64,000 bases of DNA. Origin: Verrucomicrobiaceae bacterium (GTDB lineage: Bacteria; Verrucomicrobiota; Verrucomicrobiia; Verrucomicrobiales; Akkermansiaceae). Shown here piece after piece: positions 1 to 64,000 of this stretch. The position numbers and the translations under genes were made by a program. How positions within the stretch are numbered: position 1 is the stretch's first letter; each line of letters opens with the position of its first letter. The stretch spans positions 1-64,000 of the forward strand of contig JAIXWR010000010.1 in assembly GCA_027491155.1 (NCBI GenBank). Reading direction: 5' to 3'. The notes under the pieces were generated by a model, which ran no database searches, had not been told where the DNA came from, and was given only the letters and a program-made list of their open reading frames with translations.

Positions 1-32
1 GCCTCGTCGTCGCGCCGCCAATCTATGCCCGA

Positions 33-278
33 AGAGCGGTTGCGTCCATAGACTCCTTGCACCACGTCTCCCGTCCCCTTGATCCAGATGGTCTCGACGA
101 TCCGACCGAAGCGGTCGAGGCCGGTGTACTTGTCGCCAGCCGTTCCGGTGCCGCCGTTCTGGTAGGTGAGATTGAGGTTGGAAGCCCCGTTGTAGTTCAG
201 ACCGACGAGGGTGCCAAGGCCGAGGTAGCGCATGCTGGCGACGACGGTGGTCGAGCCCGCGACGTCGGTCACCTGGTC
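33..278 (-). repeat. 246-bp inverted repeat, left copy (RHS core)
   Basis: Read on the minus strand, this segment aligns without gaps to plus-strand 13736-13981 (also 246 bp) at roughly 90% identity by eye. Both ends of the match are sharp: it begins at GACCAGGTGACCGACG and stops after GCAACCGCTCT. The two copies are about 13.5 kb apart in opposite orientation, so recombination between them would invert the intervening glycosyltransferase and RHS region. The copy here is part of the long RHS frame; the other is an isolated fragment. Confidence 0.9.
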
Positions 279-2366
279 CGGGCGGCTGAGGAAGCTGGCC
301 TGCGCGGAGGCGTAGGCGGTGCCGACCACCGCGCCGTTCGGGTAGGTAATGCCGGTGGGCCGCACGGTGTTGGCGCTGCCGTCGGCGAAGCTGTATTGGA
401 CCTTGAGGCTGGTCCCGGTGTTCACCGCTCCGGAGTGCTCCTGGTAATCGGTTGTTAGCTGGTTGAAATCGTTGTAGGCGTTGAGCACTTCGTTGACTTT
501 CGTGGTGCCGGCGGTGTCGCTGTAGCTGGTGGAGCGGCTCAGCCGTCCGCGATCGTCGTAGCCGCTCTCCAGTCTCCTGACGGCGGCATCCACACCGCTG
601 CCGACGGTCGTGACGGTGTCGGCGAGAAGCCTGGCGAGCTTGTCGTAGTCGTAGGCGTGGACCGATCCGTTCTGGTCGGTCATGCCGGTGACCTGGAGCT
701 GCCGGTTGTAGGCATAGGTCACCGCGTCGGTGCCGCCGCCGGGAAAGATCTTTTTCAGGACAAGACGGTTGCTGTGGAGCGCGGAGGCCGGCGAGGTGAC
801 GGGCCCCACGCCATGGACCCACTCGGTGACCTGCGTGCCGGTGCTGGAGTTTTCGCACTTGAGCTTCTTCAGCCAGCCGTCGTCGGTGTATTCGTAGCGG
901 GTGACGCGCACGGCGCTGCCACTCCCCGCCGCGTTATCGGTCTGGGTGACCAGCCGGTCCGCGGAGTCGTAGGCCCGGACGGTTTCCATCGACGCGGGAT
1001 CGATGGATTTGGTGGCGTTGCCCGCCGAATCGTATTCGGTGGTATTGACCAACACGTCGTCCGCGCGGGCGGGCACGGTGGCAGGGCGGGTCCAGGCGGA
1101 AGCGCCGTTGGTCCCGTAATTCGCGGTGGCGATGCCGCGGCCGATGGCGTCGGAGTAGCTCGCGGCATAGCTGACCCGCGCCTGGGGCGAGGTCGAGGGC
1201 GTGCCGAGTTCGCCGGTGGCCGATGTGGAAGTGTCGTCGAAGCGGGCACGGGAGGTGGTGGAGAGGAGGTTGCCCGCGGCGTCCCACGCCATGGCCTGCT
1301 GCTCCATCACGATGGCGTTGGCCATGCTGGAGGGATCGGATCCGGGGGTGAACCCGGAGGGCTCGTAGGCCAGGAACGACTTCAGGGTGCGGCCGACCGC
1401 GTCGAAGGTCGAGGCGATGAAGAGAGCGCTGCCGGACGGGGCGCTGCGGGCGACCTGAGCGGCGGCCTCGTAATAGACGTTGGACACCTGGGGATTGTAG
1501 GCGGTGCCGCTGCTGTTCACCGCGTAAACGCTGGTCCGGTACTGGCGGCCGAGAACGTCATGGTCGGTGGTCTGGCGGGAGATGGTGTTCCCGCTTGCCA
1601 CGGAGGTTTTATACCCGGTCGAGGCGACCACGAGGTTCCGGTTGTCGTATTCCTGCTTCTGGATGAGCGTGGTCGTGCCGCCGTCCATCTCCACGGTGGT
1701 TTCCGACTCGGACTGGCGGTTGCGCCAGTCGTAGCGGTAGTCGGTCACCCGGTCGTTGCCGGTCGTGCCGTCCACCGGGAGGGTGACCTTCGTCAGGTTC
1801 CCGTCGTCGTCGTGCTGGTTGACGCGGGTGACGGTGAGACCGGCGCTGGTGCCGAGTTCTTCCTGCACCGCCCACCCCATCGCATTGTAGGTGGTCTTGT
1901 CGACGGTGCCGCCGGCGCAGGTGGTCTGGTTCTGCCGGCCCGCGCTGTCGTAGGCGAAGAGCTTCTTGCCGTAGTTGGTCGATTGCGTGCCTTGACCGGT
2001 TGCCGGGATGAGGAAGTAGTTCCACTGCTCCTTGAGCTCGGACTTCTGGTCGGTGAGCGAAAGGCTCCAGCGGACCCAGTTGACGCGGTCGTAGGTGGTG
2101 GACGGTGCCGGGATGCCGCCAGCCGTCCATTTCGCGTCATAGCTGGAAGCCATCTTCCACCCGCTGTAGCCGGACGGAGGCGCGAGGTTGGGCTCCGTGA
2201 CAGTCACCGGGCCGATGGCATGCTCGGCGCCGTCCGATACCTTGACGTAGCCTCGGAAGCTCACCCGGCTCCCTTCGCGATCCTTGTAGTAGGTCCACGA
2301 GGCGGTGCGGACGTTTTCGGAAGTTCCATCGGGCAGGATCGCGGCGTGGGCGTGTAAGCTTCCCCG

Positions 2367-3248
2367 TCAACGGGACATTTCAGAAGTAGAGTTCCGGGCG
2401 GTTGGTTTCAGTTCGGGGTTGGTTTGTTGTCTCAGTCTGAATTGGCGTGGTGGGAGGTTTCCGAGGGATGCGTGGGGGCGCTCTTCGTTGTAGGCGATCA
2501 TCCATTGGTGGGTGATCTCGCGGACTTGTTCGAGCGAATCGAAGAGGTGGGCGTCGAGCACCTCGGTGCGGAAAGTGCGGTTGAAGCGTTCGATGTAGGC
2601 GTTCTGGGTCGGTTTGCCCGGTTGGATGTGGTGGAGGGTCACGCCGTGGCGTTCGCACCAGGCGACGAGCTTGGCGGAAATCAGTTCAGGGCCGTTGTCG
2701 ACGCGGATCTGGGCGGGCAGCGGTCGGCTGTCGCGGAGTTGATCGAGAACCCGCACGACCCTTTCGGCGGGCAGCGAGGTGTCGATTTCGATGGCAAGGG
2801 CTTCGCGCACTCCTTCGTCGACGATATTGAGGGTCCGGAAGCGTTTGCCCCAGCAGAGGGTGTCGTGCATGAAGTCCATCGACCACAGGAGATCCGCCTG
2901 CGGCGGAGCATCGAGGGGTTGTCTGACGCGGGCGGGCAGGCGCTTCTTCGCCCGTCTGGGTAGATTGAGCTTCATGGCCAGATAGACACGCCGAACCCGC
3001 TTGTGGTTCCAGTCGTGGCCCCGCTGGCGCAGCCAATGGAAGCACTTCCAGAATCCCCAGCGGGGATGCCGGCCGACCAATTCGTTGAGGGCTTCGACGA
3101 CCGGGCCGTCGCGGGCGGCGAGGTCCCGCTCCGGCCGATACCAGTTCGCTCGTGCGAGACCGATTGCCTCGCACGCCCGGCTGACCGGTAGGGACTTCTC
3201 CTCGATCAGCCAGCCGACCGCCTCGCGGCGTTCGGCCGGCGTCAGAGC
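2367..3248 (-). CDS. IS3-family transposase OrfB (DDE integrase domain, made as OrfAB by -1 frameshift)
   Basis: 293 residues counted from the slip site, continuing as ALTPAERREAVG. A HTH_21-like region (about residues 45-105) is followed by an rve integrase core. The catalytic acids lie in LLWSMDFMHD, IRVDNGPEL and NAYIERFNRTFR, giving the D-D-(35)-E triad. It has no convincing start of its own, so expression through the frameshift with OrfA is likely. The stop lies within 14 bp of the right terminal repeat, as is normal for this family. Confidence 0.93.
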   Translation of the reverse strand, partial: ALTPAERREAVGWLIEEKSLPVSRACEAIGLARANWYRPERDLAARDGPVVEALNELVGRHPRWGFWKCFHWLRQRGHDWNHKRVRRVYLAMKLNLPRRAKKRLPARVRQPLDAPPQADLLWSMDFMHDTLCWGKRFRTLNIVDEGVREALAIEIDTSLPAERVVRVLDQLRDSRPLPAQIRVDNGPELISAKLVAWCERHGVTLHHIQPGKPTQNAYIERFNRTFRTEVLDAHLFDSLEQVREITHQWMIAYNEERPHASLGNLPPRQFRLRQQTNPELKPTARNSTSEMSR

Positions 3249-3508
3249 TTTTTTTCGATGAGCTCCTTCAGCGCGTGGTTCTCCATCGCGAGGTCGGCAT
3301 ACATCCGTTTGAGCTTGGAGTGCTCGGCTTCGAGCTCCTTGATGCGCTTGAGTTCGGCAACGCCCAAGCCGCCGTACTTGCTCTTCCAGTTGTAATAGGT
3401 CGGCTGGCTGATGCCGTGCTTGCGGCACACGTCGGCGACCTTCAAGCCGCTGTCGGCCTCCTTGAGGATCGCCACGATCTGGCTCTCGGTGAATCGGCTC
3501 TTCTTCAT
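3242..3508 (-). CDS. IS3-family transposase OrfA
   Basis: 88 residues. The N-terminal helix-turn-helix (about residues 5-50: RFTESQIVAILKEADSG, then DVCRKHGISQPTYYNWKSKY) should bind the terminal repeats. A leucine-rich coiled segment (about 55-88) mediates multimerisation. The last codons read gaa aaa aag ctc tga. The A_AAA_AAG heptamer (3254-3248) allows a -1 slip into OrfB just before the stop, giving the OrfAB transposase. Confidence 0.93.
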   Translation of the reverse strand: MKKSRFTESQIVAILKEADSGLKVADVCRKHGISQPTYYNWKSKYGGLGVAELKRIKELEAEHSKLKRMYADLAMENHALKELIEKKL

Positions 3509-3899
3509 CGGTTCGGTTCTGTGGTCCCGACCCGGAGGCTCTCATTTCAAACTGTCCCATGCGAGGGGAAGCTTACAGGCGGGGCCAAGTTCCCTCACGA
3601 CGCGTCCGCGGTCGTCCAGAGTGTAGTCGGTCTGCAGGTTGAGCTTCCCGCTCCCGGCATCGGCGATCCGCTGCGTCATGCCGCCGCGGGCCTTGTCGTA
3701 CTGGTAGGTGGTCACCGTTCCGCGCTCGTCGGTGGAGCTGGTGAGGTAGCCGCCGCTGTCAAAATCCGAAACCCGGGTGTAAGTGATGCCGCGGCCGTTC
3801 TCGGAACTGCTCACCACCGGCAGCGTGGTCGTCCGGCGGCTGATCTGCGCCGTGGTCCCATGCCAGAGGCATGATTCGGGATCCAAGCGCTTCCGAAAA

Positions 3900-4769
3900 T
3901 TACTCCCCATTCAGCCTGAAAACATGGTCAATTCTGGCGGTCACTAAACGCATTTTCTCCCGATCATCTATAACTTTGTCGAGTTTCTCGATAAAACTCT
4001 CTCTATCGATAGCCACTGAAATGACTAAATCCCGGATCTGGTCCGCAGGGGTCTCGGGATTTATAATCTGAGTGATAAACAAGTCAGCGTCGACTACGGT
4101 TGAGCCTGCGACGACCTTGTAATTCAGCTCTTTTCCGTTCTTGACGAAAGCAGCCTCTCCGCTGGGATCGATCTTAAAGCTGAAGCGGTCCGCCCTGGCA
4201 CCCTCCCCCTCCATTGCCATCACTTCAAATGAGTTTAATCCAACCACTTTTGCTGACTTTACTTTTCCGTCCCAATGAAGTTCCTTCATCTGCTCAGGGT
4301 AAAAGTCCCTAATGTAAACAAAATTCCTAATGTGCCAGCAGTCTTTCGCGAGGAGTAGAAGCTCAAGATGTAGTTGGCCTTTGCCGACCGGTGGTGGCTC
4401 TTTAGACGAGTGCAGGTAAAAAAAACCGTAACCTCCAAAAAACAACATGGCTGCTTCGTTTGCCTCTCGAAATACGTCAACAAGTCTAGGATGATCTAAT
4501 CCTGGGGAGTTTTCTGGGAGCCGGGCATCAAAGCGGCATAGCCTCTCGCCATCGACCTCCGTCACCTCGTATTCCTCTAAAGAAGTCCTTGAAAACTCGT
4601 AGGTTTTGCCATTTTTTACCAAGGTCGTAATGATCCCCACATTTATGCCCGCCTGTACGACGCCCCCCTTCTCAGGCTCGGCGAGAGCAGGGTCCGGTTG
4701 CGCGTGCGACTGACAGACGAGAAAGAAGATCGCCAGCACTCTCGCCGATTTAATATTTGAAACAATCAT
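3900..4769 (-). CDS. Secreted protein of unknown function
   Basis: 289 residues. The N-terminus has a lysine-arginine stretch, a hydrophobic core (VLAIFFLVCQ) and an Ala-x-Ala-type site (SHAQP), a Sec signal peptide. I recognise no family in the rest. Its ATG overlaps the stop of the upstream gene (ATGA at 4769-4766), so the two are translationally coupled. GC is visibly lower than in the flanks, which suggests acquisition together with the upstream gene. Its 3' end abuts the truncated RHS core, so this junction may be a recombination point. Confidence 0.75.
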   Translation of the reverse strand: MIVSNIKSARVLAIFFLVCQSHAQPDPALAEPEKGGVVQAGINVGIITTLVKNGKTYEFSRTSLEEYEVTEVDGERLCRFDARLPENSPGLDHPRLVDVFREANEAAMLFFGGYGFFYLHSSKEPPPVGKGQLHLELLLLAKDCWHIRNFVYIRDFYPEQMKELHWDGKVKSAKVVGLNSFEVMAMEGEGARADRFSFKIDPSGEAAFVKNGKELNYKVVAGSTVVDADLFITQIINPETPADQIRDLVISVAIDRESFIEKLDKVIDDREKMRLVTARIDHVFRLNGE

Positions 4770-6052
4770 GGTTTTGGCGTGTAAGTCAACTTATGAAGGG
4801 ACCTTAGATCCCGGGGCTGATAAACCACCCTCGTGAGCCCCGCCCAAGTGTACATGTAGGTATACCAAGAGACAGCGCGGTTTTCGTAATCGGCTCGGTC
4901 GTTCCCGGATACCCCATAAGAAGGGTCGTAAAGTTTGTCGAATGCCGTCGCGATTGTATGCCCATCCCATGTCTTAAAAGGGGTGCCAGGGCCTTGTCCT
5001 CCATTTATAGGAGCACCACTCCAAGACATGGAGCTACCTACTACGATCCAACGACTGCCTAGGTGAGCCTTGCCGTCGTCGAAGATCATATGACGCGATG
5101 TAACATCAACAGCCTGAGATGGGTATGCGTGAACCCTGAGAACATCACGGAAAAGATCGGCCCATTCTTCACAGACGCCAGTGCCATATTCAAGAACATC
5201 ATCCGTAAGCGAGGGTGACCCGGGATAAAATGTCATATTGCCTCCATCCAAAAAGCCCGTTTCCGAGTTGATCCGCTCCATTGCCTTAGTGCTGAAATCG
5301 TTCCAGATTAAATCCGTTACGTGGGCACCATTACTGCCTGCATATCCGTTCGGTTGGTGGCACGCATAATAGAACAGGGATTCTTTGTTGCCCCGCAAGC
5401 AAGTTGGAGTGGCAACTGTTAGGTAAATTCTGTGTTGACTCACCTCGAAGACAGTTGGAGCCTTATCTTCTTGCTTTATTTCCCACTCAAGGCTGAAGGT
5501 GCCAATCCCAGGGCCGTAAAAACGAATCTCCGGAGGGAACGCTTTAAGAGCCTGATGCGGCCCATATACGCAATTGTGCGTTCCTGGGCCTCGGGTATAG
5601 GATTGGGCTGGAAGATGAACTCCATCTACTCCAGTTGCCAAAATTAGCCAAGAAACGGTCTCGCCTTCCGGGCAAAACACTTCCGCCTCAAACTTCATCT
5701 CGACGATGGGGGTACTTCCTCTTGTGTAGGCAGTTGGGTATCGCCGTGGGAAGTCAAGGGGGTTGATTGGATTAGTGTAGTGTGGCGCAGCAAGAGAATC
5801 AGCGGTGACATCGGTTTTTAACGTGTGATTAGTTCCACCAGAAAAAGATATTTCTCTAAGTGTGGGGAAAACAGACTTTGAGCTAGGGGGGGAACTCGAC
5901 GAGCTGGAGCTGCTCGACGAGGAGGAGGACGAGCTCGAGGAGCTGGAGCTGCCCGACGGGGACGAGGAGGAACTAGAACCGCTCGGCTCGGAACTCGACG
6001 ATGAAGAACCGGGGAAACCGGACGAGGACGAACTGGAGGAAGAGGAATCCAT
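4766..6052 (-). CDS. Serine-run protein with a transglutaminase-like domain
   Basis: 428 residues. The first ~60 are almost pure serine runs broken by Pro/Gly (MDSSSSSSSSSG, then longer runs), followed by a beta-rich region and a C-terminal domain with transglutaminase/papain-like features: GVCEEWADLFRDVL (Cys, about residue 305) and TWDGHTIATAFDKLYDPS (His then Asp). These fit a Cys-His-Asp triad. No ordinary signal peptide precedes the serine run. A longer reading extending to 7195 was rejected because its N-terminus is antisense to a glycosyltransferase gene. GC is lower than in the surroundings. It is coupled to the downstream secreted-protein gene and lies near RHS sequence. Whether it acts as an enzyme or as a toxin-like module is unknown. 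Confidence 0.7.
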   Translation of the reverse strand: MDSSSSSSSSSGFPGSSSSSSEPSGSSSSSSPSGSSSSSSSSSSSSSSSSSSSSPPSSKSVFPTLREISFSGGTNHTLKTDVTADSLAAPHYTNPINPLDFPRRYPTAYTRGSTPIVEMKFEAEVFCPEGETVSWLILATGVDGVHLPAQSYTRGPGTHNCVYGPHQALKAFPPEIRFYGPGIGTFSLEWEIKQEDKAPTVFEVSQHRIYLTVATPTCLRGNKESLFYYACHQPNGYAGSNGAHVTDLIWNDFSTKAMERINSETGFLDGGNMTFYPGSPSLTDDVLEYGTGVCEEWADLFRDVLRVHAYPSQAVDVTSRHMIFDDGKAHLGSRWIVVGSSMSWSGAPINGGQGPGTPFKTWDGHTIATAFDKLYDPSYGVSGNDRADYENRAVSWYTYMYTWAGLTRVVYQPRDLRSLHKLTYTPKP

Positions 6053-6292
6053 GGCGATCAGGAGTGGGAGGGAGAGAGGAAAATCGCCTCCAATGAGACA
6101 ATGGAAACTTATCTCCAAGGCAACCCACACCTCGGAATTCGTCAACGAATTTCGACCAAAAGATGCGCAATTCACGATATCGTCACAGAACCGCCGGGGA
6201 TACGGCAAGCTGGTCCGAGTTCCCGCTTGCCACCCCAGCCCGCGCTCGTGCAGTAGTGGAATCACCGCCGGAGAAGCTCTCCCGAAAACGCC

Positions 6293-7339
6293 GTGTCCCT
6301 TCCCATTCCACGACTCTACGTTCACGGGTTCCCGGGCCTTTATGGAGGTGCGGGAACCGAGCTGCATCATCAGATCATCGCCTGGCTGCACTTGGGAATT
6401 GAGGTTCATCTCGTTCCGACCAATGACGGATTCAGGAACGAGCCGCTGTTTCCGGAGATGCAGGAGAGGAGGGTCAAGATACACGGCCCCAACGACTTTG
6501 GTGCGGTCGAAGCCGGCGACCCGGTCCTTGGATTTTGCAACGCGGAGTTCCTGCAGGCGTTGCCGGAAATCCGCCGACGCACCCGCCGGACCGTGTTTCT
6601 CAACTGCATGACCTGGCTCTTCGACAAGGAACGCGAGGCGATGGCACGCGGACAAATCGGGATGTTCCTCTACCAGAATCCCGCCGTACTTGAAAAGCAC
6701 CGCTCTGAACTGCGTGCTCTGAATGACGATCCCGCCATCGCGTTCGCCTCCTTCAAGCCCTACTTCGCGGCCGAGCGGTTCCCGTATGTTGAAGCAAGAA
6801 ATTCGGACCACTTCGGCTGTGGCCGGATCTCCCGGCAAGATGCGGACAAATTCTCCCGGAACACGCTCCACATCTACGAGTACTTCGTCGCTCCGAAGTG
6901 GAAGAAGGGGCTTTTCCTCGGGTTCGACCACCGCAGCGAAGAGAAGATCGGCAAGCCCTACGACTGGATCCGCTGCGCGCGGGACCATCACGAGGTTTCC
7001 CAGCAGGAGTTCTACCACCACTGCGAGATCATCCTCCAGCCGAGCGATACGACCGAAAACTGGCCGCGCATCGGCTTCGAGGCCATGGCCAGCGGCAGCG
7101 TGCTGGTCGTCGACAACCGGGGCGGCTGGCAACAGATGGTGGATCACGGTAAGACCGGCTGGCTCTGCGACCACGAAAGGGACTTCATCTACCATGCGAG
7201 CAAGATGGCCTACGAACCGAACTTGAGGGCCGACATGGCGGAGGCGGCGCGCGAGCGAGGCCAGCTCCTGGGCGGCCTTGAGCAGTCCTGCGCCTCATGG
7301 GCGGAAGTCTTTGAGCAAATGTCGAAGCTGCCGGAATGA
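6293..7339 (+). CDS. Glycosyltransferase, GT4-like
   Basis: 348 residues from a GTG start. The N-terminus has the glycine-rich donor/acceptor loop (PGLYGGAGTELHHQ). The C-terminal Rossmann half carries the family-4 signature GFEAMASGSVLVVDNRGG with the Glu-x7-Glu-type position partly altered, then a WLCD segment. It probably transfers a sugar from a nucleotide donor to a surface glycan in the cytoplasm. It is first in a three-gene operon and its stop overlaps the next start (ATGA at 7336). It is divergent from the serine-run gene across 240 bp in which I see no clear promoter. The acceptor cannot be predicted. Confidence 0.85.
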   Translation: MSLPIPRLYVHGFPGLYGGAGTELHHQIIAWLHLGIEVHLVPTNDGFRNEPLFPEMQERRVKIHGPNDFGAVEAGDPVLGFCNAEFLQALPEIRRRTRRTVFLNCMTWLFDKEREAMARGQIGMFLYQNPAVLEKHRSELRALNDDPAIAFASFKPYFAAERFPYVEARNSDHFGCGRISRQDADKFSRNTLHIYEYFVAPKWKKGLFLGFDHRSEEKIGKPYDWIRCARDHHEVSQQEFYHHCEIILQPSDTTENWPRIGFEAMASGSVLVVDNRGGWQQMVDHGKTGWLCDHERDFIYHASKMAYEPNLRADMAEAARERGQLLGGLEQSCASWAEVFEQMSKLPE

Positions 7340-10300
7340 ATGCCGCCGCACACGATGACACGGGGGTCGATCTCGACCCTCTGGATCCCGGCGAAGTCCA
7401 CGGGCTGTGGATCGGCGAGCGGCTATCCCTTCTTGGAGAGCTTTGCATCCGCTCGTTCCTGTACCACGGGTTTCGCTTCAAGCTGTTCACCTACGGCCCG
7501 GTGGAAAACGTGCCCGATGGTGTCGCGATTCTCGACGCCGGAATGATCCTGCCGGCCAACGAGGCCTTCGTTCACAAGACCGGGAGCCTTGCACCCGCCG
7601 CGGACTGGTTCCGATACCGCTTCCTCCACCGGCACGGGGGCGTGTGGGTGGACATGGACCTGATTTGTCTCAAGCCGTTCCGAATCCAGCGCGTGCCTTG
7701 GTTCGCCCGGGAGAACGGCAGCACGGTCGCCATCGGACTTCTCGCGTTTCCGCCGGGGCATGAGTTTCTTCGCGAGATGGAGCGTCTGGCTGCCGATCCA
7801 GCCGCGGTCATGCCCTGGGACACCGACGAGCAGGCACGGGTGAAGGCGGAATTGATGCGTTCCATGACTGGCGTTGCGGAACGCCGGACGGCTGTGGATT
7901 GGGGGTCGGCGGGGCCGGGGGAGTTTACAAGGGCACTCGGGCACTTTGGCTTGTTGGGTCACGCCGCGGCTCCCTCGTCGGTCTATCCGGTCCACTACGG
8001 AGTGTGGAGGCATCTCTATGATGGCACGCTTCGGTTGGATTCCCCGGTATTCGAGCAATCCTTCGCGATTCATCTGTGGGGTGAGCTGACACGCAGGGAG
8101 CCCGATGCACTGGCGAACCTTGCAGCGGACAGCGTTGTTGCCGGCTTGATGGAGCAGCATGGGATTTCCCTTGCCCGGTTGCCTTCCGCATCGCCTCCGG
8201 AAGCGGGTTCAAGCCAGCGGATCCTGGTCGGCGTTTGCAGCGCGCGCCCGAATTCCGAGCGGCGTCAGGCGGTGCGTGAAACCTGGATGTCGTGCCCGGC
8301 GGAGAATATCGAGGTCGTCTTCTTTGTCGGAGAAGGTGCACATCCGCTCGAAGCTACCGGCGACATTGTCGTGGTCCAGGCACGCGATGACTACGACCAC
8401 CTGCCTGAAAAGGTGCAGGAATTCGTCCGTGCTGCGCTCGACCGGGACTTTGACTGGCTCTTCAAGTGCGATGACGATACCTACGTCGATCTCTCCCGGC
8501 TCCACGAGCTGGCTTTCCGCGACTACGATCTCGTCGGCAATGACTTCATCGAATCCCGGGGAGCACCGAGTGGCGGAGCGGGGTATTTTCTCACCCGCCG
8601 GCTGGCGGCGCTATTGGCCGCCGACCACCGTCTGCCGAAGACCGGAGCGGAAGATCTCATCGTAGGTGATGCCGCCCGAGTCATGGGAGCCAGCCTCAAG
8701 GGAACCCGCCGGCTTTGCTGGAACACCGCGCGCTTCCCGCAAGCGGAGAACGATGTCGTGACATCGCATTGGTGCTCTCCGCAGCGGTTGCGGGTGATTC
8801 ATGAGATCCGCCATTCGGAGGCGTCCGAGGTCGAGGCGGTCCATCGCCACTGGAGGGACCGGATCAAGCTCTTCCCCAGCGGCTCGTTCACCCGGTGCTC
8901 GACGGAATGCAGCGGGACCTGGACCGCCGTTGCCGATGGCGTCATCCGGTTGAAATGGTTCTCGTGGCCCGAGGAATCGCTGGTGCCGGAGCTGGCATCC
9001 GGAACCGACTCCCGAAACATTCCGCGTTACCGTTGTGTGAGATCGACCGTCGAAAGGCTCGCCGTCGAACTAGCCGGCGGCCTCGGCAACCAGATGTTCC
9101 AGTATGCACACGGTCTCGCGCTTGCTCGCGAGATGGGGGTGGAACTCAAGCTCGTTTTTGCCGATTACGGCCGGCCCTTCGGATTGCACCATTTCGGTCT
9201 CACACTCGATCCGGCTCCGCATGTAAAGCCGGAAGTCATCCGTCATGACGGTGACTTCGACGAGACGGCCGAGTGGCCCACCCTCGTCCGGCTTCGCTCG
9301 ACCACCGCGAGTTCCGTGAAGATCGCCGGCTACTTCCAGAACGAGGGATACTTCCGGCCGGTCGCGGCGGAGGTCCGCGAGCGGTTCCAGCTCCCGCCTC
9401 TCGATCAATACAAGGAGCCTGCGGGCACGCCGGTTTGCGTCCATGTGCGGCGGGGCGACTTCGTGAGAAGCGGTCTGCACGACCTTTGCCGCCCGCAATA
9501 CTACCTCGACGCGATTCTCCTGATGCGCGCGCTGGTGGCAGATCCCTACTTCATCGTTGTCTCGGACGATCCCGAGTGGTGCCGCGAAACCCTGGCCGAC
9601 GTGCCCGGAACTCGGGTGATCGGCCCGGTCGACGAGCTAACCACCCTTCGGATCATGTGCTCGTGCAAGGCGTTCATCCTTTCCAACAGCACCTTCGGCT
9701 GGTGGGGAGCATGGCTGTCGGATGCCCGCCCGGTGGTCGCGCCTTCAAGGTTTCTCGCGGGACGGCCCTGGAACATCTGCCCCGATCATTGGATCCAGCT
9801 TCCGGCGGAGGGAGCCGGCGGCTCCCGCCCGGGGCGACCTCCGCGCCCGATGTTTCTGATCTACGGTGCTCCGCGTTCGGGGACGACACGGCTTTGCCAT
9901 GAACTGGATGCCCGGGCACCCCGGGGTTTCCGCGTGTTCAACGAGCCCTTCCATCCTTACCCCGCGGCGCGCCAAGCTTACGGCAGCGATTGCGAGGACC
10001 CCGCGCCGGAAGAGGCGGGTCGCTGGCTCGAAGAAAGGTCCGGGATTGCAGGAATCAAGCTGGTGGCCAACCGGACGGACTCGGTCATCGCCAATCGATT
10101 CCATGAAATGTTTGCCCGGGTCGTCATCATCAACCGGGATCCGGTCGATATCGCCATCAGCCTCGAGGCTGCCACACTCACCGGCCAATGGAATCGCGGG
10201 GACGGAATTTCAACAGAAAGCAATCCTCCCCGGGTTCGGGTCTCGTTGGCGACCAAGGAAAAAGTCAGGGAGTTCCTCGGCAACCTTGAAACTTTCCGCC

Positions 10301-10506
10301 AACTCCGGAAGGCCAGCGGGCTCGGAGGCATCAAGGAGATCACCTACGACGGGGTCACCGAGGTGGGCGAGGCCGCTGCCTTCCTGGAGCTTCCGGAGAC
10401 CCGGTTGCGGCCACCGTTCCGAGAGATACGAAAGATGAGGACCACCGAGTCGCGGGAAGAGCGCTGCTCGAATCTGGACGAGGTCGTCGAATTCTTCCGC
10501 TCATGA
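7336..10506 (+). CDS. Four-domain glycosyltransferase-sulfotransferase (GT32-GT31-GT11-sulfotransferase)
   Basis: 1056 residues, four apparently complete enzymes in one chain. Residues ~1-285 resemble GT32/capsular glycosyltransferases (GGVWVDMDL, a DxD metal site near 105). Residues ~295-560 resemble GT31 galactosyltransferases (RRQAVRETW, then CDDDTYVD near 378). Residues ~571-835 are a GT11 alpha-1,2-fucosyltransferase-like domain (GGLGNQMFQYA, HVRRGDFV, SNSTFGWWGAW). Residues ~836-1056 are a sulfotransferase (P-loop YGAPRSGTTRL, 3'-phosphate motif NRDPVDIAISLE). This predicts stepwise building, fucosylation and sulfation of one glycan. The start overlaps the upstream stop and the stop overlaps the downstream start. 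The reading frame is continuous with no sign of a sequencing fusion. Confidence 0.88.
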   Translation: MNAAAHDDTGVDLDPLDPGEVHGLWIGERLSLLGELCIRSFLYHGFRFKLFTYGPVENVPDGVAILDAGMILPANEAFVHKTGSLAPAADWFRYRFLHRHGGVWVDMDLICLKPFRIQRVPWFARENGSTVAIGLLAFPPGHEFLREMERLAADPAAVMPWDTDEQARVKAELMRSMTGVAERRTAVDWGSAGPGEFTRALGHFGLLGHAAAPSSVYPVHYGVWRHLYDGTLRLDSPVFEQSFAIHLWGELTRREPDALANLAADSVVAGLMEQHGISLARLPSASPPEAGSSQRILVGVCSARPNSERRQAVRETWMSCPAENIEVVFFVGEGAHPLEATGDIVVVQARDDYDHLPEKVQEFVRAALDRDFDWLFKCDDDTYVDLSRLHELAFRDYDLVGNDFIESRGAPSGGAGYFLTRRLAALLAADHRLPKTGAEDLIVGDAARVMGASLKGTRRLCWNTARFPQAENDVVTSHWCSPQRLRVIHEIRHSEASEVEAVHRHWRDRIKLFPSGSFTRCSTECSGTWTAVADGVIRLKWFSWPEESLVPELASGTDSRNIPRYRCVRSTVERLAVELAGGLGNQMFQYAHGLALAREMGVELKLVFADYGRPFGLHHFGLTLDPAPHVKPEVIRHDGDFDETAEWPTLVRLRSTTASSVKIAGYFQNEGYFRPVAAEVRERFQLPPLDQYKEPAGTPVCVHVRRGDFVRSGLHDLCRPQYYLDAILLMRALVADPYFIVVSDDPEWCRETLADVPGTRVIGPVDELTTLRIMCSCKAFILSNSTFGWWGAWLSDARPVVAPSRFLAGRPWNICPDHWIQLPAEGAGGSRPGRPPRPMFLIYGAPRSGTTRLCHELDARAPRGFRVFNEPFHPYPAARQAYGSDCEDPAPEEAGRWLEERSGIAGIKLVANRTDSVIANRFHEMFARVVIINRDPVDIAISLEAATLTGQWNRGDGISTESNPPRVRVSLATKEKVREFLGNLETFRQLRKASGLGGIKEITYDGVTEVGEAAAFLELPETRLRPPFREIRKMRTTESREERCSNLDEVVEFFRS

Positions 10507-11195
10507 GGCTATTCCTCACCGCCGCCGACCGGAGCCATCAGAAGAGCGTCCTCCAGTTTCTGGAATCACTCGCCAAGCACGCGCCGGGTGCGGCGGTGAT
10601 TTGCCACGACCTCGGCATGGACCAGGAGAGCCTCGAACGGATCGCAAGATTCGCGGAGGTCAAAAGCTGGCACGTCCAGCCCGACTGGACCCAGGTGCGG
10701 AACCGCGGGCGGTTTCACGCTGGAGCCTACGGATGGAAGCCGAGGATGATCGTGGCCGCCAGTCTCCGCACTGCGCCGGTTGAGATTGCCTGGCTGGACG
10801 CTGGGACGCTGGTGACGGGGAATCTCGAACCGGCCTTCGCCATCGCGTCGAGGGTCGGCATCTACTCGCCAAGATCGAGCGGACGCACGGGCGACTGGTG
10901 TCATCCCGGAGTAAGTGCCAAACTTTCCCTCGCGACAAGGGGACGCCTGTCCGCCGCCCCCTGCCGGAGTGCGGGAGCGCTCTTCCTTCGGATGGACTTC
11001 CCTGGCGTCCGCAGGCTGATCGTGGACTGGCTGAGGCTGTCGGCGGATCCGGAGATGATCGCGCCTCTCGGTTGCTCGACCGACAACCACCGCTACGACC
11101 AAACTCTGCTCAACCTCCTCATCGAGAGCCGCGGATTCAACCGTGGCGCGGCCGACCATTGCGCGGGTTTCCACATGCACCGCGATGTCGATTGA
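10503..11195 (+). CDS. Putative glycosyltransferase
   Basis: 230 residues, coupled to the preceding gene by ATGA. The WLDAGTLVTGNLEP segment is a degenerate DxD-like metal/nucleotide-sugar site, and YGWKPRMIVAA followed by YDQTLLNLLIE resembles the conserved segments of GT8/DUF1647-type enzymes. No membrane segments are visible. Membership of the glycan operon supports a transferase role. The specific reaction is unknown. The 170 bp after it, up to the recombinase gene, show no further gene. Confidence 0.65.
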   Translation: MRLFLTAADRSHQKSVLQFLESLAKHAPGAAVICHDLGMDQESLERIARFAEVKSWHVQPDWTQVRNRGRFHAGAYGWKPRMIVAASLRTAPVEIAWLDAGTLVTGNLEPAFAIASRVGIYSPRSSGRTGDWCHPGVSAKLSLATRGRLSAAPCRSAGALFLRMDFPGVRRLIVDWLRLSADPEMIAPLGCSTDNHRYDQTLLNLLIESRGFNRGAADHCAGFHMHRDVD

Positions 11196-11364
11196 AACCA
11201 AGCTCTTCACAATCAGCCTCGCAAAGACGGACGGTTCAGACTTTTCCGGGACCTTTCAACTTGCATCCACCTCCTCTCGCCGTGATGACTACCGCAGGAT
11301 CTGAAATCGGTGGTTTATCTGAAGCACTGCCTCTCGCGCCGCAAAGACCACCTTTTACTCCACC

Positions 11365-13281
11365 ATGAACCATCCGCGCCAGCCTGCCAGATCAGTCACC
11401 ACCACCGTCCGCGCGATGCGCGGACGGCCGAGGGGCGGACTCGTCGCCATGCCCGACCCGAGAACCGAGGACGAGCAGTGCCTGCGCGGTCTCGCCGATG
11501 GATTCCTGTCCCGCATGGCGGCCCGTGCCTACTCGCCGGGATCGGTGGAAGCCCACGCCTGGGCTCTGAAGTATTTCATCGATTGGGCCGTGTCCCGCCG
11601 GCTTCTGACACCCGCGGCCTTCACCCGGCCGCTGCTGGAGGAATACCAGCTCTTCCTCCATCAGTTCCGCTCCGCGCGGACCGGGGCCCTGCTGGCCGTC
11701 AATACCCAGCTTGCACGCCTCGGGGTGATCCGCCGCTTCTTCGCCTGGCTGTGCCGCGAAAACATCATCCCCGCCAATCCCGCCGCTGACCTCGATCTGC
11801 CGCGAAAGCAAGCGCGGCTGCTGCCCAAGTCGCTTGCCATCGAAGAGATCGACCGGCTTTTGGCTTTGCCCGATGTTTGCTCGCCATTCGGAGCGCGCGA
11901 CCGCGCCTTGCTGGAACTCTTCTACGCGACCGGCGTCCGCCGCACCGAGATGGTGCGTCTGGAGTTGGGCGACTTCGACCCGGCGCAGCGGACGCTTCAC
12001 GTCCGCCGCGGCAAGGGCGGAAAGAGCCGCTTGCTACCGGTCGGCGACCGGGCGGCCCGCTGGCTTTCGCACTATCTCGCCGAGATCCGTCCGCTGCTCG
12101 CCGGCCATCCGGGCGAGCGGGCGCTCTTCCTTTCCGGCTACGGCAGCCCCTTCAGTCCCGCCTACCTCGGCAACTGGGTGGCGCGGCAGATGAAGAAGGC
12201 GGGAATTGAGAAGAAAGGCTCCTGTCATCTCTTCCGCCATAGCTGCGCCACCCACATGCTCGAAGGCGGGGCCGACATCCGCTACATCCAGCAGATGCTC
12301 GGCCACGCGCGGCTCGATACCACGCAGATCTACACCGAGGTGAGCATCCGCGCCTTGACCGAAGCTCACGCCCGGTCCCACCCGCACGGCAGACTTCCGG
12401 TCTCGGTCTCAGCGTCAGTGCTCCCAGCTACCACGGTATCGCGCCCGACCGAAGATCCTGAAGAACCGACTGCCATGGAGGTTGATTCAGACAAGCCGCC
12501 GACCGGCCCTGCGGTCGGCACATTCCAGGGAATGCTGGAAGCTTGCGGCTGGCCGGATGGGACCGACGGAGGCGTGATAGAAGTATACGGATACCGCTAC
12601 CTCGACACCCAGCTCGGCAGGTGGCTCAGCAGGGATCCGATCGGGGAAGAGGGAGGACTGAACCTGTATGCGTTTGTTGGGAATAGCGGGATAAACATCG
12701 TTGACGTTTTTGGCTTACATGCCTGCGGAGCTGGTTGCTGCTTTTTCAAGGGAGCTTGCACCCCAATAAAAAACATTCCGAATGATGACAAAAGTCTTTG
12801 TGACTGTATTACCTTCGAGGTGATTTTGAGGGCTTGGAACTGGGGTAAAGTGGCGTATAATGAGATCTCAGTTCCCAGCGGTTCACCAATACCCTCAGGA
12901 AGAAAGAACGGCGAGGTAATTGCACGCGCTGGTTGGAAAAACGATCCAGATTGCCAGTGTATAAAAGAGGCTTACGACGAGTCTGGATCCCAGAAAATAA
13001 GATTTAGTTTTGAGTCAGACAGCGGCAACGGCATGGAGAAAAGAAATCCCCGGCTAGGTGAATTGGATATGCCAATGCTTGGCCGCGGTGATTTACGGAT
13101 GACCTTGCAAGGACGCACTAACATCGCTCCAATTGAGTTCTATACAGGAACAGAAGGCGGGCAGACAAAAATAAAATTTATATTAAAAGTTGGAGAGAGT
13201 GCATGTAAGGCAAGTGAACACGATGTCAAAGCGGGAGCGCCGTTCCCGACCGCTCCGCCTTGGCATCGAAATTTTTTCTAA
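11365..13281 (+). CDS. Tyrosine recombinase fused to an RHS C-terminal tip
   Basis: 638 residues in one frame. Residues ~35-330 form a complete XerC/D-type recombinase: SAM-like core-binding domain, then Arg ([10 protein letters not shown], ~192), Lys (GKGGKSR), HLFRH (~287-291), [11 protein letters not shown] with the Tyr nucleophile near 322. After a ~70-residue Pro/Thr-rich linker comes the terminal RHS signature [18 protein letters not shown] and [10 protein letters not shown] (~405-445). A ~190-residue Cys-containing tip of visibly lower GC follows, in the position polymorphic toxins occupy. I do not recognise the tip. The fusion may be a real chimera or the product of a recombination event that left the frame open. 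A small lipoprotein gene follows 1 bp after the stop. Confidence 0.75.
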
Positions 13282-13282
13282 A

Positions 13283-13630
13283 ATGAACATTTTAAATTTC
13301 GCCTGCATCCCTTTGCTTGTCTTTTTGTGCGGCTGTCGTACTCGGACAGTTGACGCCCCCCCCCCGAAAGGGTGTGGTGCAATTGTTTTTTTGGTGGATG
13401 AATCGCTGAGTAGTGCCCATCTTGATGAAATAGAAAATTTCGCGAGATCACTTAGCGGCGAAAAGCCTTATCCGGAGGTGTCATTTGAAAAAGGAAAAGG
13501 AATTAGTGGAAAGACCGCATTCAGGGTAACTCGTAAAACAAGTGCAAATTTGATTGCTCTTAAGTCCGAATCGGAGTTGTGGGTTAATCGCAAATATCCG
13601 GGGAGAGTAGAAATTAAATTAATTAGGTAA
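13283..13630 (+). CDS. Small lipoprotein, candidate immunity protein of the RHS tip
   Basis: 115 residues from the ATG at 13283, chosen because it opens a signal peptide (NILNFACIPLLVFLCGC) ending in a lipobox with Cys. Longer upstream starts lie inside the preceding gene. The mature part is short and low in GC, matching the preceding RHS tip, and begins 1 bp after that gene. Immunity proteins commonly sit immediately downstream of an RHS toxin tip, so an immunity role is an inference from position only. Confidence 0.6.
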   Translation: MNILNFACIPLLVFLCGCRTRTVDAPPPKGCGAIVFLVDESLSSAHLDEIENFARSLSGEKPYPEVSFEKGKGISGKTAFRVTRKTSANLIALKSESELWVNRKYPGRVEIKLIR

Positions 13631-13663
13631 ATGGCATCCACTCGCCAACTCTGACAAGCGTCG

Positions 13664-14014
13664 AATGTGTTCTTGCTGATTAACATCAAGCCTCCGATCT
13701 CAAGAGTTTTGAATCCCTTTGACATCACCGGCCCCGACCAGGTGACCGACGTCGCGGGCTCGGCGACAGTCTTCGCCAGCATGCGCTACCTCGGCCTCGG
13801 CACCCTCGTCGGCCTGAACTACGACGGGGCCTCCAACCTCAACCTCACCTACCAGAACGGCGGGACCGGGACGGCCGGCGACAAGTATACCGGCATCGAC
13901 CGCTTCGACCGCATCGTCGATACCATTTGGATCAAAGGAACAGGAGACGTGGCGCAAGGAGTCTATGGACGCAACCGCTCTGCCGCTGACTCCAGCCTAC
14001 GAAAAACGGCTTGA
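13664..14014 (+). pseudogene. RHS core fragment (inverted copy of 33-278)
   Basis: Plus-strand 13736-13981 encodes RHS core sequence (GLGTLVGLNYDGASNLNLTY, then DRFDRIVDTIW) and matches the minus-strand RHS gene at 278-33. The match ends abruptly after GRNRS. Sequence before 13736 and after 13981 is unrelated to the RHS gene, and no signal or full-length core is present. This is a leftover from RHS rearrangement rather than a working gene. Confidence 0.85.
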
Positions 14015-14051
14015 AATCCAAATTTCTATATCTTATTCCATAACAACCATT

Positions 14052-14285
14052 ATGAGCACTCGATCATTCAGCCGCAGATCCCTGTTGACCCGTCTTGCCG
14101 CCGCTCTCGCCGCGATTCCTGCTCTTGCCACGATGGGTCGCGCCGAAGGGAAGAGCACCATCCCGGCAGGGTCCGAAGGAGATAAAACCCTGAAAACTTT
14201 CACAATCCCGGAGGGCCGGAGCCACACGGTGCATTGGTACGATTCCCGTGGTCGCGTTGTTCAATCAATTACTTACTTCTCGTAA
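14052..14285 (+). CDS. Small Tat-type secreted protein
   Basis: 77 residues from the ATG at 14052. It starts with a twin-arginine-like signal (SFSRRSLLTRLAAALAAIPA) ending near GRAEG, followed by a ~45-residue mature part (TIPEGRSHTVHWYDSRG). An upstream ATG at 13965 lies inside the RHS fragment and would bury the signal. Function unknown. It sits at the right end of the RHS region, just before the prophage genes. Confidence 0.55.
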   Translation: MSTRSFSRRSLLTRLAAALAAIPALATMGRAEGKSTIPAGSEGDKTLKTFTIPEGRSHTVHWYDSRGRVVQSITYFS

Positions 14286-14370
14286 GCGGAGCCGCTTCGA
14301 GCTATCGGGCAAAAATGGGGGAAACGAGTGGAGACTACCCGGATCTGCCAAGGGGAGGTCGATCAATCCG

Positions 14371-15387
14371 CTACCCAGATCCACCAAACAGCTTCGGGTG
14401 GATCTTGATCTGGAAAACCGGGACGAAGGCCCTGGCGGACTTTCGGAAGGGCTTCCCGGGCAGGGGGACGAGTGCCCGGAGGAGGGTTTGGAGGCGCTGG
14501 AATGCCTTGGAAACCCGGTCGTAATCCGGGTCGGAGCCGGGCGGATTCCGCCATTCGCCGTTGGCGACCAGGGTCATGAGGATTCCGAGCGGGTGTTCCG
14601 GGCCGAGTTGCTGGCGTTTCGGGAAAGTGTGGCTGCCTTCCTGCCCAGGCGCTTTCAGGTGGATGGTCTGATTGCCGGCGATTTCGATGCGGACCTGGCT
14701 CCAGGTCAGGCCGTTGCCGGCGTGGATCACCGCCCGGACCTTCGGCTCGGCGGGGCCGCGGGGCTTGGTGATGGCGGGCAGCGGCACCCGGGCCGCCGGT
14801 TGGGCCTCGATCTGGGCGAGACGTTCGGAGAGATCGACGAATTCCAAGCGGTTGCGCACGCGCAGTTCCTCCATTTCGGCGGTGAACCAGGCATGGGTCG
14901 GGAACAAGACGGTGGACTCCGCGCGCAGGGCGAGTTCGCCGAACAGCCCCTGGTAGTCGCCCAGGTGACCGGGCGGCAGGAAGAGCAGCACCGGGCTGAC
15001 ACGACCGAAGGGATCCTGGCAGGAACCGATGCGGCGGAGGTGCCCCTGATTTTCCCAGGCCCCGTAGTCGAAGCCGATGGCCGCCGCCAAGGCTTGGGCG
15101 ACCGGCTCCCAGTGCGGTCGCAGTTCGGCGACTTCCGCCGCCTTGAACGGGATGGGCGGCAGGTCGGCATGGTCGTCCACCGCAACGAAGTCCTCGTCGC
15201 CATCCACCATCAGCTCCAGCATCCGCCGCGGGTGCCGCGGGTCGACGACGCAGCGGCCCGGTCTTCCGGTTGGTTTCAGGAACGGGACGCAGGCATCCCA
15301 ATCGTCGCCGAGGTGATGCCGCCAGTTGCAGGCAGCCGAGCCCGCGGCCCCGAGCGCCTCAAGCGCTCTCCAGAAAGACGGTTTCAT
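14371..15387 (-). CDS. Unknown protein, second gene of leftward prophage cassette
   Basis: 338 residues from ATG at 15387 (MKPSFWRALEALG); an upstream ATG at 15438 is possible. It overlaps the end of the upstream gene by 29 bp, so the two form an operon. Composition is globular, with many Trp and Pro residues and no signal peptide or membrane segment. I recognise no catalytic motif. Its place at the prophage end, read opposite to the replication genes, fits an accessory or lysogeny-expressed gene. Confidence 0.6.
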   Translation of the reverse strand: MKPSFWRALEALGAAGSAACNWRHHLGDDWDACVPFLKPTGRPGRCVVDPRHPRRMLELMVDGDEDFVAVDDHADLPPIPFKAAEVAELRPHWEPVAQALAAAIGFDYGAWENQGHLRRIGSCQDPFGRVSPVLLFLPPGHLGDYQGLFGELALRAESTVLFPTHAWFTAEMEELRVRNRLEFVDLSERLAQIEAQPAARVPLPAITKPRGPAEPKVRAVIHAGNGLTWSQVRIEIAGNQTIHLKAPGQEGSHTFPKRQQLGPEHPLGILMTLVANGEWRNPPGSDPDYDRVSKAFQRLQTLLRALVPLPGKPFRKSARAFVPVFQIKIHPKLFGGSG

Positions 15388-16540
15388 GGCAGGGGTTGGA
15401 GAATCCGCGCTCGGCGAGCCACTGTTCGATGGCGTCATCGAGGTGAAGGCCGGACACCTTGTCGCGGTGCGGGTTGAGGATCACCGGCACCAACCGGCGC
15501 CTGGCGGCGATCTTCAGGTCGATCCGGGCCTCCAGCAGGACGGCGCGCTGCAGGAGCGAGGAGTTCATTTCGGCGAGACCGTCGAAGATGTTGCCGCGGG
15601 TGATCAGCACTTGGCTGCCGCCGGGTAGCTCGACCTTGAGGGCGGCGAGTTCGGCGAACTGGATGCGCGACGCCGGGTCGCACTTGAGGATGGTGGGGCC
15701 TTCCCGCAGCGGTTCGAGCGAGTAGCGCTTGGAATGCACCAGCGCGTTTGGCGAGGCGTGGAAGACGATGCCGAAGGCCTGGCGGTAGAGCTCCTGCAGG
15801 CGGCGGCCGATCCCGGAAATCTGCCATTCGCCGGTGTGGTGGCGGTAGTGGGCGACGTCCACCCGCTCGGGGCGGAGGATCTTCGACGCCGGGCTGCCGT
15901 CCTCGTCGAACACGCCGATGCGCTTGAGCAGGTCGCCGTGCCGGATGACGAACGAGGTGCCGGCGGCTTCCTCCCGGACGTGGACGCGACAGATGCCGGA
16001 TCGCGCGTTCTGCTCGAACCAGGGCCGGAGCAAGTTTTCCAGGTGCCCGATGCGATGCCCGGTCGGCGGCAGGAACTTCAGCTCCGGGTTGCGGGCGAAG
16101 GAGACCAGCGAGCGTTTCGCCTGTAGCGCCTGGCGATCGAACTCGCGCCAGGCGACGTCTGGCGCGTGAAGGAGGATCTTCACCGCGAGGTCTTCCGCAG
16201 AGTCGTCCGCTTCCAGCAGGCGGGCCACCAGGCCCTCGTAGCCATCCTCAAAATTGACGCCGCTTTGGGGATCGGAAATCAGGTCCAGCAGCTCCAAACG
16301 CTCGACGAGCTCGGAGGGAGTGGATTCCACCGGCGAGGTGATGACGGACACCACGTCGTCGAGAGCCGCCGCGGAAATGCCGATCTGGTCCAGCGGGGCT
16401 CCGCGCGTGGAAAAGTAGGCCGCGAAGGGGGCCAGCAGGGAAACGACACTCGATGATTTCAGGGTGGAAAGGACGCCGGGGCGGACAAGGCGGGGTGTGC
16501 GGATCGCGGGCATGGGTTGAAACGGGTGATCTGTTCTCAT
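15359..16540 (-). CDS. Unknown protein, first gene of leftward prophage cassette
   Basis: 393 residues from the ATG at 16540 (MRTDHPFQ); a second ATG at 16513 would also serve. A longer open reading frame extends upstream but runs through the repeat-rich control region and antisense to the ATPase gene, so it was not used. No recognised domain. It contains an acidic, helical N-terminal half and a mixed C-terminal half. It diverges from the recombination operon across 315 bp of repeat-rich DNA and is co-transcribed with the following unknown gene. Confidence 0.6.
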   Translation of the reverse strand: MRTDHPFQPMPAIRTPRLVRPGVLSTLKSSSVVSLLAPFAAYFSTRGAPLDQIGISAAALDDVVSVITSPVESTPSELVERLELLDLISDPQSGVNFEDGYEGLVARLLEADDSAEDLAVKILLHAPDVAWREFDRQALQAKRSLVSFARNPELKFLPPTGHRIGHLENLLRPWFEQNARSGICRVHVREEAAGTSFVIRHGDLLKRIGVFDEDGSPASKILRPERVDVAHYRHHTGEWQISGIGRRLQELYRQAFGIVFHASPNALVHSKRYSLEPLREGPTILKCDPASRIQFAELAALKVELPGGSQVLITRGNIFDGLAEMNSSLLQRAVLLEARIDLKIAARRRLVPVILNPHRDKVSGLHLDDAIEQWLAERGFSNPCHETVFLESA

Positions 16541-16651
16541 GAACAAAATTGGCAGCCTTGTGAACCCCGAAATCTGAACCCTTGGAAAATGAACCTCCGG
16601 GCGATTCCGGGATTCTTTGGAGAGCCGAAATGATCCGCAGGCCGGACCCGA

Positions 16652-16808
16652 AACCGGACACTTCCTGGCCCAAAACCGGACACTTTTTTGCCCAAAACCG
16701 GACATGTCCGGAGGGCTGTCTGAAAAAAACCGAAAAATCTCACCATTGCCGTTCAATGGATTGCGCGAAAACCGGACACTTTTTCCGGACGATTCCGGAC
16801 ATGTCCGG
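16652..16808. promoter_or_regulatory. CCGGACA iteron/operator array between divergent operons
   Basis: CCGGACA occurs at 16654, 16676 and 16698, exactly 22 bp apart (about two helical turns), then again at 16772 and 16795, with a partial CCGGAC at 16785. Two copies lie in the perfect palindrome CCGGACATGTCCGG (16698-16711 and 16795-16808). Several are preceded by AAAA. The array sits between the divergent unknown cassette and the Sak4-like/replication operon. It could be a repressor operator set or an iteron-type origin. Confidence 0.75.
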
Positions 16809-16855
16809 GGAAGAGGGCGACGGCGGGCCAATTGACACCCCGCCGCAGTCGTCCG

Positions 16856-17896
16856 ATGCAAACCACCACCAAATCCACCCCTCCCCTGGCGATCCGCCGG
16901 GGCAAAATCACCCGGCCGCAAAAGGCCGTTGTTTATGGACCTGAAGGCGTCGGCAAATCGACGCTGGCGGGCCGTCTGCCGGATCCCGTCTTCCTCGACA
17001 CCGAAGGTGGCACCCACCACCTGGACGTCGTCCGGCTCGATGCCGCGTCGACCTGGGACGAGATCACCTCCGCAGTCACCCAGCTCGCGAAGTCGGAGCA
17101 TCCGTTCAAGACGCTGGTCATCGACACCGCCGACTGGCTGGAAAAGCGGCTGGTCGAGCACCTGTGCCGGAAGTCGAACAAGGACAGCATCGAGGATTTC
17201 GGGTATGGCAAGGGCTGGGTCATCCTGGCCGAGGAGTTCGCCCGCTTCCTCCACTCGCTCGACGCCCTGCTCGACCGCGGGATGCACGTCGTGTTCCTCG
17301 CCCACGCCACGGTGCGCAAGTTCGAGGCGCCGGACCAGGCGGGCAGCTACGACCGCTTCGAGTTGAAGCTCAGCAAGCAGGTCGCGCCCCTGCTCAAGGA
17401 GTGGGCCGATGTCGTGCTGTTCGGCAACTACGTCACCAAGGTCGCCGAGAAGGACAACGGCAAGCTGCGCGGCGTCGGCGGCAAGGAGCGCGTCTTGTTC
17501 GCCACCCACTCGGCGGCCTATGACGCCAAGAACCGCCACGGTCTTCCTGACAAACTTCCTTTCACCGTCGAGGCCCTGGCCCCGGTGTTCGGCGCGGCGG
17601 CGGAGTCGGGGGGCTCCGTCGCCGCAATGCCGGAGGTCGCCGGCCCGGCGGCAAAGGCCCCAGCCGAATCCCTCGCCGACCGAATTTTTGCCGCGTTCCA
17701 GCACAAGGCGGACATGGCCAACGTCGTCGATTTCCTCGTTGCCCGCGGCCAGCTTGGCTTCACCCAGGAAGGACCGCTCGAATCCATCGACAACCTGGAT
17801 CCAGCCTACGCGGCCCGGATGTTGTCGGAGCCTGACCGCTTCATCGCCGCCGTCAACGAGTGGGCCGCCGCCAATCAGAAGGAGGTGGCGTCATGA
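16856..17896 (+). CDS. Sak4-like P-loop ATPase (AAA_24), phage recombination
   Basis: 346 residues from ATG at 16856; TTGACA lies 18 nt upstream. RecA-fold ATPase with Walker A GPEGVGKST (~28-36), an acid in LDTEGG and Walker B-like TLVIDTADW. This matches phage AAA_24/Sak4 single-strand annealing proteins. It is followed by a Cas4-like nuclease and an SSB-like protein, together a plausible recombination module. The C-terminal ~100 residues form a separate helical domain after an Ala/Pro-rich linker. Its stop overlaps the next start region (GGAGG precedes the ATG at 17893). Confidence 0.8.
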   Translation: MQTTTKSTPPLAIRRGKITRPQKAVVYGPEGVGKSTLAGRLPDPVFLDTEGGTHHLDVVRLDAASTWDEITSAVTQLAKSEHPFKTLVIDTADWLEKRLVEHLCRKSNKDSIEDFGYGKGWVILAEEFARFLHSLDALLDRGMHVVFLAHATVRKFEAPDQAGSYDRFELKLSKQVAPLLKEWADVVLFGNYVTKVAEKDNGKLRGVGGKERVLFATHSAAYDAKNRHGLPDKLPFTVEALAPVFGAAAESGGSVAAMPEVAGPAAKAPAESLADRIFAAFQHKADMANVVDFLVARGQLGFTQEGPLESIDNLDPAYAARMLSEPDRFIAAVNEWAAANQKEVAS

Positions 17897-18891
17897 GCGC
17901 GCTGCGTCCTTCCAACCTGCCGAAGCTGGCGGTGTGCCCGTGCTACGAGAGCAATCCCGTGGCCGGCCCGGCCGCCGAACGCGGCACGCTGCTCGATACC
18001 GCGTTCCGGGCCGAACTGCTCGGCCTCGAAGAGCGCTTCGTGATCGCCAACAAGCTGACGGCTGACGAGATCGCCGCGGTTTCCTGGTCGGTCTCGATGG
18101 TCCGGGCGATCTCCGGCCGCGAACGGGTGCTGGCCCGTGAGGACGACTGCCGGGTGCGGATCCTCAACCTGACCGGCACGGCGGATGCCATCGTCCCGGC
18201 GAAGTTTAGCCACTTCGACCTGAAGACCGGAGCGCGGCGGAACTACCGCGAGCAGATGGCAGCCTACGCGCTCGGATTGATGGGGGCGCACTTTGCCGGC
18301 GAGTGGACGGCCCACCTGTTGTTCTGCGACCAGCGGGAAATCGAAACGATCAAGTTCAGCTACGAAGAGGCGCACGCCATCGTCGACCAAGTCGTCAAAT
18401 CGTTCAACGACCCAGGCAAGAAGCCGAGCCCCTGCGAATACTGCTCGTGGTGCGCGAAGGCCGACACCTGCCCCGCGCGGCTCGCGATGGTCGGGGAGTC
18501 GCTCGCCGTCGCCGATCCGGGCTTCGATTTCGATGCCGTCCTCGCCGACCCGGAGAAGCTCGGAAAGTTCCTGGTCGCCTCCGCGGTGGTCGAGGACTTC
18601 CGCGACCGGGCGAAGAAGATCGCCACCGAGCGGATCAAGACCGGCGGCACCGTCCCCGGCTGGAAGCTCGTGACCCGCAAGGGCAACGAGTTCGTCGATT
18701 GCGAAACCGTCGGCCACCACATCCAGCGGATCGGCTTCGGCCCGGTCCTCGCGGCCTACGGCAACCTCTCGGCCGCCAAGTTCCGCGACCTGTGGAGCCA
18801 GCGGATGCCGGGCGAACAAGCCTTCCCGGAGGAGTCGGTGAAACACGCCGCGCCCTCCACCTATCTCAAACAATCCAAAGCCAAACCATAA
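17893..18891 (+). CDS. PD-(D/E)XK nuclease, Cas4/RecB-like
   Basis: 332 residues, ATG at 17893 preceded by GGAGG. The nuclease core shows TGTADAIV then HFDLKTGARRNYREQMAAYA, giving the Asp, Asp-x-Lys and Gln of the RecB-family active site. A C-terminal cysteine group (CEYCSWCAKADTC, near 190-205) resembles the Fe-S site of Cas4/AddB-type nucleases. Probable exonuclease partner of the Sak4-like protein, making single strands for recombination. Confidence 0.8.
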   Translation: MSALRPSNLPKLAVCPCYESNPVAGPAAERGTLLDTAFRAELLGLEERFVIANKLTADEIAAVSWSVSMVRAISGRERVLAREDDCRVRILNLTGTADAIVPAKFSHFDLKTGARRNYREQMAAYALGLMGAHFAGEWTAHLLFCDQREIETIKFSYEEAHAIVDQVVKSFNDPGKKPSPCEYCSWCAKADTCPARLAMVGESLAVADPGFDFDAVLADPEKLGKFLVASAVVEDFRDRAKKIATERIKTGGTVPGWKLVTRKGNEFVDCETVGHHIQRIGFGPVLAAYGNLSAAKFRDLWSQRMPGEQAFPEESVKHAAPSTYLKQSKAKP

Positions 18892-18897
18892 CTCACC

Positions 18898-19308
18898 ATG
18901 CCATCCTACACCGCAGCCATCCCGAGCGAGCGCCCTGAATTCGTCGAACCGGGCGACCACGAGGTCGAAGTCGTCGATGCGATCGAAACGATCAGCAAGG
19001 GCGGTCACGAGATGATCGAGCTCAAGCTCAAGACATCCGCCGGCAGCTATCTCTACGACTTCCTCGTCTTCATCCCGACCGCGTTCTGGAAAATCGACGC
19101 CTTCCGCGCCGCCACCGGCGAGGTGGTCGAGCCCGAGGTGGACGTCGAGATCACTCCCGATCACGTGATCGGCCGGACCGGCACCGCCCGGCTCACCGTC
19201 GAGGAATACAACGGCAAGAAGCGCAACAAGGTCGCCGCGTGGATCGTCGGCACCGCGAAGCCCGCCCAACCCCAAGCCCCGCGTCGCAATGACAACGAGC
19301 CATTCTGA
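18898..19308 (+). CDS. DUF669-like / SSB-like single-strand DNA-binding protein
   Basis: 136 residues. A compact beta-rich body (EPGDHEVEVVDAIE, later GRTGTARLTVEEYNGKKRNKVAAW) is followed by a Pro-rich linker and a tip ending NDNEPF. An acidic tail finishing in Pro-Phe is the protein-docking tip of bacterial SSBs. Between a nuclease and a helicase gene, this supports a role in coating phage single-stranded DNA and recruiting partners. The last 20 bp overlap the helicase gene. Confidence 0.65.
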   Translation: MPSYTAAIPSERPEFVEPGDHEVEVVDAIETISKGGHEMIELKLKTSAGSYLYDFLVFIPTAFWKIDAFRAATGEVVEPEVDVEITPDHVIGRTGTARLTVEEYNGKKRNKVAAWIVGTAKPAQPQAPRRNDNEPF

Positions 19309-20815
19309 GACGATGGGCCTCCGCGCCTATCAGATGAAAGCCCGGCAGGACATTCACAAGGGCTTCGAGGAATTCGACCGCCAGCTCGGCGTGCTCCCGA
19401 CCGGGGCCGGCAAGACGATCCTGTTCAGCCGCCTGGCGCAGGACTACCAGCCACGGCGCACTTTGATCCTCGCGCACCGCGAGGAACTCATCAACCAGGC
19501 CGTCGACAAGCTCCGTGTTTCCACCGGGATCGAAGCCCAGGTGGAAATGGGCGAAGACCGGGCGTCGCTCGACGCGCCCGTGGTCGTGGCATCCGTCCAG
19601 ACGCTGATGCGCGAGAAGCGCCGCGAGCGGTGGCCGCGGGATCACTTCGGGCTGGTCGTCGTCGATGAAGCGCACCACGCGCTGGCCGACAGCTACCTCA
19701 ACACGCTCGGGCACTTCCACGATCACGCGAAGGTGCTGGGCGTCAGCGCGACGCCGGACCGCGGCGACAAGAAGAACCTCGGCCGGTATTTCGAGAACAT
19801 CGCCTGCGAGGTGACCTTGCTCGATCTCATCAGCCAGGGATGGCTCTCGCCGATCCAGGTGAAGACGGTGCCGCTGGGGATGGACCTGCGGGGCGTGCGG
19901 ACGAGCCATGGCGACTTCAGCGCCGACGACCTCGGTCATGCGCTGGAACCGTATCTGGAACAGATCGCCGACGTCCTGGTGGAACACCGGCACCGCAAGA
20001 CGCTCGTGTTCCTGCCGCTGATCGCGGTGTCGAAACGCTTCGCCCAGATCTGCCGCGACCGCGGCTTGCTGGCCGAGCATGTCGACGGCCAGACGACCGA
20101 GCGGCAGGAGACCTTGGAGCGGTTCAAGCGCGACGAGACCCGCATCCTCTGCAACGCGATGCTGCTCACCGAAGGCTACGACGAGCCGTCGATCGATTGC
20201 GTCGTCTGCCTGCGGCCGACCAAGATCCGGGCGCTCTACTCGCAGATCATCGGTCGTGGCACGCGGATCTGGCCGGGCAAGGACCACCTGCTCGTGCTCG
20301 ATTTCCTCTGGCAGGCGGAAGAGCACACCCTCATGCGGCCGGCGAACCTGATCGCCGAGGACGAAGCCGACGCGAAGGCGCTCACCGACAAGCTGGGGGC
20401 CGAAGGCGACCTCGAAGAGGCCCGCGAGGAAGTGAACGCTGACCGGACCAAGTCGCTCACGGAGCGGCTGCGCGCCAACCGGACGCGCCCCGGGAGCGTG
20501 CTCAATCCGCTGGAGCTTGCCGTCTCCCTCAACGAAGCCGCCCTGGCCGACTATGTCCCGACCATGAAATGGCAGGCGGAAGCGCCCACGGACAAGCAGC
20601 TCGATGTGCTGGAGAAGTTCGGCTTGGACATCCTGAGCATCCAATCGAAGGGCCACGCCTCGCTGATTCTCGACCGACTGATCACCCGTCGCAAGCTCGG
20701 GCTGGCGACGCCGAAGCAGGCCCGCGTGATGCGCCGCTTCGGCCACCAGCGTCCGGAAACCGCCACCTTCGAGGAAGCCAAGGCATTCCTCGACGCCCAA
20801 TTCGCCCACCGCTGA
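19289..20815 (+). CDS. SF2 DEAH-box helicase
   Basis: 508 residues (alternative start ATG 19313, MGLRAYQ). Motif I PTGAGKT, Ia LAHREELI, motif II VVVDEAHHAL, motif III VSATP, then the second RecA-like domain with motif VI QIIGRGTR. This is the phage replication/repair helicase layout close to the COG1061/SSL2 group. The C-terminal ~130 residues (from about 375) form an extra helical domain of unknown role. It is in an operon with recombination genes and precedes the primase-helicase by 4 bp. Confidence 0.88.
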   Translation: MTTSHSETMGLRAYQMKARQDIHKGFEEFDRQLGVLPTGAGKTILFSRLAQDYQPRRTLILAHREELINQAVDKLRVSTGIEAQVEMGEDRASLDAPVVVASVQTLMREKRRERWPRDHFGLVVVDEAHHALADSYLNTLGHFHDHAKVLGVSATPDRGDKKNLGRYFENIACEVTLLDLISQGWLSPIQVKTVPLGMDLRGVRTSHGDFSADDLGHALEPYLEQIADVLVEHRHRKTLVFLPLIAVSKRFAQICRDRGLLAEHVDGQTTERQETLERFKRDETRILCNAMLLTEGYDEPSIDCVVCLRPTKIRALYSQIIGRGTRIWPGKDHLLVLDFLWQAEEHTLMRPANLIAEDEADAKALTDKLGAEGDLEEAREEVNADRTKSLTERLRANRTRPGSVLNPLELAVSLNEAALADYVPTMKWQAEAPTDKQLDVLEKFGLDILSIQSKGHASLILDRLITRRKLGLATPKQARVMRRFGHQRPETATFEEAKAFLDAQFAHR

Positions 20816-20819
20816 TCTC

Positions 20820-22844
20820 ATGGCAAAATACCGTTCAACCGGGCTCGCCATGGCCTTGCCGCGCCGCACGCTGGAATACCTCCAGCGCGGCGCGGGCGAG
20901 GGGATGCGCAATGCCGAACTCTTCGACGCGACCTGCCAGTTCCGCGACGCCGGCCACCCGCTGGAGGAAACGGAAGCCCAACTCCTAGCCCGCGCGCTGG
21001 CCGACGGGCTGACCGAGGCCGAAGCACGGACGACCATCCGCTCGGTCTATGCCCGCACGTCGCGGGAACCGCTCGGCGCCGGCGTGGCGCCGATACCGAA
21101 GGTCCCCTCGTCAACGGCCCGGCGGCCGTCCCCGGCACCGGTCCATCGCGAGCGCTCGACGATGGCGCTGCCGGTCACGCTCGACGACGGCTTCGTCCGT
21201 CTGCTCGACGCGTGCTTCCAGCCGGATGAATTTGTCGCCATCGCCCCGGCGGCGGAGAACGAGGAGGGAGAGATCGCCCCTCGTCGTGGCGTCACCCTGA
21301 CAGCCGCCGAATGGAAATCCAAGGTGGCGGCCAAGGGCGGGATCGACCGCGTGTTCGGCACCAAGCTCGGGCTGTTCCTGCGGATCAACCCGATGGCGAA
21401 GGGCGGCGCGAAGAACGAGGATGTCACCGCATTCCGGCATGTCCTGGTCGAGTTCGACCGCGACGAGGCGGGCAAGCCAATCCCCAAGGAAGAGCAGTAC
21501 CATGCGGTCGTCGCCAGCGGCATGCCGGTGGCCGCCTTGATCGACTCCGGCAACAAGAGCCTGCACGCGTGGATCCGCGTCGATGCTCCGGACGAGGCGG
21601 AATACAAGCGGCGGGTCGAGGTCATCTGGGGCTGGTTTTCCGGGATCAACCTGGACAAGCAGAACCGGAATCCGTCGCGCCTGTCGCGCTGCCCGGACGG
21701 CTGGCGCACGGTCGATGGCGATGTTCGCCGCCAGTGCTTGCTCGTGCTGGAGCTCGGCGCGGAATCGTGGACGGCGTGGGAGGCGGCACACTCGAACTCC
21801 GACCTGCCGCCGATCCTTCCCGGCCAGGCATTCATGGGCCAGCCGGAACCGGAGCCGCCGCAGCTTGTCGACGGCATCCTCCATCAGGGAGCCAAGATGG
21901 TCCTCGGCGGCCCGTCGAAGGCGCGCAAGAGCTGGTCGCTGATCGACCTGATGCTCTCGGTGGCCACCGGCACGCCCTGGTGGGGATTCCCGACCCGCCG
22001 TGGCCGCGCCCTCTATCTGAACTTCGAGCTGCCGCCCTTCGCGCTCCAATACCGGATCCACCGGATCGCTGCGGCCAAGGGCATCGACGACTTCACCGGC
22101 TTCGACATCTGGAACCTGCGCGGCCATGCGACCGACTTCTCGGCGCTGATCCCGAAGATCCTCGGGCGCATCCGCGACACCGGGTATTCGCTGATCCTGA
22201 TCGACCCGATCTACAAGGGCCTCGGCGCGCGCAACGAGAACGACGCCGGCGACATCGCGAGCCTGCTCAACGAGGTCGAGCAACTGGCGGCAAAGTCCGG
22301 GGCCGCGGCAGTGTTCGGGGCCCACTTCTCGAAGGGGAACCAGGCGGGCAAGGAGTCCATCGACCGCATCGGCGGCTCGGGCGTCTTTGCCCGCGATCCC
22401 GACGTGATCCTGACCATGACCCCGCACGAGGAAGACGATGCCCACGTCATCGACCTCACGCTGCGCGCACTGCCGCCCGTGAAGCCCTTCGTCGTCCGCT
22501 GGTGCGAGTCGATCTTCATCACCGACCGGAATGCCGATCCTGCCCAGCTCAAGGCTCCCCAGGGCAATCTCAAGAGCGAGAAGGCGAAGTCCACCTACAA
22601 GCTGGGCAGCGCGGCCGACCGTTACGCCAGCGCCGTCGAGACGATGCCACCGCTCGCCAATGGACGCGTCCCCCAGGAGTCCGAAGTACTCGCATTCATC
22701 TCCGCCCGGATCGCCGAGATCGACGGCGACTGCACGCTCAAGGAGGCCCAGCGGGTCTTCTACTGCCTCGCCAACATGAAGTCGGGACCGATCGTCTTCG
22801 ACAAGGCAACCCGCCTGTGGAGGGGGCGTCGCCATGGAGTTTGA
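20820..22844 (+). CDS. Primase-helicase replication protein (RepA/AAA_25-like)
   Basis: 674 residues. The N-terminal ~90 residues are helical. Residues ~100-340 resemble a primase-like region with conserved acids (HVLVEFDRDEAG, then SGNKSLHAWIRV). Residues ~355-600 form a RepA-like hexameric helicase with Walker A GGPSKARKSW and Walker B SLILIDPIYKG. It likely opens and primes phage DNA. A winged-helix-like tail follows (CTLKEAQRVFYCL). It is followed by repeat-rich DNA that could be an origin. Confidence 0.82.
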   Translation: MAKYRSTGLAMALPRRTLEYLQRGAGEGMRNAELFDATCQFRDAGHPLEETEAQLLARALADGLTEAEARTTIRSVYARTSREPLGAGVAPIPKVPSSTARRPSPAPVHRERSTMALPVTLDDGFVRLLDACFQPDEFVAIAPAAENEEGEIAPRRGVTLTAAEWKSKVAAKGGIDRVFGTKLGLFLRINPMAKGGAKNEDVTAFRHVLVEFDRDEAGKPIPKEEQYHAVVASGMPVAALIDSGNKSLHAWIRVDAPDEAEYKRRVEVIWGWFSGINLDKQNRNPSRLSRCPDGWRTVDGDVRRQCLLVLELGAESWTAWEAAHSNSDLPPILPGQAFMGQPEPEPPQLVDGILHQGAKMVLGGPSKARKSWSLIDLMLSVATGTPWWGFPTRRGRALYLNFELPPFALQYRIHRIAAAKGIDDFTGFDIWNLRGHATDFSALIPKILGRIRDTGYSLILIDPIYKGLGARNENDAGDIASLLNEVEQLAAKSGAAAVFGAHFSKGNQAGKESIDRIGGSGVFARDPDVILTMTPHEEDDAHVIDLTLRALPPVKPFVVRWCESIFITDRNADPAQLKAPQGNLKSEKAKSTYKLGSAADRYASAVETMPPLANGRVPQESEVLAFISARIAEIDGDCTLKEAQRVFYCLANMKSGPIVFDKATRLWRGRRHGV

Positions 22845-23079
22845 ACCTGTCAATCCAGGTGGGTTTGAACCGGGGGTTCGAATCGGTTTGAACCCGTTTG
22901 AACCCGTCGTTTCTAACAGAAACCAGAATCCCTATGTAAGGCACCTTACTGGGAATCTGACCGTTATACGTAGTATAACAGCGCGAACTGGTGAACCAGG
23001 ATTCGCGCGCGCTGTGACGCTTAGAAAAGCGACAGCGATCATCAGGCTACCGTTGACGCCGGGAAGGAGGTGCAAATGA
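22834..23079 (+). CDS. Possible small protein over a repeat-rich stretch
   Basis: 81 codons. ATG at 22834, after a GGAGGGGG stretch, overlaps the primase stop, and its stop overlaps the next ATG (ATGA at 23076). Such coupling is typical of real phage genes. The first half encodes Phe-Glu-Pro repeats because the DNA repeats GTTTGAACC. The second half covers three palindromes. The stretch may instead be a control region that happens to stay open. I cannot decide between the two. Confidence 0.4.
   Translation: MEFEPVNPGGFEPGVRIGLNPFEPVVSNRNQNPYVRHLTGNLTVIRSITARTGEPGFARAVTLRKATAIIRLPLTPGRRCK
22840..23008. promoter_or_regulatory. Repeat and palindrome cluster after the primase gene, candidate origin or control site
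   Basis: TTTGAACC appears at 22840, 22864, 22887 and 22897. These are followed by palindrome GTAAGG-CA-CCTTAC (22936-22949), GTTATAC-GTA-GTATAAC (22963-22979), and a hairpin with stem GCGCGAA/TTCGCGC plus CTGG/CCAG around a TGAA loop (22981-23008). The last two are AT-rich next to GC-rich, unlike the surrounding coding DNA. The position right after the replicative helicase fits an origin or an operator. Confidence 0.6.
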
Positions 23080-23360
23080 ACCCTCCGAAAAGATCCGGGA
23101 AAAAAGCCCGGACCCCTCGTGCATCGAAGCACATCCACCTTTGGCCCGAGTTGGAGCTCATGCCGCCTCTCGACCATTGGCCGGATCGACCTGGACCTTA
23201 TCGCCCCGAAACCAGCGAGGTCCTCCGGTTCCTCGTCGAGGGATTCGGCATGACCCTGGACGAAGCCGAAAAGGTCTTCGGGTCCGCGAGGAAGCGCGGC
23301 TCGATCCGGTTCAACCGCCACACCGGCCTGTGGTCCGGTCGGAAAGGAGGCCAGCCATGA
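23076..23360 (+). CDS. Small phage protein
   Basis: 94 residues from ATG 23076. This start has GGAAGGAGG 5-6 nt upstream and TTGACG 17 nt upstream; an upstream GTG at 23070 was rejected. A basic N-terminus (KRSGKKARTPRASKH) is followed by a helix-rich part. The C-terminal pattern, ...VFGSARKRGSIRFNRHTGLW, resembles the end of the primase-helicase (DKATRLWRG). It is coupled to the next gene by ATGA. Role unknown; a DNA-binding accessory is possible. Confidence 0.65.
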   Translation: MNPPKRSGKKARTPRASKHIHLWPELELMPPLDHWPDRPGPYRPETSEVLRFLVEGFGMTLDEAEKVFGSARKRGSIRFNRHTGLWSGRKGGQP

Positions 23361-23905
23361 GCTCCGACGACTACGCGAAGAAGCAGACCAAGCGGGATGG
23401 CGAGTACGAGCGCGAATACGAGGCCTGGGTGAAGTCGATGTCCCTCGATGAACGTCGGGAGGCGGAGAAGCTCGGCCTGCTCAAACCGTGCCTCCAACGC
23501 CATGGCAACGGCGCTGCCGACCATGACATGGCCGACACCCCTGCGGCCAGCCACACGCCGGACATCGCGGCGCTGGTGGAACCTGACGATGACCCACCGG
23601 AGACCCAGTCGATGGGCAGCGCCACCGAGATCCTGCGCCGCCTGGTGGCCGACATCGTCTTCGAGGACAACACCCGGCTGACCATCGACTGCCTGACCAT
23701 CGCCCTGGGCCTGCGGGTCTATGCCGGCGACAGCATGACCATGATCGCCAAGCGCCACGGCATCACCCGGGCCGCCGTCTCGAAGCGCTGCGTTGACATC
23801 ACCGAAAGGCTGAAGCTGCCCCCATCCCGGGCGATGCGCAGCGAGACGGCCCGCAGGATCTACCGCAACTCACAGCTCAAGCGATACCGCTCCGAAAAAT
23901 CATGA
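23357..23905 (+). CDS. HTH protein, sigma-region-4-like
   Basis: 182 residues, ATG at 23357 preceded by AAAGGAGG. The C-terminal ~90 residues hold a helix-turn-helix (MTMIAKRHGITRAAVSKRCVDITE) with the pattern used by sigma factor region 4 and similar activators. The N-terminal half is charged and probably unstructured (DYAKKQTKRDGEYEREYEAW). A transcriptional regulator of early or middle genes is likely, though no target can be named. Confidence 0.65.
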   Translation: MSSDDYAKKQTKRDGEYEREYEAWVKSMSLDERREAEKLGLLKPCLQRHGNGAADHDMADTPAASHTPDIAALVEPDDDPPETQSMGSATEILRRLVADIVFEDNTRLTIDCLTIALGLRVYAGDSMTMIAKRHGITRAAVSKRCVDITERLKLPPSRAMRSETARRIYRNSQLKRYRSEKS

Positions 23906-24504
23906 ACACCCTCGCCATCCACGACCCCAAGTTCTCGATCACGCCCACTGGAATCCAGTTCAGCGAGGAACTGAGCTTCGATGAATGGGACAGGCTCGGA
24001 CAGCAGCTCGCTCCCGTCGGCAAATCCATCGGTTTCATCATCGGCGACTGGATCAACTACGGCGAGAATCGCTATGGCGAAAAATACCAGGAAGCGCTCG
24101 ACCGGACGGGGCTCGCGGCCCAAACGCTGCGCAACTATGCTTGGGTTGCCCGCCGTGTTGAAATGTCTGTCCGGACAGACAATCTCGATTTCACCCACCA
24201 CCAGGTTGTGGCCAAGCTCAAGCCCGACGAGCAACAGCACTGGCTCGACATGGCCGAGAAGCACCAGCTCGGGAAACGTCGGCTCCAGAAGTCGATCAAC
24301 TTCGGCCGCCTCGCCACCGAAGAGGAGGTCCAGGGAGATCCCGCCGACAAGGGTGTCGTCACCCACCTCGCGCTGATCAACCGGCTGATGCGTTGGTGGA
24401 AGCAGACCACGGCCGATGATCCGGTCGATCGATGGGACGAGGAACAGCGCGAGAACGTGAAGAGGGATTTCGGCCGCCTCTTGGAAATCTATGAGGCGCT
24501 CTAA
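23902..24504 (+). CDS. Helical phage protein, possible DNA-binding regulator
   Basis: 200 residues, coupled to the previous gene by ATGA. A region from ~40 to 130 (SIGFIIGDWINYGENRYG, then ALDRTGLAAQTLRNYAWVARRV, then HHQVVAKLKPDEQQHWLDMAE) resembles HTH-containing plasmid/phage regulators in which a helix-turn-helix precedes a helical bundle. The internal sequence CTGTCCGGACAG (24169-24180) is a palindrome. Function uncertain. Confidence 0.6.
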   Translation: MNTLAIHDPKFSITPTGIQFSEELSFDEWDRLGQQLAPVGKSIGFIIGDWINYGENRYGEKYQEALDRTGLAAQTLRNYAWVARRVEMSVRTDNLDFTHHQVVAKLKPDEQQHWLDMAEKHQLGKRRLQKSINFGRLATEEEVQGDPADKGVVTHLALINRLMRWWKQTTADDPVDRWDEEQRENVKRDFGRLLEIYEAL

Positions 24505-24510
24505 CAAAAC

Positions 24511-24582
24511 CGCAGGGAGGGCGGTCCCAGGCGAGATTCATATCCTCGACCTCCGCGGGTTCAATTCCCGCCCCTGCAACCA
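24511..24582 (+). tRNA. tRNA-like sequence with initiator features, anticodon CAT, degenerate D-arm
   Basis: 72 nt that fold as a reduced tRNA. The acceptor 5' CGCAGGG (24511-24517) pairs with 3' CCCTGCA (24572-24578) except C1 against A72, the mismatch typical of bacterial initiator tRNA. Anticodon stem CGAGA/CCTCG (last pair mismatched) encloses a 7-nt loop TTCATAT with CAT at 24539-24541. The T-stem GCGGG/CCCGC encloses TTCAATT, and an encoded ACCA ends it (24579-24582). The D-arm region is only ~14 nt and lacks the usual G18G19 pattern, so it may be a decayed or tRNA-mimic element rather than a working tRNA. Confidence 0.55.
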
Positions 24583-24761
24583 TCTCTCGACGACCCGGCG
24601 GGGTTCAAACCGCCACGGAGGAATTGAACCCGGGAAGGAATCTATTGAAGGCCAACGACTAAGGCAGGGACGTTCCCACCCGTGTCCATTTCCCGTGCAA
24701 TGCGCCATCGCGACTTCCCACATAACGGGCGGTCCGGACGTTGACTCCGGGCACCAGGGGA

Positions 24762-25124
24762 ATGGCTGCGTCCCGCTTGGAATCAAGGTTTCTGCTGCTC
24801 TGGCGAGTGGCGCAAGGCCCGCCGCTGGAGCGGGAAGTGAAGTTCCACGCTTCCCGTCGCTGGCGTGCCGACTTCGCACACTTGGCAAGCCGGACCCTGA
24901 TCGAGATCGAGGGCGGAATCTTCCTCCCCGGCGGTGGCCGGCACAGCCGCGGGGCGGGCTACGCCAAGGACGCCGAGAAGTATCTAGAAGCCGTGCTGGC
25001 CGGCTGGACGGTCATCCGCCTGACCGAGCGTCAGCTCGAAATCGACTTCATCGGGCGGATCGTGGCATGGATCAATACTCTTCCGGGAGCAGGATGCAGG
25101 TCGAACTCCGATCCGCCTCGGTGA
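24762..25124 (+). CDS. Small PD-(D/E)XK endonuclease, Vsr/DUF559-like
   Basis: 120 residues from ATG 24762, with TTGACT 15 nt upstream. It has the core WRADFAHLASRTLIEIEGG: Asp then Glu-x-Glu in the place of the D...(D/E)-x-K acids, followed by a His/Arg-rich loop and AVLAGWTVIRLTERQ. This order of motifs is that of very-short-patch-repair-like endonucleases found in phages. Probably a structure-specific nuclease acting in replication or recombination. The end overlaps the convergent gene by 53 bp. Confidence 0.7.
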   Translation: MAASRLESRFLLLWRVAQGPPLEREVKFHASRRWRADFAHLASRTLIEIEGGIFLPGGGRHSRGAGYAKDAEKYLEAVLAGWTVIRLTERQLEIDFIGRIVAWINTLPGAGCRSNSDPPR

Positions 25125-25350
25125 TGATGTAGATCCGGCGATCACCGCCGAGCTTGTAGTGGCTGAGGATGCGGAGCCCGAGCTCCAGCGCATCCTCGTT
25201 CGCCTGCTTGTCCTCGTCGCAAAGGTCGCCCCAGTCTCCGCAGTGGTGACGGCGCATGTAGGATGCCAGGTCGATCCCGAGCGCCATCGCGGCCGGTGTC
25301 GCGACGGTCGTCCCCAGCGGGAACCGCGGTTCCATGAGTCGGTAGGCCAT
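25072..25350 (-). CDS. Small plasmid/phage protein of the GDWGDL...EADRS type
   Basis: 92 residues, leftward. The segments HHCGDWGDLCDEDKQAN, then IYIITEADRSSTCILLPEEY, match a widespread but uncharacterised small family common on plasmids and phages. It is the last gene of a leftward cassette headed by an amidoligase. No catalytic motif or signal is visible. Its 3' end overlaps the end of the rightward nuclease gene. Confidence 0.7.
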   Translation of the reverse strand: MAYRLMEPRFPLGTTVATPAAMALGIDLASYMRRHHCGDWGDLCDEDKQANEDALELGLRILSHYKLGGDRRIYIITEADRSSTCILLPEEY

Positions 25351-25356
25351 GGTGGG

Positions 25357-25620
25357 TCAGTTGCTGGAGTTTCCCCATTCCGGATGTCGCTCGCCGGTGA
25401 CGATCAGGCCGGAGGCAAGCATGTCTTCGACCAGCGCCTTGGGCGGCCATGCTCGATGCGGCTTGGCGGTCTGCATCTTCGACGCGCGGGCGGTCGCCCG
25501 GCAGTAGGACGGCAGGTCGGCTTCCGGGTTGAAGCTGTCCTGGCGGAGCTTGGTCATCAGTTCGGTGGCATCGGCGGCGGAAAAGGTCGCGCCGTCGATG
25601 GTGTGGTATTCGGTGTTCAT
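25357..25620 (-). CDS. Small protein of amidoligase cassette
   Basis: 87 residues from ATG 25620 (MNTEYHTIDG). Upstream in-frame sequence is antisense-like and was left out. Contains a helical part (TELMTKLRQDSF) and a basic middle (RATARASKMQTAKPHRAW). Ends 6 bp before the next leftward gene. Unknown function; operon position suggests a substrate or accessory of the amidoligase. Confidence 0.55.
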   Translation of the reverse strand: MNTEYHTIDGATFSAADATELMTKLRQDSFNPEADLPSYCRATARASKMQTAKPHRAWPPKALVEDMLASGLIVTGERHPEWGNSSN

Positions 25621-25643
25621 GGTTTCGTGTGGCATGGTGGAAA

Positions 25644-26450
25644 TCAGGCGGCGAGCTTCTTGGCCCGCTCGGTGTAGAATTTGACGAGGCCCTTGGCGTC
25701 GATGGCTTGGAAGAACCACTTCAGGCGCGGCATCCCGACTCCGTTGTCCTCCGGGCGGTTGCGGACGGTGGCGGCGGATTCGGCGGTGTCGAACAGGCGG
25801 GCCATCAGGCGGACCCAGTTGGTGATCTTCTCGGGATCGGTAGTTCCCGAGTGGTGGCGGACTTCCAGCGTCTGATGGCGGAAGTAGGAGTGGATGTTCA
25901 GCTTGCGGTAGCGGCAGGGATAGAGCTGCTTCATCTGCTCGATGCTCTGGCAGGCGTCGATGCCGCGGAACCTCCGGGAGCACTGGTTCTTGTGATCCTC
26001 GCTGCCCGCGATGCAGTCTTCGAGGTTGGTGCGGCAGTAGGTATTGGCGTTGCCCCGGCGGGACTGCGGTTGGAAGGTATCGAGGACATCCTCGAATTTC
26101 AGCCAGAGCTTGAAGAGGTTCTTCACCGCCTTGAGCGACATCTTGCGGGCATCGAAATGGACATGGAGTCCGCAGCGCTTGTCCACCTTCGCACCGGCGG
26201 CTTCGAGGGCGGCGGCGGCGATGCGGACTTCCTCAAGACCGGCCTCGCCTTCAAGGACCGGGGAGACGAGTTCATAACCGCAGGACCCGTCGGTGACGAT
26301 CTTCCAATGCGGCGTCGTGCCGTGGGAGTAGCCCTCGAACTCGGCCCGGATGCCGGCGGCTCTCAGGCTCGCGAGCGCCTGCTCGGTGGTGATTGTGGCG
26401 AGGAATTCAATCTCGACTCCGAAGCGGCGGGACATCGTTGGCGTTGTCAT
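25644..26450 (-). CDS. Amidoligase-family enzyme (COOH-NH2 ligase)
   Basis: 268 residues from ATG 26450. A longer frame to 26648 lacks family sequence. It shows the order of amidoligase motifs: RRFGVEIEFLA at the start, SCGYELVSPVL, CGLHVHFDA, then RYRKLNIHS and TLEVRHHSGT near 205-230. These enzymes, related to glutamine synthetase and glutamate-cysteine ligase, join amines to carboxylates using ATP. The substrate is unknown. It is first gene of a leftward three-gene cassette with a promoter-like sequence upstream. Confidence 0.8.
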   Translation of the reverse strand: MTTPTMSRRFGVEIEFLATITTEQALASLRAAGIRAEFEGYSHGTTPHWKIVTDGSCGYELVSPVLEGEAGLEEVRIAAAALEAAGAKVDKRCGLHVHFDARKMSLKAVKNLFKLWLKFEDVLDTFQPQSRRGNANTYCRTNLEDCIAGSEDHKNQCSRRFRGIDACQSIEQMKQLYPCRYRKLNIHSYFRHQTLEVRHHSGTTDPEKITNWVRLMARLFDTAESAATVRNRPEDNGVGMPRLKWFFQAIDAKGLVKFYTERAKKLAA

Positions 26451-26556
26451 GGGTAATATCTGCCATGGTGCCACCTCGCGTCCATGGCTAAGTGGAGTCG
26501 GAGAATAAAGACAGAACTGGCATGAGTCGTGGCACCCACGCGGCATGCCAATCGTT

Positions 26557-26585
26557 ATTCTAACAGATTGTATTCGCGGGACCAA
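26557..26585 (-). promoter_or_regulatory. Sigma-70-like promoter for the amidoligase cassette
   Basis: On the minus strand TTGGTC (26585-26580) and TAGAAT (26562-26557) are separated by 17 bp, about 105 bp before the ATG at 26450. This AT-rich patch stands out in otherwise GC-rich DNA and would allow the cassette to be read independently of the rightward phage operon, including in the lysogen. Confidence 0.5.
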
Positions 26586-26638
26586 CAAAGACGAAAATAG
26601 ACATGGACTCATGGTGTCCGGCTGGCAGATGAGGGACG

Positions 26639-27019
26639 ATGAAAGCAAACACTCCGTCCACCGGTCACGCCACCTGTCTTGAGTCCTTCTTCCGGAACAT
26701 CAACCTCGATGCCGAGCCGCTGCTCAATGCCGCAGAGGCCGCTCCGATTCTCAATCAGGTGGTCGCCAAGGGGGAGGTGACCGTCATCCGGTCGCCGCTC
26801 GACCAACGCAAGCTCGGCCACGTCGTGACCCTCGGCGACTGGGCCGTCTTCGTCGCTTCGGAGCTTATCCCGGCCGGCGTGGGTCTCCGCGTCACCGGGG
26901 ACCTCCGGATCCAAGCATTCCGCAAGTCGATCCGGCAGTTCACCGCCGTGCTGATCCGCAAGGGGCAGGAACGCCCCACCTATTCCGGCGACGACTTCCG
27001 GTTCCGCAATCTCGGCTGA
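26639..27019 (+). CDS. Small phage protein, unknown
   Basis: 126 residues, ATG at 26639 preceded by GAGGGA. Contains AEAAPILNQVVAKGEVTVIRS and a C-terminal basic strand-rich part. No signal or membrane segment. It is divergent from the amidoligase cassette and is the first gene of a rightward run of small genes. Not recognised. Confidence 0.6.
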   Translation: MKANTPSTGHATCLESFFRNINLDAEPLLNAAEAAPILNQVVAKGEVTVIRSPLDQRKLGHVVTLGDWAVFVASELIPAGVGLRVTGDLRIQAFRKSIRQFTAVLIRKGQERPTYSGDDFRFRNLG

Positions 27020-27060
27020 CCCGGGCACCCACCACCCACCACCGCCGACACCCGAATCCC

Positions 27061-27762
27061 ATGAAATCCGAATCCGAGATCCTCGACAAGATCCGCAAGC
27101 TGCTCCGTCTGGCCGACCGCTCCCGCGGGGCCACCGAGAACGAAGCCAAGGTCGCTTTGACCAAGGCACAGGAACTGATGACCCGCCACAACATCGACTC
27201 GGCGCTGCTCCGCATGGAGCGCGGCGAATCCGGCGGCGGGTCGTTCAAGGTGGACAAGGGAAACCTCGACCTGCCGAAGACCCTCAATCCGGCGGACCTG
27301 ATGATCCTCTCCCTGCTGCAGGCGCACTTCAACGTGAAGACGATCCTGATGTCCGGCGGCCGCGGCACGGCGGTGGACATCATCGGGGCACCCGGCGACA
27401 TCGACTTCGCGATCTACGCCTTCAACTACCTGCGCCAGACGTTCTTCCGCTGTTGGAACGAATTCAAGCGGACCCACCCCAACCCGGACAAGGCGTCCTA
27501 CTACCGGGGCCTGCGAGACGGCCTGAACGCCGAACTCAAGGCGGCCAAGGAACGCACCGAGCAATCCTACGCCGCCGACCAGCGCCAGGCCTACGGACTG
27601 GTGGTCGTGGATCAGGAGGCGGCGATCACCCGCTACGTCGCCGACCACTACGGCAAGCTCCGCAACCGGAACCAACGCCGCCGCAACCTCCATTCCGGCA
27701 GCTACGCCGCCGGTGAAACCAAAGGCCGGACCATCCAGATCAACCGCCCGCTCCCGTCATGA
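27061..27762 (+). CDS. DUF2786-family protein
   Basis: 233 residues. The N-terminus (ILDKIRKLLRLADRSRG, NEAKVALTKAQELMTRHNID) is the DUF2786 signature, a helical hairpin found in phage and bacterial proteins. The remainder is helical with a basic tail (LRNRNQRRRNLH). Function unknown; nucleic-acid association is plausible from the basic tail. Its stop overlaps the ATG at 27759. Confidence 0.75.
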   Translation: MKSESEILDKIRKLLRLADRSRGATENEAKVALTKAQELMTRHNIDSALLRMERGESGGGSFKVDKGNLDLPKTLNPADLMILSLLQAHFNVKTILMSGGRGTAVDIIGAPGDIDFAIYAFNYLRQTFFRCWNEFKRTHPNPDKASYYRGLRDGLNAELKAAKERTEQSYAADQRQAYGLVVVDQEAAITRYVADHYGKLRNRNQRRRNLHSGSYAAGETKGRTIQINRPLPS

Positions 27763-28055
27763 AAATTAGCCGACAGAAAGACGAAAAACACCATGGACGT
27801 GCCCGATCAGACGGGCAGATCGGGGATGCCATGACAACAGCATCCCTGCCTAACAGCTACCTGACCGAGGCGGTCCGGAACAGCATCCACGAACTCGAAG
27901 CGAACGGCTTCCGTGTCCGGCGCATCCTGCCGGCCGATCCGAAGGCCGGCGTCCATGCCCGCGAGTTCCGCGCCGACTTCGCCAAGCCAACCCGAACCGG
28001 ACTGCTGGCGTTCAGCGTCTGGATCGACACCCACGGCAACGTCACCACCCCATAA
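27759..28055 (+). CDS. Small phage protein, unknown
   Basis: 98 residues if started at the ATG overlapping the upstream stop (27759); an internal ATG at 27831 would give 74 residues (MTTASLPNSYLTEAV). The conserved-looking part is the C-terminus (FRVRRILPADPKAG, LLAFSVWIDTHGN). No recognised domain. Confidence 0.5.
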   Translation: MKISRQKDEKHHGRARSDGQIGDAMTTASLPNSYLTEAVRNSIHELEANGFRVRRILPADPKAGVHAREFRADFAKPTRTGLLAFSVWIDTHGNVTTP

Positions 28056-28066
28056 CCAACACCACC

Positions 28067-28603
28067 ATGAACAAACTCTATTGGATCGTCTGCGACGACA
28101 AGGACACCAACGTCTTCGAAGGCCGCTACCAGGGACGCACCCGAGGGGAAGCCTTGAAATTCCTCAAGCAGTCCCTCGGGCGCAAGACCCTCAACGGCCT
28201 GGTCTTCACCATAACCGAAATCCCGGTGCCGCTGATCCGCGAGATCGTCGCAGAAATCCTAGCCGGAGGCGACTGCGGCACCGTAACGCCGGCTGCCAAC
28301 ATCGTGCCGATCACCCGTCCCGAGCCCGAGGCCGGACCGGGACGCTACGACGCGTTCGCCGACGCGGGCGAGCCCGAACCACCGCCCGCGGAGGCTGCTC
28401 CGGCGGCAGGGGCCGAGCCATCCAAGTCGAAGGCATCCAAGTCGGCCAAGAAGGTCGGCAATCCCGGCCACGGTGACGACCACTGGTCGCAGGTCCGGGC
28501 CTACTGGCTCGAATGCCGCAGCGTGAAGCAGACCGCCGAGCACTTCGGGATTTCGCCCAACTCCATCAAAACCCGCAGCCGCCGGGAGGGCTGGAACAAA
28601 TGA
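28067..28603 (+). CDS. HTH-tailed phage protein
   Basis: 178 residues. The C-terminal ~40 residues contain a helix-turn-helix (SVKQTAEHFGISPNSIKTRSRREGW) preceded by an Ala/Pro/Lys-rich linker. The N-terminal ~75 residues form a separate alpha/beta unit (LYWIVCDDKDTNVFEGRYQG). Possibly a DNA-binding regulator or packaging-type adaptor. Its stop overlaps the next ATG. Confidence 0.6.
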   Translation: MNKLYWIVCDDKDTNVFEGRYQGRTRGEALKFLKQSLGRKTLNGLVFTITEIPVPLIREIVAEILAGGDCGTVTPAANIVPITRPEPEAGPGRYDAFADAGEPEPPPAEAAPAAGAEPSKSKASKSAKKVGNPGHGDDHWSQVRAYWLECRSVKQTAEHFGISPNSIKTRSRREGWNK

Positions 28604-28935
28604 GCGACCCCGCATGGAATCCCATCGTCGGCGACGGCGCAACGATCTGCCACTACAGCGACCGGACCGCCTGCACCGTGGTCCGCGTCAGCCCGAGCGG
28701 CAAGACCCTCTACCTCCAGCCCGACATCGCCACGCTGGATGGATGGAAGCCCGAGATCCTCCCGGGCGGCTTCGCTGGCCACTGCGTGAACAACCACGAG
28801 CAGCGCTACACCTACGATGCTGACCCGACGGCACCGCTCCACCGCGCCAGCCTCCGCAAGGACGGCCGCTACCGGACCACCTGCGGCGAGCATGTCGTCC
28901 CGGGCCGCCACCAGTTCCACGACTACAACTTCTGA
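28600..28935 (+). CDS. Small phage protein, unknown
   Basis: 111 residues from the ATG at 28600 that overlaps the previous stop. Sequence is beta-rich (TACTVVRVSPSGKTLYLQPD) with a C-terminal RASLRKDGRYRTTCGEHVVPGRH-type pattern that I recall from small phage proteins of unknown role. No motif for catalysis. Confidence 0.55.
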   Translation: MSDPAWNPIVGDGATICHYSDRTACTVVRVSPSGKTLYLQPDIATLDGWKPEILPGGFAGHCVNNHEQRYTYDADPTAPLHRASLRKDGRYRTTCGEHVVPGRHQFHDYNF

Positions 28936-29174
28936 TGAAGGTCGAAGTCACGCGCCACCGCAAACCCGATGGCTACGCCACGCGCTACTGGTCGGTCGTG
29001 GTGAACGGCGAACTGCTCGCCGTCACCCTCTACCGCAAGGGCGCGCTGGCCGTCGCCAGGGCCCTCAACCACTCCAATCCAGATCCCCATGTCACGTTCC
29101 TTGAAGATTCTCCCAACCCCGCCGCCACGCCCCGCAAGCCCGCCGCTGGCGTGGCGACCTACCGGACCCGATGA
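28935..29174 (+). CDS. Small phage protein, unknown
   Basis: 79 residues, start overlapping the previous stop by one base. N-terminal strands (VTRHRKPDGYATRYWSVVVNG) and a helix (ALAVARALN). The last 28 codons overlap the start of the AAA+ gene. Not recognised. Confidence 0.5.
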   Translation: MKVEVTRHRKPDGYATRYWSVVVNGELLAVTLYRKGALAVARALNHSNPDPHVTFLEDSPNPAATPRKPAAGVATYRTR

Positions 29175-29754
29175 CCTCTGCGGTCCCGCCGCGACCGTCG
29201 CCCGCCGGCTCGTCGCCAAGGCCAGGAAGCTCCACGACGATCCCGCTGTTCCGGTGAAGATCCTGCTCTACGGCCCGCCCGGTGTCGGCAAGACCAGCAT
29301 CGCCGACATGGTGGCCGACACGCTGGCCGGCACGCGCTTCGCCGTCGAGGAGTTCAACGGCAAGCTGGTCACCGTCGAAACCGTGAAGCAGTGGATGGGC
29401 AACCTCGCCACCTGTTCGCTGTTCGGAGTCTATTCGGTGAAGATCATCAACGAGATGGACCGCTGCACGCGGGACGCGCAGGACCTTCTCCTCAGCTATC
29501 TCGACCGCCTGCCACCGGGCCGCGCCGTGATCGGCACCAGCAACCTGCAGCTCGACCTGCTCACCGAGCGGTTCCAGACTCGGTTCCAGTCGATCAAGCT
29601 CGCGGCCCCGACCACCGAGGAACTCGCCGCGATGCTCCGCCAGCGGTGGCCGGTCGATGAGGCCACCTCGCTGCGGATCGCGGTGGGCAGCGGCGGATGC
29701 GTCCGGGCCGCGCTGGCCGATCTGGAATCCTGGCTGGATGCCGGCGGCTGTTGA
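29089..29754 (+). CDS. AAA+ ATPase, clamp-loader-like
   Basis: 221 residues. Walker A LLYGPPGVGKTS (~60-70), a modified Walker B VKIINEMDRC in which Asn-Glu-Met-Asp replaces the usual hydrophobic-DE, sensor 1 VIGTSN and a basic finger (RFQTRFQSIKL). This is the size and order of AAA+ proteins such as clamp loader subunits or Rad17-like helpers. The start overlaps the previous gene by 86 bp; a later start is possible. TTGACA overlaps the stop region. Confidence 0.7.
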   Translation: MSRSLKILPTPPPRPASPPLAWRPTGPDDLCGPAATVARRLVAKARKLHDDPAVPVKILLYGPPGVGKTSIADMVADTLAGTRFAVEEFNGKLVTVETVKQWMGNLATCSLFGVYSVKIINEMDRCTRDAQDLLLSYLDRLPPGRAVIGTSNLQLDLLTERFQTRFQSIKLAAPTTEELAAMLRQRWPVDEATSLRIAVGSGGCVRAALADLESWLDAGGC

Positions 29755-29771
29755 CAGCGGCTTCCACGGCG

Positions 29772-30425
29772 ATGACCGATGATTCCCCCAAGGCCCGCAC
29801 GCTCGCCAATGGCATCGAGGTCTGGTGCAGCTTCGACAAGCTCGTGCCGGTGGGCGAGTTGAAGCCCAACCCGCGCAACCCGAACACCCACCCGCAGCGG
29901 CAGGTCGAACTGCTCGCCAAGAACATCCGCTACTTCGGATGGCGGCAGACCATCACCGTTTCCAATCTCACCGGCCTGATCGTTTCCGGCCACGGCCGTC
30001 TGATGGCGGCGAAGCATCTCGGCGTCGAGGTCGTGCCGGTCGACTACCAGGACTTTGCCAGCGAGAACGACGAACTCGCCGTGCTGGTCGCCGACAACCG
30101 CCTGGCGGAACTTTCCTCGGTCGATCTCAACGAACTCGAAAAGATTGCCAGCGAGTGGAAGTCGGCCGACTTCGACACGATTCTCGCCGGCTTTGAGCCC
30201 GCAGACCTCGAAGGACTTCTCAATCCCGGCGGCGATGACGACGAGGATGACGACGACCGCCATGACAAGGAACTCGACAAGAGCGACGTCACGGTCGCGG
30301 TCGGCCTCTACCGGTTCCGCATCAGCCAGGACGAGTTCATCGCGTGGTGCGACCGCGTGAAGCAGGACGCCGGTTTCGACAAGGACTCGGTCATTCAGGA
30401 AATCCGCAGCCGCCTCGGACTATGA
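29772..30425 (+). CDS. ParB/Srx-fold nuclease-like protein
   Basis: 217 residues from ATG 29772, with TTGACA 15 nt upstream. The ParB N-terminal-like domain shows VGELKPNPRNPNTHP, then ITVSNLTGLIVSGHGRLMAAKHLG. An acidic run (GDDDEDDDDRHDKEL) precedes a small C-terminal domain. Such phage ParB-like proteins often pair with DNA methyltransferases. It is coupled to a second ParB-methyltransferase gene. Confidence 0.78.
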   Translation: MTDDSPKARTLANGIEVWCSFDKLVPVGELKPNPRNPNTHPQRQVELLAKNIRYFGWRQTITVSNLTGLIVSGHGRLMAAKHLGVEVVPVDYQDFASENDELAVLVADNRLAELSSVDLNELEKIASEWKSADFDTILAGFEPADLEGLLNPGGDDDEDDDDRHDKELDKSDVTVAVGLYRFRISQDEFIAWCDRVKQDAGFDKDSVIQEIRSRLGL

Positions 30426-31936
30426 ACATCACCCTCGAAGCCATCGACGCCGTTAGACCATCGACTTACAACCCGCGGTCGGCGGTCGCCGAGCGGCTCG
30501 ACCTGATCGAACTCTCCCTGCGCAAGCTCGGCTTCATCGCCCCGATCTTCGCCGACTCGGACGGCGAGATCCTGTCCGGCCACCAGCGCCACCTCGTCGC
30601 CTCGCGCATGGGTGCCACGCACGTCCCGGTGTTCCGGACCAAGGCGCTCGATCTCGACCAGCGCAAGGCGCTCAACATTGTCTTCAACCGGGCGACCAAC
30701 GACTTCGATTTCAACAGCACGCCCGGCAGAGTGACGAGCGAGCTGCAATCCATCGACATCCAAGCGCTCGCTGCGGCCATCCCCGACAAGGAAGTCGGCG
30801 GCGATGGCTTCCTGCGCTGCCTCAAGCCCGCGGAAGTCGCCATCAAGGATCTCTGCCGGGTGAACGCGGGTCGCTGGATCCAGTATGCCCGCAACCTCGC
30901 GCGCACGCTGCATCGCCAGGGCATCCTCATGCCCATCGTCTGCCGCGAGGATCTGACCGTCATCAACGGCATCGGCCGGCTGGAAATGCTCGCCGAGAAG
31001 GGCACCGCGTTCGCGCCGGTCGTGTTCGTCACCGACGAGGAAGCGGAATTCGCCCGGGCCATGATGAACCTGCTATCGATGGATTTCGACATCCACACGC
31101 GCTATGCCGACATGCTCCGCTTCAATTCGTTCCGCCGGGCACGCCGCGTGAGGCGCGAGCTGGGCAACGGCTTCATCTTCGCGACCCACGGCGCGAAGCC
31201 CTGCAAGGACTTCGACATCGGCAAGGCAACCGACCGCGCCCGCTGGGTGAAGGAGCACGGCACGACCATCCTCGACTTCGGGGCCGGCCACCTGACGGAA
31301 ACCTTCCTCCTGCGCCAGGCCGGGATCGACTGCACGCCCTTCGAGCCCTACCGGCTGGGACCCGGCGGCATCAACAAGGCCGAAAGCGTCGAGCTGGCCC
31401 GCGCGTTCCTGGCCGAAGTGGCGGCGGGCAAGGAGTGGACCAGCATCTTCATCGCCAGCGTGCTGAACTCCGTGCCGTTCCGCGAGGACCGCGAGCACAT
31501 CGCCTGCCTCTGCGCCGCCCTGTGCAAGCCGTTCACCAAGGTCTATGCCTGCGCGTCTTCGGCCGGGGAGTCGGGCTGGCGGCAGGTCAACGGCAAGGCC
31601 TTCATGAACGAGAGCAACGCGGGCAACATCGCGTTCCGCCTCGACTACGAACCGGGCATCCGCATCGGTGACTTCCAAGACAAGCCCAAGGTCCAGAAGT
31701 ATCACACCGTTTCGGAGTTCAAGGACCTCTTCGGCACCTTCTTCCGCTCGGTGAAGGTCGATGATTTTTCCAACAACATCAACGCCGCCTGCTCCGCGGC
31801 GCGTCCGGTCGATCCCGACCGTCTTCGCGCGGCCATCGAGTTCGAGTTCGACCTGCCCTATCCGGACGGCACGCGCATGGATCTCGTGCAATGCGCCATG
31901 GACGCCTTCTCGCAACGTCTTCAGATTACCCTATGA
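30422..31936 (+). CDS. ParB-domain plus SAM-methyltransferase-like fusion
   Basis: 504 residues from the ATG overlapping the upstream stop. Residues 1-110 form a second ParB-like domain (YNPRSAVAERLDLIELS, then EILSGHQRHLVASRMG). Residues ~280-450 contain a Rossmann SAM-binding pattern (TTILDFGAGHLTETFLLR) and downstream conserved strands. I see no DNA-methylase NPPF/DPPY motif, so the modified atom is unclear. Likely a DNA-directed modification enzyme. It is coupled to the HAD gene. Confidence 0.7.
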   Translation: MNITLEAIDAVRPSTYNPRSAVAERLDLIELSLRKLGFIAPIFADSDGEILSGHQRHLVASRMGATHVPVFRTKALDLDQRKALNIVFNRATNDFDFNSTPGRVTSELQSIDIQALAAAIPDKEVGGDGFLRCLKPAEVAIKDLCRVNAGRWIQYARNLARTLHRQGILMPIVCREDLTVINGIGRLEMLAEKGTAFAPVVFVTDEEAEFARAMMNLLSMDFDIHTRYADMLRFNSFRRARRVRRELGNGFIFATHGAKPCKDFDIGKATDRARWVKEHGTTILDFGAGHLTETFLLRQAGIDCTPFEPYRLGPGGINKAESVELARAFLAEVAAGKEWTSIFIASVLNSVPFREDREHIACLCAALCKPFTKVYACASSAGESGWRQVNGKAFMNESNAGNIAFRLDYEPGIRIGDFQDKPKVQKYHTVSEFKDLFGTFFRSVKVDDFSNNINAACSAARPVDPDRLRAAIEFEFDLPYPDGTRMDLVQCAMDAFSQRLQITL

Positions 31937-32385
31937 TCATCCTGCTGGACCTCAACTACACGCTGGTGGCGAACAACCCGGCCCGGGGCAGCACGCCCGT
32001 CCGGATGGAAAAGCGCCTCGCGGGCGAGCAATACCGCCAGTGGCTGGTGGAACTCGTGCGGCCGCACACCGTCGTCCTGATCACCGCCCGCCCGGAAGGC
32101 TGGATGCACAAAACACTCGACCGCATCGAGGAGCAAACCGGCTGGCGACCGCAGGACGCGTGTTTCGCGCCGCAGGGCTGGTGGAATCCGCCGGCGATCA
32201 AGGAACACCTGCTCCGGAAGGACGTGTTTCCGATCCACGGCGAAGACGGACGCTACCTGGCCATCGAAAGCAACCCGCGGACCCGCGAGATGTATGCCCG
32301 GTTCTCGATCCCGTGCTTCTGGGTGACGGAGGAAGGCACCTGCCTGACCGAGGGCACGCGCATCGTCAAACGGCTGCCGCGCTGA
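31933..32385 (+). CDS. HAD-superfamily protein
   Basis: 150 residues. Motif I reads LLDLNYTLVAN, an Asp-x-Asn in place of the usual Asp-x-Asp; motif II is VVLITARPEGW. The altered second acid suggests a non-phosphatase or polynucleotide-type HAD. It is coupled to the upstream methyltransferase-like gene and 167 bp before the CmoA-like gene. Possibly dephosphorylates a nucleotide intermediate. Confidence 0.7.
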   Translation: MIILLDLNYTLVANNPARGSTPVRMEKRLAGEQYRQWLVELVRPHTVVLITARPEGWMHKTLDRIEEQTGWRPQDACFAPQGWWNPPAIKEHLLRKDVFPIHGEDGRYLAIESNPRTREMYARFSIPCFWVTEEGTCLTEGTRIVKRLPR

Positions 32386-32552
32386 TGCCGGCTTGCCAGG
32401 CTGTCCACCGAAGGTAATTTCGATCCCGGAGGTGGAGGCGAAATCGTCTCGGACGTCAGAGCCTGGTGAAATAGGCATGTGCTCGTCGCCTCACCTCCAA
32501 CTTCCCGCCAGAGCGAATGCCGCTTCGCTTCGTTGACATCCGCCACGCGGGC

Positions 32553-33275
32553 ATGAGTGAAGCCCAACGTGACGAGGTGGTTCCACGCGGTGCCTGGCAG
32601 TTCGACCAGGAGGTGACCACGGTCTTCGACGACATGCTCCAGCGCTCGATCCCGCAATACAACGCGATGCGGATGGTGACCTTCGAAGTCGGCCGGCGCT
32701 TCGTGCAACCCGACACCACCATCATCGACATGGGGTGCTCCCGCGGCCAGGCGCTGCTGCCATTCGTTTCCAACTTCGGCGCGGCCAACGATTACATCGG
32801 CCTGGAGATCAGCGAGCCGATGATCGAGGCGGCGCGGCAGAACTTTTCCTACCACCCGCACGGCAACCGCGTCAGCATCCGCTCTGACGACCTGCGCCAC
32901 GAGTTCCCCGGTGTAACCTCCAGCCTCGTGCTCTCAGTGCTCACGCTCCAGTTCACCCCCATCGAATACCGCCAGCAGATCATCCGCCGCGTGTTCGAAT
33001 CGCTGGCGCCGGGCGGCGCCTTCATCCTCGTTGAGAAGATCCTCGGTGCCACCGCTCGGCTCGACGAGGCGTTCGTGGAACTCTTCCTCAACATCAAGCG
33101 GGAGAATGGCTATTCGGAGAGCCAGATCGACCGCAAGCGGATGTCGCTGGAAGGCGTGCTGGTGCCCGTCACCGCCCGCTGGAACGAGGAGCTTCTCCGC
33201 GAAGAAGGCTTTTCCTCGGTCGACTGCTTCTGGCGGCACCTGAACTTCGCAGGCTGGGTGGCGGTAAAGGGGTAA
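32553..33275 (+). CDS. CmoA-like carboxy-SAM synthase/methyltransferase
   Basis: 240 residues from ATG 32553, chosen because TTGACA lies 14 nt upstream; an upstream in-frame start at 32517 exists. It resembles E. coli CmoA along its length: FDDMLQRSIPQYN, IIDMGCSRGQALLPF, LVLSVLTLQFTPIEYRQQ, then RENGYSESQIDRKRMSLEGVL. The Arg of the last segment aligns with the CmoA Arg199 that I recall contacts the carboxylate. CmoA makes carboxy-S-adenosylmethionine from SAM and prephenate for tRNA wobble uridine modification. No CmoB-like gene is nearby, so the product may feed the phage methyltransferase-like protein. Confidence 0.82.
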   Translation: MSEAQRDEVVPRGAWQFDQEVTTVFDDMLQRSIPQYNAMRMVTFEVGRRFVQPDTTIIDMGCSRGQALLPFVSNFGAANDYIGLEISEPMIEAARQNFSYHPHGNRVSIRSDDLRHEFPGVTSSLVLSVLTLQFTPIEYRQQIIRRVFESLAPGGAFILVEKILGATARLDEAFVELFLNIKRENGYSESQIDRKRMSLEGVLVPVTARWNEELLREEGFSSVDCFWRHLNFAGWVAVKG

Positions 33276-33284
33276 GGATCGGCT

Positions 33285-33647
33285 TCAAAACGATGGAATC
33301 GAGAACGGCCCGCACCAGTCCCGCCAGATCAGCTCGATGGAAACGGTGTCGGCAAGCGGTTCAACCGCCAGAATTTTCAGACTCTCGTTGTTGCCGAGGG
33401 AATGCGGCTCGCCGCCGCCCCACCTTCCACTGGTCTCCAGTTCCCATCCCTGGCGGAAGCGCCCAGCGGTGTGGCTGATCGTGATCGATTTAGCCGTCAC
33501 CCGATCAAGCCGGTAGGTTCCATTGTGGTGGGTGGCGAGGGGCGAGCCTTCCCGTAGGGTTAGCCGCTCGCTCTTGTAGTGACAGCCGCAGGAGCAAAGG
33601 ACTCCTGACAGAATCACGGGGATGAAACGAACAGCTAATGGATTCAT
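33285..33647 (-). CDS. Prophage-encoded lipoprotein
   Basis: 120 residues, opposite in direction to the phage operon. A signal peptide (LAVRFIPVILSGVLCSC) ends at a lipobox Cys. The mature part is beta-rich (THHNGTYRLDRVTAKSITIS). A lone leftward lipoprotein between rightward phage genes is typical of a lysogenic-conversion (moron) gene, for example superinfection exclusion. Role inferred from position only. Confidence 0.65.
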   Translation of the reverse strand: MNPLAVRFIPVILSGVLCSCGCHYKSERLTLREGSPLATHHNGTYRLDRVTAKSITISHTAGRFRQGWELETSGRWGGGEPHSLGNNESLKILAVEPLADTVSIELIWRDWCGPFSIPSF

Positions 33648-33712
33648 CGTGGGGGAAGCCTGCGCATTGGTGGGCGAACTCCAAGCCGTTTCCGCGACGC
33701 CTCCGCTTTGAC

Positions 33713-34324
33713 ATGCCCTCTGCGGTCATGGAGCAGAAAGAACTTCCACCAGACATCGCCGAGAAGATCCTCGACGCCGACTTCCAGAACATCGTCAAGA
33801 AAGTCGCCGCTGGAAAGCCGCTCACGGTCGCCGAGCGGACCCGCATCGAATCGCGGGCGGCCGGCAGCGTGGAAACTCTGGCCTACGCCAAGACGCTGGT
33901 GGAACTCGCGGCGGTTCTCGGCGTGACGCGCCGGACGCTCACCACGTGGCAGAAGATGGAGGGCGCTCCCAAGCCGCTGTCCAACGGGCTCTGGCCGGTG
34001 GCGGACTGGCGCGAGTTCGTCCGGCTCCGCGGCTTGAAAGCGGGCAAGGTGCCGGCCGGCAACGAGGAGGCGCTGAAAGCCCGCAAGCTGCTGGCCGAAG
34101 TCGAGGAACGGGAGCTGCGCATCGCGGTGAAGAAGGGCGAGTACGTCCCTCTCACCAAGGTCCGCGAGGAATGGATCGGCCTGGTCGCCCAGGCGACCGC
34201 GATCCTGCGGGCGAAATTCGAGAACGAGTTGCCACCCGTGTTGTCCGGTCTCGACGCCACGGGCATCCAGCGGGAATGCCGCCGCGCCATCGACGAGGTG
34301 CTGCTTTGCCTCCACGAGGGCTGA
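33713..34324 (+). CDS. Terminase small subunit, Nu1-like
   Basis: 203 residues from ATG 33713 (MPSAVMEQKEL); an ATG 15 bp downstream is possible. A helix-turn-helix (LAAVLGVTRRTLTTWQK, ~55-75) is followed by a charged helical stretch (ALKARKLLAEVEERELRIAVKKGEYVPL), the usual arrangement in Nu1-like DNA-recognition subunits. It directly precedes the GpA-family large subunit. Confidence 0.75.
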   Translation: MPSAVMEQKELPPDIAEKILDADFQNIVKKVAAGKPLTVAERTRIESRAAGSVETLAYAKTLVELAAVLGVTRRTLTTWQKMEGAPKPLSNGLWPVADWREFVRLRGLKAGKVPAGNEEALKARKLLAEVEERELRIAVKKGEYVPLTKVREEWIGLVAQATAILRAKFENELPPVLSGLDATGIQRECRRAIDEVLLCLHEG

Positions 34325-34351
34325 CGGGGCGTTGACGTTGTCGGCATGGGC

Positions 34352-36172
34352 ATGAAGGCCCTGAAGGAGATTTGGCGCGAGGCCTGGCAGCCGCCCGACC
34401 GGCGGCCGGCATGGCAGTGGTGCGAGGATCACATCGAGGGCATCCCGTATTCGCCGAACCCGGGACGCTTCCGCTCGGAAAACTCGCCGTGGATCCGCGA
34501 GGTGATGGAGACGTTGGTCGATCCGCGCATCCGCCTGGTCTCGATCATCGCCTCGGTCCAGTCGTCCAAGACCACCGCGCCGGAACTCACGCTCTGCTAC
34601 ATCATTTCCAACCTGCCAGGGCCTGCCTTGTGGCTCGACCAGACCGACGAGGATGCGCGCGACTATTCCGAATCGCGCCTGCAGAAGCTCTTCGACCAGT
34701 GCCAGCCGGTCGCCCGGCTGATGCCCACCGGCATCCACCGCCACAAGCGCAAGAACAACGCGATCCAGTTCACCAACGGCATGACGCTCTGGATCCTCGG
34801 CGCGCACAACAAGACCAACCTTCAGCGCCGGTCGATCCGCTGGCTGATCGGCGACGAAACCTGGCGCTGGCCGCAGGGACACATGGCCGAGGCCGAGGCC
34901 CGCGTCACCGCGTTCGGCTGGCTCGGCAAGTGCATCTTCATGAGCCAGGGCGGCGAGGAGGAAGACGACACCCACCGGAAGTTCGAGGCGACCGACCAGC
35001 GGGAGTGGACTTTCGCCTGCCCGGAATGCGGCCATCGCCAGCCCTTCAAGTGGGAATGCGTCGAGTGGAGCAAGTCGGCCAAGGATGAATTCGGCGAGTG
35101 GGACTTCGACGAGGTCCGGCGCACCACCGCGATGCGCTGCGAGTCGTGCAACCACTACTTCAACGACGGCGAGCGCACCCGCCGCGAACTCAACGCCAGC
35201 GGGGCTTTCGTCGCGAAGAACCCTAAGGCCTCGAAGGAAAACGTCGGCTTCCACTGGAACGCCCTGTGCGCAATGAGCTGGGGACAGCTCGCCGAACTTT
35301 ACCTGCGGGCCAAGGCGGCGGCGCGGAAGGGCGACGTGTCGCTGCTCCAGCAGTTCTATCAGAAACGGCTAGGCCTGCCGTGGCGCGAGTATGTCGAGGA
35401 CTACAAGCTGGAGATCATCAAATCCGGCTACAAGCGCGGGGAGACCTGGGAAGAGGAAGGCGCGATCGATCCCAAGACCGGCAAGATCCTCGCCGCTCCG
35501 CTGCCCGAACGCACCGGCTTGATCCCACTGCGCTTCATCACCGTGGACTGCCAGATGGACCACCTCTTCGCCGTGGTCCGCTCGTGGTCTGCGGAGGGAT
35601 CGAGCCGCCTGGTCTGGAACGAACGGATCCTGACCTTCACCGACATCGACGTCCTGCAAGAGCGCTTCGGCGTTCATCCGAGCCTCGTGTTCCTCGACGC
35701 CGGCTATGCGACCTACGACGTCTATCGCGAGTGCGCCAAGCGCGGTTGGGTCGCGCTCATCGGCGACCGGCGCCCGGTCTATGCTCACAAGGGCCGTGAC
35801 GGCAAAACGGTCCAGCGGTTCTACTCGCCCCGGCGCAAAGTGGTCCTCTCGCACCGCCAGCACTGCCACGTCCACTACTGGAGCAACCTCAACATCAAGG
35901 ACACGCTCGCCCGGCTCCGCCGCAACCAGGATCCGGCGCGAGGCCCGACCTGGGAAGTCCCCGACGACATCGACGACGACTACCTCGCGCAGATGGAGAG
36001 CGAGCAGCGGATCAAGGAGAAGGGCCAGTGGATGTGGAAGCAGATCGGTTCGCGGCCGAACCACTACTTCGACGGGGAGTCAATGCAGGCCACGGCCGCC
36101 ACCATGCTCAAGATCGTCGGGCGGGAGTCCGTCATGGCCGCGGCGGTTGACACTCCGGACGGGGAGTCATGA
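34352..36172 (+). CDS. Terminase large subunit, GpA family
   Basis: 606 residues from ATG 34352, the start that places TTGACG 14 nt upstream; ATG 34346 is also possible. The ATPase part has ASVQSSKTT (Walker A-like), IGDETWRW (Walker B). A zinc-ribbon-like pair, CPECGH and CESCNH, lies in the middle. The nuclease part includes ITVDCQMDH and FLDAGYATYDVY. Family membership predicts a lambda-type cos packaging motor. The stop overlaps the next start. Confidence 0.9.
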   Translation: MKALKEIWREAWQPPDRRPAWQWCEDHIEGIPYSPNPGRFRSENSPWIREVMETLVDPRIRLVSIIASVQSSKTTAPELTLCYIISNLPGPALWLDQTDEDARDYSESRLQKLFDQCQPVARLMPTGIHRHKRKNNAIQFTNGMTLWILGAHNKTNLQRRSIRWLIGDETWRWPQGHMAEAEARVTAFGWLGKCIFMSQGGEEEDDTHRKFEATDQREWTFACPECGHRQPFKWECVEWSKSAKDEFGEWDFDEVRRTTAMRCESCNHYFNDGERTRRELNASGAFVAKNPKASKENVGFHWNALCAMSWGQLAELYLRAKAAARKGDVSLLQQFYQKRLGLPWREYVEDYKLEIIKSGYKRGETWEEEGAIDPKTGKILAAPLPERTGLIPLRFITVDCQMDHLFAVVRSWSAEGSSRLVWNERILTFTDIDVLQERFGVHPSLVFLDAGYATYDVYRECAKRGWVALIGDRRPVYAHKGRDGKTVQRFYSPRRKVVLSHRQHCHVHYWSNLNIKDTLARLRRNQDPARGPTWEVPDDIDDDYLAQMESEQRIKEKGQWMWKQIGSRPNHYFDGESMQATAATMLKIVGRESVMAAAVDTPDGES

Positions 36173-36546
36173 AAACCATCACCTTCCTCCGCTTCCTCAC
36201 CTTTCTGGGCTCCGGCATGTCCACGCTGGCGGCCCTCGATCTGGCCGGCGTCGCCAGCCTGCTCGAACCCGGCATGGCGAAATACCTGCTCGCCGCCGGC
36301 CCCGCCGCCCTGGCCGTGAAAGAACTGGTCGTCGTGCTCGGCGATCTGTTCGACGACGGCAAACCCAACAAGTCGTTCAAGATCGGCCTGTTCTGCTTCG
36401 CTATGGCGCTGCTGACCTTCCCGTTCCTCAGCTCCTGCACCACGCTGCCAGCCATCTCCGGTGAATTCATCACCAAGGACGGGCGGCTGACCGTTCGTCC
36501 CGACGGCCGCGTGGAGCTCGTCGTCGAACCCCTCACCGACAAGTGA
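36169..36546 (+). CDS. Holin/spanin-like membrane protein
   Basis: 125 residues; TTGACA lies 16 nt upstream within the terminase gene and ATGA overlap couples them. Two hydrophobic segments (AAGPAALAVKELVVVLGDLF, then IGLFCFAMALLTFPFL) end at SSCTT, a lipobox-like Cys, followed by a short polar tail. It precedes an M15 peptidase by 3 bp, so it is likely the membrane component of a lysis cassette. Holin or spanin cannot be decided. Confidence 0.6.
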   Translation: MKTITFLRFLTFLGSGMSTLAALDLAGVASLLEPGMAKYLLAAGPAALAVKELVVVLGDLFDDGKPNKSFKIGLFCFAMALLTFPFLSSCTTLPAISGEFITKDGRLTVRPDGRVELVVEPLTDK

Positions 36547-36549
36547 CCG

Positions 36550-36984
36550 ATGAGCTCGTTCAACGAATGGTTCACGGCCCAGGGGTTCCGGCACTTCGGC
36601 CCGGGTGAGTTCACCGCCTACTTCGCCCGCGTGCGCAAGGGCGTGAAGAACAGCACGCCACCGAAGCGGCTTTGGAAGAACATCGTGCCGACGCTGCGGG
36701 TGGTCGATGAGCTCCGCGCCTTGTTCGGCAAACCTTGCCGCATCCTCAGCTCCTACCGCTCGCCCGAGTATAACCGGTCGGTCGGCGGTGCCTCGCTCAG
36801 CCAGCACCTGGAGTTCAACGCGCTGGACATCGCCTTCGACGGCGTGAGCCCGAAGCAGGTCTATGACCAGCTCGTCGAATGGCGGAAAGCCGGGAAGTTC
36901 ACCGGCGGGCTCGGTCTCTATCCTTCGTCCGGCTTCGTCCACATCGACACCCGGGGGCGGAATGCCACCTGGAAAGGGAAGTGA
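36550..36984 (+). CDS. Endolysin, peptidase M15 family
   Basis: 144 residues. Zinc-peptidase pattern: ILSSYRSPEYNRSVGGASLSQH with the first His, then ALDIAFDG with Asp, then GFVHIDTRG with His. M15 enzymes cut D-Ala-D-Ala or other peptide bonds in peptidoglycan. No signal peptide, so release needs the upstream membrane protein. It sits between terminase and portal genes rather than after the tail genes. Confidence 0.85.
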   Translation: MSSFNEWFTAQGFRHFGPGEFTAYFARVRKGVKNSTPPKRLWKNIVPTLRVVDELRALFGKPCRILSSYRSPEYNRSVGGASLSQHLEFNALDIAFDGVSPKQVYDQLVEWRKAGKFTGGLGLYPSSGFVHIDTRGRNATWKGK

Positions 36985-36987
36985 CCC

Positions 36988-37248
36988 ATGGCGCGCGGAC
37001 TCTTCATCACCGGCTTCACGGTGTCCGAGGTTCTCGCCATCCAGCAGCGGGCGAAGGAGCTGCTGCTGGAGGGCAAGACCATCATGAACTGGAACGACGC
37101 GGAAACGTCCGTCTCCAAGCAGTTCACCATGCCCGTGGACCAGGTGCTCGAAGAGTGCGGCCATGCGCTTCGGGTGCTGGATCCCGCCACCTACGGCCGG
37201 CCGCGCATCGCCGTTGCCTCGTTCATCTCAGGCCACCTCCCGAAATGA
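36988..37248 (+). CDS. Small head protein, gpW-like by position
   Basis: 86 residues with helical content (FTVSEVLAIQQRAKELLLEG) and an MNWNDAETSVSKQF segment. It lies immediately before the portal gene, as gpW does in lambda (terminase, W, portal), and is coupled to it by ATGA (37245). Assignment rests on size and order, not strong sequence identity. Confidence 0.6.
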   Translation: MARGLFITGFTVSEVLAIQQRAKELLLEGKTIMNWNDAETSVSKQFTMPVDQVLEECGHALRVLDPATYGRPRIAVASFISGHLPK

Positions 37249-38705
37249 CCGGTTTCAAGCAGATCGCCCTGCGCTGGTTGCCGCCGGTTCTCGTACCGAA
37301 GGCATGGGGGTCGCCGTTCGAGGCCGCCAACTGGTCGCCCCGCCGGGGTGCGGTTCCGGGTGCCTCTCCCACCGACGCCCGCAACGAACTTACGCCGGGA
37401 GTCCGTGCCGAACTGGTCCGCAAGTCCCGCTATCTCCACAAGAACAGCGGCTTCATGCGCGAACTGGTCGCCAACATGGCGATCTATTCGACCGGCGACG
37501 GCATCCGGGTCCAGGCGCAGTCACCCGATCCGGAATGGAACCGCGCCGCCGAGGCCCACTTCGCCCTGTGGTCGGCCCGTTGCGAAGTGACCCGCCGCTT
37601 CTCGTTCGAGGAATGCCAGGCCCTCGTCTGCCGGGGCATGGACATCGACGGCGAATACTTCATCCACAAGACCCGCGATGCCGACGGCGAACCGATGATC
37701 CAGTTGATCGAGTCCCACCGCGTCGGGGACGAGTTCGGATCGAAGGACACCATCGACGGTGTCGGCCTCGATGTCTGGGGCGCGCCGGTCTTCTACCGGG
37801 TGCTGGAGGACAACGCCAAGGGTCGCGACCTCCCGGCCCCGGCGATCCTGCACATCCACGAGCCGGAATGGGCCGGCGGCGTGCGCTCCCATCCGACCAT
37901 CCAGCATTCCATCAACCACGTCCTCGACGAGATGGAACTGCTGGCGCTGGAGAAGCACGCGGTGAAGGACAACGCCGACGTGTCCCGTGTCCTGAAGACG
38001 GCCCGCGGCGAACTCGACGACAACGGCGACTTCGTGGTTGGCGGCCATGCCGGAGCGGGGGAGTCCAGCGATCCGGTCACGCTCCAGCGCATCGTCGGGG
38101 GCAAGCTGGTGGCACTGAAGCCCGACGAGTCGCTCGACAGCTTCCAGTCCAACCGCCCGTCGCCCACCTTCACCGGCTTCCTCGAACACTTGCGGCGGGA
38201 TTCCGCGCTCGGGATGATCCCGTTCGAGTTCGCGGCGGATTCCAGCAAGGTCGGCGGCGCGGGTGTCCGGCTGATTGTCGCCAAAGCCGACCGGCGCTTC
38301 TCGTTCCGACAGATGATCCTCGAACGCCGCCTGATCCGGCCGGTTTGGGCCTATGTCATCGGCGACGCGATCAGCCGGGGCATCCTGCCGCCCGCCGCCG
38401 GCTGGTGGAAGATCAGCTCCGTCCCACCAAAGCGGGTGACCGTCGATGCCGGACGCGAAGCCCAGCAGAACCGCGCCGACGTGGAAATGGGACTCAAGAC
38501 CCTGTCGGACCACTTCCAGGAACTCGGTGCCGACTTCGGCGAGGAGATCGAACGGCGGGCAGCCGATGCCAAGCTCATCCTCGACACCGCGGCCAAGCAC
38601 GGCGTGCCGGTGGAAATGCTGTGGAAGCCGTCGGGCACCCCGTTGACACCGGCGACCGGGCGTGAGTCCGGTAATCCAAAATCGCGAGTGGCTGATCCAG
38701 CCTGA
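37245..38705 (+). CDS. Portal protein, lambda gpB family
   Basis: 486 residues. Typical lambda-family portal segments: LVRKSRYLHKNSGFMRELV, GDGIRVQAQ, then DIDGEYFIHK, LIESHRVG, GRDLPAPAILHI and the C-terminal IERRAADAKLI helix. Portals form the dodecameric DNA channel at the capsid vertex and bind terminase. Its 3' end overlaps the S49 peptidase gene by 44 bp. Confidence 0.9.
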   Translation: MTGFKQIALRWLPPVLVPKAWGSPFEAANWSPRRGAVPGASPTDARNELTPGVRAELVRKSRYLHKNSGFMRELVANMAIYSTGDGIRVQAQSPDPEWNRAAEAHFALWSARCEVTRRFSFEECQALVCRGMDIDGEYFIHKTRDADGEPMIQLIESHRVGDEFGSKDTIDGVGLDVWGAPVFYRVLEDNAKGRDLPAPAILHIHEPEWAGGVRSHPTIQHSINHVLDEMELLALEKHAVKDNADVSRVLKTARGELDDNGDFVVGGHAGAGESSDPVTLQRIVGGKLVALKPDESLDSFQSNRPSPTFTGFLEHLRRDSALGMIPFEFAADSSKVGGAGVRLIVAKADRRFSFRQMILERRLIRPVWAYVIGDAISRGILPPAAGWWKISSVPPKRVTVDAGREAQQNRADVEMGLKTLSDHFQELGADFGEEIERRAADAKLILDTAAKHGVPVEMLWKPSGTPLTPATGRESGNPKSRVADPA

Positions 38706-39936
38706 AGCCCTGCAAGCCATGGCCACCGCCGCGCGGGGCGTCGTGGATCGCGGCGGGTTTCTTCCCAAGCAGGCATCCGAAAACCCGCTGCTCTCCGTTG
38801 AGGACGGCATCGGCGTGGTGGCCATCGAAGGTCCGATCCTGCGCAAGCCCGACCTGTTCGCGCGGATCTTCTTCGGTGCCACGGGTTCCGAAGACATCGG
38901 CGCGGCGCTTCGCGAGGCCGCGGGACGGGACGACATCAAGGCGGTGTTCCTCCACATCGACTCTCCGGGCGGCACCGTGGCAGGCACGCCGGAGCTTGCC
39001 GATGCCGTCGCGGCCCTCGACAAGAAGAAGCCGGTCTATGCCTTCTCGTCCGGCCTGATGTGCTCCGCCGCCTACTGGGTGGCCAGCCAGGCGCGGGCGA
39101 TCTACGCCACGCCATCCGCCCAGGTCGGTTCGATCGGCGTGGTCCAGGCGGTCGTCGACAACTCCGCCGCCCTCGACAAGGCGGGCATCAAGGTGGAGGT
39201 CTTTTCGGTCGGCAAATACAAGGCGATGGGGGCACCCGGGACGCCGCTCACCGACGACCAGCGCGAACTCATTTCCTCGAACCTCGCGGAGATCGCCGGG
39301 GAGTTTCATGCGGCGGTTCTCGCCAAGGGGCGGGCGATCCCCGCCGAGGCGATGGAAGGCCAGACCTTCAGCGGCAAGCAGGCCCAGCGCCACAACCTCG
39401 CGGGCATGGTTCCCGACCGCGCCGAAGCGATGCGCCGCTTGCGGGTCTATCACGCCGCGCCGGTTGACACCGGATCACGGGCAATGGACACGACCATCGA
39501 AGACGAACTCGCCCGGGCCCGCACCGAACTCGCGAATCTCCAGCGGGACCATCAGGCCCAGACCGAACTTCTCAATGAAGCGTCGACCACCGCGGACTCA
39601 TTGCGCGGGGAAGTCGAGCTGCTCACCGCCGAGATCGACACGCTCAAAGCCGAGCGCGACACGGCAACCACCGAAGCCACCGCGCTGCGGACCCGCGTCA
39701 CCGCGCTTCAGGCGTCCCAGTCCGATTTCGACACCCGCGTCCAGACCGAGGTCGCCCGCGTCGTCGCCTCCACCGGCACCACGGTCCCGGCCCGCGTCAC
39801 TCCGGCCGGCGACGCCACCCAGGCGGCCGAACTCCACGCGCGCTTCGCCGCGATCACCGACCCGGCCGGGCAGACCGCCTTCTGGAGGAAACTCACGCCC
39901 GAACAGCAAGCCATGATCCTCAAACACCAAGCCTGA
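38662..39936 (+). CDS. Phage head maturation protease, S49 family, with C-terminal scaffold
   Basis: 424 residues from GTG 38662; TTGACA is 13 nt upstream. The S49 fold shows HIDSPGGTVAGTPELAD, then GLMCSAAYWVAS with the Ser near 135 and VGKYKAMG with the Lys near 185, about 50 apart as in the family. From about 275 to the end the protein is a coiled-coil scaffold-like segment rich in Ala/Glu/Thr. This is the lambda gpC arrangement. Confidence 0.88.
   Translation: MSPVIQNREWLIQPEALQAMATAARGVVDRGGFLPKQASENPLLSVEDGIGVVAIEGPILRKPDLFARIFFGATGSEDIGAALREAAGRDDIKAVFLHIDSPGGTVAGTPELADAVAALDKKKPVYAFSSGLMCSAAYWVASQARAIYATPSAQVGSIGVVQAVVDNSAALDKAGIKVEVFSVGKYKAMGAPGTPLTDDQRELISSNLAEIAGEFHAAVLAKGRAIPAEAMEGQTFSGKQAQRHNLAGMVPDRAEAMRRLRVYHAAPVDTGSRAMDTTIEDELARARTELANLQRDHQAQTELLNEASTTADSLRGEVELLTAEIDTLKAERDTATTEATALRTRVTALQASQSDFDTRVQTEVARVVASTGTTVPARVTPAGDATQAAELHARFAAITDPAGQTAFWRKLTPEQQAMILKHQA
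39484..39936 (+). CDS. Nested in-frame scaffold protein (Nu3-like)
   Basis: 150 residues in the same frame as the protease. ATG 39484 (MDTTIEDELARARTELANL) has TTGACA 14 nt upstream, the same box seen before other phage starts. The product would be coiled-coil throughout. Lambda makes Nu3 from an internal start in C, and this is the equivalent position before the major capsid gene. Confidence 0.55.
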   Translation: MDTTIEDELARARTELANLQRDHQAQTELLNEASTTADSLRGEVELLTAEIDTLKAERDTATTEATALRTRVTALQASQSDFDTRVQTEVARVVASTGTTVPARVTPAGDATQAAELHARFAAITDPAGQTAFWRKLTPEQQAMILKHQA

Positions 39937-39945
39937 TAGCCCGCC

Positions 39946-40839
39946 ATGTCCAACACCCTCACCAACGTCAAAGACATCAAGGTCGCCCAGAGGGCGCTCA
40001 TGCCCTTCACGGCGAACCTGATGCCCGTATCCTCGTTCTCGACCAACTTCGGCCCCCAGCAGGCGGACAAGGGCGACACCGTCCGCGTGCCGCTGGTCGG
40101 CGCTCCGACCGGATCCAGCGACTTCGCCGGTGACTACACCGCCAACGCCGATTCGACGGTCACGACCATCCCGGTGACCCTCAACCGCCACAAGTTCAAG
40201 ACGGTCCACGTCACCGCCCGCGAGGCGTCGGAGACGGCCATGGACGTGCTCGACACCCTGGTGGAAACCGCCGCGCAGCAGCTCGCCCAGGACGTCCTGC
40301 TCGACATCATGTCGGTCATCACGCTGGCGAACTTCGGCGCTCCGATCCCGGCCGTTGCCGCCACCAACTTCAATTACAAGAAGGTTCTGGAAGCCCGCGA
40401 GAAGTGCGGGGAGGCGAAGATGCCCGCTTCGCCCCGGTCGCTGGTGCTCGATGCCGGCCACTACACCAACCTGCTCGCCGACGACGTGGTTGCCAAGAGC
40501 TTCAACCTGAACCTCAGCGCCCCCGGCGTCACCGAGGGTCTCATCAAGCGGCTCGCCGGTTTCGACCTCCACGAAACGGTCGTGATCCCGGCCGACCACG
40601 CCGAAAAGCTCGTCGGCTTCGCCGTCCACCCGAGCGCCATCGCGGTGGCCATGCGCTACCTCCAGCCGGTCGCCGAATACCAGCAGGCCGGTGCCGTCAC
40701 CGATCCGCAGACCGGCATGACCTTCGGCTACCTGCGCTTCACCGACACCCGCGCCAACAAGGTGTTCGTCACCATCGAGTGCCTCTACGGCTTCACGGTG
40801 GGCAAGAACGACGCCCTCAAGCGCCTCGTCAAACCCTGA
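39946..40839 (+). CDS. Major capsid protein
   Basis: 297 residues. N-terminal FTANLMPVSSFSTNFGP, then long central helices with RFMYLQ-type strands near the end. Size and position after the protease fit an HK97-fold coat. Beta-rich central segment (TVTTIPVTLNRHKFKTVHVTA) matches P22-like coat families. High confidence from gene order; the exact family is not certain. Confidence 0.82.
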   Translation: MSNTLTNVKDIKVAQRALMPFTANLMPVSSFSTNFGPQQADKGDTVRVPLVGAPTGSSDFAGDYTANADSTVTTIPVTLNRHKFKTVHVTAREASETAMDVLDTLVETAAQQLAQDVLLDIMSVITLANFGAPIPAVAATNFNYKKVLEAREKCGEAKMPASPRSLVLDAGHYTNLLADDVVAKSFNLNLSAPGVTEGLIKRLAGFDLHETVVIPADHAEKLVGFAVHPSAIAVAMRYLQPVAEYQQAGAVTDPQTGMTFGYLRFTDTRANKVFVTIECLYGFTVGKNDALKRLVKP

Positions 40840-40866
40840 GCCATCCACGCCTGACATCACCAAGCC

Positions 40867-41382
40867 ATGACTCCCTTCAGCTTCACCGGCAACGCCGGCA
40901 CCACCCTCAGCCATGTGGTCGTCCCCGCCAGCGGGCGCGACCGCGTCCGGATCCAGTATGCCAGCGCGACCTCCGACAAGGTCGCCTCGCTGCTGACCTT
41001 CCGCTCGCAATCGCGGACGACCACCGTGACAGCCACCAGCGCGGCCAACCAGACCGTCATCAACGCGCCGCCCTACCTCGGTGCCGCCGCGAGCGACGTC
41101 GTGGTCTTGTTTTCCAACGCCACCGGGACCGGCGTTCGCGGCGTCGTCGCGTCGGTCGATGCCGGGGCTGGAACCATCACCCTGAACGCCAACCTCGGCC
41201 TTGCGCTGGCACCGGGCGACACGGTTTCGCTCATGGTCTCCCGCGGCCAGGTGCCGGTCGGTGCCACCACCAAGGAGGTCAACGCCCCCACGGTCTTTGC
41301 CGTGAACGAGGGGCCGGCCCTCATCGAGTTGGACGGCACCGCCGCCTGCCGCATCAACCTGGTGGCCGGCGAGTATTCCTGA
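40867..41382 (+). CDS. Head-associated structural protein, possible decoration protein
   Basis: 171 residues, Ser/Thr/Val-rich beta protein (VVVPASGRDRVRIQYAS, then GTGVRGVVASVDAG). No signal peptide. It directly follows the coat gene, where lambda-like phages carry gpD-type decoration or head-stabilising proteins. Function is inferred from position. Confidence 0.55.
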   Translation: MTPFSFTGNAGTTLSHVVVPASGRDRVRIQYASATSDKVASLLTFRSQSRTTTVTATSAANQTVINAPPYLGAAASDVVVLFSNATGTGVRGVVASVDAGAGTITLNANLGLALAPGDTVSLMVSRGQVPVGATTKEVNAPTVFAVNEGPALIELDGTAACRINLVAGEYS

Positions 41383-41470
41383 CCTTTCCAGGATCGTTGG
41401 ACGGGGTTCGTGGTCACCCTCTCCCGGGAAACCGGGAGGGGGTGTTCGATTTTGACAGGGAGGCATGGGC

Positions 41471-41782
41471 ATGAGCCTCGAATCCGAACTCCTCGCGGAC
41501 CTCCACCAGCTTCTCAGCGAGCATGGCGTCCGGGCGCGGTGGCAATCCATCGACCTGCTCGTGCTGATCAGCCGTGTGCGCGACGAACAGCAGATCGACA
41601 TGGGCGGCTTCGTCACGTCGCCCGACTTCAGCCTGCGGGTCCCGAAGCTGGCGTTCCCTGCGGCCCTGCCGAAGCTCGGCGAGCGCATCGAGGTGGACGG
41701 CACCGAATACCGGATCAGCCGGGTCTCGAACCATCCTCGCTCGCCCCTTCTCACCCTCAGCCTTTCCTCGACCGATGAATGA
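41471..41782 (+). CDS. Head-tail joining protein, gpFII-like by position
   Basis: 103 residues from ATG 41471 with TTGACA 13 nt upstream; ATG 41465 is also in frame. Compact beta-rich protein (GERIEVDGTEYRISRVSNH) matching the size of head-tail connectors. It is coupled to the next gene by overlap (ATG at 41775 before the stop at 41780). Confidence 0.6.
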   Translation: MSLESELLADLHQLLSEHGVRARWQSIDLLVLISRVRDEQQIDMGGFVTSPDFSLRVPKLAFPAALPKLGERIEVDGTEYRISRVSNHPRSPLLTLSLSSTDE

Positions 41783-42566
41783 CGGCGCGATCCGCTTCAC
41801 CGCGAAACTGAAGGGCGCCTTCAACGTGGCGCGCCTGCTGCGCCGCTACCCGGACAAGGTGGGCCGGACGCTGTTGTCTCTGGTGAAGCAGGAAGCCCGC
41901 GGGCTATCCGTGGAACTTGCCCGCAACACCCGGCCGTTCGGGTTTTCTGAAAAGGCGCGCAAGACAGGCGAGAAGGCGGTGGCGAAAGACATCGGCGGCG
42001 TGTTCGCCCTGCCATCCGACGCCTTCGAGGAGATCCGCAAATCCGACCCCGCGGCAGCCGACCGGTTCTGGGCCAACATCCAGAACCGGCGCTTCGCGAG
42101 GGCGGAGAATAACCTGCGACAGACGTCTTCCGGCTGGAAAGACCTCACGGTCGGTCGCCTCGATCCAAAGCTCCACCGCTGGGGGCAGCTTGGTGCGGCC
42201 AAACCGAAGCAAATCGTTACCAGCCCGAAAGCCCGCGAGACCTACATCGCGCGCATCCAGAAGCGTGTCGGTTTCGCGAAGGGCTCGTGGATCAACGCCG
42301 GCAAGACAATCGGCGGACGGCTCCGCGGCGCGGTCCAGTGGGCGACGCGGCACAAGCAATCGCCAGGATCGGCCACGGTCAAGACCGGCGACAACCCGGC
42401 CGTCACACTGGTCAACAAGCTCGACTACATCGAGGATGTCAGCACCCGCAAGGGCATCCAGCTGGCGCTCCAGGTGGCGGCGGGAAAACTCCGGAGGGCG
42501 CTCTCCACCTCGCTGCGCAGGATCAACGACGGCGCGAACCAAGCAATGCGGCGACGTGCCAGGTGA
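41775..42566 (+). CDS. Tail completion/minor tail protein, gp10/Z-like
   Basis: 263 residues, basic and helical (RLLRRYPDKVGRTLLSLVKQEARG; KARETYIARIQKRVG). Length, charge and order between connector and tail terminator fit lambda gpZ/HK97 gp10-like proteins. A hairpin GACGGA-CTCC-TCCGTC (42568-42583) follows the stop, before an inserted gene. Confidence 0.6.
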   Translation: MNDGAIRFTAKLKGAFNVARLLRRYPDKVGRTLLSLVKQEARGLSVELARNTRPFGFSEKARKTGEKAVAKDIGGVFALPSDAFEEIRKSDPAAADRFWANIQNRRFARAENNLRQTSSGWKDLTVGRLDPKLHRWGQLGAAKPKQIVTSPKARETYIARIQKRVGFAKGSWINAGKTIGGRLRGAVQWATRHKQSPGSATVKTGDNPAVTLVNKLDYIEDVSTRKGIQLALQVAAGKLRRALSTSLRRINDGANQAMRRRAR

Positions 42567-42567
42567 G

Positions 42568-42583
42568 GACGGACTCCTCCGTC
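42568..42583 (+). terminator. Hairpin after tail completion gene, possible weak terminator
   Basis: Perfect 6-bp stem GACGGA/TCCGTC around CTCC, followed by TTGCTTG rather than a U-run. It stands just upstream of the inserted nuclease-like gene (42637), so it may weaken read-through into that gene. Termination is uncertain. Confidence 0.35.
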
Positions 42584-42636
42584 TTGCTTGCCTTGCGCCT
42601 CCCGCCAATCAACGGTGGGCCCTTCAACCCGACATC

Positions 42637-43077
42637 ATGACGAAAAAGCTGGATACGAGATTGGAAAGCGAAGGGGCCGAATTCCTGGTGCTCGGCCAGT
42701 TGCTCCTCAATCGGATAGCAGCCTACAAGACCTACACCAACATGCCGGGGTATGATCTCATTGCCACCAACCCGGAGGCAAACACGTCCGCCAGAATCCA
42801 GGTGAAGAGCCGCTGGCGAACTGGTGCGACCGGTTTTCCGATCAGCAACTTTGATTGTGAGTTCGTGGTGGCCGCCTTCTTGAACAGGGGATCGAAGGAT
42901 GGCACGAAGCAGGCGAAGGCCCCCGACTTTTTCGTGATTCCCGTCGATGTCGTCAGAGACCTCCCAAAGAGCTCACACTGGAGCAAGGTCGATCTGAAGC
43001 ACGTGACGGAGCTCGACCAGTACAAGGAGAACTGGCAGCTCATTTCCCAATTCCTCTCCAAATGCCACGGGGAGTAA
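42637..43077 (+). CDS. Predicted PD-(D/E)XK-like nuclease inserted in the tail operon
   Basis: 146 residues from ATG 42637. GYDLIATNPEANTSARIQVKS gives Asp...Gln-Val-Lys, the layout of restriction-endonuclease-like folds. GC is somewhat lower than its neighbours and it separates connector genes from tail genes, so it is probably a late-acquired cargo (moron) gene with defence or homing-type function. The hairpin before it supports separate expression. Confidence 0.55.
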   Translation: MTKKLDTRLESEGAEFLVLGQLLLNRIAAYKTYTNMPGYDLIATNPEANTSARIQVKSRWRTGATGFPISNFDCEFVVAAFLNRGSKDGTKQAKAPDFFVIPVDVVRDLPKSSHWSKVDLKHVTELDQYKENWQLISQFLSKCHGE

Positions 43078-43131
43078 GACGCGGCGACTTGATCACTGCC
43101 TGCGCGCCGGTTGACGGCGTCGTCTGGTCAG

Positions 43132-43557
43132 ATGCCCAACCTGATCGAAGACCGCCTGTCCGCGCTCCTGGCCGAATGGATCGACAGCCACCGCCCCGAG
43201 GGATTTCCCGGCACCATCCCGGTCCACGTCGCCCGCCGCGACGAGATCCGGACCCGGCCCTGCGTCGTTCTCGACACCTCGGAATCCAAACCGGTCCCGG
43301 CGATGCCCCACACCGCCCGCGTGAAGCTCGACGTGCATCTCTTTTCCCAGGTGGATGACACGCCTGCGGAACTCCACGCCGAATGGGCGGGAAAACTCGT
43401 GACTCTCCTGCGCGACAAGGCGGCGATCCAAGCTGACATCGATTCGGAAACCTTCGTCCTTCACGACCTCATCGAGCGCGAAGGCGGTACCACGCCGGAC
43501 GAGTCGCGCGGACGGGAAAGCGTGCTGAGCTATGAGGCCGTCGTGTCGGCCGTCTGA
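43132..43557 (+). CDS. Tail terminator protein, gpU-like
   Basis: 141 residues from ATG 43132, with TTGACG 15 nt upstream. Alpha/beta protein (LSALLAEWIDSHRP; ARVKLDVHLFSQVD) in the usual place of gpU-type tail terminators, directly before the tube protein. Assignment comes mainly from order and size. Confidence 0.6.
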   Translation: MPNLIEDRLSALLAEWIDSHRPEGFPGTIPVHVARRDEIRTRPCVVLDTSESKPVPAMPHTARVKLDVHLFSQVDDTPAELHAEWAGKLVTLLRDKAAIQADIDSETFVLHDLIEREGGTTPDESRGRESVLSYEAVVSAV

Positions 43558-43584
43558 TGCGGTTGACACGCCGCACGCGGTCAA

Positions 43585-43962
43585 ATGGCCGCGACTTTCC
43601 TTGGCACCACCGGCAACTGGGGCATCCCGAACGATCAGCCGGGACTCCTCATCACCGACCTGTCCTTCGATTTCTCCAATCAGGAGAAGACCGTTCTGGA
43701 CAAGGCCGGCGAGATCATCGGCCTGTCGCTCTACCAGGAGAAGGTCGAGATCAAGCTCGCGGGCCTCGTGGCCAAGACCTCGTCCTTCAGCGGCAAGATC
43801 GGCGCGGCCATCGCGCTCGCCAACGCCATCCCGGCCCACCTTCAAGCCAGCGGCGGCACCACGATCCTGATGCAGGTCAGCCGCAGCCTCAACAACGAGG
43901 ACTTCGAGAAGATCGACCTGACGGCCACCCACTACCCCTTCGTCGTCACCGGCGGGGCCTGA
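43585..43962 (+). CDS. Major tail tube protein
   Basis: 125 residues from ATG 43585 with TTGACA 16 nt upstream. Beta-rich with TDLSFDFSNQEKTVLDKAGE and ATHYPFVVTGGA. It lies between the terminator-like gene and the tape-measure set, where the tube subunit belongs. Tail tube proteins stack in hexamers around the tape measure. Confidence 0.68.
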   Translation: MAATFLGTTGNWGIPNDQPGLLITDLSFDFSNQEKTVLDKAGEIIGLSLYQEKVEIKLAGLVAKTSSFSGKIGAAIALANAIPAHLQASGGTTILMQVSRSLNNEDFEKIDLTATHYPFVVTGGA

Positions 43963-43989
43963 CCAGATTCCTAACTCCCCTATCCCGAG

Positions 43990-44391
43990 ATGAACGCCGT
44001 ATCCCACCTGTCTTCCACTGCCACCAGCAACACCTGCCTCGCCGCCGCCCTGACGGCCGTGGGCATCGCGCTGGCCGAGAAGCCGTTCGTCCGCATTGTT
44101 GGCGACGGCATCCGCGGCGAGCGCACCGTCTGGTTCTTCGACCCGCAGAGCCCGTGCGGAAAGTTCCAGACCAAGGAACTCATCGCCGCCTGGCATGACG
44201 ACACCTGGCATCTCGCCCATCCCGAGCACCCTTTCGCCTACATCAAGTGCGCCCTGCTCAACCGCGAGCGGCTGGTCGACAAGGTGAAGCGGGACGTGCC
44301 GCTGGCCTGTGTGAAGCGCCGGGGCAAGATCGCCTTGATCCCGCTGGATGCGTCACCTGCCACCGAAGACCTGTTCCTCCGCCACCTCTGA
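43990..44391 (+). CDS. Tail-region protein, unknown
   Basis: 133 residues, ATG at 43990. Mixed alpha/beta protein (VWFFDPQSPCGKFQTKELIAA; HPFAYIKCALLNRERLVD) with no family I can name. It lies between the tube protein and the G/GT chaperone, so a tail assembly role is likely. Confidence 0.5.
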   Translation: MNAVSHLSSTATSNTCLAAALTAVGIALAEKPFVRIVGDGIRGERTVWFFDPQSPCGKFQTKELIAAWHDDTWHLAHPEHPFAYIKCALLNRERLVDKVKRDVPLACVKRRGKIALIPLDASPATEDLFLRHL

Positions 44392-44398
44392 AGATCCC

Positions 44399-44818
44399 AT
44401 GGACGACACCGACCGCCAGAAGCTCCTTTCCGCCGCCTTCCACGACGTGGAAACCATCGTCGCCGGCCACGCGATGCGCCCGCTTTCGCTGGCCAGCTAC
44501 GACGTGCTCCTCCGCACCGGCAACCCGCTGGTGAAAGGGGAAATGCCCCAGGACGGCACGCCGGAGTTCACGTCCTCGATCATGGGGTTCGTCTATGCCC
44601 ACTGCGCCCCGTGGCCCGAGGTCGTCCGTGCGTCGTTCAACGACCAGGGATTCCGGGAAGCCGCCCTGATCTTCTGCGGCGGGCTGACCCCGGAAGATTT
44701 CCAGACCGCTTTCCAGCGCCTTGAGGCACAGAGCCGCGAACTGGAGGCGGCACAGGTCGATCCCGTGTCGGGAATCGCCGGAAAAAAGCCCCTGCCTGCG
44801 ACGAGCCCGGCTTCGTAG
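44399..44818 (+). CDS. Tail assembly chaperone G
   Basis: 139 residues from ATG 44399. Helical, acidic protein in the gpG position before the tape measure. Near the end its codons read gga aaa aag, the A_AAA_AAG heptamer at 44782-44788. Most ribosomes stop at TAG; some slip -1 and make a longer GT form (see next entry). gpG-like proteins bind the tape measure and load tail tube. Confidence 0.8.
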   Translation: MDDTDRQKLLSAAFHDVETIVAGHAMRPLSLASYDVLLRTGNPLVKGEMPQDGTPEFTSSIMGFVYAHCAPWPEVVRASFNDQGFREAALIFCGGLTPEDFQTAFQRLEAQSRELEAAQVDPVSGIAGKKPLPATSPAS

Positions 44819-45042
44819 CCGCCCAGGTCTTCGCCGTCGCCGCCGAAACCGGCTGGCCCGAGGAGCGGATCCTCTTCATGCCACTGACGCGGCTGGCGCA
44901 GTATCAGCACTGCCTGTTGCGGCGGAACGCAGTGCGAACGACGTGGAGCCGGTCGGGCGCGTGTGAATCGTCGCTCGCAGACCAACTCTCTCTGCTCCGT
45001 CTCCAGTGGCGGGAGTCGGTTGACTCCGAAGCCGGCGCATGA
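44399..45042 (+). CDS. Tail assembly chaperone GT (-1 frameshift product)
   Basis: If ribosomes slip back one base at A_AAA_AAG (44782-44788), translation continues 84 codons beyond codon 130 to TGA at 45040, giving about 214 residues. The extension is T-domain-like (VAAETGWPEERILFMPLTRL; QYQHCLLRR). Its stop overlaps the ATG of the tape measure (45039). A hairpin GGCT-TCGT-AGCC lies near the G stop. This is the classic lambda G/GT arrangement. Confidence 0.85.
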
Positions 45043-46796
45043 GCGCCCTGACCGTCACCCTTGGAGCCGACATCACCGCACTCAAGCGAGCGATGGCCGG
45101 TGCCACCGAGTTGGTCGGCGCGTCGGCCCGCAGAATGGGCAGACTCACGGGCGCAGGACTGGCCGGCCTTGGCAGGGGCGGTGCCGCCGCCTTGCAGAAA
45201 GGCTTCAGCGTCGCCGGGACCGCCTTCAAGGCCTCCATCGGTGCGGCGATGGCCGGCGGGGCTGCCGCGGTGGGTGTCGGTATGAAAGCGGTCACCGCCG
45301 CCTCCGACTTCGAGCAGACCAAGGTCGCGTTCACCACCCTGATCGGCGACGCCGCCAAGGCGGAGCAAACCCTCGGGAAGCTCCGCGAACTCGGGGCCAA
45401 GACACCCTTCGAGTTCCCGGAACTGGCGGATGCCGGCCGCAAGCTCATTGCCTTCGGTGAATCCGCCGACGCGCTGCCCGAAACCCTCCGCCGGATCGGC
45501 GACGTGTCGGCGGGCGTGCAGGCGCCGGTCAACGAGATCGCCGAACTCTACGGCAAGGCGCGTGTCCAGGGACGGCTCTTCGCTGAGGACATCAACCAGC
45601 TCACCGGCCGCGGCATCCCGGTCATCCAGGAACTCGCCAAGCAGTTCGGCGTGTCGGATTCCGAGGTGAAGAATCTGGTCGAGTCCGGCCAGGTCGGCTT
45701 CCCGGCCATTGAGCGGGCTTTCGCTTCGATGACCTCCCAAGGCGGACGGTTTTCGGGCATGATGGACGCGCAGAGCAAGACGACCGCCGGTCTGTTCTCC
45801 ACGCTCAAGGACACGATCAACGAGGTTTTCCTCACCCTCGGCCAGCCGATCAACGATTCGATCCGTGTCCTGGCCGAACAGGCGATCGGTCTCGTCCAGC
45901 AGCTCACTCCGCTCGCGACCGAAGCGGGCAAGCGGGTCAAGGACGCCGTGATGTTCGTCCTCGCCGCGTTCAAGAGCGGGCAGATCCTCGACCTCGTCTC
46001 GGCCGCTTTGAAGCTTGGGTTCGCGGTGGGCGTGAACGCGCTGGTCAACGGCTTCCGCGCCGCCATCGAGTTCTTCTGGAACCTGATCACCGACGGCGCG
46101 ATGTGGAAGAGCCTGGGATCCACTTTGCTCGGGCTGGTGGCCGGCTTCGGTGCCGCGCTGCTCAACGCGTTCCAGACGCCCATCGTCTATCTGCAATCCG
46201 GCATGGAATGGGTGATCGCCCACCTGCTCAAGGGACTGCTCAAGATCCCGGGCATGAGCGACCTGCTCGGCTTCGAGGCGGGCGACGTGGAAACCAACTT
46301 CGGGAACATCCTCAAGGACCGGCGGGAAGCCGGCGCGGAGCTGTTCGGCATGAACTTCAAGGAGATGGCCGAGGGTGCAAAGGGGCTGGTCGGTCAAGGT
46401 GCCCCCAAACTCGGCGAACGGGTGGCGGAGGCGGCACGCAAGGCGGGCGAATCCACCGGCCGCGAGCTCATCGACACCCGCGAGCTGCGAGACAGCTTCG
46501 GCAAGGTGACGCAGTCGATCCGCGACACGATGCCCAAGCCCGAGGAGGCCGCCAAGACGGTGGCCGATGCGGGCAAGGTCACCGGCAGCGCACCTGCGTC
46601 GGCCAAACCCGCCGCCGCCTCGCTTGCGCCCATCGTGACCTCACTCGGCAAAGTCGGTGGCGGCGGCTACTCGGCCGGGGCGCTGGACGCGCAGCGCGAG
46701 AACAACCGGCTCACCGGCGAAACCAACCGGCTGCTCAACGACCTCAACCGGCGGGTCGACAAGCTCGGCGGCGGCGGCCAGGCGGCCTTCGGTTGA
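45039..46796 (+). CDS. Tape measure protein
   Basis: 585 residues, ATG overlapping the GT stop; TTGACT is 13 nt upstream. Starts with a repeated Ala/Gly-rich helical part (LKRAMAGATELVGAS), then FEQTKVAFTTLIGDAAKAE, KTPFEFPELADAG and SKTTAGLFSTLKDTINEVFLTLGQPI, which are common tape-measure segments, and hydrophobic helices near 310-400. Length is short for siphoviruses and predicts a tail near 90 nm by the usual 1.5 angstrom per residue rule. Confidence 0.88.
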   Translation: MSALTVTLGADITALKRAMAGATELVGASARRMGRLTGAGLAGLGRGGAAALQKGFSVAGTAFKASIGAAMAGGAAAVGVGMKAVTAASDFEQTKVAFTTLIGDAAKAEQTLGKLRELGAKTPFEFPELADAGRKLIAFGESADALPETLRRIGDVSAGVQAPVNEIAELYGKARVQGRLFAEDINQLTGRGIPVIQELAKQFGVSDSEVKNLVESGQVGFPAIERAFASMTSQGGRFSGMMDAQSKTTAGLFSTLKDTINEVFLTLGQPINDSIRVLAEQAIGLVQQLTPLATEAGKRVKDAVMFVLAAFKSGQILDLVSAALKLGFAVGVNALVNGFRAAIEFFWNLITDGAMWKSLGSTLLGLVAGFGAALLNAFQTPIVYLQSGMEWVIAHLLKGLLKIPGMSDLLGFEAGDVETNFGNILKDRREAGAELFGMNFKEMAEGAKGLVGQGAPKLGERVAEAARKAGESTGRELIDTRELRDSFGKVTQSIRDTMPKPEEAAKTVADAGKVTGSAPASAKPAAASLAPIVTSLGKVGGGGYSAGALDAQRENNRLTGETNRLLNDLNRRVDKLGGGGQAAFG

Positions 46797-46814
46797 CGCC
46801 GCGCCCCGGCCAAG

Positions 46815-47549
46815 ATGCCGAGACACGTTGCCATCCAGCCGGGACGCCTCTACCCGCAGCCGGGCTATTCCGTCCAGATCGACAAGGAGGGGAAGTGGAC
46901 CGCCACCCAGATCTTCCTCTGCCACCGCAGCTCCGCGGTCGCCCTGATGCCGCGACCCGGCACGGTCCATCCCGAGATCAACTTCATCCAGGTCTCGCAG
47001 GTCACCGCCAGTTTCACCGAGGGCGACCTCGCGGAAATCGTCTGCCAGTATGCCGGGGCGGAGGAAAAGGAAGAGGCCGACGAGAAGAAAAACGCCGTCT
47101 ATACGATGGGGCTGTCGCTCTCGGAGGAGCCGCTGCTCAGTCACCCGCGCTACAAGGACCTTGAAGACAAGGAGCGCGAGGCGATCCAGCTGATCCAGTC
47201 CGGCAAGGACAAGGACGACCAGGGCAACAAGCTCCGCGACAAGATCGAGAGCGACCTTGGCACGGAAGTCCTCGCCAAGATCGAGCGCGGGCAGACCGGC
47301 TACTACAGCCCGCGCGTGACGTGGCGCGAAAGCTGGGTGCGCGACAAGCCGGCGAAGTCGGGTGATCTGAACGACATCGGGAACATTTCCGAGCCGTCCG
47401 GCCCGGTGCCGGAATTGGCCGGCGGCCGCAACTGGCTCCTCAACGGCGTGAGCCAGTCGCAGGAGGGCAAGTCGTACCGGATCGAGATGGAATGGCTGGC
47501 CAGTGACCGGGGAGGCTGGGACGAGGACATCTATCAGGAGGAGGAATGA
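46815..47549 (+). CDS. Tail tip/baseplate protein, unknown
   Basis: 244 residues from ATG 46815 with TTGACG 16 nt upstream, that box overlapping the tape-measure stop. Beta-rich N-terminus (GKWTATQIFLCHRSSAVALM) and a charged middle. Its stop overlaps the next start. Order suggests a distal tail protein. Confidence 0.55.
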   Translation: MPRHVAIQPGRLYPQPGYSVQIDKEGKWTATQIFLCHRSSAVALMPRPGTVHPEINFIQVSQVTASFTEGDLAEIVCQYAGAEEKEEADEKKNAVYTMGLSLSEEPLLSHPRYKDLEDKEREAIQLIQSGKDKDDQGNKLRDKIESDLGTEVLAKIERGQTGYYSPRVTWRESWVRDKPAKSGDLNDIGNISEPSGPVPELAGGRNWLLNGVSQSQEGKSYRIEMEWLASDRGGWDEDIYQEEE

Positions 47550-48766
47550 ACCGGCTGCCAGCCAGAAAGAAGCGCGGGGATCCGGTGCTTGCCGAGGACT
47601 GGAACGCCCTGCTCGATGCCATCGCCTCGCGCACGCCGCGACCGGGGACGGGGCTTGAACTCATCGCATCATCGGGCGGTTTTGCCTATTCGCGCCCCGG
47701 TCCCGGCCTCTCTCCGAATCCCGCGTTGCCGCCCTTCGCGGTGATCGGTATCGAGAAGAAGGACGGCGGCTACCTGGTCACGGTCAAGGACGGGTGGGTC
47801 ATCGAGCGCAAGCCCAAGTCCGGCGACACCCCGGCGGTGAAGTTCCACATGCCGAAGGTCGGCGAAGAGACGCTCGACACCATCCCGCGCCCGCAGATCA
47901 CCATGGCCTTCGGCGACACCCTCTGGTGCAAGATCGTCACCGATGAGATGGGCGAGATCAGCGAGGAGCCCGAGATTCTCGCGGCGGCCGGCGATCAGGA
48001 TGGCAACCATTACTATCCCGTGGATCCGGAAGGATCGGGCAGCGACGGCGAGTATTTCGTGAAGCTCTTCAAGCTGGAGAACGACGGCGGGACGCCGAAG
48101 GTGAAGGTCTATCAGCAGAGCGACATCGAGCACTGGGCGCAGCTCTGGACCGGAGAGAACACCGGCGCGGGTGGCAAAGTCTTCAAGGACCACAAGGAAG
48201 ACGCCAACATCTACCGGTTCCGGACGGTTCGCGGTGACTACGGCATCAGCGAGAACCAGACCGCCGACGAGGTGGAGCTCGACTTTTGGGCCACCAACGT
48301 CGGCGCGGGCAAGCCGGTCTGGGTAGTCCCGGAAGCGGGCGGCGAACCCGTGCCGAATCCGCCCGACGGGCCGGCGGCATTCCGCAGCATCGCCGAGCGG
48401 GCGACCCAGCCGGAAATCCGAGTGAAGTGCGAGCGTCCCAATCCGGGCGATCCCTTGCCACAGGAAATCCGTATCGAGGGCAACGGTTACGATGCCGGGG
48501 TCGTTTCCGCCCGCAAGATCACCATGACGGTGCGCGACGGGCTGGTGAAATCCCTGCTCTCGGAGGAGGTCACGACCGGCAATCTCAACCTGGAGATCCT
48601 CAACTTCAGCTACAACAACGACGGTGCACTCTATGGCGAGCCCTACCTTTCAGGCATTCTCTACTGGCGCGACGGTCTCTTCGTCGGAGTGACCGACCCG
48701 ACGCCCGGCAACGAGCCGCCCGGCTTGCTGGTCCGCCAGGTGGCATGGCTGGTTTCGGCCGCCTGA
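47546..48766 (+). CDS. Tail protein, unknown
   Basis: 406 residues, ATG after AGGAGGAGG, overlapping the previous stop. Largely beta sequence with segments such as GIEKKDGGYLVTVKDGWVIE. No recognised enzyme motif. Tail tip or fibre-proximal component by position. Confidence 0.5.
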   Translation: MNRLPARKKRGDPVLAEDWNALLDAIASRTPRPGTGLELIASSGGFAYSRPGPGLSPNPALPPFAVIGIEKKDGGYLVTVKDGWVIERKPKSGDTPAVKFHMPKVGEETLDTIPRPQITMAFGDTLWCKIVTDEMGEISEEPEILAAAGDQDGNHYYPVDPEGSGSDGEYFVKLFKLENDGGTPKVKVYQQSDIEHWAQLWTGENTGAGGKVFKDHKEDANIYRFRTVRGDYGISENQTADEVELDFWATNVGAGKPVWVVPEAGGEPVPNPPDGPAAFRSIAERATQPEIRVKCERPNPGDPLPQEIRIEGNGYDAGVVSARKITMTVRDGLVKSLLSEEVTTGNLNLEILNFSYNNDGALYGEPYLSGILYWRDGLFVGVTDPTPGNEPPGLLVRQVAWLVSAA

Positions 48767-48792
48767 GCGGCGGTTGACAGCGGCCCACCGGC

Positions 48793-49968
48793 GTGAGGCT
48801 CTACGTTGACCTGGAGACACTGGAATTGATCGAGGGGCCGGGATTCCGCAACCCGGTCACTTCCCTACGTTTCAAGCGCGGGGACGCGGCAAAGCTGGAA
48901 GTGAGCTTCCTAGCCAACGGGACCACCGCGTCGGAGATCGGCGATCCGCTCACCCTGGAACTCCAGTTCGGGATCAAGCCGCGCGGTCGTTACGACGTCG
49001 GCTACCTGGTCCACGAATCGGCCTGGGTGCTTCCGGCAGTCGGCGCGACCGGTCCGCTTTACTCCTGCACGCCGAGCTTCAACACGGTCGAGCTCGATTC
49101 GGCGATGCAGGTTGGTTCTTCCACCGGCACGGAGCTTTCCGAGATCCTTCTCATGGGTGAAATCACCTGGCGCGAAGGCAGCGGCGAGCCGACTTCCACG
49201 CGGACGTTTCTCGTGATCGTCGAGAACGACGTGAACCGCGGCACCGAAGGAGTGCCGACAGACGCGGAGCCGGCGTATCCCGCACCATCCGACATCGAAC
49301 TGGTCGCCCGCAAGGGGGTGGCCAACGGCTATGCTGGACTGGATTCCGGGGGCAAGGTTCCGGCCGGCCAGCTCGCGATCACCGCCGCCTCGATCTCGGA
49401 TTCGACGACCACCGGCCGCGCCCTCATCCAGGCGGCTTCGGCCGCGGCGGCCCGCGGCGCCATCAGCGCGGTCGCAGCGCCCACGTTGTCCGGCTTTGCC
49501 CTCTACGGGCTGAATCAGTCCGCCGCTTGGGTGGGCATCACCCAAGGGCTGCGTGCCGTGCTGACCTCGCCCTACGACTACGGTGCCTACCCGCTGCCAC
49601 TCCACTTCAAGGGCCTCACGCTCTATGTCCTCGACGCGTCCTACTCCGGGTCGGGCTACACGCTTGCCGATCTGGTGAGCTACATGGCGGGCCTCCACGG
49701 CAGTACTTTTTGGAGCCAGATCCTCGCCGGCGGCTCGGGAACCTGGGACGTCCCCGGCTTCGCGGTGCTCAACGCCAGCCACAGCACCAGCATTCCGCTC
49801 GGCCTCTACTCGTGGCCGACCCTGACCAGCCAGCCCGGCAGGCAGAACCCGGGTTCCGAGGTCTATCTCGATCCGGACGGCATGGCCGTCCTGCGCTTCC
49901 TGGAAACCGGTCTCGTCTCCGTCCACGGCGACCTCACCACGAGCGGCGGCGGCTACGGCTCCTACTGA
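48793..49968 (+). CDS. Tail fibre / receptor-binding-like protein
   Basis: 391 residues from GTG 48793; TTGACA is 13 nt upstream. The middle has KGVANGYAGLDSGGKVPAGQ, a recurring segment of phage tail-fibre shafts, followed by a Gly/Ser/Ala-rich collar and a C-terminal beta region (TLYVLDASYSGSGYTLADLV). Probably binds the host surface. Confidence 0.72.
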   Translation: MRLYVDLETLELIEGPGFRNPVTSLRFKRGDAAKLEVSFLANGTTASEIGDPLTLELQFGIKPRGRYDVGYLVHESAWVLPAVGATGPLYSCTPSFNTVELDSAMQVGSSTGTELSEILLMGEITWREGSGEPTSTRTFLVIVENDVNRGTEGVPTDAEPAYPAPSDIELVARKGVANGYAGLDSGGKVPAGQLAITAASISDSTTTGRALIQAASAAAARGAISAVAAPTLSGFALYGLNQSAAWVGITQGLRAVLTSPYDYGAYPLPLHFKGLTLYVLDASYSGSGYTLADLVSYMAGLHGSTFWSQILAGGSGTWDVPGFAVLNASHSTSIPLGLYSWPTLTSQPGRQNPGSEVYLDPDGMAVLRFLETGLVSVHGDLTTSGGGYGSY

Positions 49969-49980
49969 TTTCCCCACACC

Positions 49981-51396
49981 ATGAAACTGACCTGCTTCAT
50001 CTTCACTCACGCCCCCGAGGCCCCGCTGCTCGCCCGGTGCATCGCCACCGCCGGTTCCGGCAAGGGACCTCATGACGCGTCCTTCGTGGTCGTCGAGGAC
50101 GGCAACTCGCCGCTGCCGCAGGCGACGCGAACCGCCATGCTCGCCAACGGGGTGGCGGTGGTCCGCACCCACGAGCCCCGCCTTGGCAACCTGCGGGGCG
50201 TGCGCTGGTTCTCTGAACAGATGGCCGTGATGTCGGACCACGCGGGCGAAGCGGACATCGTTCTGAAGATCGATCCGGACACGCTGGTCCTTTCCCTGGC
50301 CAACGTGGTGCAACCATTGGCCGATGACGACACGCTGGCCGGCGCGGGTTCCGGCAACGACGATCTCTACCTCTACGGCTCCTGCTACGCGTTCCGCCGA
50401 TGGATCATCGACTTCGTGGCGGCAAAGTATGTCCGCTTTGGCGAATTCGGGCAGGACGAGTTGCGGTCCGCGACCGCGCTCGCCAACGGCGGCACCCTGG
50501 CGCGTCCGGTCAACGAGGACGTGCTGCTGAGCCGCGAAGCGCTCGCCTTCGGCGGTCTCGACTTCGGCATGAAGCGCACCCGCTGGCGCCACGACAAGGA
50601 CAGCCGCGACCTGGCCGAGCTCAAGGCCGAATCCGACGTCGTGCTTTTCGGCAATCCCGGCCCGGTTTCTCACGGCGGCGGCGACGCGCGTCCGGTGATC
50701 TCGCGCGTCATGGACTCCTTCCTCGCCGCGGACACCACCGCCGGCCCGCTGCCCGATGGCGAGAAGCCGGTCGTCGTTCTCGGGCTTGGGCCCGGCCGCT
50801 CGGGCACCTCGTTCATGTCCACCCTGCTCAACCTTCAGCCGGGCGCGTGGATCAGCCACGAGAGCTATTCGCCGGTCCTCCTCAACTTGCCCGCCGTGGA
50901 CGGATTCGCCAAGCGACTCGTCGAGGGGCGTCCCGGACGCCGCTTCGTCGGCGACTTCACTCCGCTCAACACCTGGATGGCGGCGGGGATGGCCCGCTGG
51001 CTCGTCGCCGAAGGTTACACGGTGAAAATCGTCTCCACCGAACGGGACGAGAACGAACTGGTCGCCTCATGGGTCAGCATGATGGAGCGCCAGGAGCACG
51101 ATCCCTTCGTCACCGTGCCGCCCGACGGCTGGGTCCACCGGGGATGGTCGAAGGCGTTGCCCAAGTTCGATCTGGTCCCCACCCGGGAAGGACGCGTGCG
51201 CGCCTACCTCGGCTGGTGCCGCGACCACGTCGCCGCGCTGATGGACGAGTTCCCCGGCATGGTCCGTCCGATTGACACCGCCGACATGAACGACCCGGCG
51301 GAAATCAACGCGCTGCTCGACTGGATCGGGCTGCCTGCCGCCGGCCGCCGCTTGGAACTGCTCGGAACCCCCGTGAACAACAGCCCGACCCCATGA
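49981..51396 (+). CDS. Glycosyltransferase-sulfotransferase fusion in the tail operon
   Basis: 471 residues. Residues ~1-230 form a glycosyltransferase-like domain with an acidic pair in IVLKIDPDTLVLS. Residues ~255-465 are a sulfotransferase with P-loop GLGPGRSGTSFMSTLL and a 3'-phosphate-type segment IVSTERDENELVASW. Both domain types also occur in the host protein at 7336-10506. An enzyme of glycan sulfation between fibre and holin genes is unusual. It might alter the host surface or the virion. Confidence 0.75.
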   Translation: MKLTCFIFTHAPEAPLLARCIATAGSGKGPHDASFVVVEDGNSPLPQATRTAMLANGVAVVRTHEPRLGNLRGVRWFSEQMAVMSDHAGEADIVLKIDPDTLVLSLANVVQPLADDDTLAGAGSGNDDLYLYGSCYAFRRWIIDFVAAKYVRFGEFGQDELRSATALANGGTLARPVNEDVLLSREALAFGGLDFGMKRTRWRHDKDSRDLAELKAESDVVLFGNPGPVSHGGGDARPVISRVMDSFLAADTTAGPLPDGEKPVVVLGLGPGRSGTSFMSTLLNLQPGAWISHESYSPVLLNLPAVDGFAKRLVEGRPGRRFVGDFTPLNTWMAAGMARWLVAEGYTVKIVSTERDENELVASWVSMMERQEHDPFVTVPPDGWVHRGWSKALPKFDLVPTREGRVRAYLGWCRDHVAALMDEFPGMVRPIDTADMNDPAEINALLDWIGLPAAGRRLELLGTPVNNSPTP

Positions 51397-51749
51397 ACCT
51401 CCGCTCCGCACTCGCCCGCATCGAAGGTGCCTTCGCCGCCCGCATCCGGCAGGGCATCACCGTAGGTGGCGTCACCCTGCGTGCCGCCGACACCGACCGC
51501 GCCGCCTTCACCCAGCTCCTCACGTTGCTCAGCGAGGCCGAGCGCCTCGGCATGTTGCCGCCGACCACGACCATCGCCGATCGCGACGGAGCGCCCCATG
51601 CCCTGCCGACCGCGCAGGTCCGCGCCAGGCTCGTCCAGTATGGCGGCATCTACCAGTCCCTCTGGCTCCGGAAGCTCAACCTGCAGAACGCCGTCAAGGA
51701 CGCGGCCGACGACACCGCCCGCGCCGCCATCCCGATCACCTTCGCCTGA
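51393..51749 (+). CDS. DUF4376-like protein, possible fibre assembly factor
   Basis: 118 residues, overlapping the previous stop. Shows RDGAPHALPTAQVRARLVQYGG and LWLRKLNLQNAVKDA, the pattern of DUF4376 proteins located near tail fibres. Not catalytic. Likely assists fibre folding or attachment, as inferred from context. Confidence 0.6.
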   Translation: MNLRSALARIEGAFAARIRQGITVGGVTLRAADTDRAAFTQLLTLLSEAERLGMLPPTTTIADRDGAPHALPTAQVRARLVQYGGIYQSLWLRKLNLQNAVKDAADDTARAAIPITFA

Positions 51750-51751
51750 CC

Positions 51752-51940
51752 ATGCGCCATTCCTTCGACTACGACTACATCCTCAAAGCCATCGTCGGTG
51801 TCGCCTCGCCGATCGTCGGAGTCATCACGTCCCTGCAGGAGCAGATCGAGTGGACCTTGCGCGTCTCCTCGCTTGCTGTCGGCCTGCTGGTCGGCCTCAT
51901 GTCGCTTGTCGGCATGATCCGCAAGTTCCGCCGCAGGTGA
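51752..51940 (+). CDS. Small membrane protein, holin-like
   Basis: 62 residues with two hydrophobic stretches (ILKAIVGVASPIVGVITSL; VSSLAVGLLVGLMSLVGMI) and a basic tail (RKFRRR). It is the last gene of the late operon and is followed by the strong terminator. Size and topology fit a class II/III holin. The lysin gene lies elsewhere (36550). Confidence 0.6.
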   Translation: MRHSFDYDYILKAIVGVASPIVGVITSLQEQIEWTLRVSSLAVGLLVGLMSLVGMIRKFRRR

Positions 51941-51995
51941 CCGCGTGCCCGACGGCCGGAACGTGCGGCCGGGATCTCTTCAACAAGCCGACAGA

Positions 51996-52031
51996 AAAGC
52001 CCCCGGATGGTTCTCACCGTCCGGGGGCTTT
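51996..52031. terminator. Strong bidirectional terminator
   Basis: A perfect 12-bp stem AAAGCCCCCGGA/TCCGGGGGCTTT with a 12-nt loop. It is followed by TCGTATTT on the plus strand and preceded by an A-run, so it can stop both the rightward late operon and the leftward int/xis unit. It separates convergent transcription units. Confidence 0.9.
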
Positions 52032-52043
52032 CGTATTTACCGG

Positions 52044-52313
52044 TCAACTCGCGGCGTCCACCTGGTAGTGCTTCCGGAGCGCGGCCAGGACCGCCTCGAA
52101 GTCGTAGAGGTAGAACCGGCAACTGATCTGGAAGTAGGGGATCATTCGCTTCCGGGCCCACTCGTCGATGGTGCGCGGGCTGACCGAGAGGCGCTTGGCC
52201 AGCTCCTTCTTCCTGATGAGGGTCGGGTGGACGGGGGTCAAGATTCCCACTCCCGCGGAGGACTCGCTCGTGTTCATCGTCCCCAGGGAATGTGCGCTGA
52301 TGGTGGCTTTCAT
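52044..52313 (-). CDS. Excisionase-like HTH protein
   Basis: 89 residues, leftward. Winged HTH of MerR/excisionase type (TLIRKKELAKRLSVSPRTID; EWARKRMIPYFQISCRFYLYDF). It lies 21 bp after the integrase stop and likely directs excision; TTGACA is 19 nt upstream of its ATG. A second ATG at 52277 is possible. Confidence 0.78.
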   Translation of the reverse strand: MKATISAHSLGTMNTSESSAGVGILTPVHPTLIRKKELAKRLSVSPRTIDEWARKRMIPYFQISCRFYLYDFEAVLAALRKHYQVDAAS

Positions 52314-52334
52314 GGTTACGCTTGAACCGGAGTG

Positions 52335-53642
52335 TCAACGATTCGTCGGTTTTTGACCGGCGAGGACTCTCCGCAGTCTCTCCCGGATGCTCCATTTGAG
52401 GCCGGCGGGTTCCCAACCCTCGGGGGGCATGATCGACCACCATGCCTTGGTAGCCTCCTCGTCCACGATCTCGCGATAATGGCGGAAGATCATCTTCGGG
52501 GAATTACCGGCCTCCAGAGAGGTCCGCGCGACGTCGCCGGTCTCCGCCACCCGATAGCTGATGAATGAGTGTCTGAGGGCATTCTGACGCCATCCGCCGG
52601 GAATCTTCGCCTTCACGGCGGTGTCGCCAAGGGCACCGGACGCGTCGCTGATCGAGAGGATCGGGCCGGTCTCCTCCCGCCACGGGGCAAGCCACGCCTT
52701 GAGGTTGTCGGGCAGGGGAACCAGCCGGCGCGCGGCGGTCTTCGACTTCCAGCCGGCGATCTCGATGTGCCCGCGGTCCCACTTGATGTCCTCCCAGTTG
52801 AGCCGCTCGACCTCGGCCGACCGGATTCCGGCGAATCCACCGATCGCGATCAAGGGCAGGATCCGGGCATGGGCGGCGAGTAGGATTCGCTCCATTTCAT
52901 CCGGAGTGAAGATGGCGATCTCCTTCTCGGGCACCTTGAACGAGTCGGTCTGCTCCGCGACCGTCTTCCGGTCGGGATGCAGGTATCCCTGCTTCTTGGC
53001 GAATCCGAACATGGTTACGAGGTTGCGCCGGATCCCATTCTTGGTCACCGGCCCCAGTTTCGTGAGCCCGTCGAGGAAGCGGTTGATGTCGGCCGCCGTG
53101 ACATCCGCGATATTTCCCGCAACGGCATCCGTGAAACGCTTGAGGGTGCCGGTCGCGTTCCGGACGTAAATGTCGCTGACGCCCTTCCGCTTGAGCGACT
53201 CGACGAACTCGGCAGCCACCTGAACGTTGCTGCGGACGGCAAACAGGTCGGCCCGGTTCGCGGCGTAGAACCGGACGGCATCCGAGAGGGGGACTTCGCC
53301 CGCAGTGCGGCGGGCGCTGGCCCATTCGTCGATGGCGGCGGCGAGCGTCACGCCAAACTCGGTGGCGGTGCGCTCGCAATACCGGAGCAGATCGATGTCC
53401 CGGCGGGTGGCCTCGCAGGCATCGGCCGTCGCGCCGTTGATCAGTCGGACAGTGATTTGCTGGCCGACCATCTTTGCCTCGTCCATGCAGGAGAAGCAGC
53501 GGGTTTTCCGCCGCCCACCTTCCTTCCACGCGAGGGTGAACTGGTCGTATCCGTCCTTCCGGTTGATCGTGTAGATCCGGACCGTGGCCGGACCGGATCC
53601 GATTTCCACGATGGAACTGCGGCGTTTGCGCTTGCGGGGCAT
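52335..53642 (-). CDS. Prophage tyrosine integrase
   Basis: 435 residues from ATG 53642; TTGACG is 15 nt upstream on the minus strand. A longer frame through the tRNA was rejected. Catalytic domain: GIRSAEVERL (Arg), ALRHSFISYR (His-x-x-Arg) and FRHYREI with the Tyr nucleophile after His. N-terminal basic segment (PRKRKRR) and arm-binding domain precede it. It lies 117 bp from the 3' end of tRNA-Ser, consistent with integration there. Confidence 0.88.
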   Translation of the reverse strand: MPRKRKRRSSIVEIGSGPATVRIYTINRKDGYDQFTLAWKEGGRRKTRCFSCMDEAKMVGQQITVRLINGATADACEATRRDIDLLRYCERTATEFGVTLAAAIDEWASARRTAGEVPLSDAVRFYAANRADLFAVRSNVQVAAEFVESLKRKGVSDIYVRNATGTLKRFTDAVAGNIADVTAADINRFLDGLTKLGPVTKNGIRRNLVTMFGFAKKQGYLHPDRKTVAEQTDSFKVPEKEIAIFTPDEMERILLAAHARILPLIAIGGFAGIRSAEVERLNWEDIKWDRGHIEIAGWKSKTAARRLVPLPDNLKAWLAPWREETGPILSISDASGALGDTAVKAKIPGGWRQNALRHSFISYRVAETGDVARTSLEAGNSPKMIFRHYREIVDEEATKAWWSIMPPEGWEPAGLKWSIRERLRRVLAGQKPTNR

Positions 53643-53759
53643 CGAGCCCGGCTTCCGCGTCAACTTGTGTGGAATCGCGTGTGGAGAACCTGTCGCGGCT
53701 TTCCTGGATTCGTCGCTTCGCCCTGATTTACAGGGCTTCGCGGGGATCGTGCTAGACGA

Positions 53760-53850
53760 TGGCGGACCGGGAGGGATTCGAACCCTCGGTACTCTTTTGG
53801 AGTACGCACCTTTAGCAAAGGTGTGCTTTCGACCACTCAGCCACCGATCC
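53760..53850 (-). tRNA. tRNA-Ser(GCT), prophage attachment site
   Basis: 91 nt including an encoded CCA. Acceptor GGATCGG/CCGGTCC, anticodon loop TTTGCTAAA with GCT (Ser), a long variable arm (TACTCCAAAAGAGTA), T-arm GAGGG TTCGAAT CCCTC. Acceptor and T-stems pair completely. The 3' end faces the integrase gene, as at attachment sites. Confidence 0.95.
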
Positions 53851-53976
53851 AATGGAGACTCGCGTCGGGCGGAGGTTGAACACAGCAGCGGATAGCCGTC
53901 AACCATCACGGAGAGGAAATCTCAGGAATCCGTCCCGTGCTTGCTGACCGGCCGGGGAAGTGGCGGAATCGGCGGC

Positions 53977-54408
53977 ATGAAATGGATGCTGCCCTGTATG
54001 CTGGTCCTCGCGCTCGCTCCTTCCTGCTCGCTGTTCCGTGATCCGCCGGTGGTGGACGAGGAGGCGGCGTCCAAGCCCCGGTTGGTCGGGCGGGTCGCCC
54101 ACGTGCCCGCGGCCGGAGGCTTCGTGCTGATCGAGGCCTACGGCCCCTGGCGGGTGCCGGACGGGGGATTGCTCACGGGCGTTGGAACCGAGGGCCGGAC
54201 CGCCAACCTGGTGGCCACCGGCGAGAAGCTCGGGCAGCACGCGGCCGCCGATATTCGTTCAGGGGTGGCGAAAGTCGGGGATTCGGTATATTATCGTCCG
54301 TTGGGCGGCACGGAGGAGGGCGATGAGTCCCTTCCACCCGCTCCGGAAGGGGCCACGCCGGCAAACGATGCACAAAAAACCGATTCCCAGGATCCCGCAA
54401 AGCCATGA
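53977..54408 (+). CDS. Small lipoprotein
   Basis: 143 residues from ATG 53977 (MKWMLPCMLVLALAPSC), a signal peptide with a lipobox Cys. An upstream ATG at 53941 would precede the signal with a non-signal stretch. The mature part (GRVAHVPAAGGFVLIEAYGP) suggests a small beta domain with a Pro-rich tail. Function unknown. Confidence 0.7.
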   Translation: MKWMLPCMLVLALAPSCSLFRDPPVVDEEAASKPRLVGRVAHVPAAGGFVLIEAYGPWRVPDGGLLTGVGTEGRTANLVATGEKLGQHAAADIRSGVAKVGDSVYYRPLGGTEEGDESLPPAPEGATPANDAQKTDSQDPAKP

Positions 54409-54554
54409 ATTTCAAAACGATCGAGCCGAATCCTGAGTGTTAGGCGAGAAATTTGAAATTTGGTCTTGCTTACAGTCCGGCTCCCTTGTTAGGTTCTCCC
54501 CCGCAAAGGCTGTGCTCCCTTACATGTCCCGAAAGATGAATACTACAACCAGCC

Positions 54555-55016
54555 ATGAAACTGAGCACCTCGGGCGCGTCCAGCGCCTCATTGCATGCCG
54601 ATGCAGATCGCCTCGCTGACTTCGTCCTGTTCACGCAGCGCAGCTGTATCCTGAACCTGTCCAACGAACTCAACAAAGGCAACGTGTCGTTCCCCCAGTT
54701 CTTCCTCCTCGCCTACCTTTCGAGCGAAGAATATCTGACCATGTCGGATATCGCGAAAAAGATGGGTCACTCGACCGCCGCGGCCACCGGCCTCGTCGAC
54801 CGTTTGGAAAAGCTCGGGTATGTCGAACGCGTTCATGCCGCGGAAGACCGCCGCAAGATCATGGTCCGCATCACCAACAAGGGTGTGGAACTGGTCGGAA
54901 GAATGCGGAAGGAAATTGCCACGGACCTCGCGGGAATCTTGTCCGAAATGGATGAGGACCAGGCCGAGGCCGTCGAGCACACGAAGCGCGCCATTCGGGC
55001 ACGCGCCATCGCGTGA
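54555..55016 (+). CDS. MarR-family transcriptional regulator
   Basis: 153 residues. Winged helix (TMSDIAKKMGHSTAAATGLVDRLEKLGY) followed by the wing (RVHAAEDRRKIMVRITNKG), the MarR signature, flanked by dimer helices. The 146 bp upstream are less GC-rich and include TTGCTT-17-TTAGGT as a weak promoter candidate. Its targets are unknown; pgeF and ispE follow 61 bp downstream. Confidence 0.85.
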   Translation: MKLSTSGASSASLHADADRLADFVLFTQRSCILNLSNELNKGNVSFPQFFLLAYLSSEEYLTMSDIAKKMGHSTAAATGLVDRLEKLGYVERVHAAEDRRKIMVRITNKGVELVGRMRKEIATDLAGILSEMDEDQAEAVEHTKRAIRARAIA

Positions 55017-55077
55017 GCGACGAGGACGCCGAATACCCCTTGGCGGATCGATCGCGCCTCCGTTACGGTTTGTGCCC

Positions 55078-55755
55078 GTGACGGAGGCGCTCTGTTTTCT
55101 GGATCCGATCAACCGCCTGCCCGGCTTCCGGGCGGGGTGGATCGGGCGTTTGGATGATGTCCCGGTGACGACCGACCGCGACGAGACGCTGGCCCGGCTG
55201 CGTCCGCGCCATGAGGAAATCGTCGCGCGGGAGTTCGGTGGCGACCGCTGGTGGCGGGCGGAGCAGGTGCACGGCTGCGGGGTGGCACGGATCCCCGGGG
55301 CGGAGATTCGCATCGCCGGGGACGGCTTGCCGGTGGTGCCGGGAGTGGACGGCCTGATCACCTGCGAGCCGGGAGAGATCCTCGGGATCTACGTCGCCGA
55401 CTGCGGGGCGATCTGGCTGGCGGACCGGGGTAGCGGTGCGGTCGGGATGCTGCATTCCGGGAAGAAGGGGACGGAGCTTGGAATCCTGACGGAAGCCATC
55501 CGGCAAATGGGTGATCGTTTCGGCACCCGGCCGGCGGATCTGGTGGTGGTGCTGGGTCCCTGCATCCGGCCGCCGGATTACGAGATCGACTTCGCCGCGG
55601 AGATCGCCCGCCAGGCCCGGGCGGCCGGGGTCGGGGAGTTCCACGACCGGGGCGATAACACGGCCTGCGATCTGGCGACCCATTACAGCTACCGGATCGA
55701 AAAAGGCTGCACGGGGCGCATGCTCGGGCTCATCGTCCGCGAGGAAACTCCATGA
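55078..55755 (+). CDS. pgeF: PgeF/YfiH-family purine nucleoside phosphorylase-like (laccase-domain) protein
   Basis: 225 residues from GTG 55078. Motifs WRAEQVHGCGV (His), YVADCGAIWL (Cys) and GMLHSGKKG (His) are the zinc-binding triad of the family formerly called polyphenol oxidase. Members phosphorolyse purine nucleosides and edit peptidoglycan building. The stop overlaps the ispE start (ATGA). Confidence 0.82.
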   Translation: MTEALCFLDPINRLPGFRAGWIGRLDDVPVTTDRDETLARLRPRHEEIVAREFGGDRWWRAEQVHGCGVARIPGAEIRIAGDGLPVVPGVDGLITCEPGEILGIYVADCGAIWLADRGSGAVGMLHSGKKGTELGILTEAIRQMGDRFGTRPADLVVVLGPCIRPPDYEIDFAAEIARQARAAGVGEFHDRGDNTACDLATHYSYRIEKGCTGRMLGLIVREETP

Positions 55756-56594
55756 GCGACACCCTGGTCATCGACGCGCCCGCCAAGCTGAACCTGTCCC
55801 TGCGGATCCTGCGGAAGCGGGAGGACGGCTTCCATGAGATCGACTCGCTGATGGTGCGCCTGCCCGGGTTGTGCGACCAGCTCTCTTTCACGCCGGCGGA
55901 GGAAGACGCTTTTGTCTGCGATGATCCCGGGGTGCCGGCCGATGGTTCGAACCTCGTTCTGAAGGCATTGGAAGCCTATCGCGCCGCTTCCGGGTTCGGC
56001 GGAAAATTCCGCATCCATCTCGAGAAGCGAGTTCCCCACGGCGCGGGACTTGGCGGCGGGAGCAGCGATGCCGCGGCGGCCTTGCGGGCGCTCGATGACT
56101 TCAATCCCGAGCCGCTCGGCGTGGCGAGGCTGATGGAAATTGCCGCCACGCTGGGATCCGACATTCCCTTTTTTCTGGGCCCGCCGGCGGCGCGGTCGAC
56201 GGGTCGCGGGGAGATCATCGAAGCGGCGGAGGCTCCGCCTCCGATGACCGTGCTGCTGCTCAAGCCCGGATTCGGCGTGGCCACGCCCGACGCCTACCGC
56301 CGTTGGTCCGACTCCAAGGAGCTGCCGGGCATCGACTACGCGCCGCAGGTCTTTCCCTGGGGCGAGTTGGTCAACGATCTCGAGCGACCGGTGTTCTGGA
56401 AGCACCTCTTCCTCGCCGAGGTGAAGATGTGGCTGCACGCCCGGCCGGAGGTGGCCGGTGCACTGATGAGCGGCTCGGGCTCGACGATGTTCGCGGTGCT
56501 CCATGATCCGGCCGCGGCGGAGACGGTGACCGCCGCGGCGAGGGAGGAACTGGATCCGACCCTGTGGGCATGGAGCGGGATGGTCGGCGGCTAG
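55752..56594 (+). CDS. ispE: 4-diphosphocytidyl-2-C-methyl-D-erythritol kinase IspE
   Basis: 280 residues. GHMP-kinase layout: AKLNLSLRILRKREDGFHEI, then PHGAGLGGGSSDAAAALRAL (ATP loop), and ALMSGSGSTMF near the C-terminus. It phosphorylates the 2-hydroxyl in the MEP isoprenoid pathway. Coupled to pgeF. It converges with pyruvate kinase, 7 bp away. Confidence 0.93.
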   Translation: MSDTLVIDAPAKLNLSLRILRKREDGFHEIDSLMVRLPGLCDQLSFTPAEEDAFVCDDPGVPADGSNLVLKALEAYRAASGFGGKFRIHLEKRVPHGAGLGGGSSDAAAALRALDDFNPEPLGVARLMEIAATLGSDIPFFLGPPAARSTGRGEIIEAAEAPPPMTVLLLKPGFGVATPDAYRRWSDSKELPGIDYAPQVFPWGELVNDLERPVFWKHLFLAEVKMWLHARPEVAGALMSGSGSTMFAVLHDPAAAETVTAAAREELDPTLWAWSGMVGG

Positions 56595-56601
56595 CCGCGC
56601 G

Positions 56602-58005
56602 TCACGCGTGGTGCAGCAGGATCGAGTTGGCCGCGAAGTGGTCCGAAAGGATGTCCGACACGATCACCAGCGGGGTTCCCGGTCGCACGAGGTCGGCCTG
56701 GCGGAGCATTTCCACCGCGCGCTGGATGGTTTCGTCGATGGTGGCGGCGAAGGGCAGCTTGAAGGGCTCGACGTTGCGGGTCAGCGCGAGCTGGCGGCAG
56801 ACGCGGTCTTTCGGGGTGAAGGCGTAGAAGCCGTTGGTGCGGGGGCGGAGCATCGCGGTGTGATTGGCCATCACGCCGCGGCGGGTCAGCACGATCAGGC
56901 GGGCGTCGGGCAAGGAATCGACCAGGGTGACGGCGGCCCGAGCGGCCTTCTGGCGCTCGTCGCGGAGCAGGACCGACTGGCCGTAGCCGAGGCCGCCGGT
57001 GCGCTCGATCCGCATGCTGATCCGCACCAGCGCCTCGACGCAGCGCAGCGGATGGAGCCCGACGCTGGTCTCGCCGGAGAGCATCAGGCAATCGGCTTCC
57101 TCGTAGGCGGCGTTGGCGACGTCGGTGACCTCGGCGCGGGTTGGCGTCGGGTTCTGGATCATCGATTCAAGGAGCTGGGTCGCGACGATCACCCGCTTGC
57201 CGAGTTCGTGGCAGCGTTTGACGATGCGGCGCTGGAGGATGGGCAGTTCCTCGAACTCGACTTCCACGCCGAGGTCGCCGCGGGCGACCATGATCACGTC
57301 GGTGGCCTGAATGATCGCGTCGATGTTGCGGACGGCTTCCTGGTCCTCGATTTTCGCGACGATCTGCGCGCCCCCTTCCAGGGCTTCCACGGCTTCGCGC
57401 AGTTCGCGGACGTGGGCGGCATCGCGGACGAAGGAACCGGCGACGTAATCGGCGTCGCACTCCACGGCGAGAGCGAGATCGACGCGGTCCTTGTCGGTCA
57501 GGGCCGGGAGATTGAGGCGGGTGCCGGGAAGGTTGATGTGGCGGCGGGAGCCGAGCTTGCCGGCGGTCTTCACCTCGCAGATGATGCGGTCGTCCTTCCG
57601 CAGCTTGATCTCCATCAGCATGGTGCCGTTGTCGACGACCAGCGTGCGGCCTTCGGCGACGTCGTCCATCAGGCCGCCGTAGTTGACGGTGGTGGAGAGC
57701 TCGATCGAGGGGGCGGCGTCGCTTTTGCGGAACTCCACCATGTCGCCGATCTTGAGGTCGTAGGGCTTCTCGAGGTCGCCGGTGCGGATGGACGGGCCGG
57801 TGAGGTCGAAGAGCACCGCAACATGGGCCCCGCGCTCGGCGGCGGCGCGGCGGACGCGGCGGGCCATCTCACGGGCCCAGTCGTGCTTGGCGTGGCTCAT
57901 GTTGAGCCGGAACACGTTGGCACCGCGGTCGATCAGTTGGCCGATGGTTTCCTCCGCCTCGGTCGCGGGGCCGAGGGTGATGATGATCTTGGTTCTGCGA
58001 GACAT
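56602..58005 (-). CDS. pyk: Pyruvate kinase
   Basis: 467 residues. N-terminus RRTKIIITLGPATE, GANVFRLNMSHA, FDLTGPSIRTG, then KIEDQEAVRNIDAII, MVARGDLGVE and RVIVATQLLESM, the canonical catalytic segments. C-terminal domain lacks long extensions. It converts phosphoenolpyruvate and ADP to pyruvate and ATP. Confidence 0.95.
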   Translation of the reverse strand: MSRRTKIIITLGPATEAEETIGQLIDRGANVFRLNMSHAKHDWAREMARRVRRAAAERGAHVAVLFDLTGPSIRTGDLEKPYDLKIGDMVEFRKSDAAPSIELSTTVNYGGLMDDVAEGRTLVVDNGTMLMEIKLRKDDRIICEVKTAGKLGSRRHINLPGTRLNLPALTDKDRVDLALAVECDADYVAGSFVRDAAHVRELREAVEALEGGAQIVAKIEDQEAVRNIDAIIQATDVIMVARGDLGVEVEFEELPILQRRIVKRCHELGKRVIVATQLLESMIQNPTPTRAEVTDVANAAYEEADCLMLSGETSVGLHPLRCVEALVRISMRIERTGGLGYGQSVLLRDERQKAARAAVTLVDSLPDARLIVLTRRGVMANHTAMLRPRTNGFYAFTPKDRVCRQLALTRNVEPFKLPFAATIDETIQRAVEMLRQADLVRPGTPLVIVSDILSDHFAANSILLHHA

Positions 58006-58145
58006 GCGTTGGCGGGAAGGTGAGAGCGGGGAGCGGGGGAGTCGAGCCGCGAGAAGTGCATCTTCCGTGCCTTGCCGGGCCTGAAAATCCGGAGGGGCGG
58101 GGACAGAAAGCTTGTGAAGCGGCGGGCGGCTGCCAGGCTGTCAGG

Positions 58146-58742
58146 ATGAAATTTCTCGTGCCTCTCGCGATCGGATTGATCCTGTCGGCCTCCGCCGCCG
58201 AAACCTCGCGGGTGTGGACCGATGTCAAGGGCCGCAAAGTGACCGGCAAGCTGGTGGGCAAGGACGACAAGTCGGCCGACATCCTGCTCCCCAGCGGGAA
58301 GCGTTCGAAGATCCCTCTCGAGAACCTGAGCGAGGCGGACCGCAAGCACGTCGCCGCGGCGGACGTGCATCCGGACCCGGAGATCACCGCCAAGACCCTG
58401 TCGCTGGACGGGAACGGGGCCGGCACCAAGTTAGACAAGCGGGCGGTCGAGGTGACGCTCTCGAAGATCCACGGCCGGAAGTATTCGGTGACCATCCATT
58501 GGCTGGGCCCGGTCGACAACACCGTGGGCATCTACAAGTCGGAGACCAAGGAAGTCTCTGCGGACGGGAAGCTCAAGTTCGAGGTGACTTACGATTACCA
58601 CACGAAGGCGGGCACCGATTACAAGGGCTTCGTGGTCGGCCTCGGGCAGGACGGTGATTTCGGCCGCCAGTGGGTCGCCAAGGCGGCGAGCCAGAAGCCC
58701 TTCGAGCGGTTTCTCGAAGAAGAGACCGAGAAGGAGGAATGA
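58146..58742 (+). CDS. Secreted SHD1-domain protein
   Basis: 198 residues. Signal peptide (FLVPLAIGLILSASAAE) followed by SRVWTDVKGRKVTGKLVGK with PLENLSEADRKHV, the SHD1 pattern widespread in Planctomycetes and Verrucomicrobia. The rest (about 85-198) is beta-rich and not recognised. Confidence 0.78.
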   Translation: MKFLVPLAIGLILSASAAETSRVWTDVKGRKVTGKLVGKDDKSADILLPSGKRSKIPLENLSEADRKHVAAADVHPDPEITAKTLSLDGNGAGTKLDKRAVEVTLSKIHGRKYSVTIHWLGPVDNTVGIYKSETKEVSADGKLKFEVTYDYHTKAGTDYKGFVVGLGQDGDFGRQWVAKAASQKPFERFLEEETEKEE

Positions 58743-58754
58743 GGACGCCGGGCT

Positions 58755-59198
58755 TCAGCGTGGCTTCGCCGCTGCCATCCGGACGGCCCGAGGGAGCGTG
58801 AGCAGGACCGCGGCAGCGGTCATCATGCCGATGACGTGGAGAATCCTCAGGGCACCGTCGGCATTGAATTGTCCGAGGATAAGGATGACGCCGCCCAGGA
58901 TGGCCGCGGCCGCGAGTTGGATCGCGAGGAGAAAGGCGGCAGTGACGGTGCTCATGACGAGTCCCGCGACGAAGAGACCGCCGTGCTCGCCGGCAGGCCG
59001 GGTGCGGAGGAGCGGCCACAGTCCGGCCGTGTAGCCGGCGAGGAAGAGCGCGACGCCCGCCCAGCCGGGTCCGGGGATGCGGAGCAAGTAGCCCGCGGCA
59101 ATGCCCAGCCCGCCGGCCAGCAAGAGCAGCCACGACGCCTTGAAAAGCGGCGGCAGGCTGCGGAACAGGGCGATGCTTGATGTCCGCTTTTCATTCAT
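58755..59198 (-). CDS. Integral membrane protein, unknown
   Basis: 147 residues from ATG 59198 (MNEKRTSS); longer N-terminus rejected as uncharacteristic. Four hydrophobic segments (SWLLLLAGGLGIAAGYLL; GVALFLAGYTAGLWPLL; FVAGLVMSTVTAAFLLAIQ; ILHVIGMMTAAAVLLTL). No recognised family. It converges with the SHD1 gene. Confidence 0.7.
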   Translation of the reverse strand: MNEKRTSSIALFRSLPPLFKASWLLLLAGGLGIAAGYLLRIPGPGWAGVALFLAGYTAGLWPLLRTRPAGEHGGLFVAGLVMSTVTAAFLLAIQLAAAAILGGVILILGQFNADGALRILHVIGMMTAAAVLLTLPRAVRMAAAKPR

Positions 59199-59258
59199 CC
59201 CGGGCATCCTGTCGCCCGGGAACTGGAGGTGGCAAGGCGGCAATCGGCTCCGGCGGCT

Positions 59259-59744
59259 TCAACCTTCGAAAACGGTTTCGCCGAGTTGGAGCGTGCCGCC
59301 CTCGAGGATCCGGCAGCGGAGGCCGCCGCGGTCGTGCATCAGTTTCTCGGTGCCCTCCTTGCCGCAGGCCCGGTCCATCCAGTAGCAGGGCGCGCACTTC
59401 TGGGTGCCTTCGAGCAGGGCGTCGCCGAGGCGGAAAACGCGGCCGACCAGGCGGTTGAGGTCGATGCCGGAGACCACGACGTTGCGGCGGAAGGCGGACG
59501 CGGGGAGGTCGGGGTTCTCCGCGTGCCGGCGGATGTCGTCGATGACGCCGCGGTCGATCAGGGTGAGCTGGCCTTTGTAGTCGTCCTTCCAATCGAAGAA
59601 GCGGTCGCCGGGGATGCCCTTGCCGGCGATCAGTTCGACCGAATCGTGTTCGACGACCGGATGCTCGCCCGGAGGCTTCTCGTGGTGGCCGAAGTAGTTG
59701 TGGCCGGGAGAGGTGTAGAGGGCGTGGATGACCGCGCGGGGCAT
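59259..59744 (-). CDS. MOSC-domain protein
   Basis: 161 residues. VELIAGKGIPGDRFFDWK, FRRNVVVSGIDLNRLVGRVF and CAPCYWMDRAC are typical of MOSC domains, with the conserved Cys used for sulfur or molybdenum cofactor chemistry. Probably transfers sulfur from a cofactor or detoxifies N-hydroxylated compounds. Confidence 0.85.
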   Translation of the reverse strand: MPRAVIHALYTSPGHNYFGHHEKPPGEHPVVEHDSVELIAGKGIPGDRFFDWKDDYKGQLTLIDRGVIDDIRRHAENPDLPASAFRRNVVVSGIDLNRLVGRVFRLGDALLEGTQKCAPCYWMDRACGKEGTEKLMHDRGGLRCRILEGGTLQLGETVFEG

Positions 59745-59805
59745 GGGGAGAACCTAAGTTCCAAGAGAGAAGTGCCAAGTGCCAAGGAAGCGGCCCGGAG
59801 CCGGA

Positions 59806-61200
59806 TTATCCCAGCAGCAGCTCCAGCATTACCCCGTGCACGCTGTCGTTCCGGACGAGGCCGTGGAAGCGCTCCGCTTGCGGGCCGACGGCGGTGATCA
59901 GGGTCAAGTCGGCGGTGTGGACGGTGCCGGTCCAGCCGATGCCGGTGTGGTTGCCGGCAAGCTGTCCGAGGATGCCCGGCGGATTGGCAAGCAGGTGGTT
60001 CCACTCGGTGACCTGCTTTCCGCCGATCGTGTCAAGCAGGGTCGCCGCCTCGGCTTCGGTGGGCTTGAAGCCGAGTCGATCCTGGACAAGGCCGGTCAGC
60101 TCCGCGCTGCCGCCTTTCCTCGCGTTCCAGTCGGCGAAAATGCGCTCGTGGGAAGCCTTCATGCCGGCGATGCGGCTGAAGCACTGGTTGGTGCGGCGGT
60201 AGGACGATCCCATGCCGCTGAGACCGGGGTTCGAGTTGCCGTGGTCGCTGGTGATGACGACCAGGATGTCGTCGCGACCGGCGATGGCGGCCATCACGGT
60301 GGCGATGGCGTCGTCGAAAGCGAGTTGGTCACCCAGCAGGCCGGCGATGTCGTTGGCGTGCGCCGCGTGGTCGATGCGGGCGCCTTCGACTTGCAGCAGG
60401 AACGGGGCATCGCTTGTTAGAAAGCGCTTCAAAGCGGCATCGGTCATCTCCGCCAGCGTGGGCACCTTCTTCGCCAGCGCCTCGTCGCGGGAGTGATCCA
60501 CCGAGTAGGGGAGATAGCCGGGAGTGAAGGTTCCAAGCAGGCGCGGGGACTTCGCGGCGAGAAGCTGGTCGCGGTCGCGGACGACCTCGTAGCCGGCCTT
60601 GGCGAAGTCCGCAAAGAGGTCGCGCTTGTCCTTGCGCTTCGCGGGATCGAAGAACGGGGAGCCGCCACCGAGCGCGATGTCGACGCGATCGAGATATTGC
60701 AGCGCGATGCCTTGCTCGTCGTTGCGATCCGGCGAGTTCGCCGCGAAGCCGGCCGGGGTGGCGTGGGTCACGGTGGCCGTGGTGACTAGGCCGAGCCGGC
60801 ATTTCTTCGCCTGCAGCGTCGCGCCGATGGGTTCCACCTTGCGGCCCTTGTCGGTCACGTTGATGTGGCCGTTCGGCACCCGCTGGCCGCCGCCCCAGGC
60901 GGACGAGGCCGCGGCGGAGTCGGTGACGAGGGAGTTTGCCGAAGCGGTGTCCATCAGGCCTTGGACGGAGCCCGGTGATTGGAGGAGTTCCCACCAGCGG
61001 GTGGAGCGCTTGCGGGTCTGCTGCGACAGGGCTTCGGCCAGCGGCAGCACGCCGTGGCTCATGCCGTCGGATACCATGAAGACGATGCCGCGGACGCGCT
61101 TCGATGGCGCGGCGGGCGCTTCGGCGTGGCTAGAGGAGATCAGGCTGCCGAGACCTCCGAAGAGGCCGGCTTGAAGAACATGGCGGCGGGTGGATGTCAT
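59806..61200 (-). CDS. Tat-exported alkaline phosphatase
   Basis: 464 residues from ATG 61200 (MTSTRRHVLQAGLFGG), a twin-arginine signal; an upstream ATG adds 14 residues. VFMVSDGMSHG carries the first metal Asp. NSLVTDSAAASSAWGGG holds the Ser nucleophile (PF00245 pattern). LQVEGARIDHAAHANDI and VITSDHGNSNPG follow. Releases phosphate from organic esters outside the membrane. Confidence 0.9.
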   Translation of the reverse strand: MTSTRRHVLQAGLFGGLGSLISSSHAEAPAAPSKRVRGIVFMVSDGMSHGVLPLAEALSQQTRKRSTRWWELLQSPGSVQGLMDTASANSLVTDSAAASSAWGGGQRVPNGHINVTDKGRKVEPIGATLQAKKCRLGLVTTATVTHATPAGFAANSPDRNDEQGIALQYLDRVDIALGGGSPFFDPAKRKDKRDLFADFAKAGYEVVRDRDQLLAAKSPRLLGTFTPGYLPYSVDHSRDEALAKKVPTLAEMTDAALKRFLTSDAPFLLQVEGARIDHAAHANDIAGLLGDQLAFDDAIATVMAAIAGRDDILVVITSDHGNSNPGLSGMGSSYRRTNQCFSRIAGMKASHERIFADWNARKGGSAELTGLVQDRLGFKPTEAEAATLLDTIGGKQVTEWNHLLANPPGILGQLAGNHTGIGWTGTVHTADLTLITAVGPQAERFHGLVRNDSVHGVMLELLLG

Positions 61201-61288
61201 GGGTGTGCGTGGGAATCTTCGGGCCGCCGGGGCGCGGGGCAAGGATCATACGGCGGAGAGACGGTCGCCGTTTCGACCGGCGGTCCTT

Positions 61289-62152
61289 TCATCGCGGTTG
61301 AGGCGACTTCATCGGTGAAACGACGTGATCCGCTCGCGGGAAAAAGGGCGGTCCGGCGAAACGGTAGCGTCCGGGTGCCATGGCCTGCCAGGCGAGGCCC
61401 ATCCTTCTCCAGGCGCTCCGCCAGAAGAGGAGGAACCCGTATCCACCGGCCCGCAAGGCTTTGCGGTGGCCGGTCCAGACGGCGAGGGTCACGCAGGCGA
61501 ACATGAGCTTCTGGCCTCCGATCGTGATCCGTCGCAACCACTCGGGTCGGGTGCGGTGCAGGATGGCGATGCGTTCGCACTGGAAACGGAGGTGGGCCAC
61601 TTCATCGGCAAGGATTTGCCCGCAGATCGCCCGCAGGACGGGAGATCGCGTGGCGCGGCGGATCGCGTGGTAGTAGATCATGGCGTGGGTCTCGACCATG
61701 ACCACCGGCGTGACCCAGATCTCCATCCGGGGCATGGCGTAGCGGATCGTGCGGAACAGGCTGTCGCCCCAGTTCGACCGCGCGCGGGGAACACCGGCCA
61801 GATCGAGGAAGCGGCCGAGGTTCGCGCCGTGGCGTTGTTCCTCCGCGATGAAAAGGCGGACGGCGGCGGGGAATTCCGGATCACCGATCGAGTGCGCGTA
61901 GTGGCGGGCGGCTGCCATCAGGTGGGAGCCGTCCGAGGTCTCCCCCAGTTGCCAGGCGCGGAGGGAATCGGAGATGGCGGAGAGTTCCTCGTCGGTCACC
62001 GCGGCGCCCAGTTCCCACGGGATGGGTCGCTGGCGAGCCGCGCTGTCTTCGAAGTGGGCGACCCATTCGGAGGATCGGGTGATCCGCGGGGGATGCTTCG
62101 GGTCGGCAATGGCGGGCTTCGGGGATTCCTTGAGGTTGGACAGTTGATTCAT
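61289..62152 (-). CDS. Ferritin-like di-iron protein
   Basis: 287 residues from ATG 62152. Ligand motifs EEQRHGANLGRFL, then MVETHAMIYYHA, and ILADEVAHLRF give a Glu-x2-His plus Glu-x2-His bundle, resembling AurF-type di-iron enzymes. C-terminal hydrophobic stretch (IGGQKLMFACVTLAVWTG). Probable oxidase or oxygenase; substrate unknown. Confidence 0.65.
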   Translation of the reverse strand: MNQLSNLKESPKPAIADPKHPPRITRSSEWVAHFEDSAARQRPIPWELGAAVTDEELSAISDSLRAWQLGETSDGSHLMAAARHYAHSIGDPEFPAAVRLFIAEEQRHGANLGRFLDLAGVPRARSNWGDSLFRTIRYAMPRMEIWVTPVVMVETHAMIYYHAIRRATRSPVLRAICGQILADEVAHLRFQCERIAILHRTRPEWLRRITIGGQKLMFACVTLAVWTGHRKALRAGGYGFLLFWRSAWRRMGLAWQAMAPGRYRFAGPPFFPRADHVVSPMKSPQPR

Positions 62153-62227
62153 CGGGTGTGCGTTGATCCGCAGCGGCATCCCGATGGCCCGGCGTGCGTT
62201 CCTGATGAACGACGGATGAATTTCTTC

Positions 62228-63316
62228 TCAAGCGGCGAACCAGCTCTTTGTCCGCTGGCAGACGCGGACGAGGAACAGCATCAACGGCACTTCGATCAGC
62301 ACACCGACCACGGTGGCGAGGGCGGCACCGGAACTGAGGCCGAAGAGCATCACGGCGGTGGCGATGGCGACTTCGAAGTGATTCGACGCGCCGATCATTG
62401 CGCTGGGCGCGGCGTCTTCGTACGAGAAATCCAGGAGTTTCGCGGCGGCGTAGGTGATCGCGAAGATCAGCAAGGTCTGGATGGCCAGCGGAATGGCGAT
62501 CCACAGGATGGTCAGCGGGTTGGCAAGGATGGTCTCGCCCTTGAAACTGAACAGGAGGACCAGCGTCGCGAGCAGGGCGATGACGGAGACCGGCGTGAGG
62601 AAGCGTAGGAACTTCTCCGCGAACCATTTCTGGCCCTTGGCCTTCATGATCCAGACACGGGAAAAATAGCCGGCGACCAGCGGCAGCGCGACGTAGATGC
62701 CGACGGAAAGCAGCAGCGCTTCCCAAGGCACCGGCATCTTGTTCACGCCGAGCAACCAGCCGCCGAGCAGGCCGTAGAGGAAGAGCATGGTGAGGGAGTT
62801 GACCGCGACCATCACCAGCGTGTGGCCCTGGTTGCCTTTCGCGAGATGGCTCCAGACCAGCACCATCGCGGTGCAAGGGGCAATGCCTAGCAGGATGGCC
62901 CCGGCGATGTAGGAGCGGTAGAGCTCGACGGTGCTGCCGTCCTTCACGACTTCGCTGCCGGGCAGCAGGTCTTTGAAGAATCCGCCGAGGAACAAGGTGG
63001 CGATGCCGAGCATGGTGAAGGGCTTGATGCCCCAGTTCACGAGCAGCGTGAGCAGCACCGGCTTCGGGTTGCGGCCGGCTTTCACGACCTCGCCGAAGTC
63101 GATCTTCACCATGATGGGATACATCATGAAGAAGAGGCAGATGGCGATGGGGATGGAGACGACCGGCGCGTCGCTCACGTAGATCGCCATGGAGTCGAGC
63201 GATTTCGCGAGGTCGGGCGCGAGCTTGCCGAGTCCGATGCCGGCGACGATGCAGAGGCCGACCCAGAGGGTGAGCTGGCGCTCGAAGAGGCTCATCGATT
63301 TCGCATCCTCGCTCAT
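62228..63316 (-). CDS. acr3: Arsenite efflux permease Acr3
   Basis: 362 residues from ATG 63316 ([15 protein letters not shown]). About ten membrane segments. The conserved Cys is in [18 protein letters not shown], with NWGIKPFTM and [11 protein letters not shown] as in Acr3. Exports arsenite. The start overlaps the arsA stop (ATGA), so the two genes form an operon. Confidence 0.93.
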
Positions 63317-64000
63317 GGCAGGTCGGGAGTGGTCGAGTGAGGTTTCGAGGACGCCAGTCGTGCCAGCGCGTCGGGGCCGGTGGGCTCCTCGGCTTGCCAG
63401 GGGAGCCAGGCGGTGCGGGTGGCGTGCTTTTCCACGACTTCGTGCAGGTAGCGGTGCTCGGCTTCCTCGCGGCGTTGGAGCAGCGGGTCGCATGATCCGC
63501 AGTCGAGCAGGCTTTGATTGATCAGCCACGCGAAGGGTTCGATGCGGGCGCGGCGAAGGTCTTCCTGAAGCGCGGCGGCTTCATGGACGGGTGTCGCTTC
63601 GGGCAAGGTGACCAGCAGCATGCGGGTGAATGCGGGATCGCGCAGTCGCTCTAACAGCCGCAGCACTTCCTCGGGCTGGCTACTGCGGGCCTGGCGTTCG
63701 AGTTCGCGCTGGTAGGCCTCGCTGGCATCGAGCAGCAGAAGCGTGTGGCCGGTGGGGGCGGTATCGAGGACGACAAAGCGGTCGCTGCCTTGTCCGACCT
63801 CGCGGGCAAAGGCGCGGAAGACGGCGATCTCTTCGGTGCAAGGCGAGCGCAGGTCTTCCTCTAACAAGGAGCGGCCGGCCTCGTCCATCGCCGCGCCCTG
63901 GGCGTTCATGACCTCTTGCTGATAGACGGCGGTCTCGGCGGCGGGATCGATCTTGCTGAGCGTGAGCCCGGGCACCTGGCCGGCCAGCGTCTGGGCGAGA
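63313..64000 (-). CDS. arsA: Arsenite-transporting ATPase ArsA, C-terminal part
   Basis: Partial: the frame stays open past 64000. It contains [20 protein letters not shown], the ArsA signature (DTAPTGHT), and CGSCDP-type Cys residues for arsenite. The missing N-terminal part should hold the P-loop. It is coupled to acr3, so it energises arsenite export. Confidence 0.9.

Follow-up and report, generated by a model that had tools for sequence, protein, structure and literature searches.

In bacteria, the tRNA that starts protein synthesis is expected to have three G-C pairs beside its anticodon loop, an A11-U24 pair and a D-arm of normal size. In tRNAs the G18G19 of the D-loop contacts the T-loop, and the usual partner of U8 is A14. 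Some mitochondrial tRNAs have reduced D-arms together with longer anticodon stems, a form of structural compensation. Among the players around tRNAs, the PIN fold includes the VapC toxins, and tRNA genes are frequent integration sites of phages. It has long been asked why phages carry tRNAs (PMC10264068), and that paper states that, with VapC-LT2 of S. flexneri as the nuclease, phages have generally avoided encoding tRNA-fMet. An enteric VapC cleaves initiator tRNA, according to a reference cited in PMC12482277. Phage tRNAs themselves are already known, and what is new here is a variant of them, an initiator-type tRNA with a miniature D-arm; a search of open-licence PubMed Central found no paper on such tRNAs of phages.

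The window, by which we mean the whole 64,000-nt stretch of Verrucomicrobiaceae DNA that was analyzed, holds an integrated phage with a conserved gene for a start-type tRNA with a shrunken D-arm. Its parts and its neighbors are as follows.

23902..24504, + strand: upstream ORF of 200 aa, without a PHROG or Pfam match, whose stop codon ends 6 nt 5' of the tRNA
24511..24582, + strand: the whole initiator-type tRNA gene with miniature D-arm (from sequence, alignment, consensus fold, covariation and a score of 86.1 bits)
24511..24517, + strand: 5' side of the acceptor stem, CGCAGGG, with C1 opposite A72 (24578); by sequence, C1.A72 being shared by 34 of the 35 distinct sequences of the group
24519..24528, + strand: miniature D-hairpin, GGGCGGTCCC, with GG in its loop; by sequence and group covariation, with GG kept in the wider class
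24530..24551, + strand: anticodon arm with loop TTCATAT; CAT at 24539-24541, A.C at 31.39, bulged A at 24549; by folds
24555..24571, + strand: T-arm, GCGGG-TTCAATT-CCCGC; by sequence, every cell (100%) being paired in the group alignment
24572..24582, + strand: 3' side of the acceptor stem, CCCTGCA, then the discriminator A and an encoded CCA; by sequence
24741..25124, + strand: downstream phrog_503 gene, whose relatives are alignable from the ATG at 24762

Parsed by element, 24511-24582 reads CGCAGGG-A-GGGCGGTCCC-A-GGCGAG-A-TTCATAT-C-CTCG-A-CC-TCC-GCGGG-TTCAATT-CCCGC-CCCTGCA-A-CCA, a 72-nt cloverleaf whose acceptor stem has 6 bp below the C1.A72 mismatch, whose D-arm is only a 10-nt hairpin, whose 7-nt anticodon loop is closed by an A.C (31.39), and whose anticodon stem contains the bulged A (24549). 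The first-pass annotation had described a 72-nt tRNA-like structure with C1-A72, a CAT flanked by T and A, a perfect T-arm, an encoded ACCA and a short D-arm, and each of these is as it stated. Folded alone, the sequence gave a z of -2.15, with 5 of 200 shuffles equal or better; a single-sequence cloverleaf that is modest relative to shuffles is suggestive of a real tRNA, not proof of one, and with 80 nt of downstream sequence added the fold was no better than shuffles (z -0.21). We conclude that the window tRNA is not a chance fold because it is conserved in relatives (46 of 65 loci) with strong covariation.

The relatives were collected by the downstream protein, giving 65 IMG/VR loci and 48 genome loci. 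A covariance model, R1, was built from 27 aligned relatives with the window and its identical copies left out and with the structure specified by hand. All 46 of the IMG/VR loci that carry the tRNA at >75 bits with R1 are among the 52 closer relatives (L009-L060), so that sister phages do hold related copies, contrary to one of the refuting outcomes named in the first-pass annotation; the tRNA was missed in L027, L051, L056, L057, L058 and L060, of which L027 and L058 have 418 and 2 upstream bases, and R1 found none in the 13 most distant IMG/VR loci. Ten of the 48 genome loci have the tRNA, all ten titled as Verrucomicrobia, the 48 comprising 45 with Verrucomicrobia-type titles, a Kiritimatiellae bin, a Saccharibacteria bin and one unclassified; these titles point to a host in Verrucomicrobiota. 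Of 384 genomes from the host class, 9 match R1 with an E of at most 1e-11, one of them the genome of the window itself, and six of these nine are more distant variants (59-73 bits) that lie amid other tRNAs in surroundings that look chromosomal by eye. In the 35 distinct group sequences TCAT is unvarying and the one exception to C1.A72 is a C1.U72. Other positions are less constant: the encoded CCA is absent from 4 of the 46 group copies (L032, L034, L039, L045), and L028 and L052 have another base in place of A37.

The consensus structure was examined in two alignments. In 40 distinct rows, 97.4% of cells were paired and 10 of 21 pairs had changed on both sides, as had three of the four D-hairpin pairs across the group, although this alignment was fitted to R1 and its pair counts are favored accordingly. 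When partners in the same alignment were slid out of register, pairing fell to 42.8-61.0%, and none of 500 shuffles was as high in covariation on four measures, with 7 of 500 as high on the fifth. The second alignment (A2, by MAFFT, 35 rows) had an acceptor gap that we judged misplaced in 8 rows, which were left out of R1; RNAalifold, run on all 35 MAFFT rows and thus with that gap in 8 of them, again predicted a cloverleaf, in which 6 of 18 pairs show two-sided changes. Within this structure two of the features expected of a bacterial initiator are lacking. The run of three G-C pairs (29-31/39-41) is absent, the window having A.C at 31.39, G-C at 30-40 and A-U at 29-41, and the pair taken as 29-41 is A-U in 39 of the 40 rows. 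Similarly, at the pair that corresponds, with numbering by analogy, to 11-24, 36 of the 40 rows have G-C, 3 have A-U and 1 has G-U.

Could the phage have copied the tRNA from its host? The host initiator-type tRNA (L108 1498-1574, - strand) has C1.C72, a normal D-arm and the loop CTCATAA, relative to TTCATAT in the window, with A38 changed to C or T in the window group. A recent copy of the host initiator is ruled out by the host's C1.C72 and normal D-arm, and its T-stem is different also.

The RNA search tools gave divided results. ARAGORN made no call at 24511-24582, its sole call in the window being a tRNA-Ser at 53760-53850, and Rfam at gathering score likewise found only the tRNA-Ser. The RF00005 gathering threshold (29 bits) was not reached at 24511-24582, where under loose thresholds the top tRNA-family match was tRNA-Sec at 18.7 bits (cut-off 47). 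The covariance model of the relatives, in contrast, scored the window at 86.1 bits (E 3.3e-20). Thus the covariance score, which the first-pass annotation had named as a refuting check, lay far above chance, as did the covariation relative to shuffles, whereas ARAGORN was blank and the Rfam tRNA models stayed below cut-off. Elsewhere, 15 further stretches with one similar copy each were put to RF00005, and two copies pass, those of L436 and L176; L439, the sixteenth, has a doubtful candidate only, likewise absent from the Rfam list. R1 finds 13 of 14 wider-class stretches tried, three of them scoring at or below ordinary initiator tRNAs, and it misses the candidate in Acinetobacter phage phiAbaA1. 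It is not class-specific, because ordinary initiator-type tRNAs score 44-50 bits (L108, L074, L075, L079), and class members L248, L277 and L438 score 44.3, 38.1 and 27.8 bits.

The window tRNA belongs to a wider class, which we sampled with two pattern scans (a GCRGGG acceptor, a shortened D region and TCATA) whose resulting sets are neither complete nor random. Among the matches listed, at least 189 distinct sequences were reduced to 155 with good stems and then to 135, the 20 dropped last having 7.66 unpaired and typically an ordinary-looking D-loop (e.g., AACTGGTAA). Those 135, again among the matches listed, consist of 25 with the window-type motif and 110 outside it, and at least six window-group sequences (L338, L343, L370, L421, L426, L427) sit within the 110, missed by the regular expression. 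A second set of atypical CAT tRNAs, beginning GGCAGGGCAACTGGTAAGCC and with variants, has an ordinary-looking D-loop and an unpaired 7.66; it occurs in L349, L341, L381 and others, and the contig names suggest isolate genomes.

Position 1.72, among the matches listed, is mismatched in 81 of the 110 outside-motif sequences versus 15 of the 653 tRNAs with anticodons other than CAT that lie in those stretches. The mismatches take varied letter pairs (C.A 29, C.T 17, T.T 17 and others, among the matches listed), and it is therefore the mismatch itself that is kept, not one pair; the remaining outside-motif sequences have A-T or T-A (25), a G-T wobble (3) or G-C (1). Acceptor positions 2-7 were set by the search patterns and so are no evidence. 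The mismatched 1.72 ends, and C1.A72 in its own group, support the earlier description of the window RNA as phage-carried and fMet-like.

Another shared trait of the class is the D-arm. Among the matches listed, a D-hairpin is present in 129 of the 135, with a stem of about 4 bp and a loop of 2-4 nt, and the loop with its closing pair contains GG in 123 of the 129; a central GG is observed in 95%, again among the matches listed, versus 52% after shuffling of the D region. This GG is presumably G18G19, and its retention suggests that the contact between D-loop and T-loop survives. Position 8 is A in 114 of the 135 (among the matches listed), and the loss of U8 fits the loss of its A14 partner. 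In the anticodon arm, among the matches listed, the stem has at least 6 bp in 74 of 135, relative to 134 of 622 ordinary tRNAs, and 4 bp or fewer in 43 of 135, and the lengthening is a trend only, because ordinary CAT tRNAs already reach 11 of 30. The host-type loop CTCATAA is kept by 76 of the 135 (among the matches listed). A general scan for miniature D-arms with any anticodon returned 84 CAT and 27 others, in stretches preselected for CAT and hence as no unbiased comparison; judged by eye, the 27 include many mis-scored D-loops of the ordinary kind and a few cases (Trp, Arg, others) that look real.

ARAGORN detects 64 of the 135 miniature-D CAT tRNAs and misses 71, and it detects 2 of the 25 window-type copies (all among the matches listed). 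The first-pass annotation had thought that such an RNA would be unusual; these RNAs recur in viral contigs, where some are missed and some are annotated plainly as tRNA-Met. For instance, the copy in crAss-like phage cr85_1 is annotated tRNA-Met and has C1.A72 and the 3' end ACTA, and its array contains a second Met tRNA. The copy in Bacillus phage BSP38, also annotated tRNA-Met, pairs T with A at 1.72 and does not encode its CCA. Limnohabitans phage DC31 has a weaker look-alike, unannotated, inside a tRNA array. Rfam places a skipping-rope RNA near the Bacillus phage BSP38 tRNAs and an int-alpA RNA near another copy (L436 3480-3549; L277 1035-1101).

What, then, is the tRNA gene for? Its location in the window group raises the possibility that it acts in cis, the tRNA fold serving as a processing site within a polycistronic mRNA, by which the downstream genes would be given their 5' end or their dosage, with the RNA otherwise idle. 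The window-group RNA fills the intergenic gap (in 5 of 6 group examples the upstream stop lies 5 nt before the tRNA and an ATG 11-12 nt after it), and 13 of the 25 window-type copies, among the matches listed, are tight wedges between genes by the criterion that we set. That arrangement is not general: just 11 of the 110 outside-motif copies among the matches listed are tight wedges, some of those 11 still belonging to the window group, and 33 of the 135 (among the matches listed) have five or more ARAGORN tRNAs within 2 kb, that is, they lie in tRNA arrays, so that the wider class would be left unexplained. Furthermore, a bare processing site has no need of CAU, an open 1.72 end or a GG loop, and the tRNA persists in five sequences (the window, L009, L010, L019, L023) in which the start of the following small ORF is missing. 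We consider punctuation of this kind unlikely overall, though more plausible for the window group than for the wider class. The same five sequences weaken a further candidate, that the RNA is a leader for the small downstream ORF.

Several other elements of the prophage surround the gene. The sequence AAGGAATCTATTGAA, or a near variant, is at 24635-24649, and many sister loci have it in the matching place, after the small ORF and ahead of the phrog_503 gene; some relatives of the phrog_503 gene are annotated as DUF559 or very-short-patch-repair endonuclease. A methyltransferase-domain protein at 32517-33272 (+) matches phrog_4752, which is labelled tRNA methyltransferase. The tRNA shares its strand with the helicase, primase, terminase (34346-36169), portal, major head and tape-measure genes. 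The ORF starts at 34346, 36169, 43585, 45039, 46815 and 48793 (+) each have a TTGAC box 14-22 nt upstream; this box, which precedes several late genes, is probably the start-site box to which the tRNA, according to the first-pass annotation, may relate, a tie for which we found no support, as nothing linking the TTGAC box to the tRNA was seen when pairing was viewed by eye.

At the far end of the prophage its integrase adjoins the tRNA-Ser at 53760-53850, a point in favor of the miniature-D tRNA being a leftover of a host tRNA, whether as a decaying gene, an attachment site or the replacement of a tRNA broken by integration, the last being the tRNA-dependent lysogeny treated in PMC10865867. 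But the integrase is ~28 kb from the miniature-D tRNA, the tRNA beside it is an intact Ser tRNA, and the host has three intact CAT tRNAs elsewhere, so that replacement of a broken host tRNA by the phage tRNA is not seen here. The window has no exact direct repeat of at least 18 nt that could mark an attachment site, and no further exact match of at least 13 nt to the tRNA-Ser. Together with the covariation and conservation of the miniature-D tRNA, this makes a leftover very improbable.

We favor the view that the gene product is an initiator-type tRNA of minimal build, which the phage encodes and which acts in trans, and to this view we would give a probability of about 0.6. A working initiator-type tRNA is indicated because the 1.72 mismatch is kept by varied letter pairs, because the anticodon is CAU and because of the company of other tRNAs: although 81 of the 135 have no second ARAGORN tRNA within 2 kb, 17 of the 33 array copies have another CAT tRNA in the same stretch (both among the matches listed). 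We infer that the tRNA would be transcribed as part of a phage operon, excised by host tRNA-processing enzymes with its CCA already encoded, and charged with methionine by virtue of CAU, and that its unpaired 1.72 end would exclude it from elongation and leave it accessible to formylation, so that the charged tRNA could start phage proteins. What would the phage gain? Our leading guess is that the benefit lies in withstanding host enzymes that target initiator tRNA, as a start tRNA unlike the host's own may resist such enzymes and work while the host initiator tRNA is under attack. More tentatively, and with less than even confidence, we suggest that an initiator tRNA class so far overlooked may be common to several kinds of phage, its members having a D-stem of about 4 bp, a very short GG loop and A8 for U8, and going unrecognised by host enzymes aimed at the normal initiator.

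The same features could be read the other way, with the RNA as a decoy or regulator, an initiator mimic that binds MetRS, formyltransferase, IF2 or a tRNA-cleaving toxin and thereby sequesters the toxin or makes host initiation slower. Ordinary use of the RNA could be impaired by its lack of the G-C pairs by the loop and by its reduced D-arm, and the host genome has 19 PIN-domain matches. However, arrays with other tRNAs fit supply better than sponging, and one might expect a decoy to resemble the tRNA that it imitates, whereas the initiator of this host differs from it in C1.C72 and in its normal D-arm. We regard a decoy as decidedly unlikely.

If the trans-acting initiator-type tRNA is real, it would matter in several ways. 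A recurrent initiator-type tRNA often missed by ARAGORN and Rfam would change counts of phage tRNAs, the class would show how small a D-arm may suffice for a start tRNA, and it would make phage protection of translation initiation testable, for which Bacillus phage BSP38, as a cultured carrier, is usable as a bench system.

How does the phage tRNA compare with known systems? Like the canonical bacterial tRNA-fMet it has CAU with U33, an open 1.72 end and, in the window copy, A73 and an encoded CCA, but its D-arm is a small hairpin, position 8 is A, 31.39 is mismatched in the window and the loop is not flanked by three successive G-C pairs. Full-length initiator-type tRNAs also occur in phage genomes (Erythrobacter ZS04 and R6L, Komagataeibacter phiKX1) and share C1.A72 and CAT, although they are 77-nt cloverleaves with normal D-arms; those of ZS04 (L074 2953-3029) and R6L (L075 2953-3029) have C1.A72, are unannotated and lie between the terminase and portal genes. 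The apparently chromosomal arrays of Verrucomicrobiota (L180-L185) hold miniature-D CAU tRNAs as well, but alongside many other atypical tRNAs, whose T-loop is often TGCRA; beside the L182 array is an ORF that we take to resemble RtcB. With the mitochondrial tRNAs of reduced D-arm the phage class shares the shrunken arm and, as a weak trend, the lengthened anticodon stem, whereas it is encoded in phage genes, retains the GG of the D-loop and has an initiator-type end. Finally, like the phage tRNAs that PMC10264068 proposes to evade tRNA-targeting defences, it is phage-encoded and altered relative to the host copy, but where that paper has phages generally avoiding tRNA-fMet under VapC-LT2, it is an initiator-type tRNA that is encoded here, and the change has reached the D-arm, not the loop alone.
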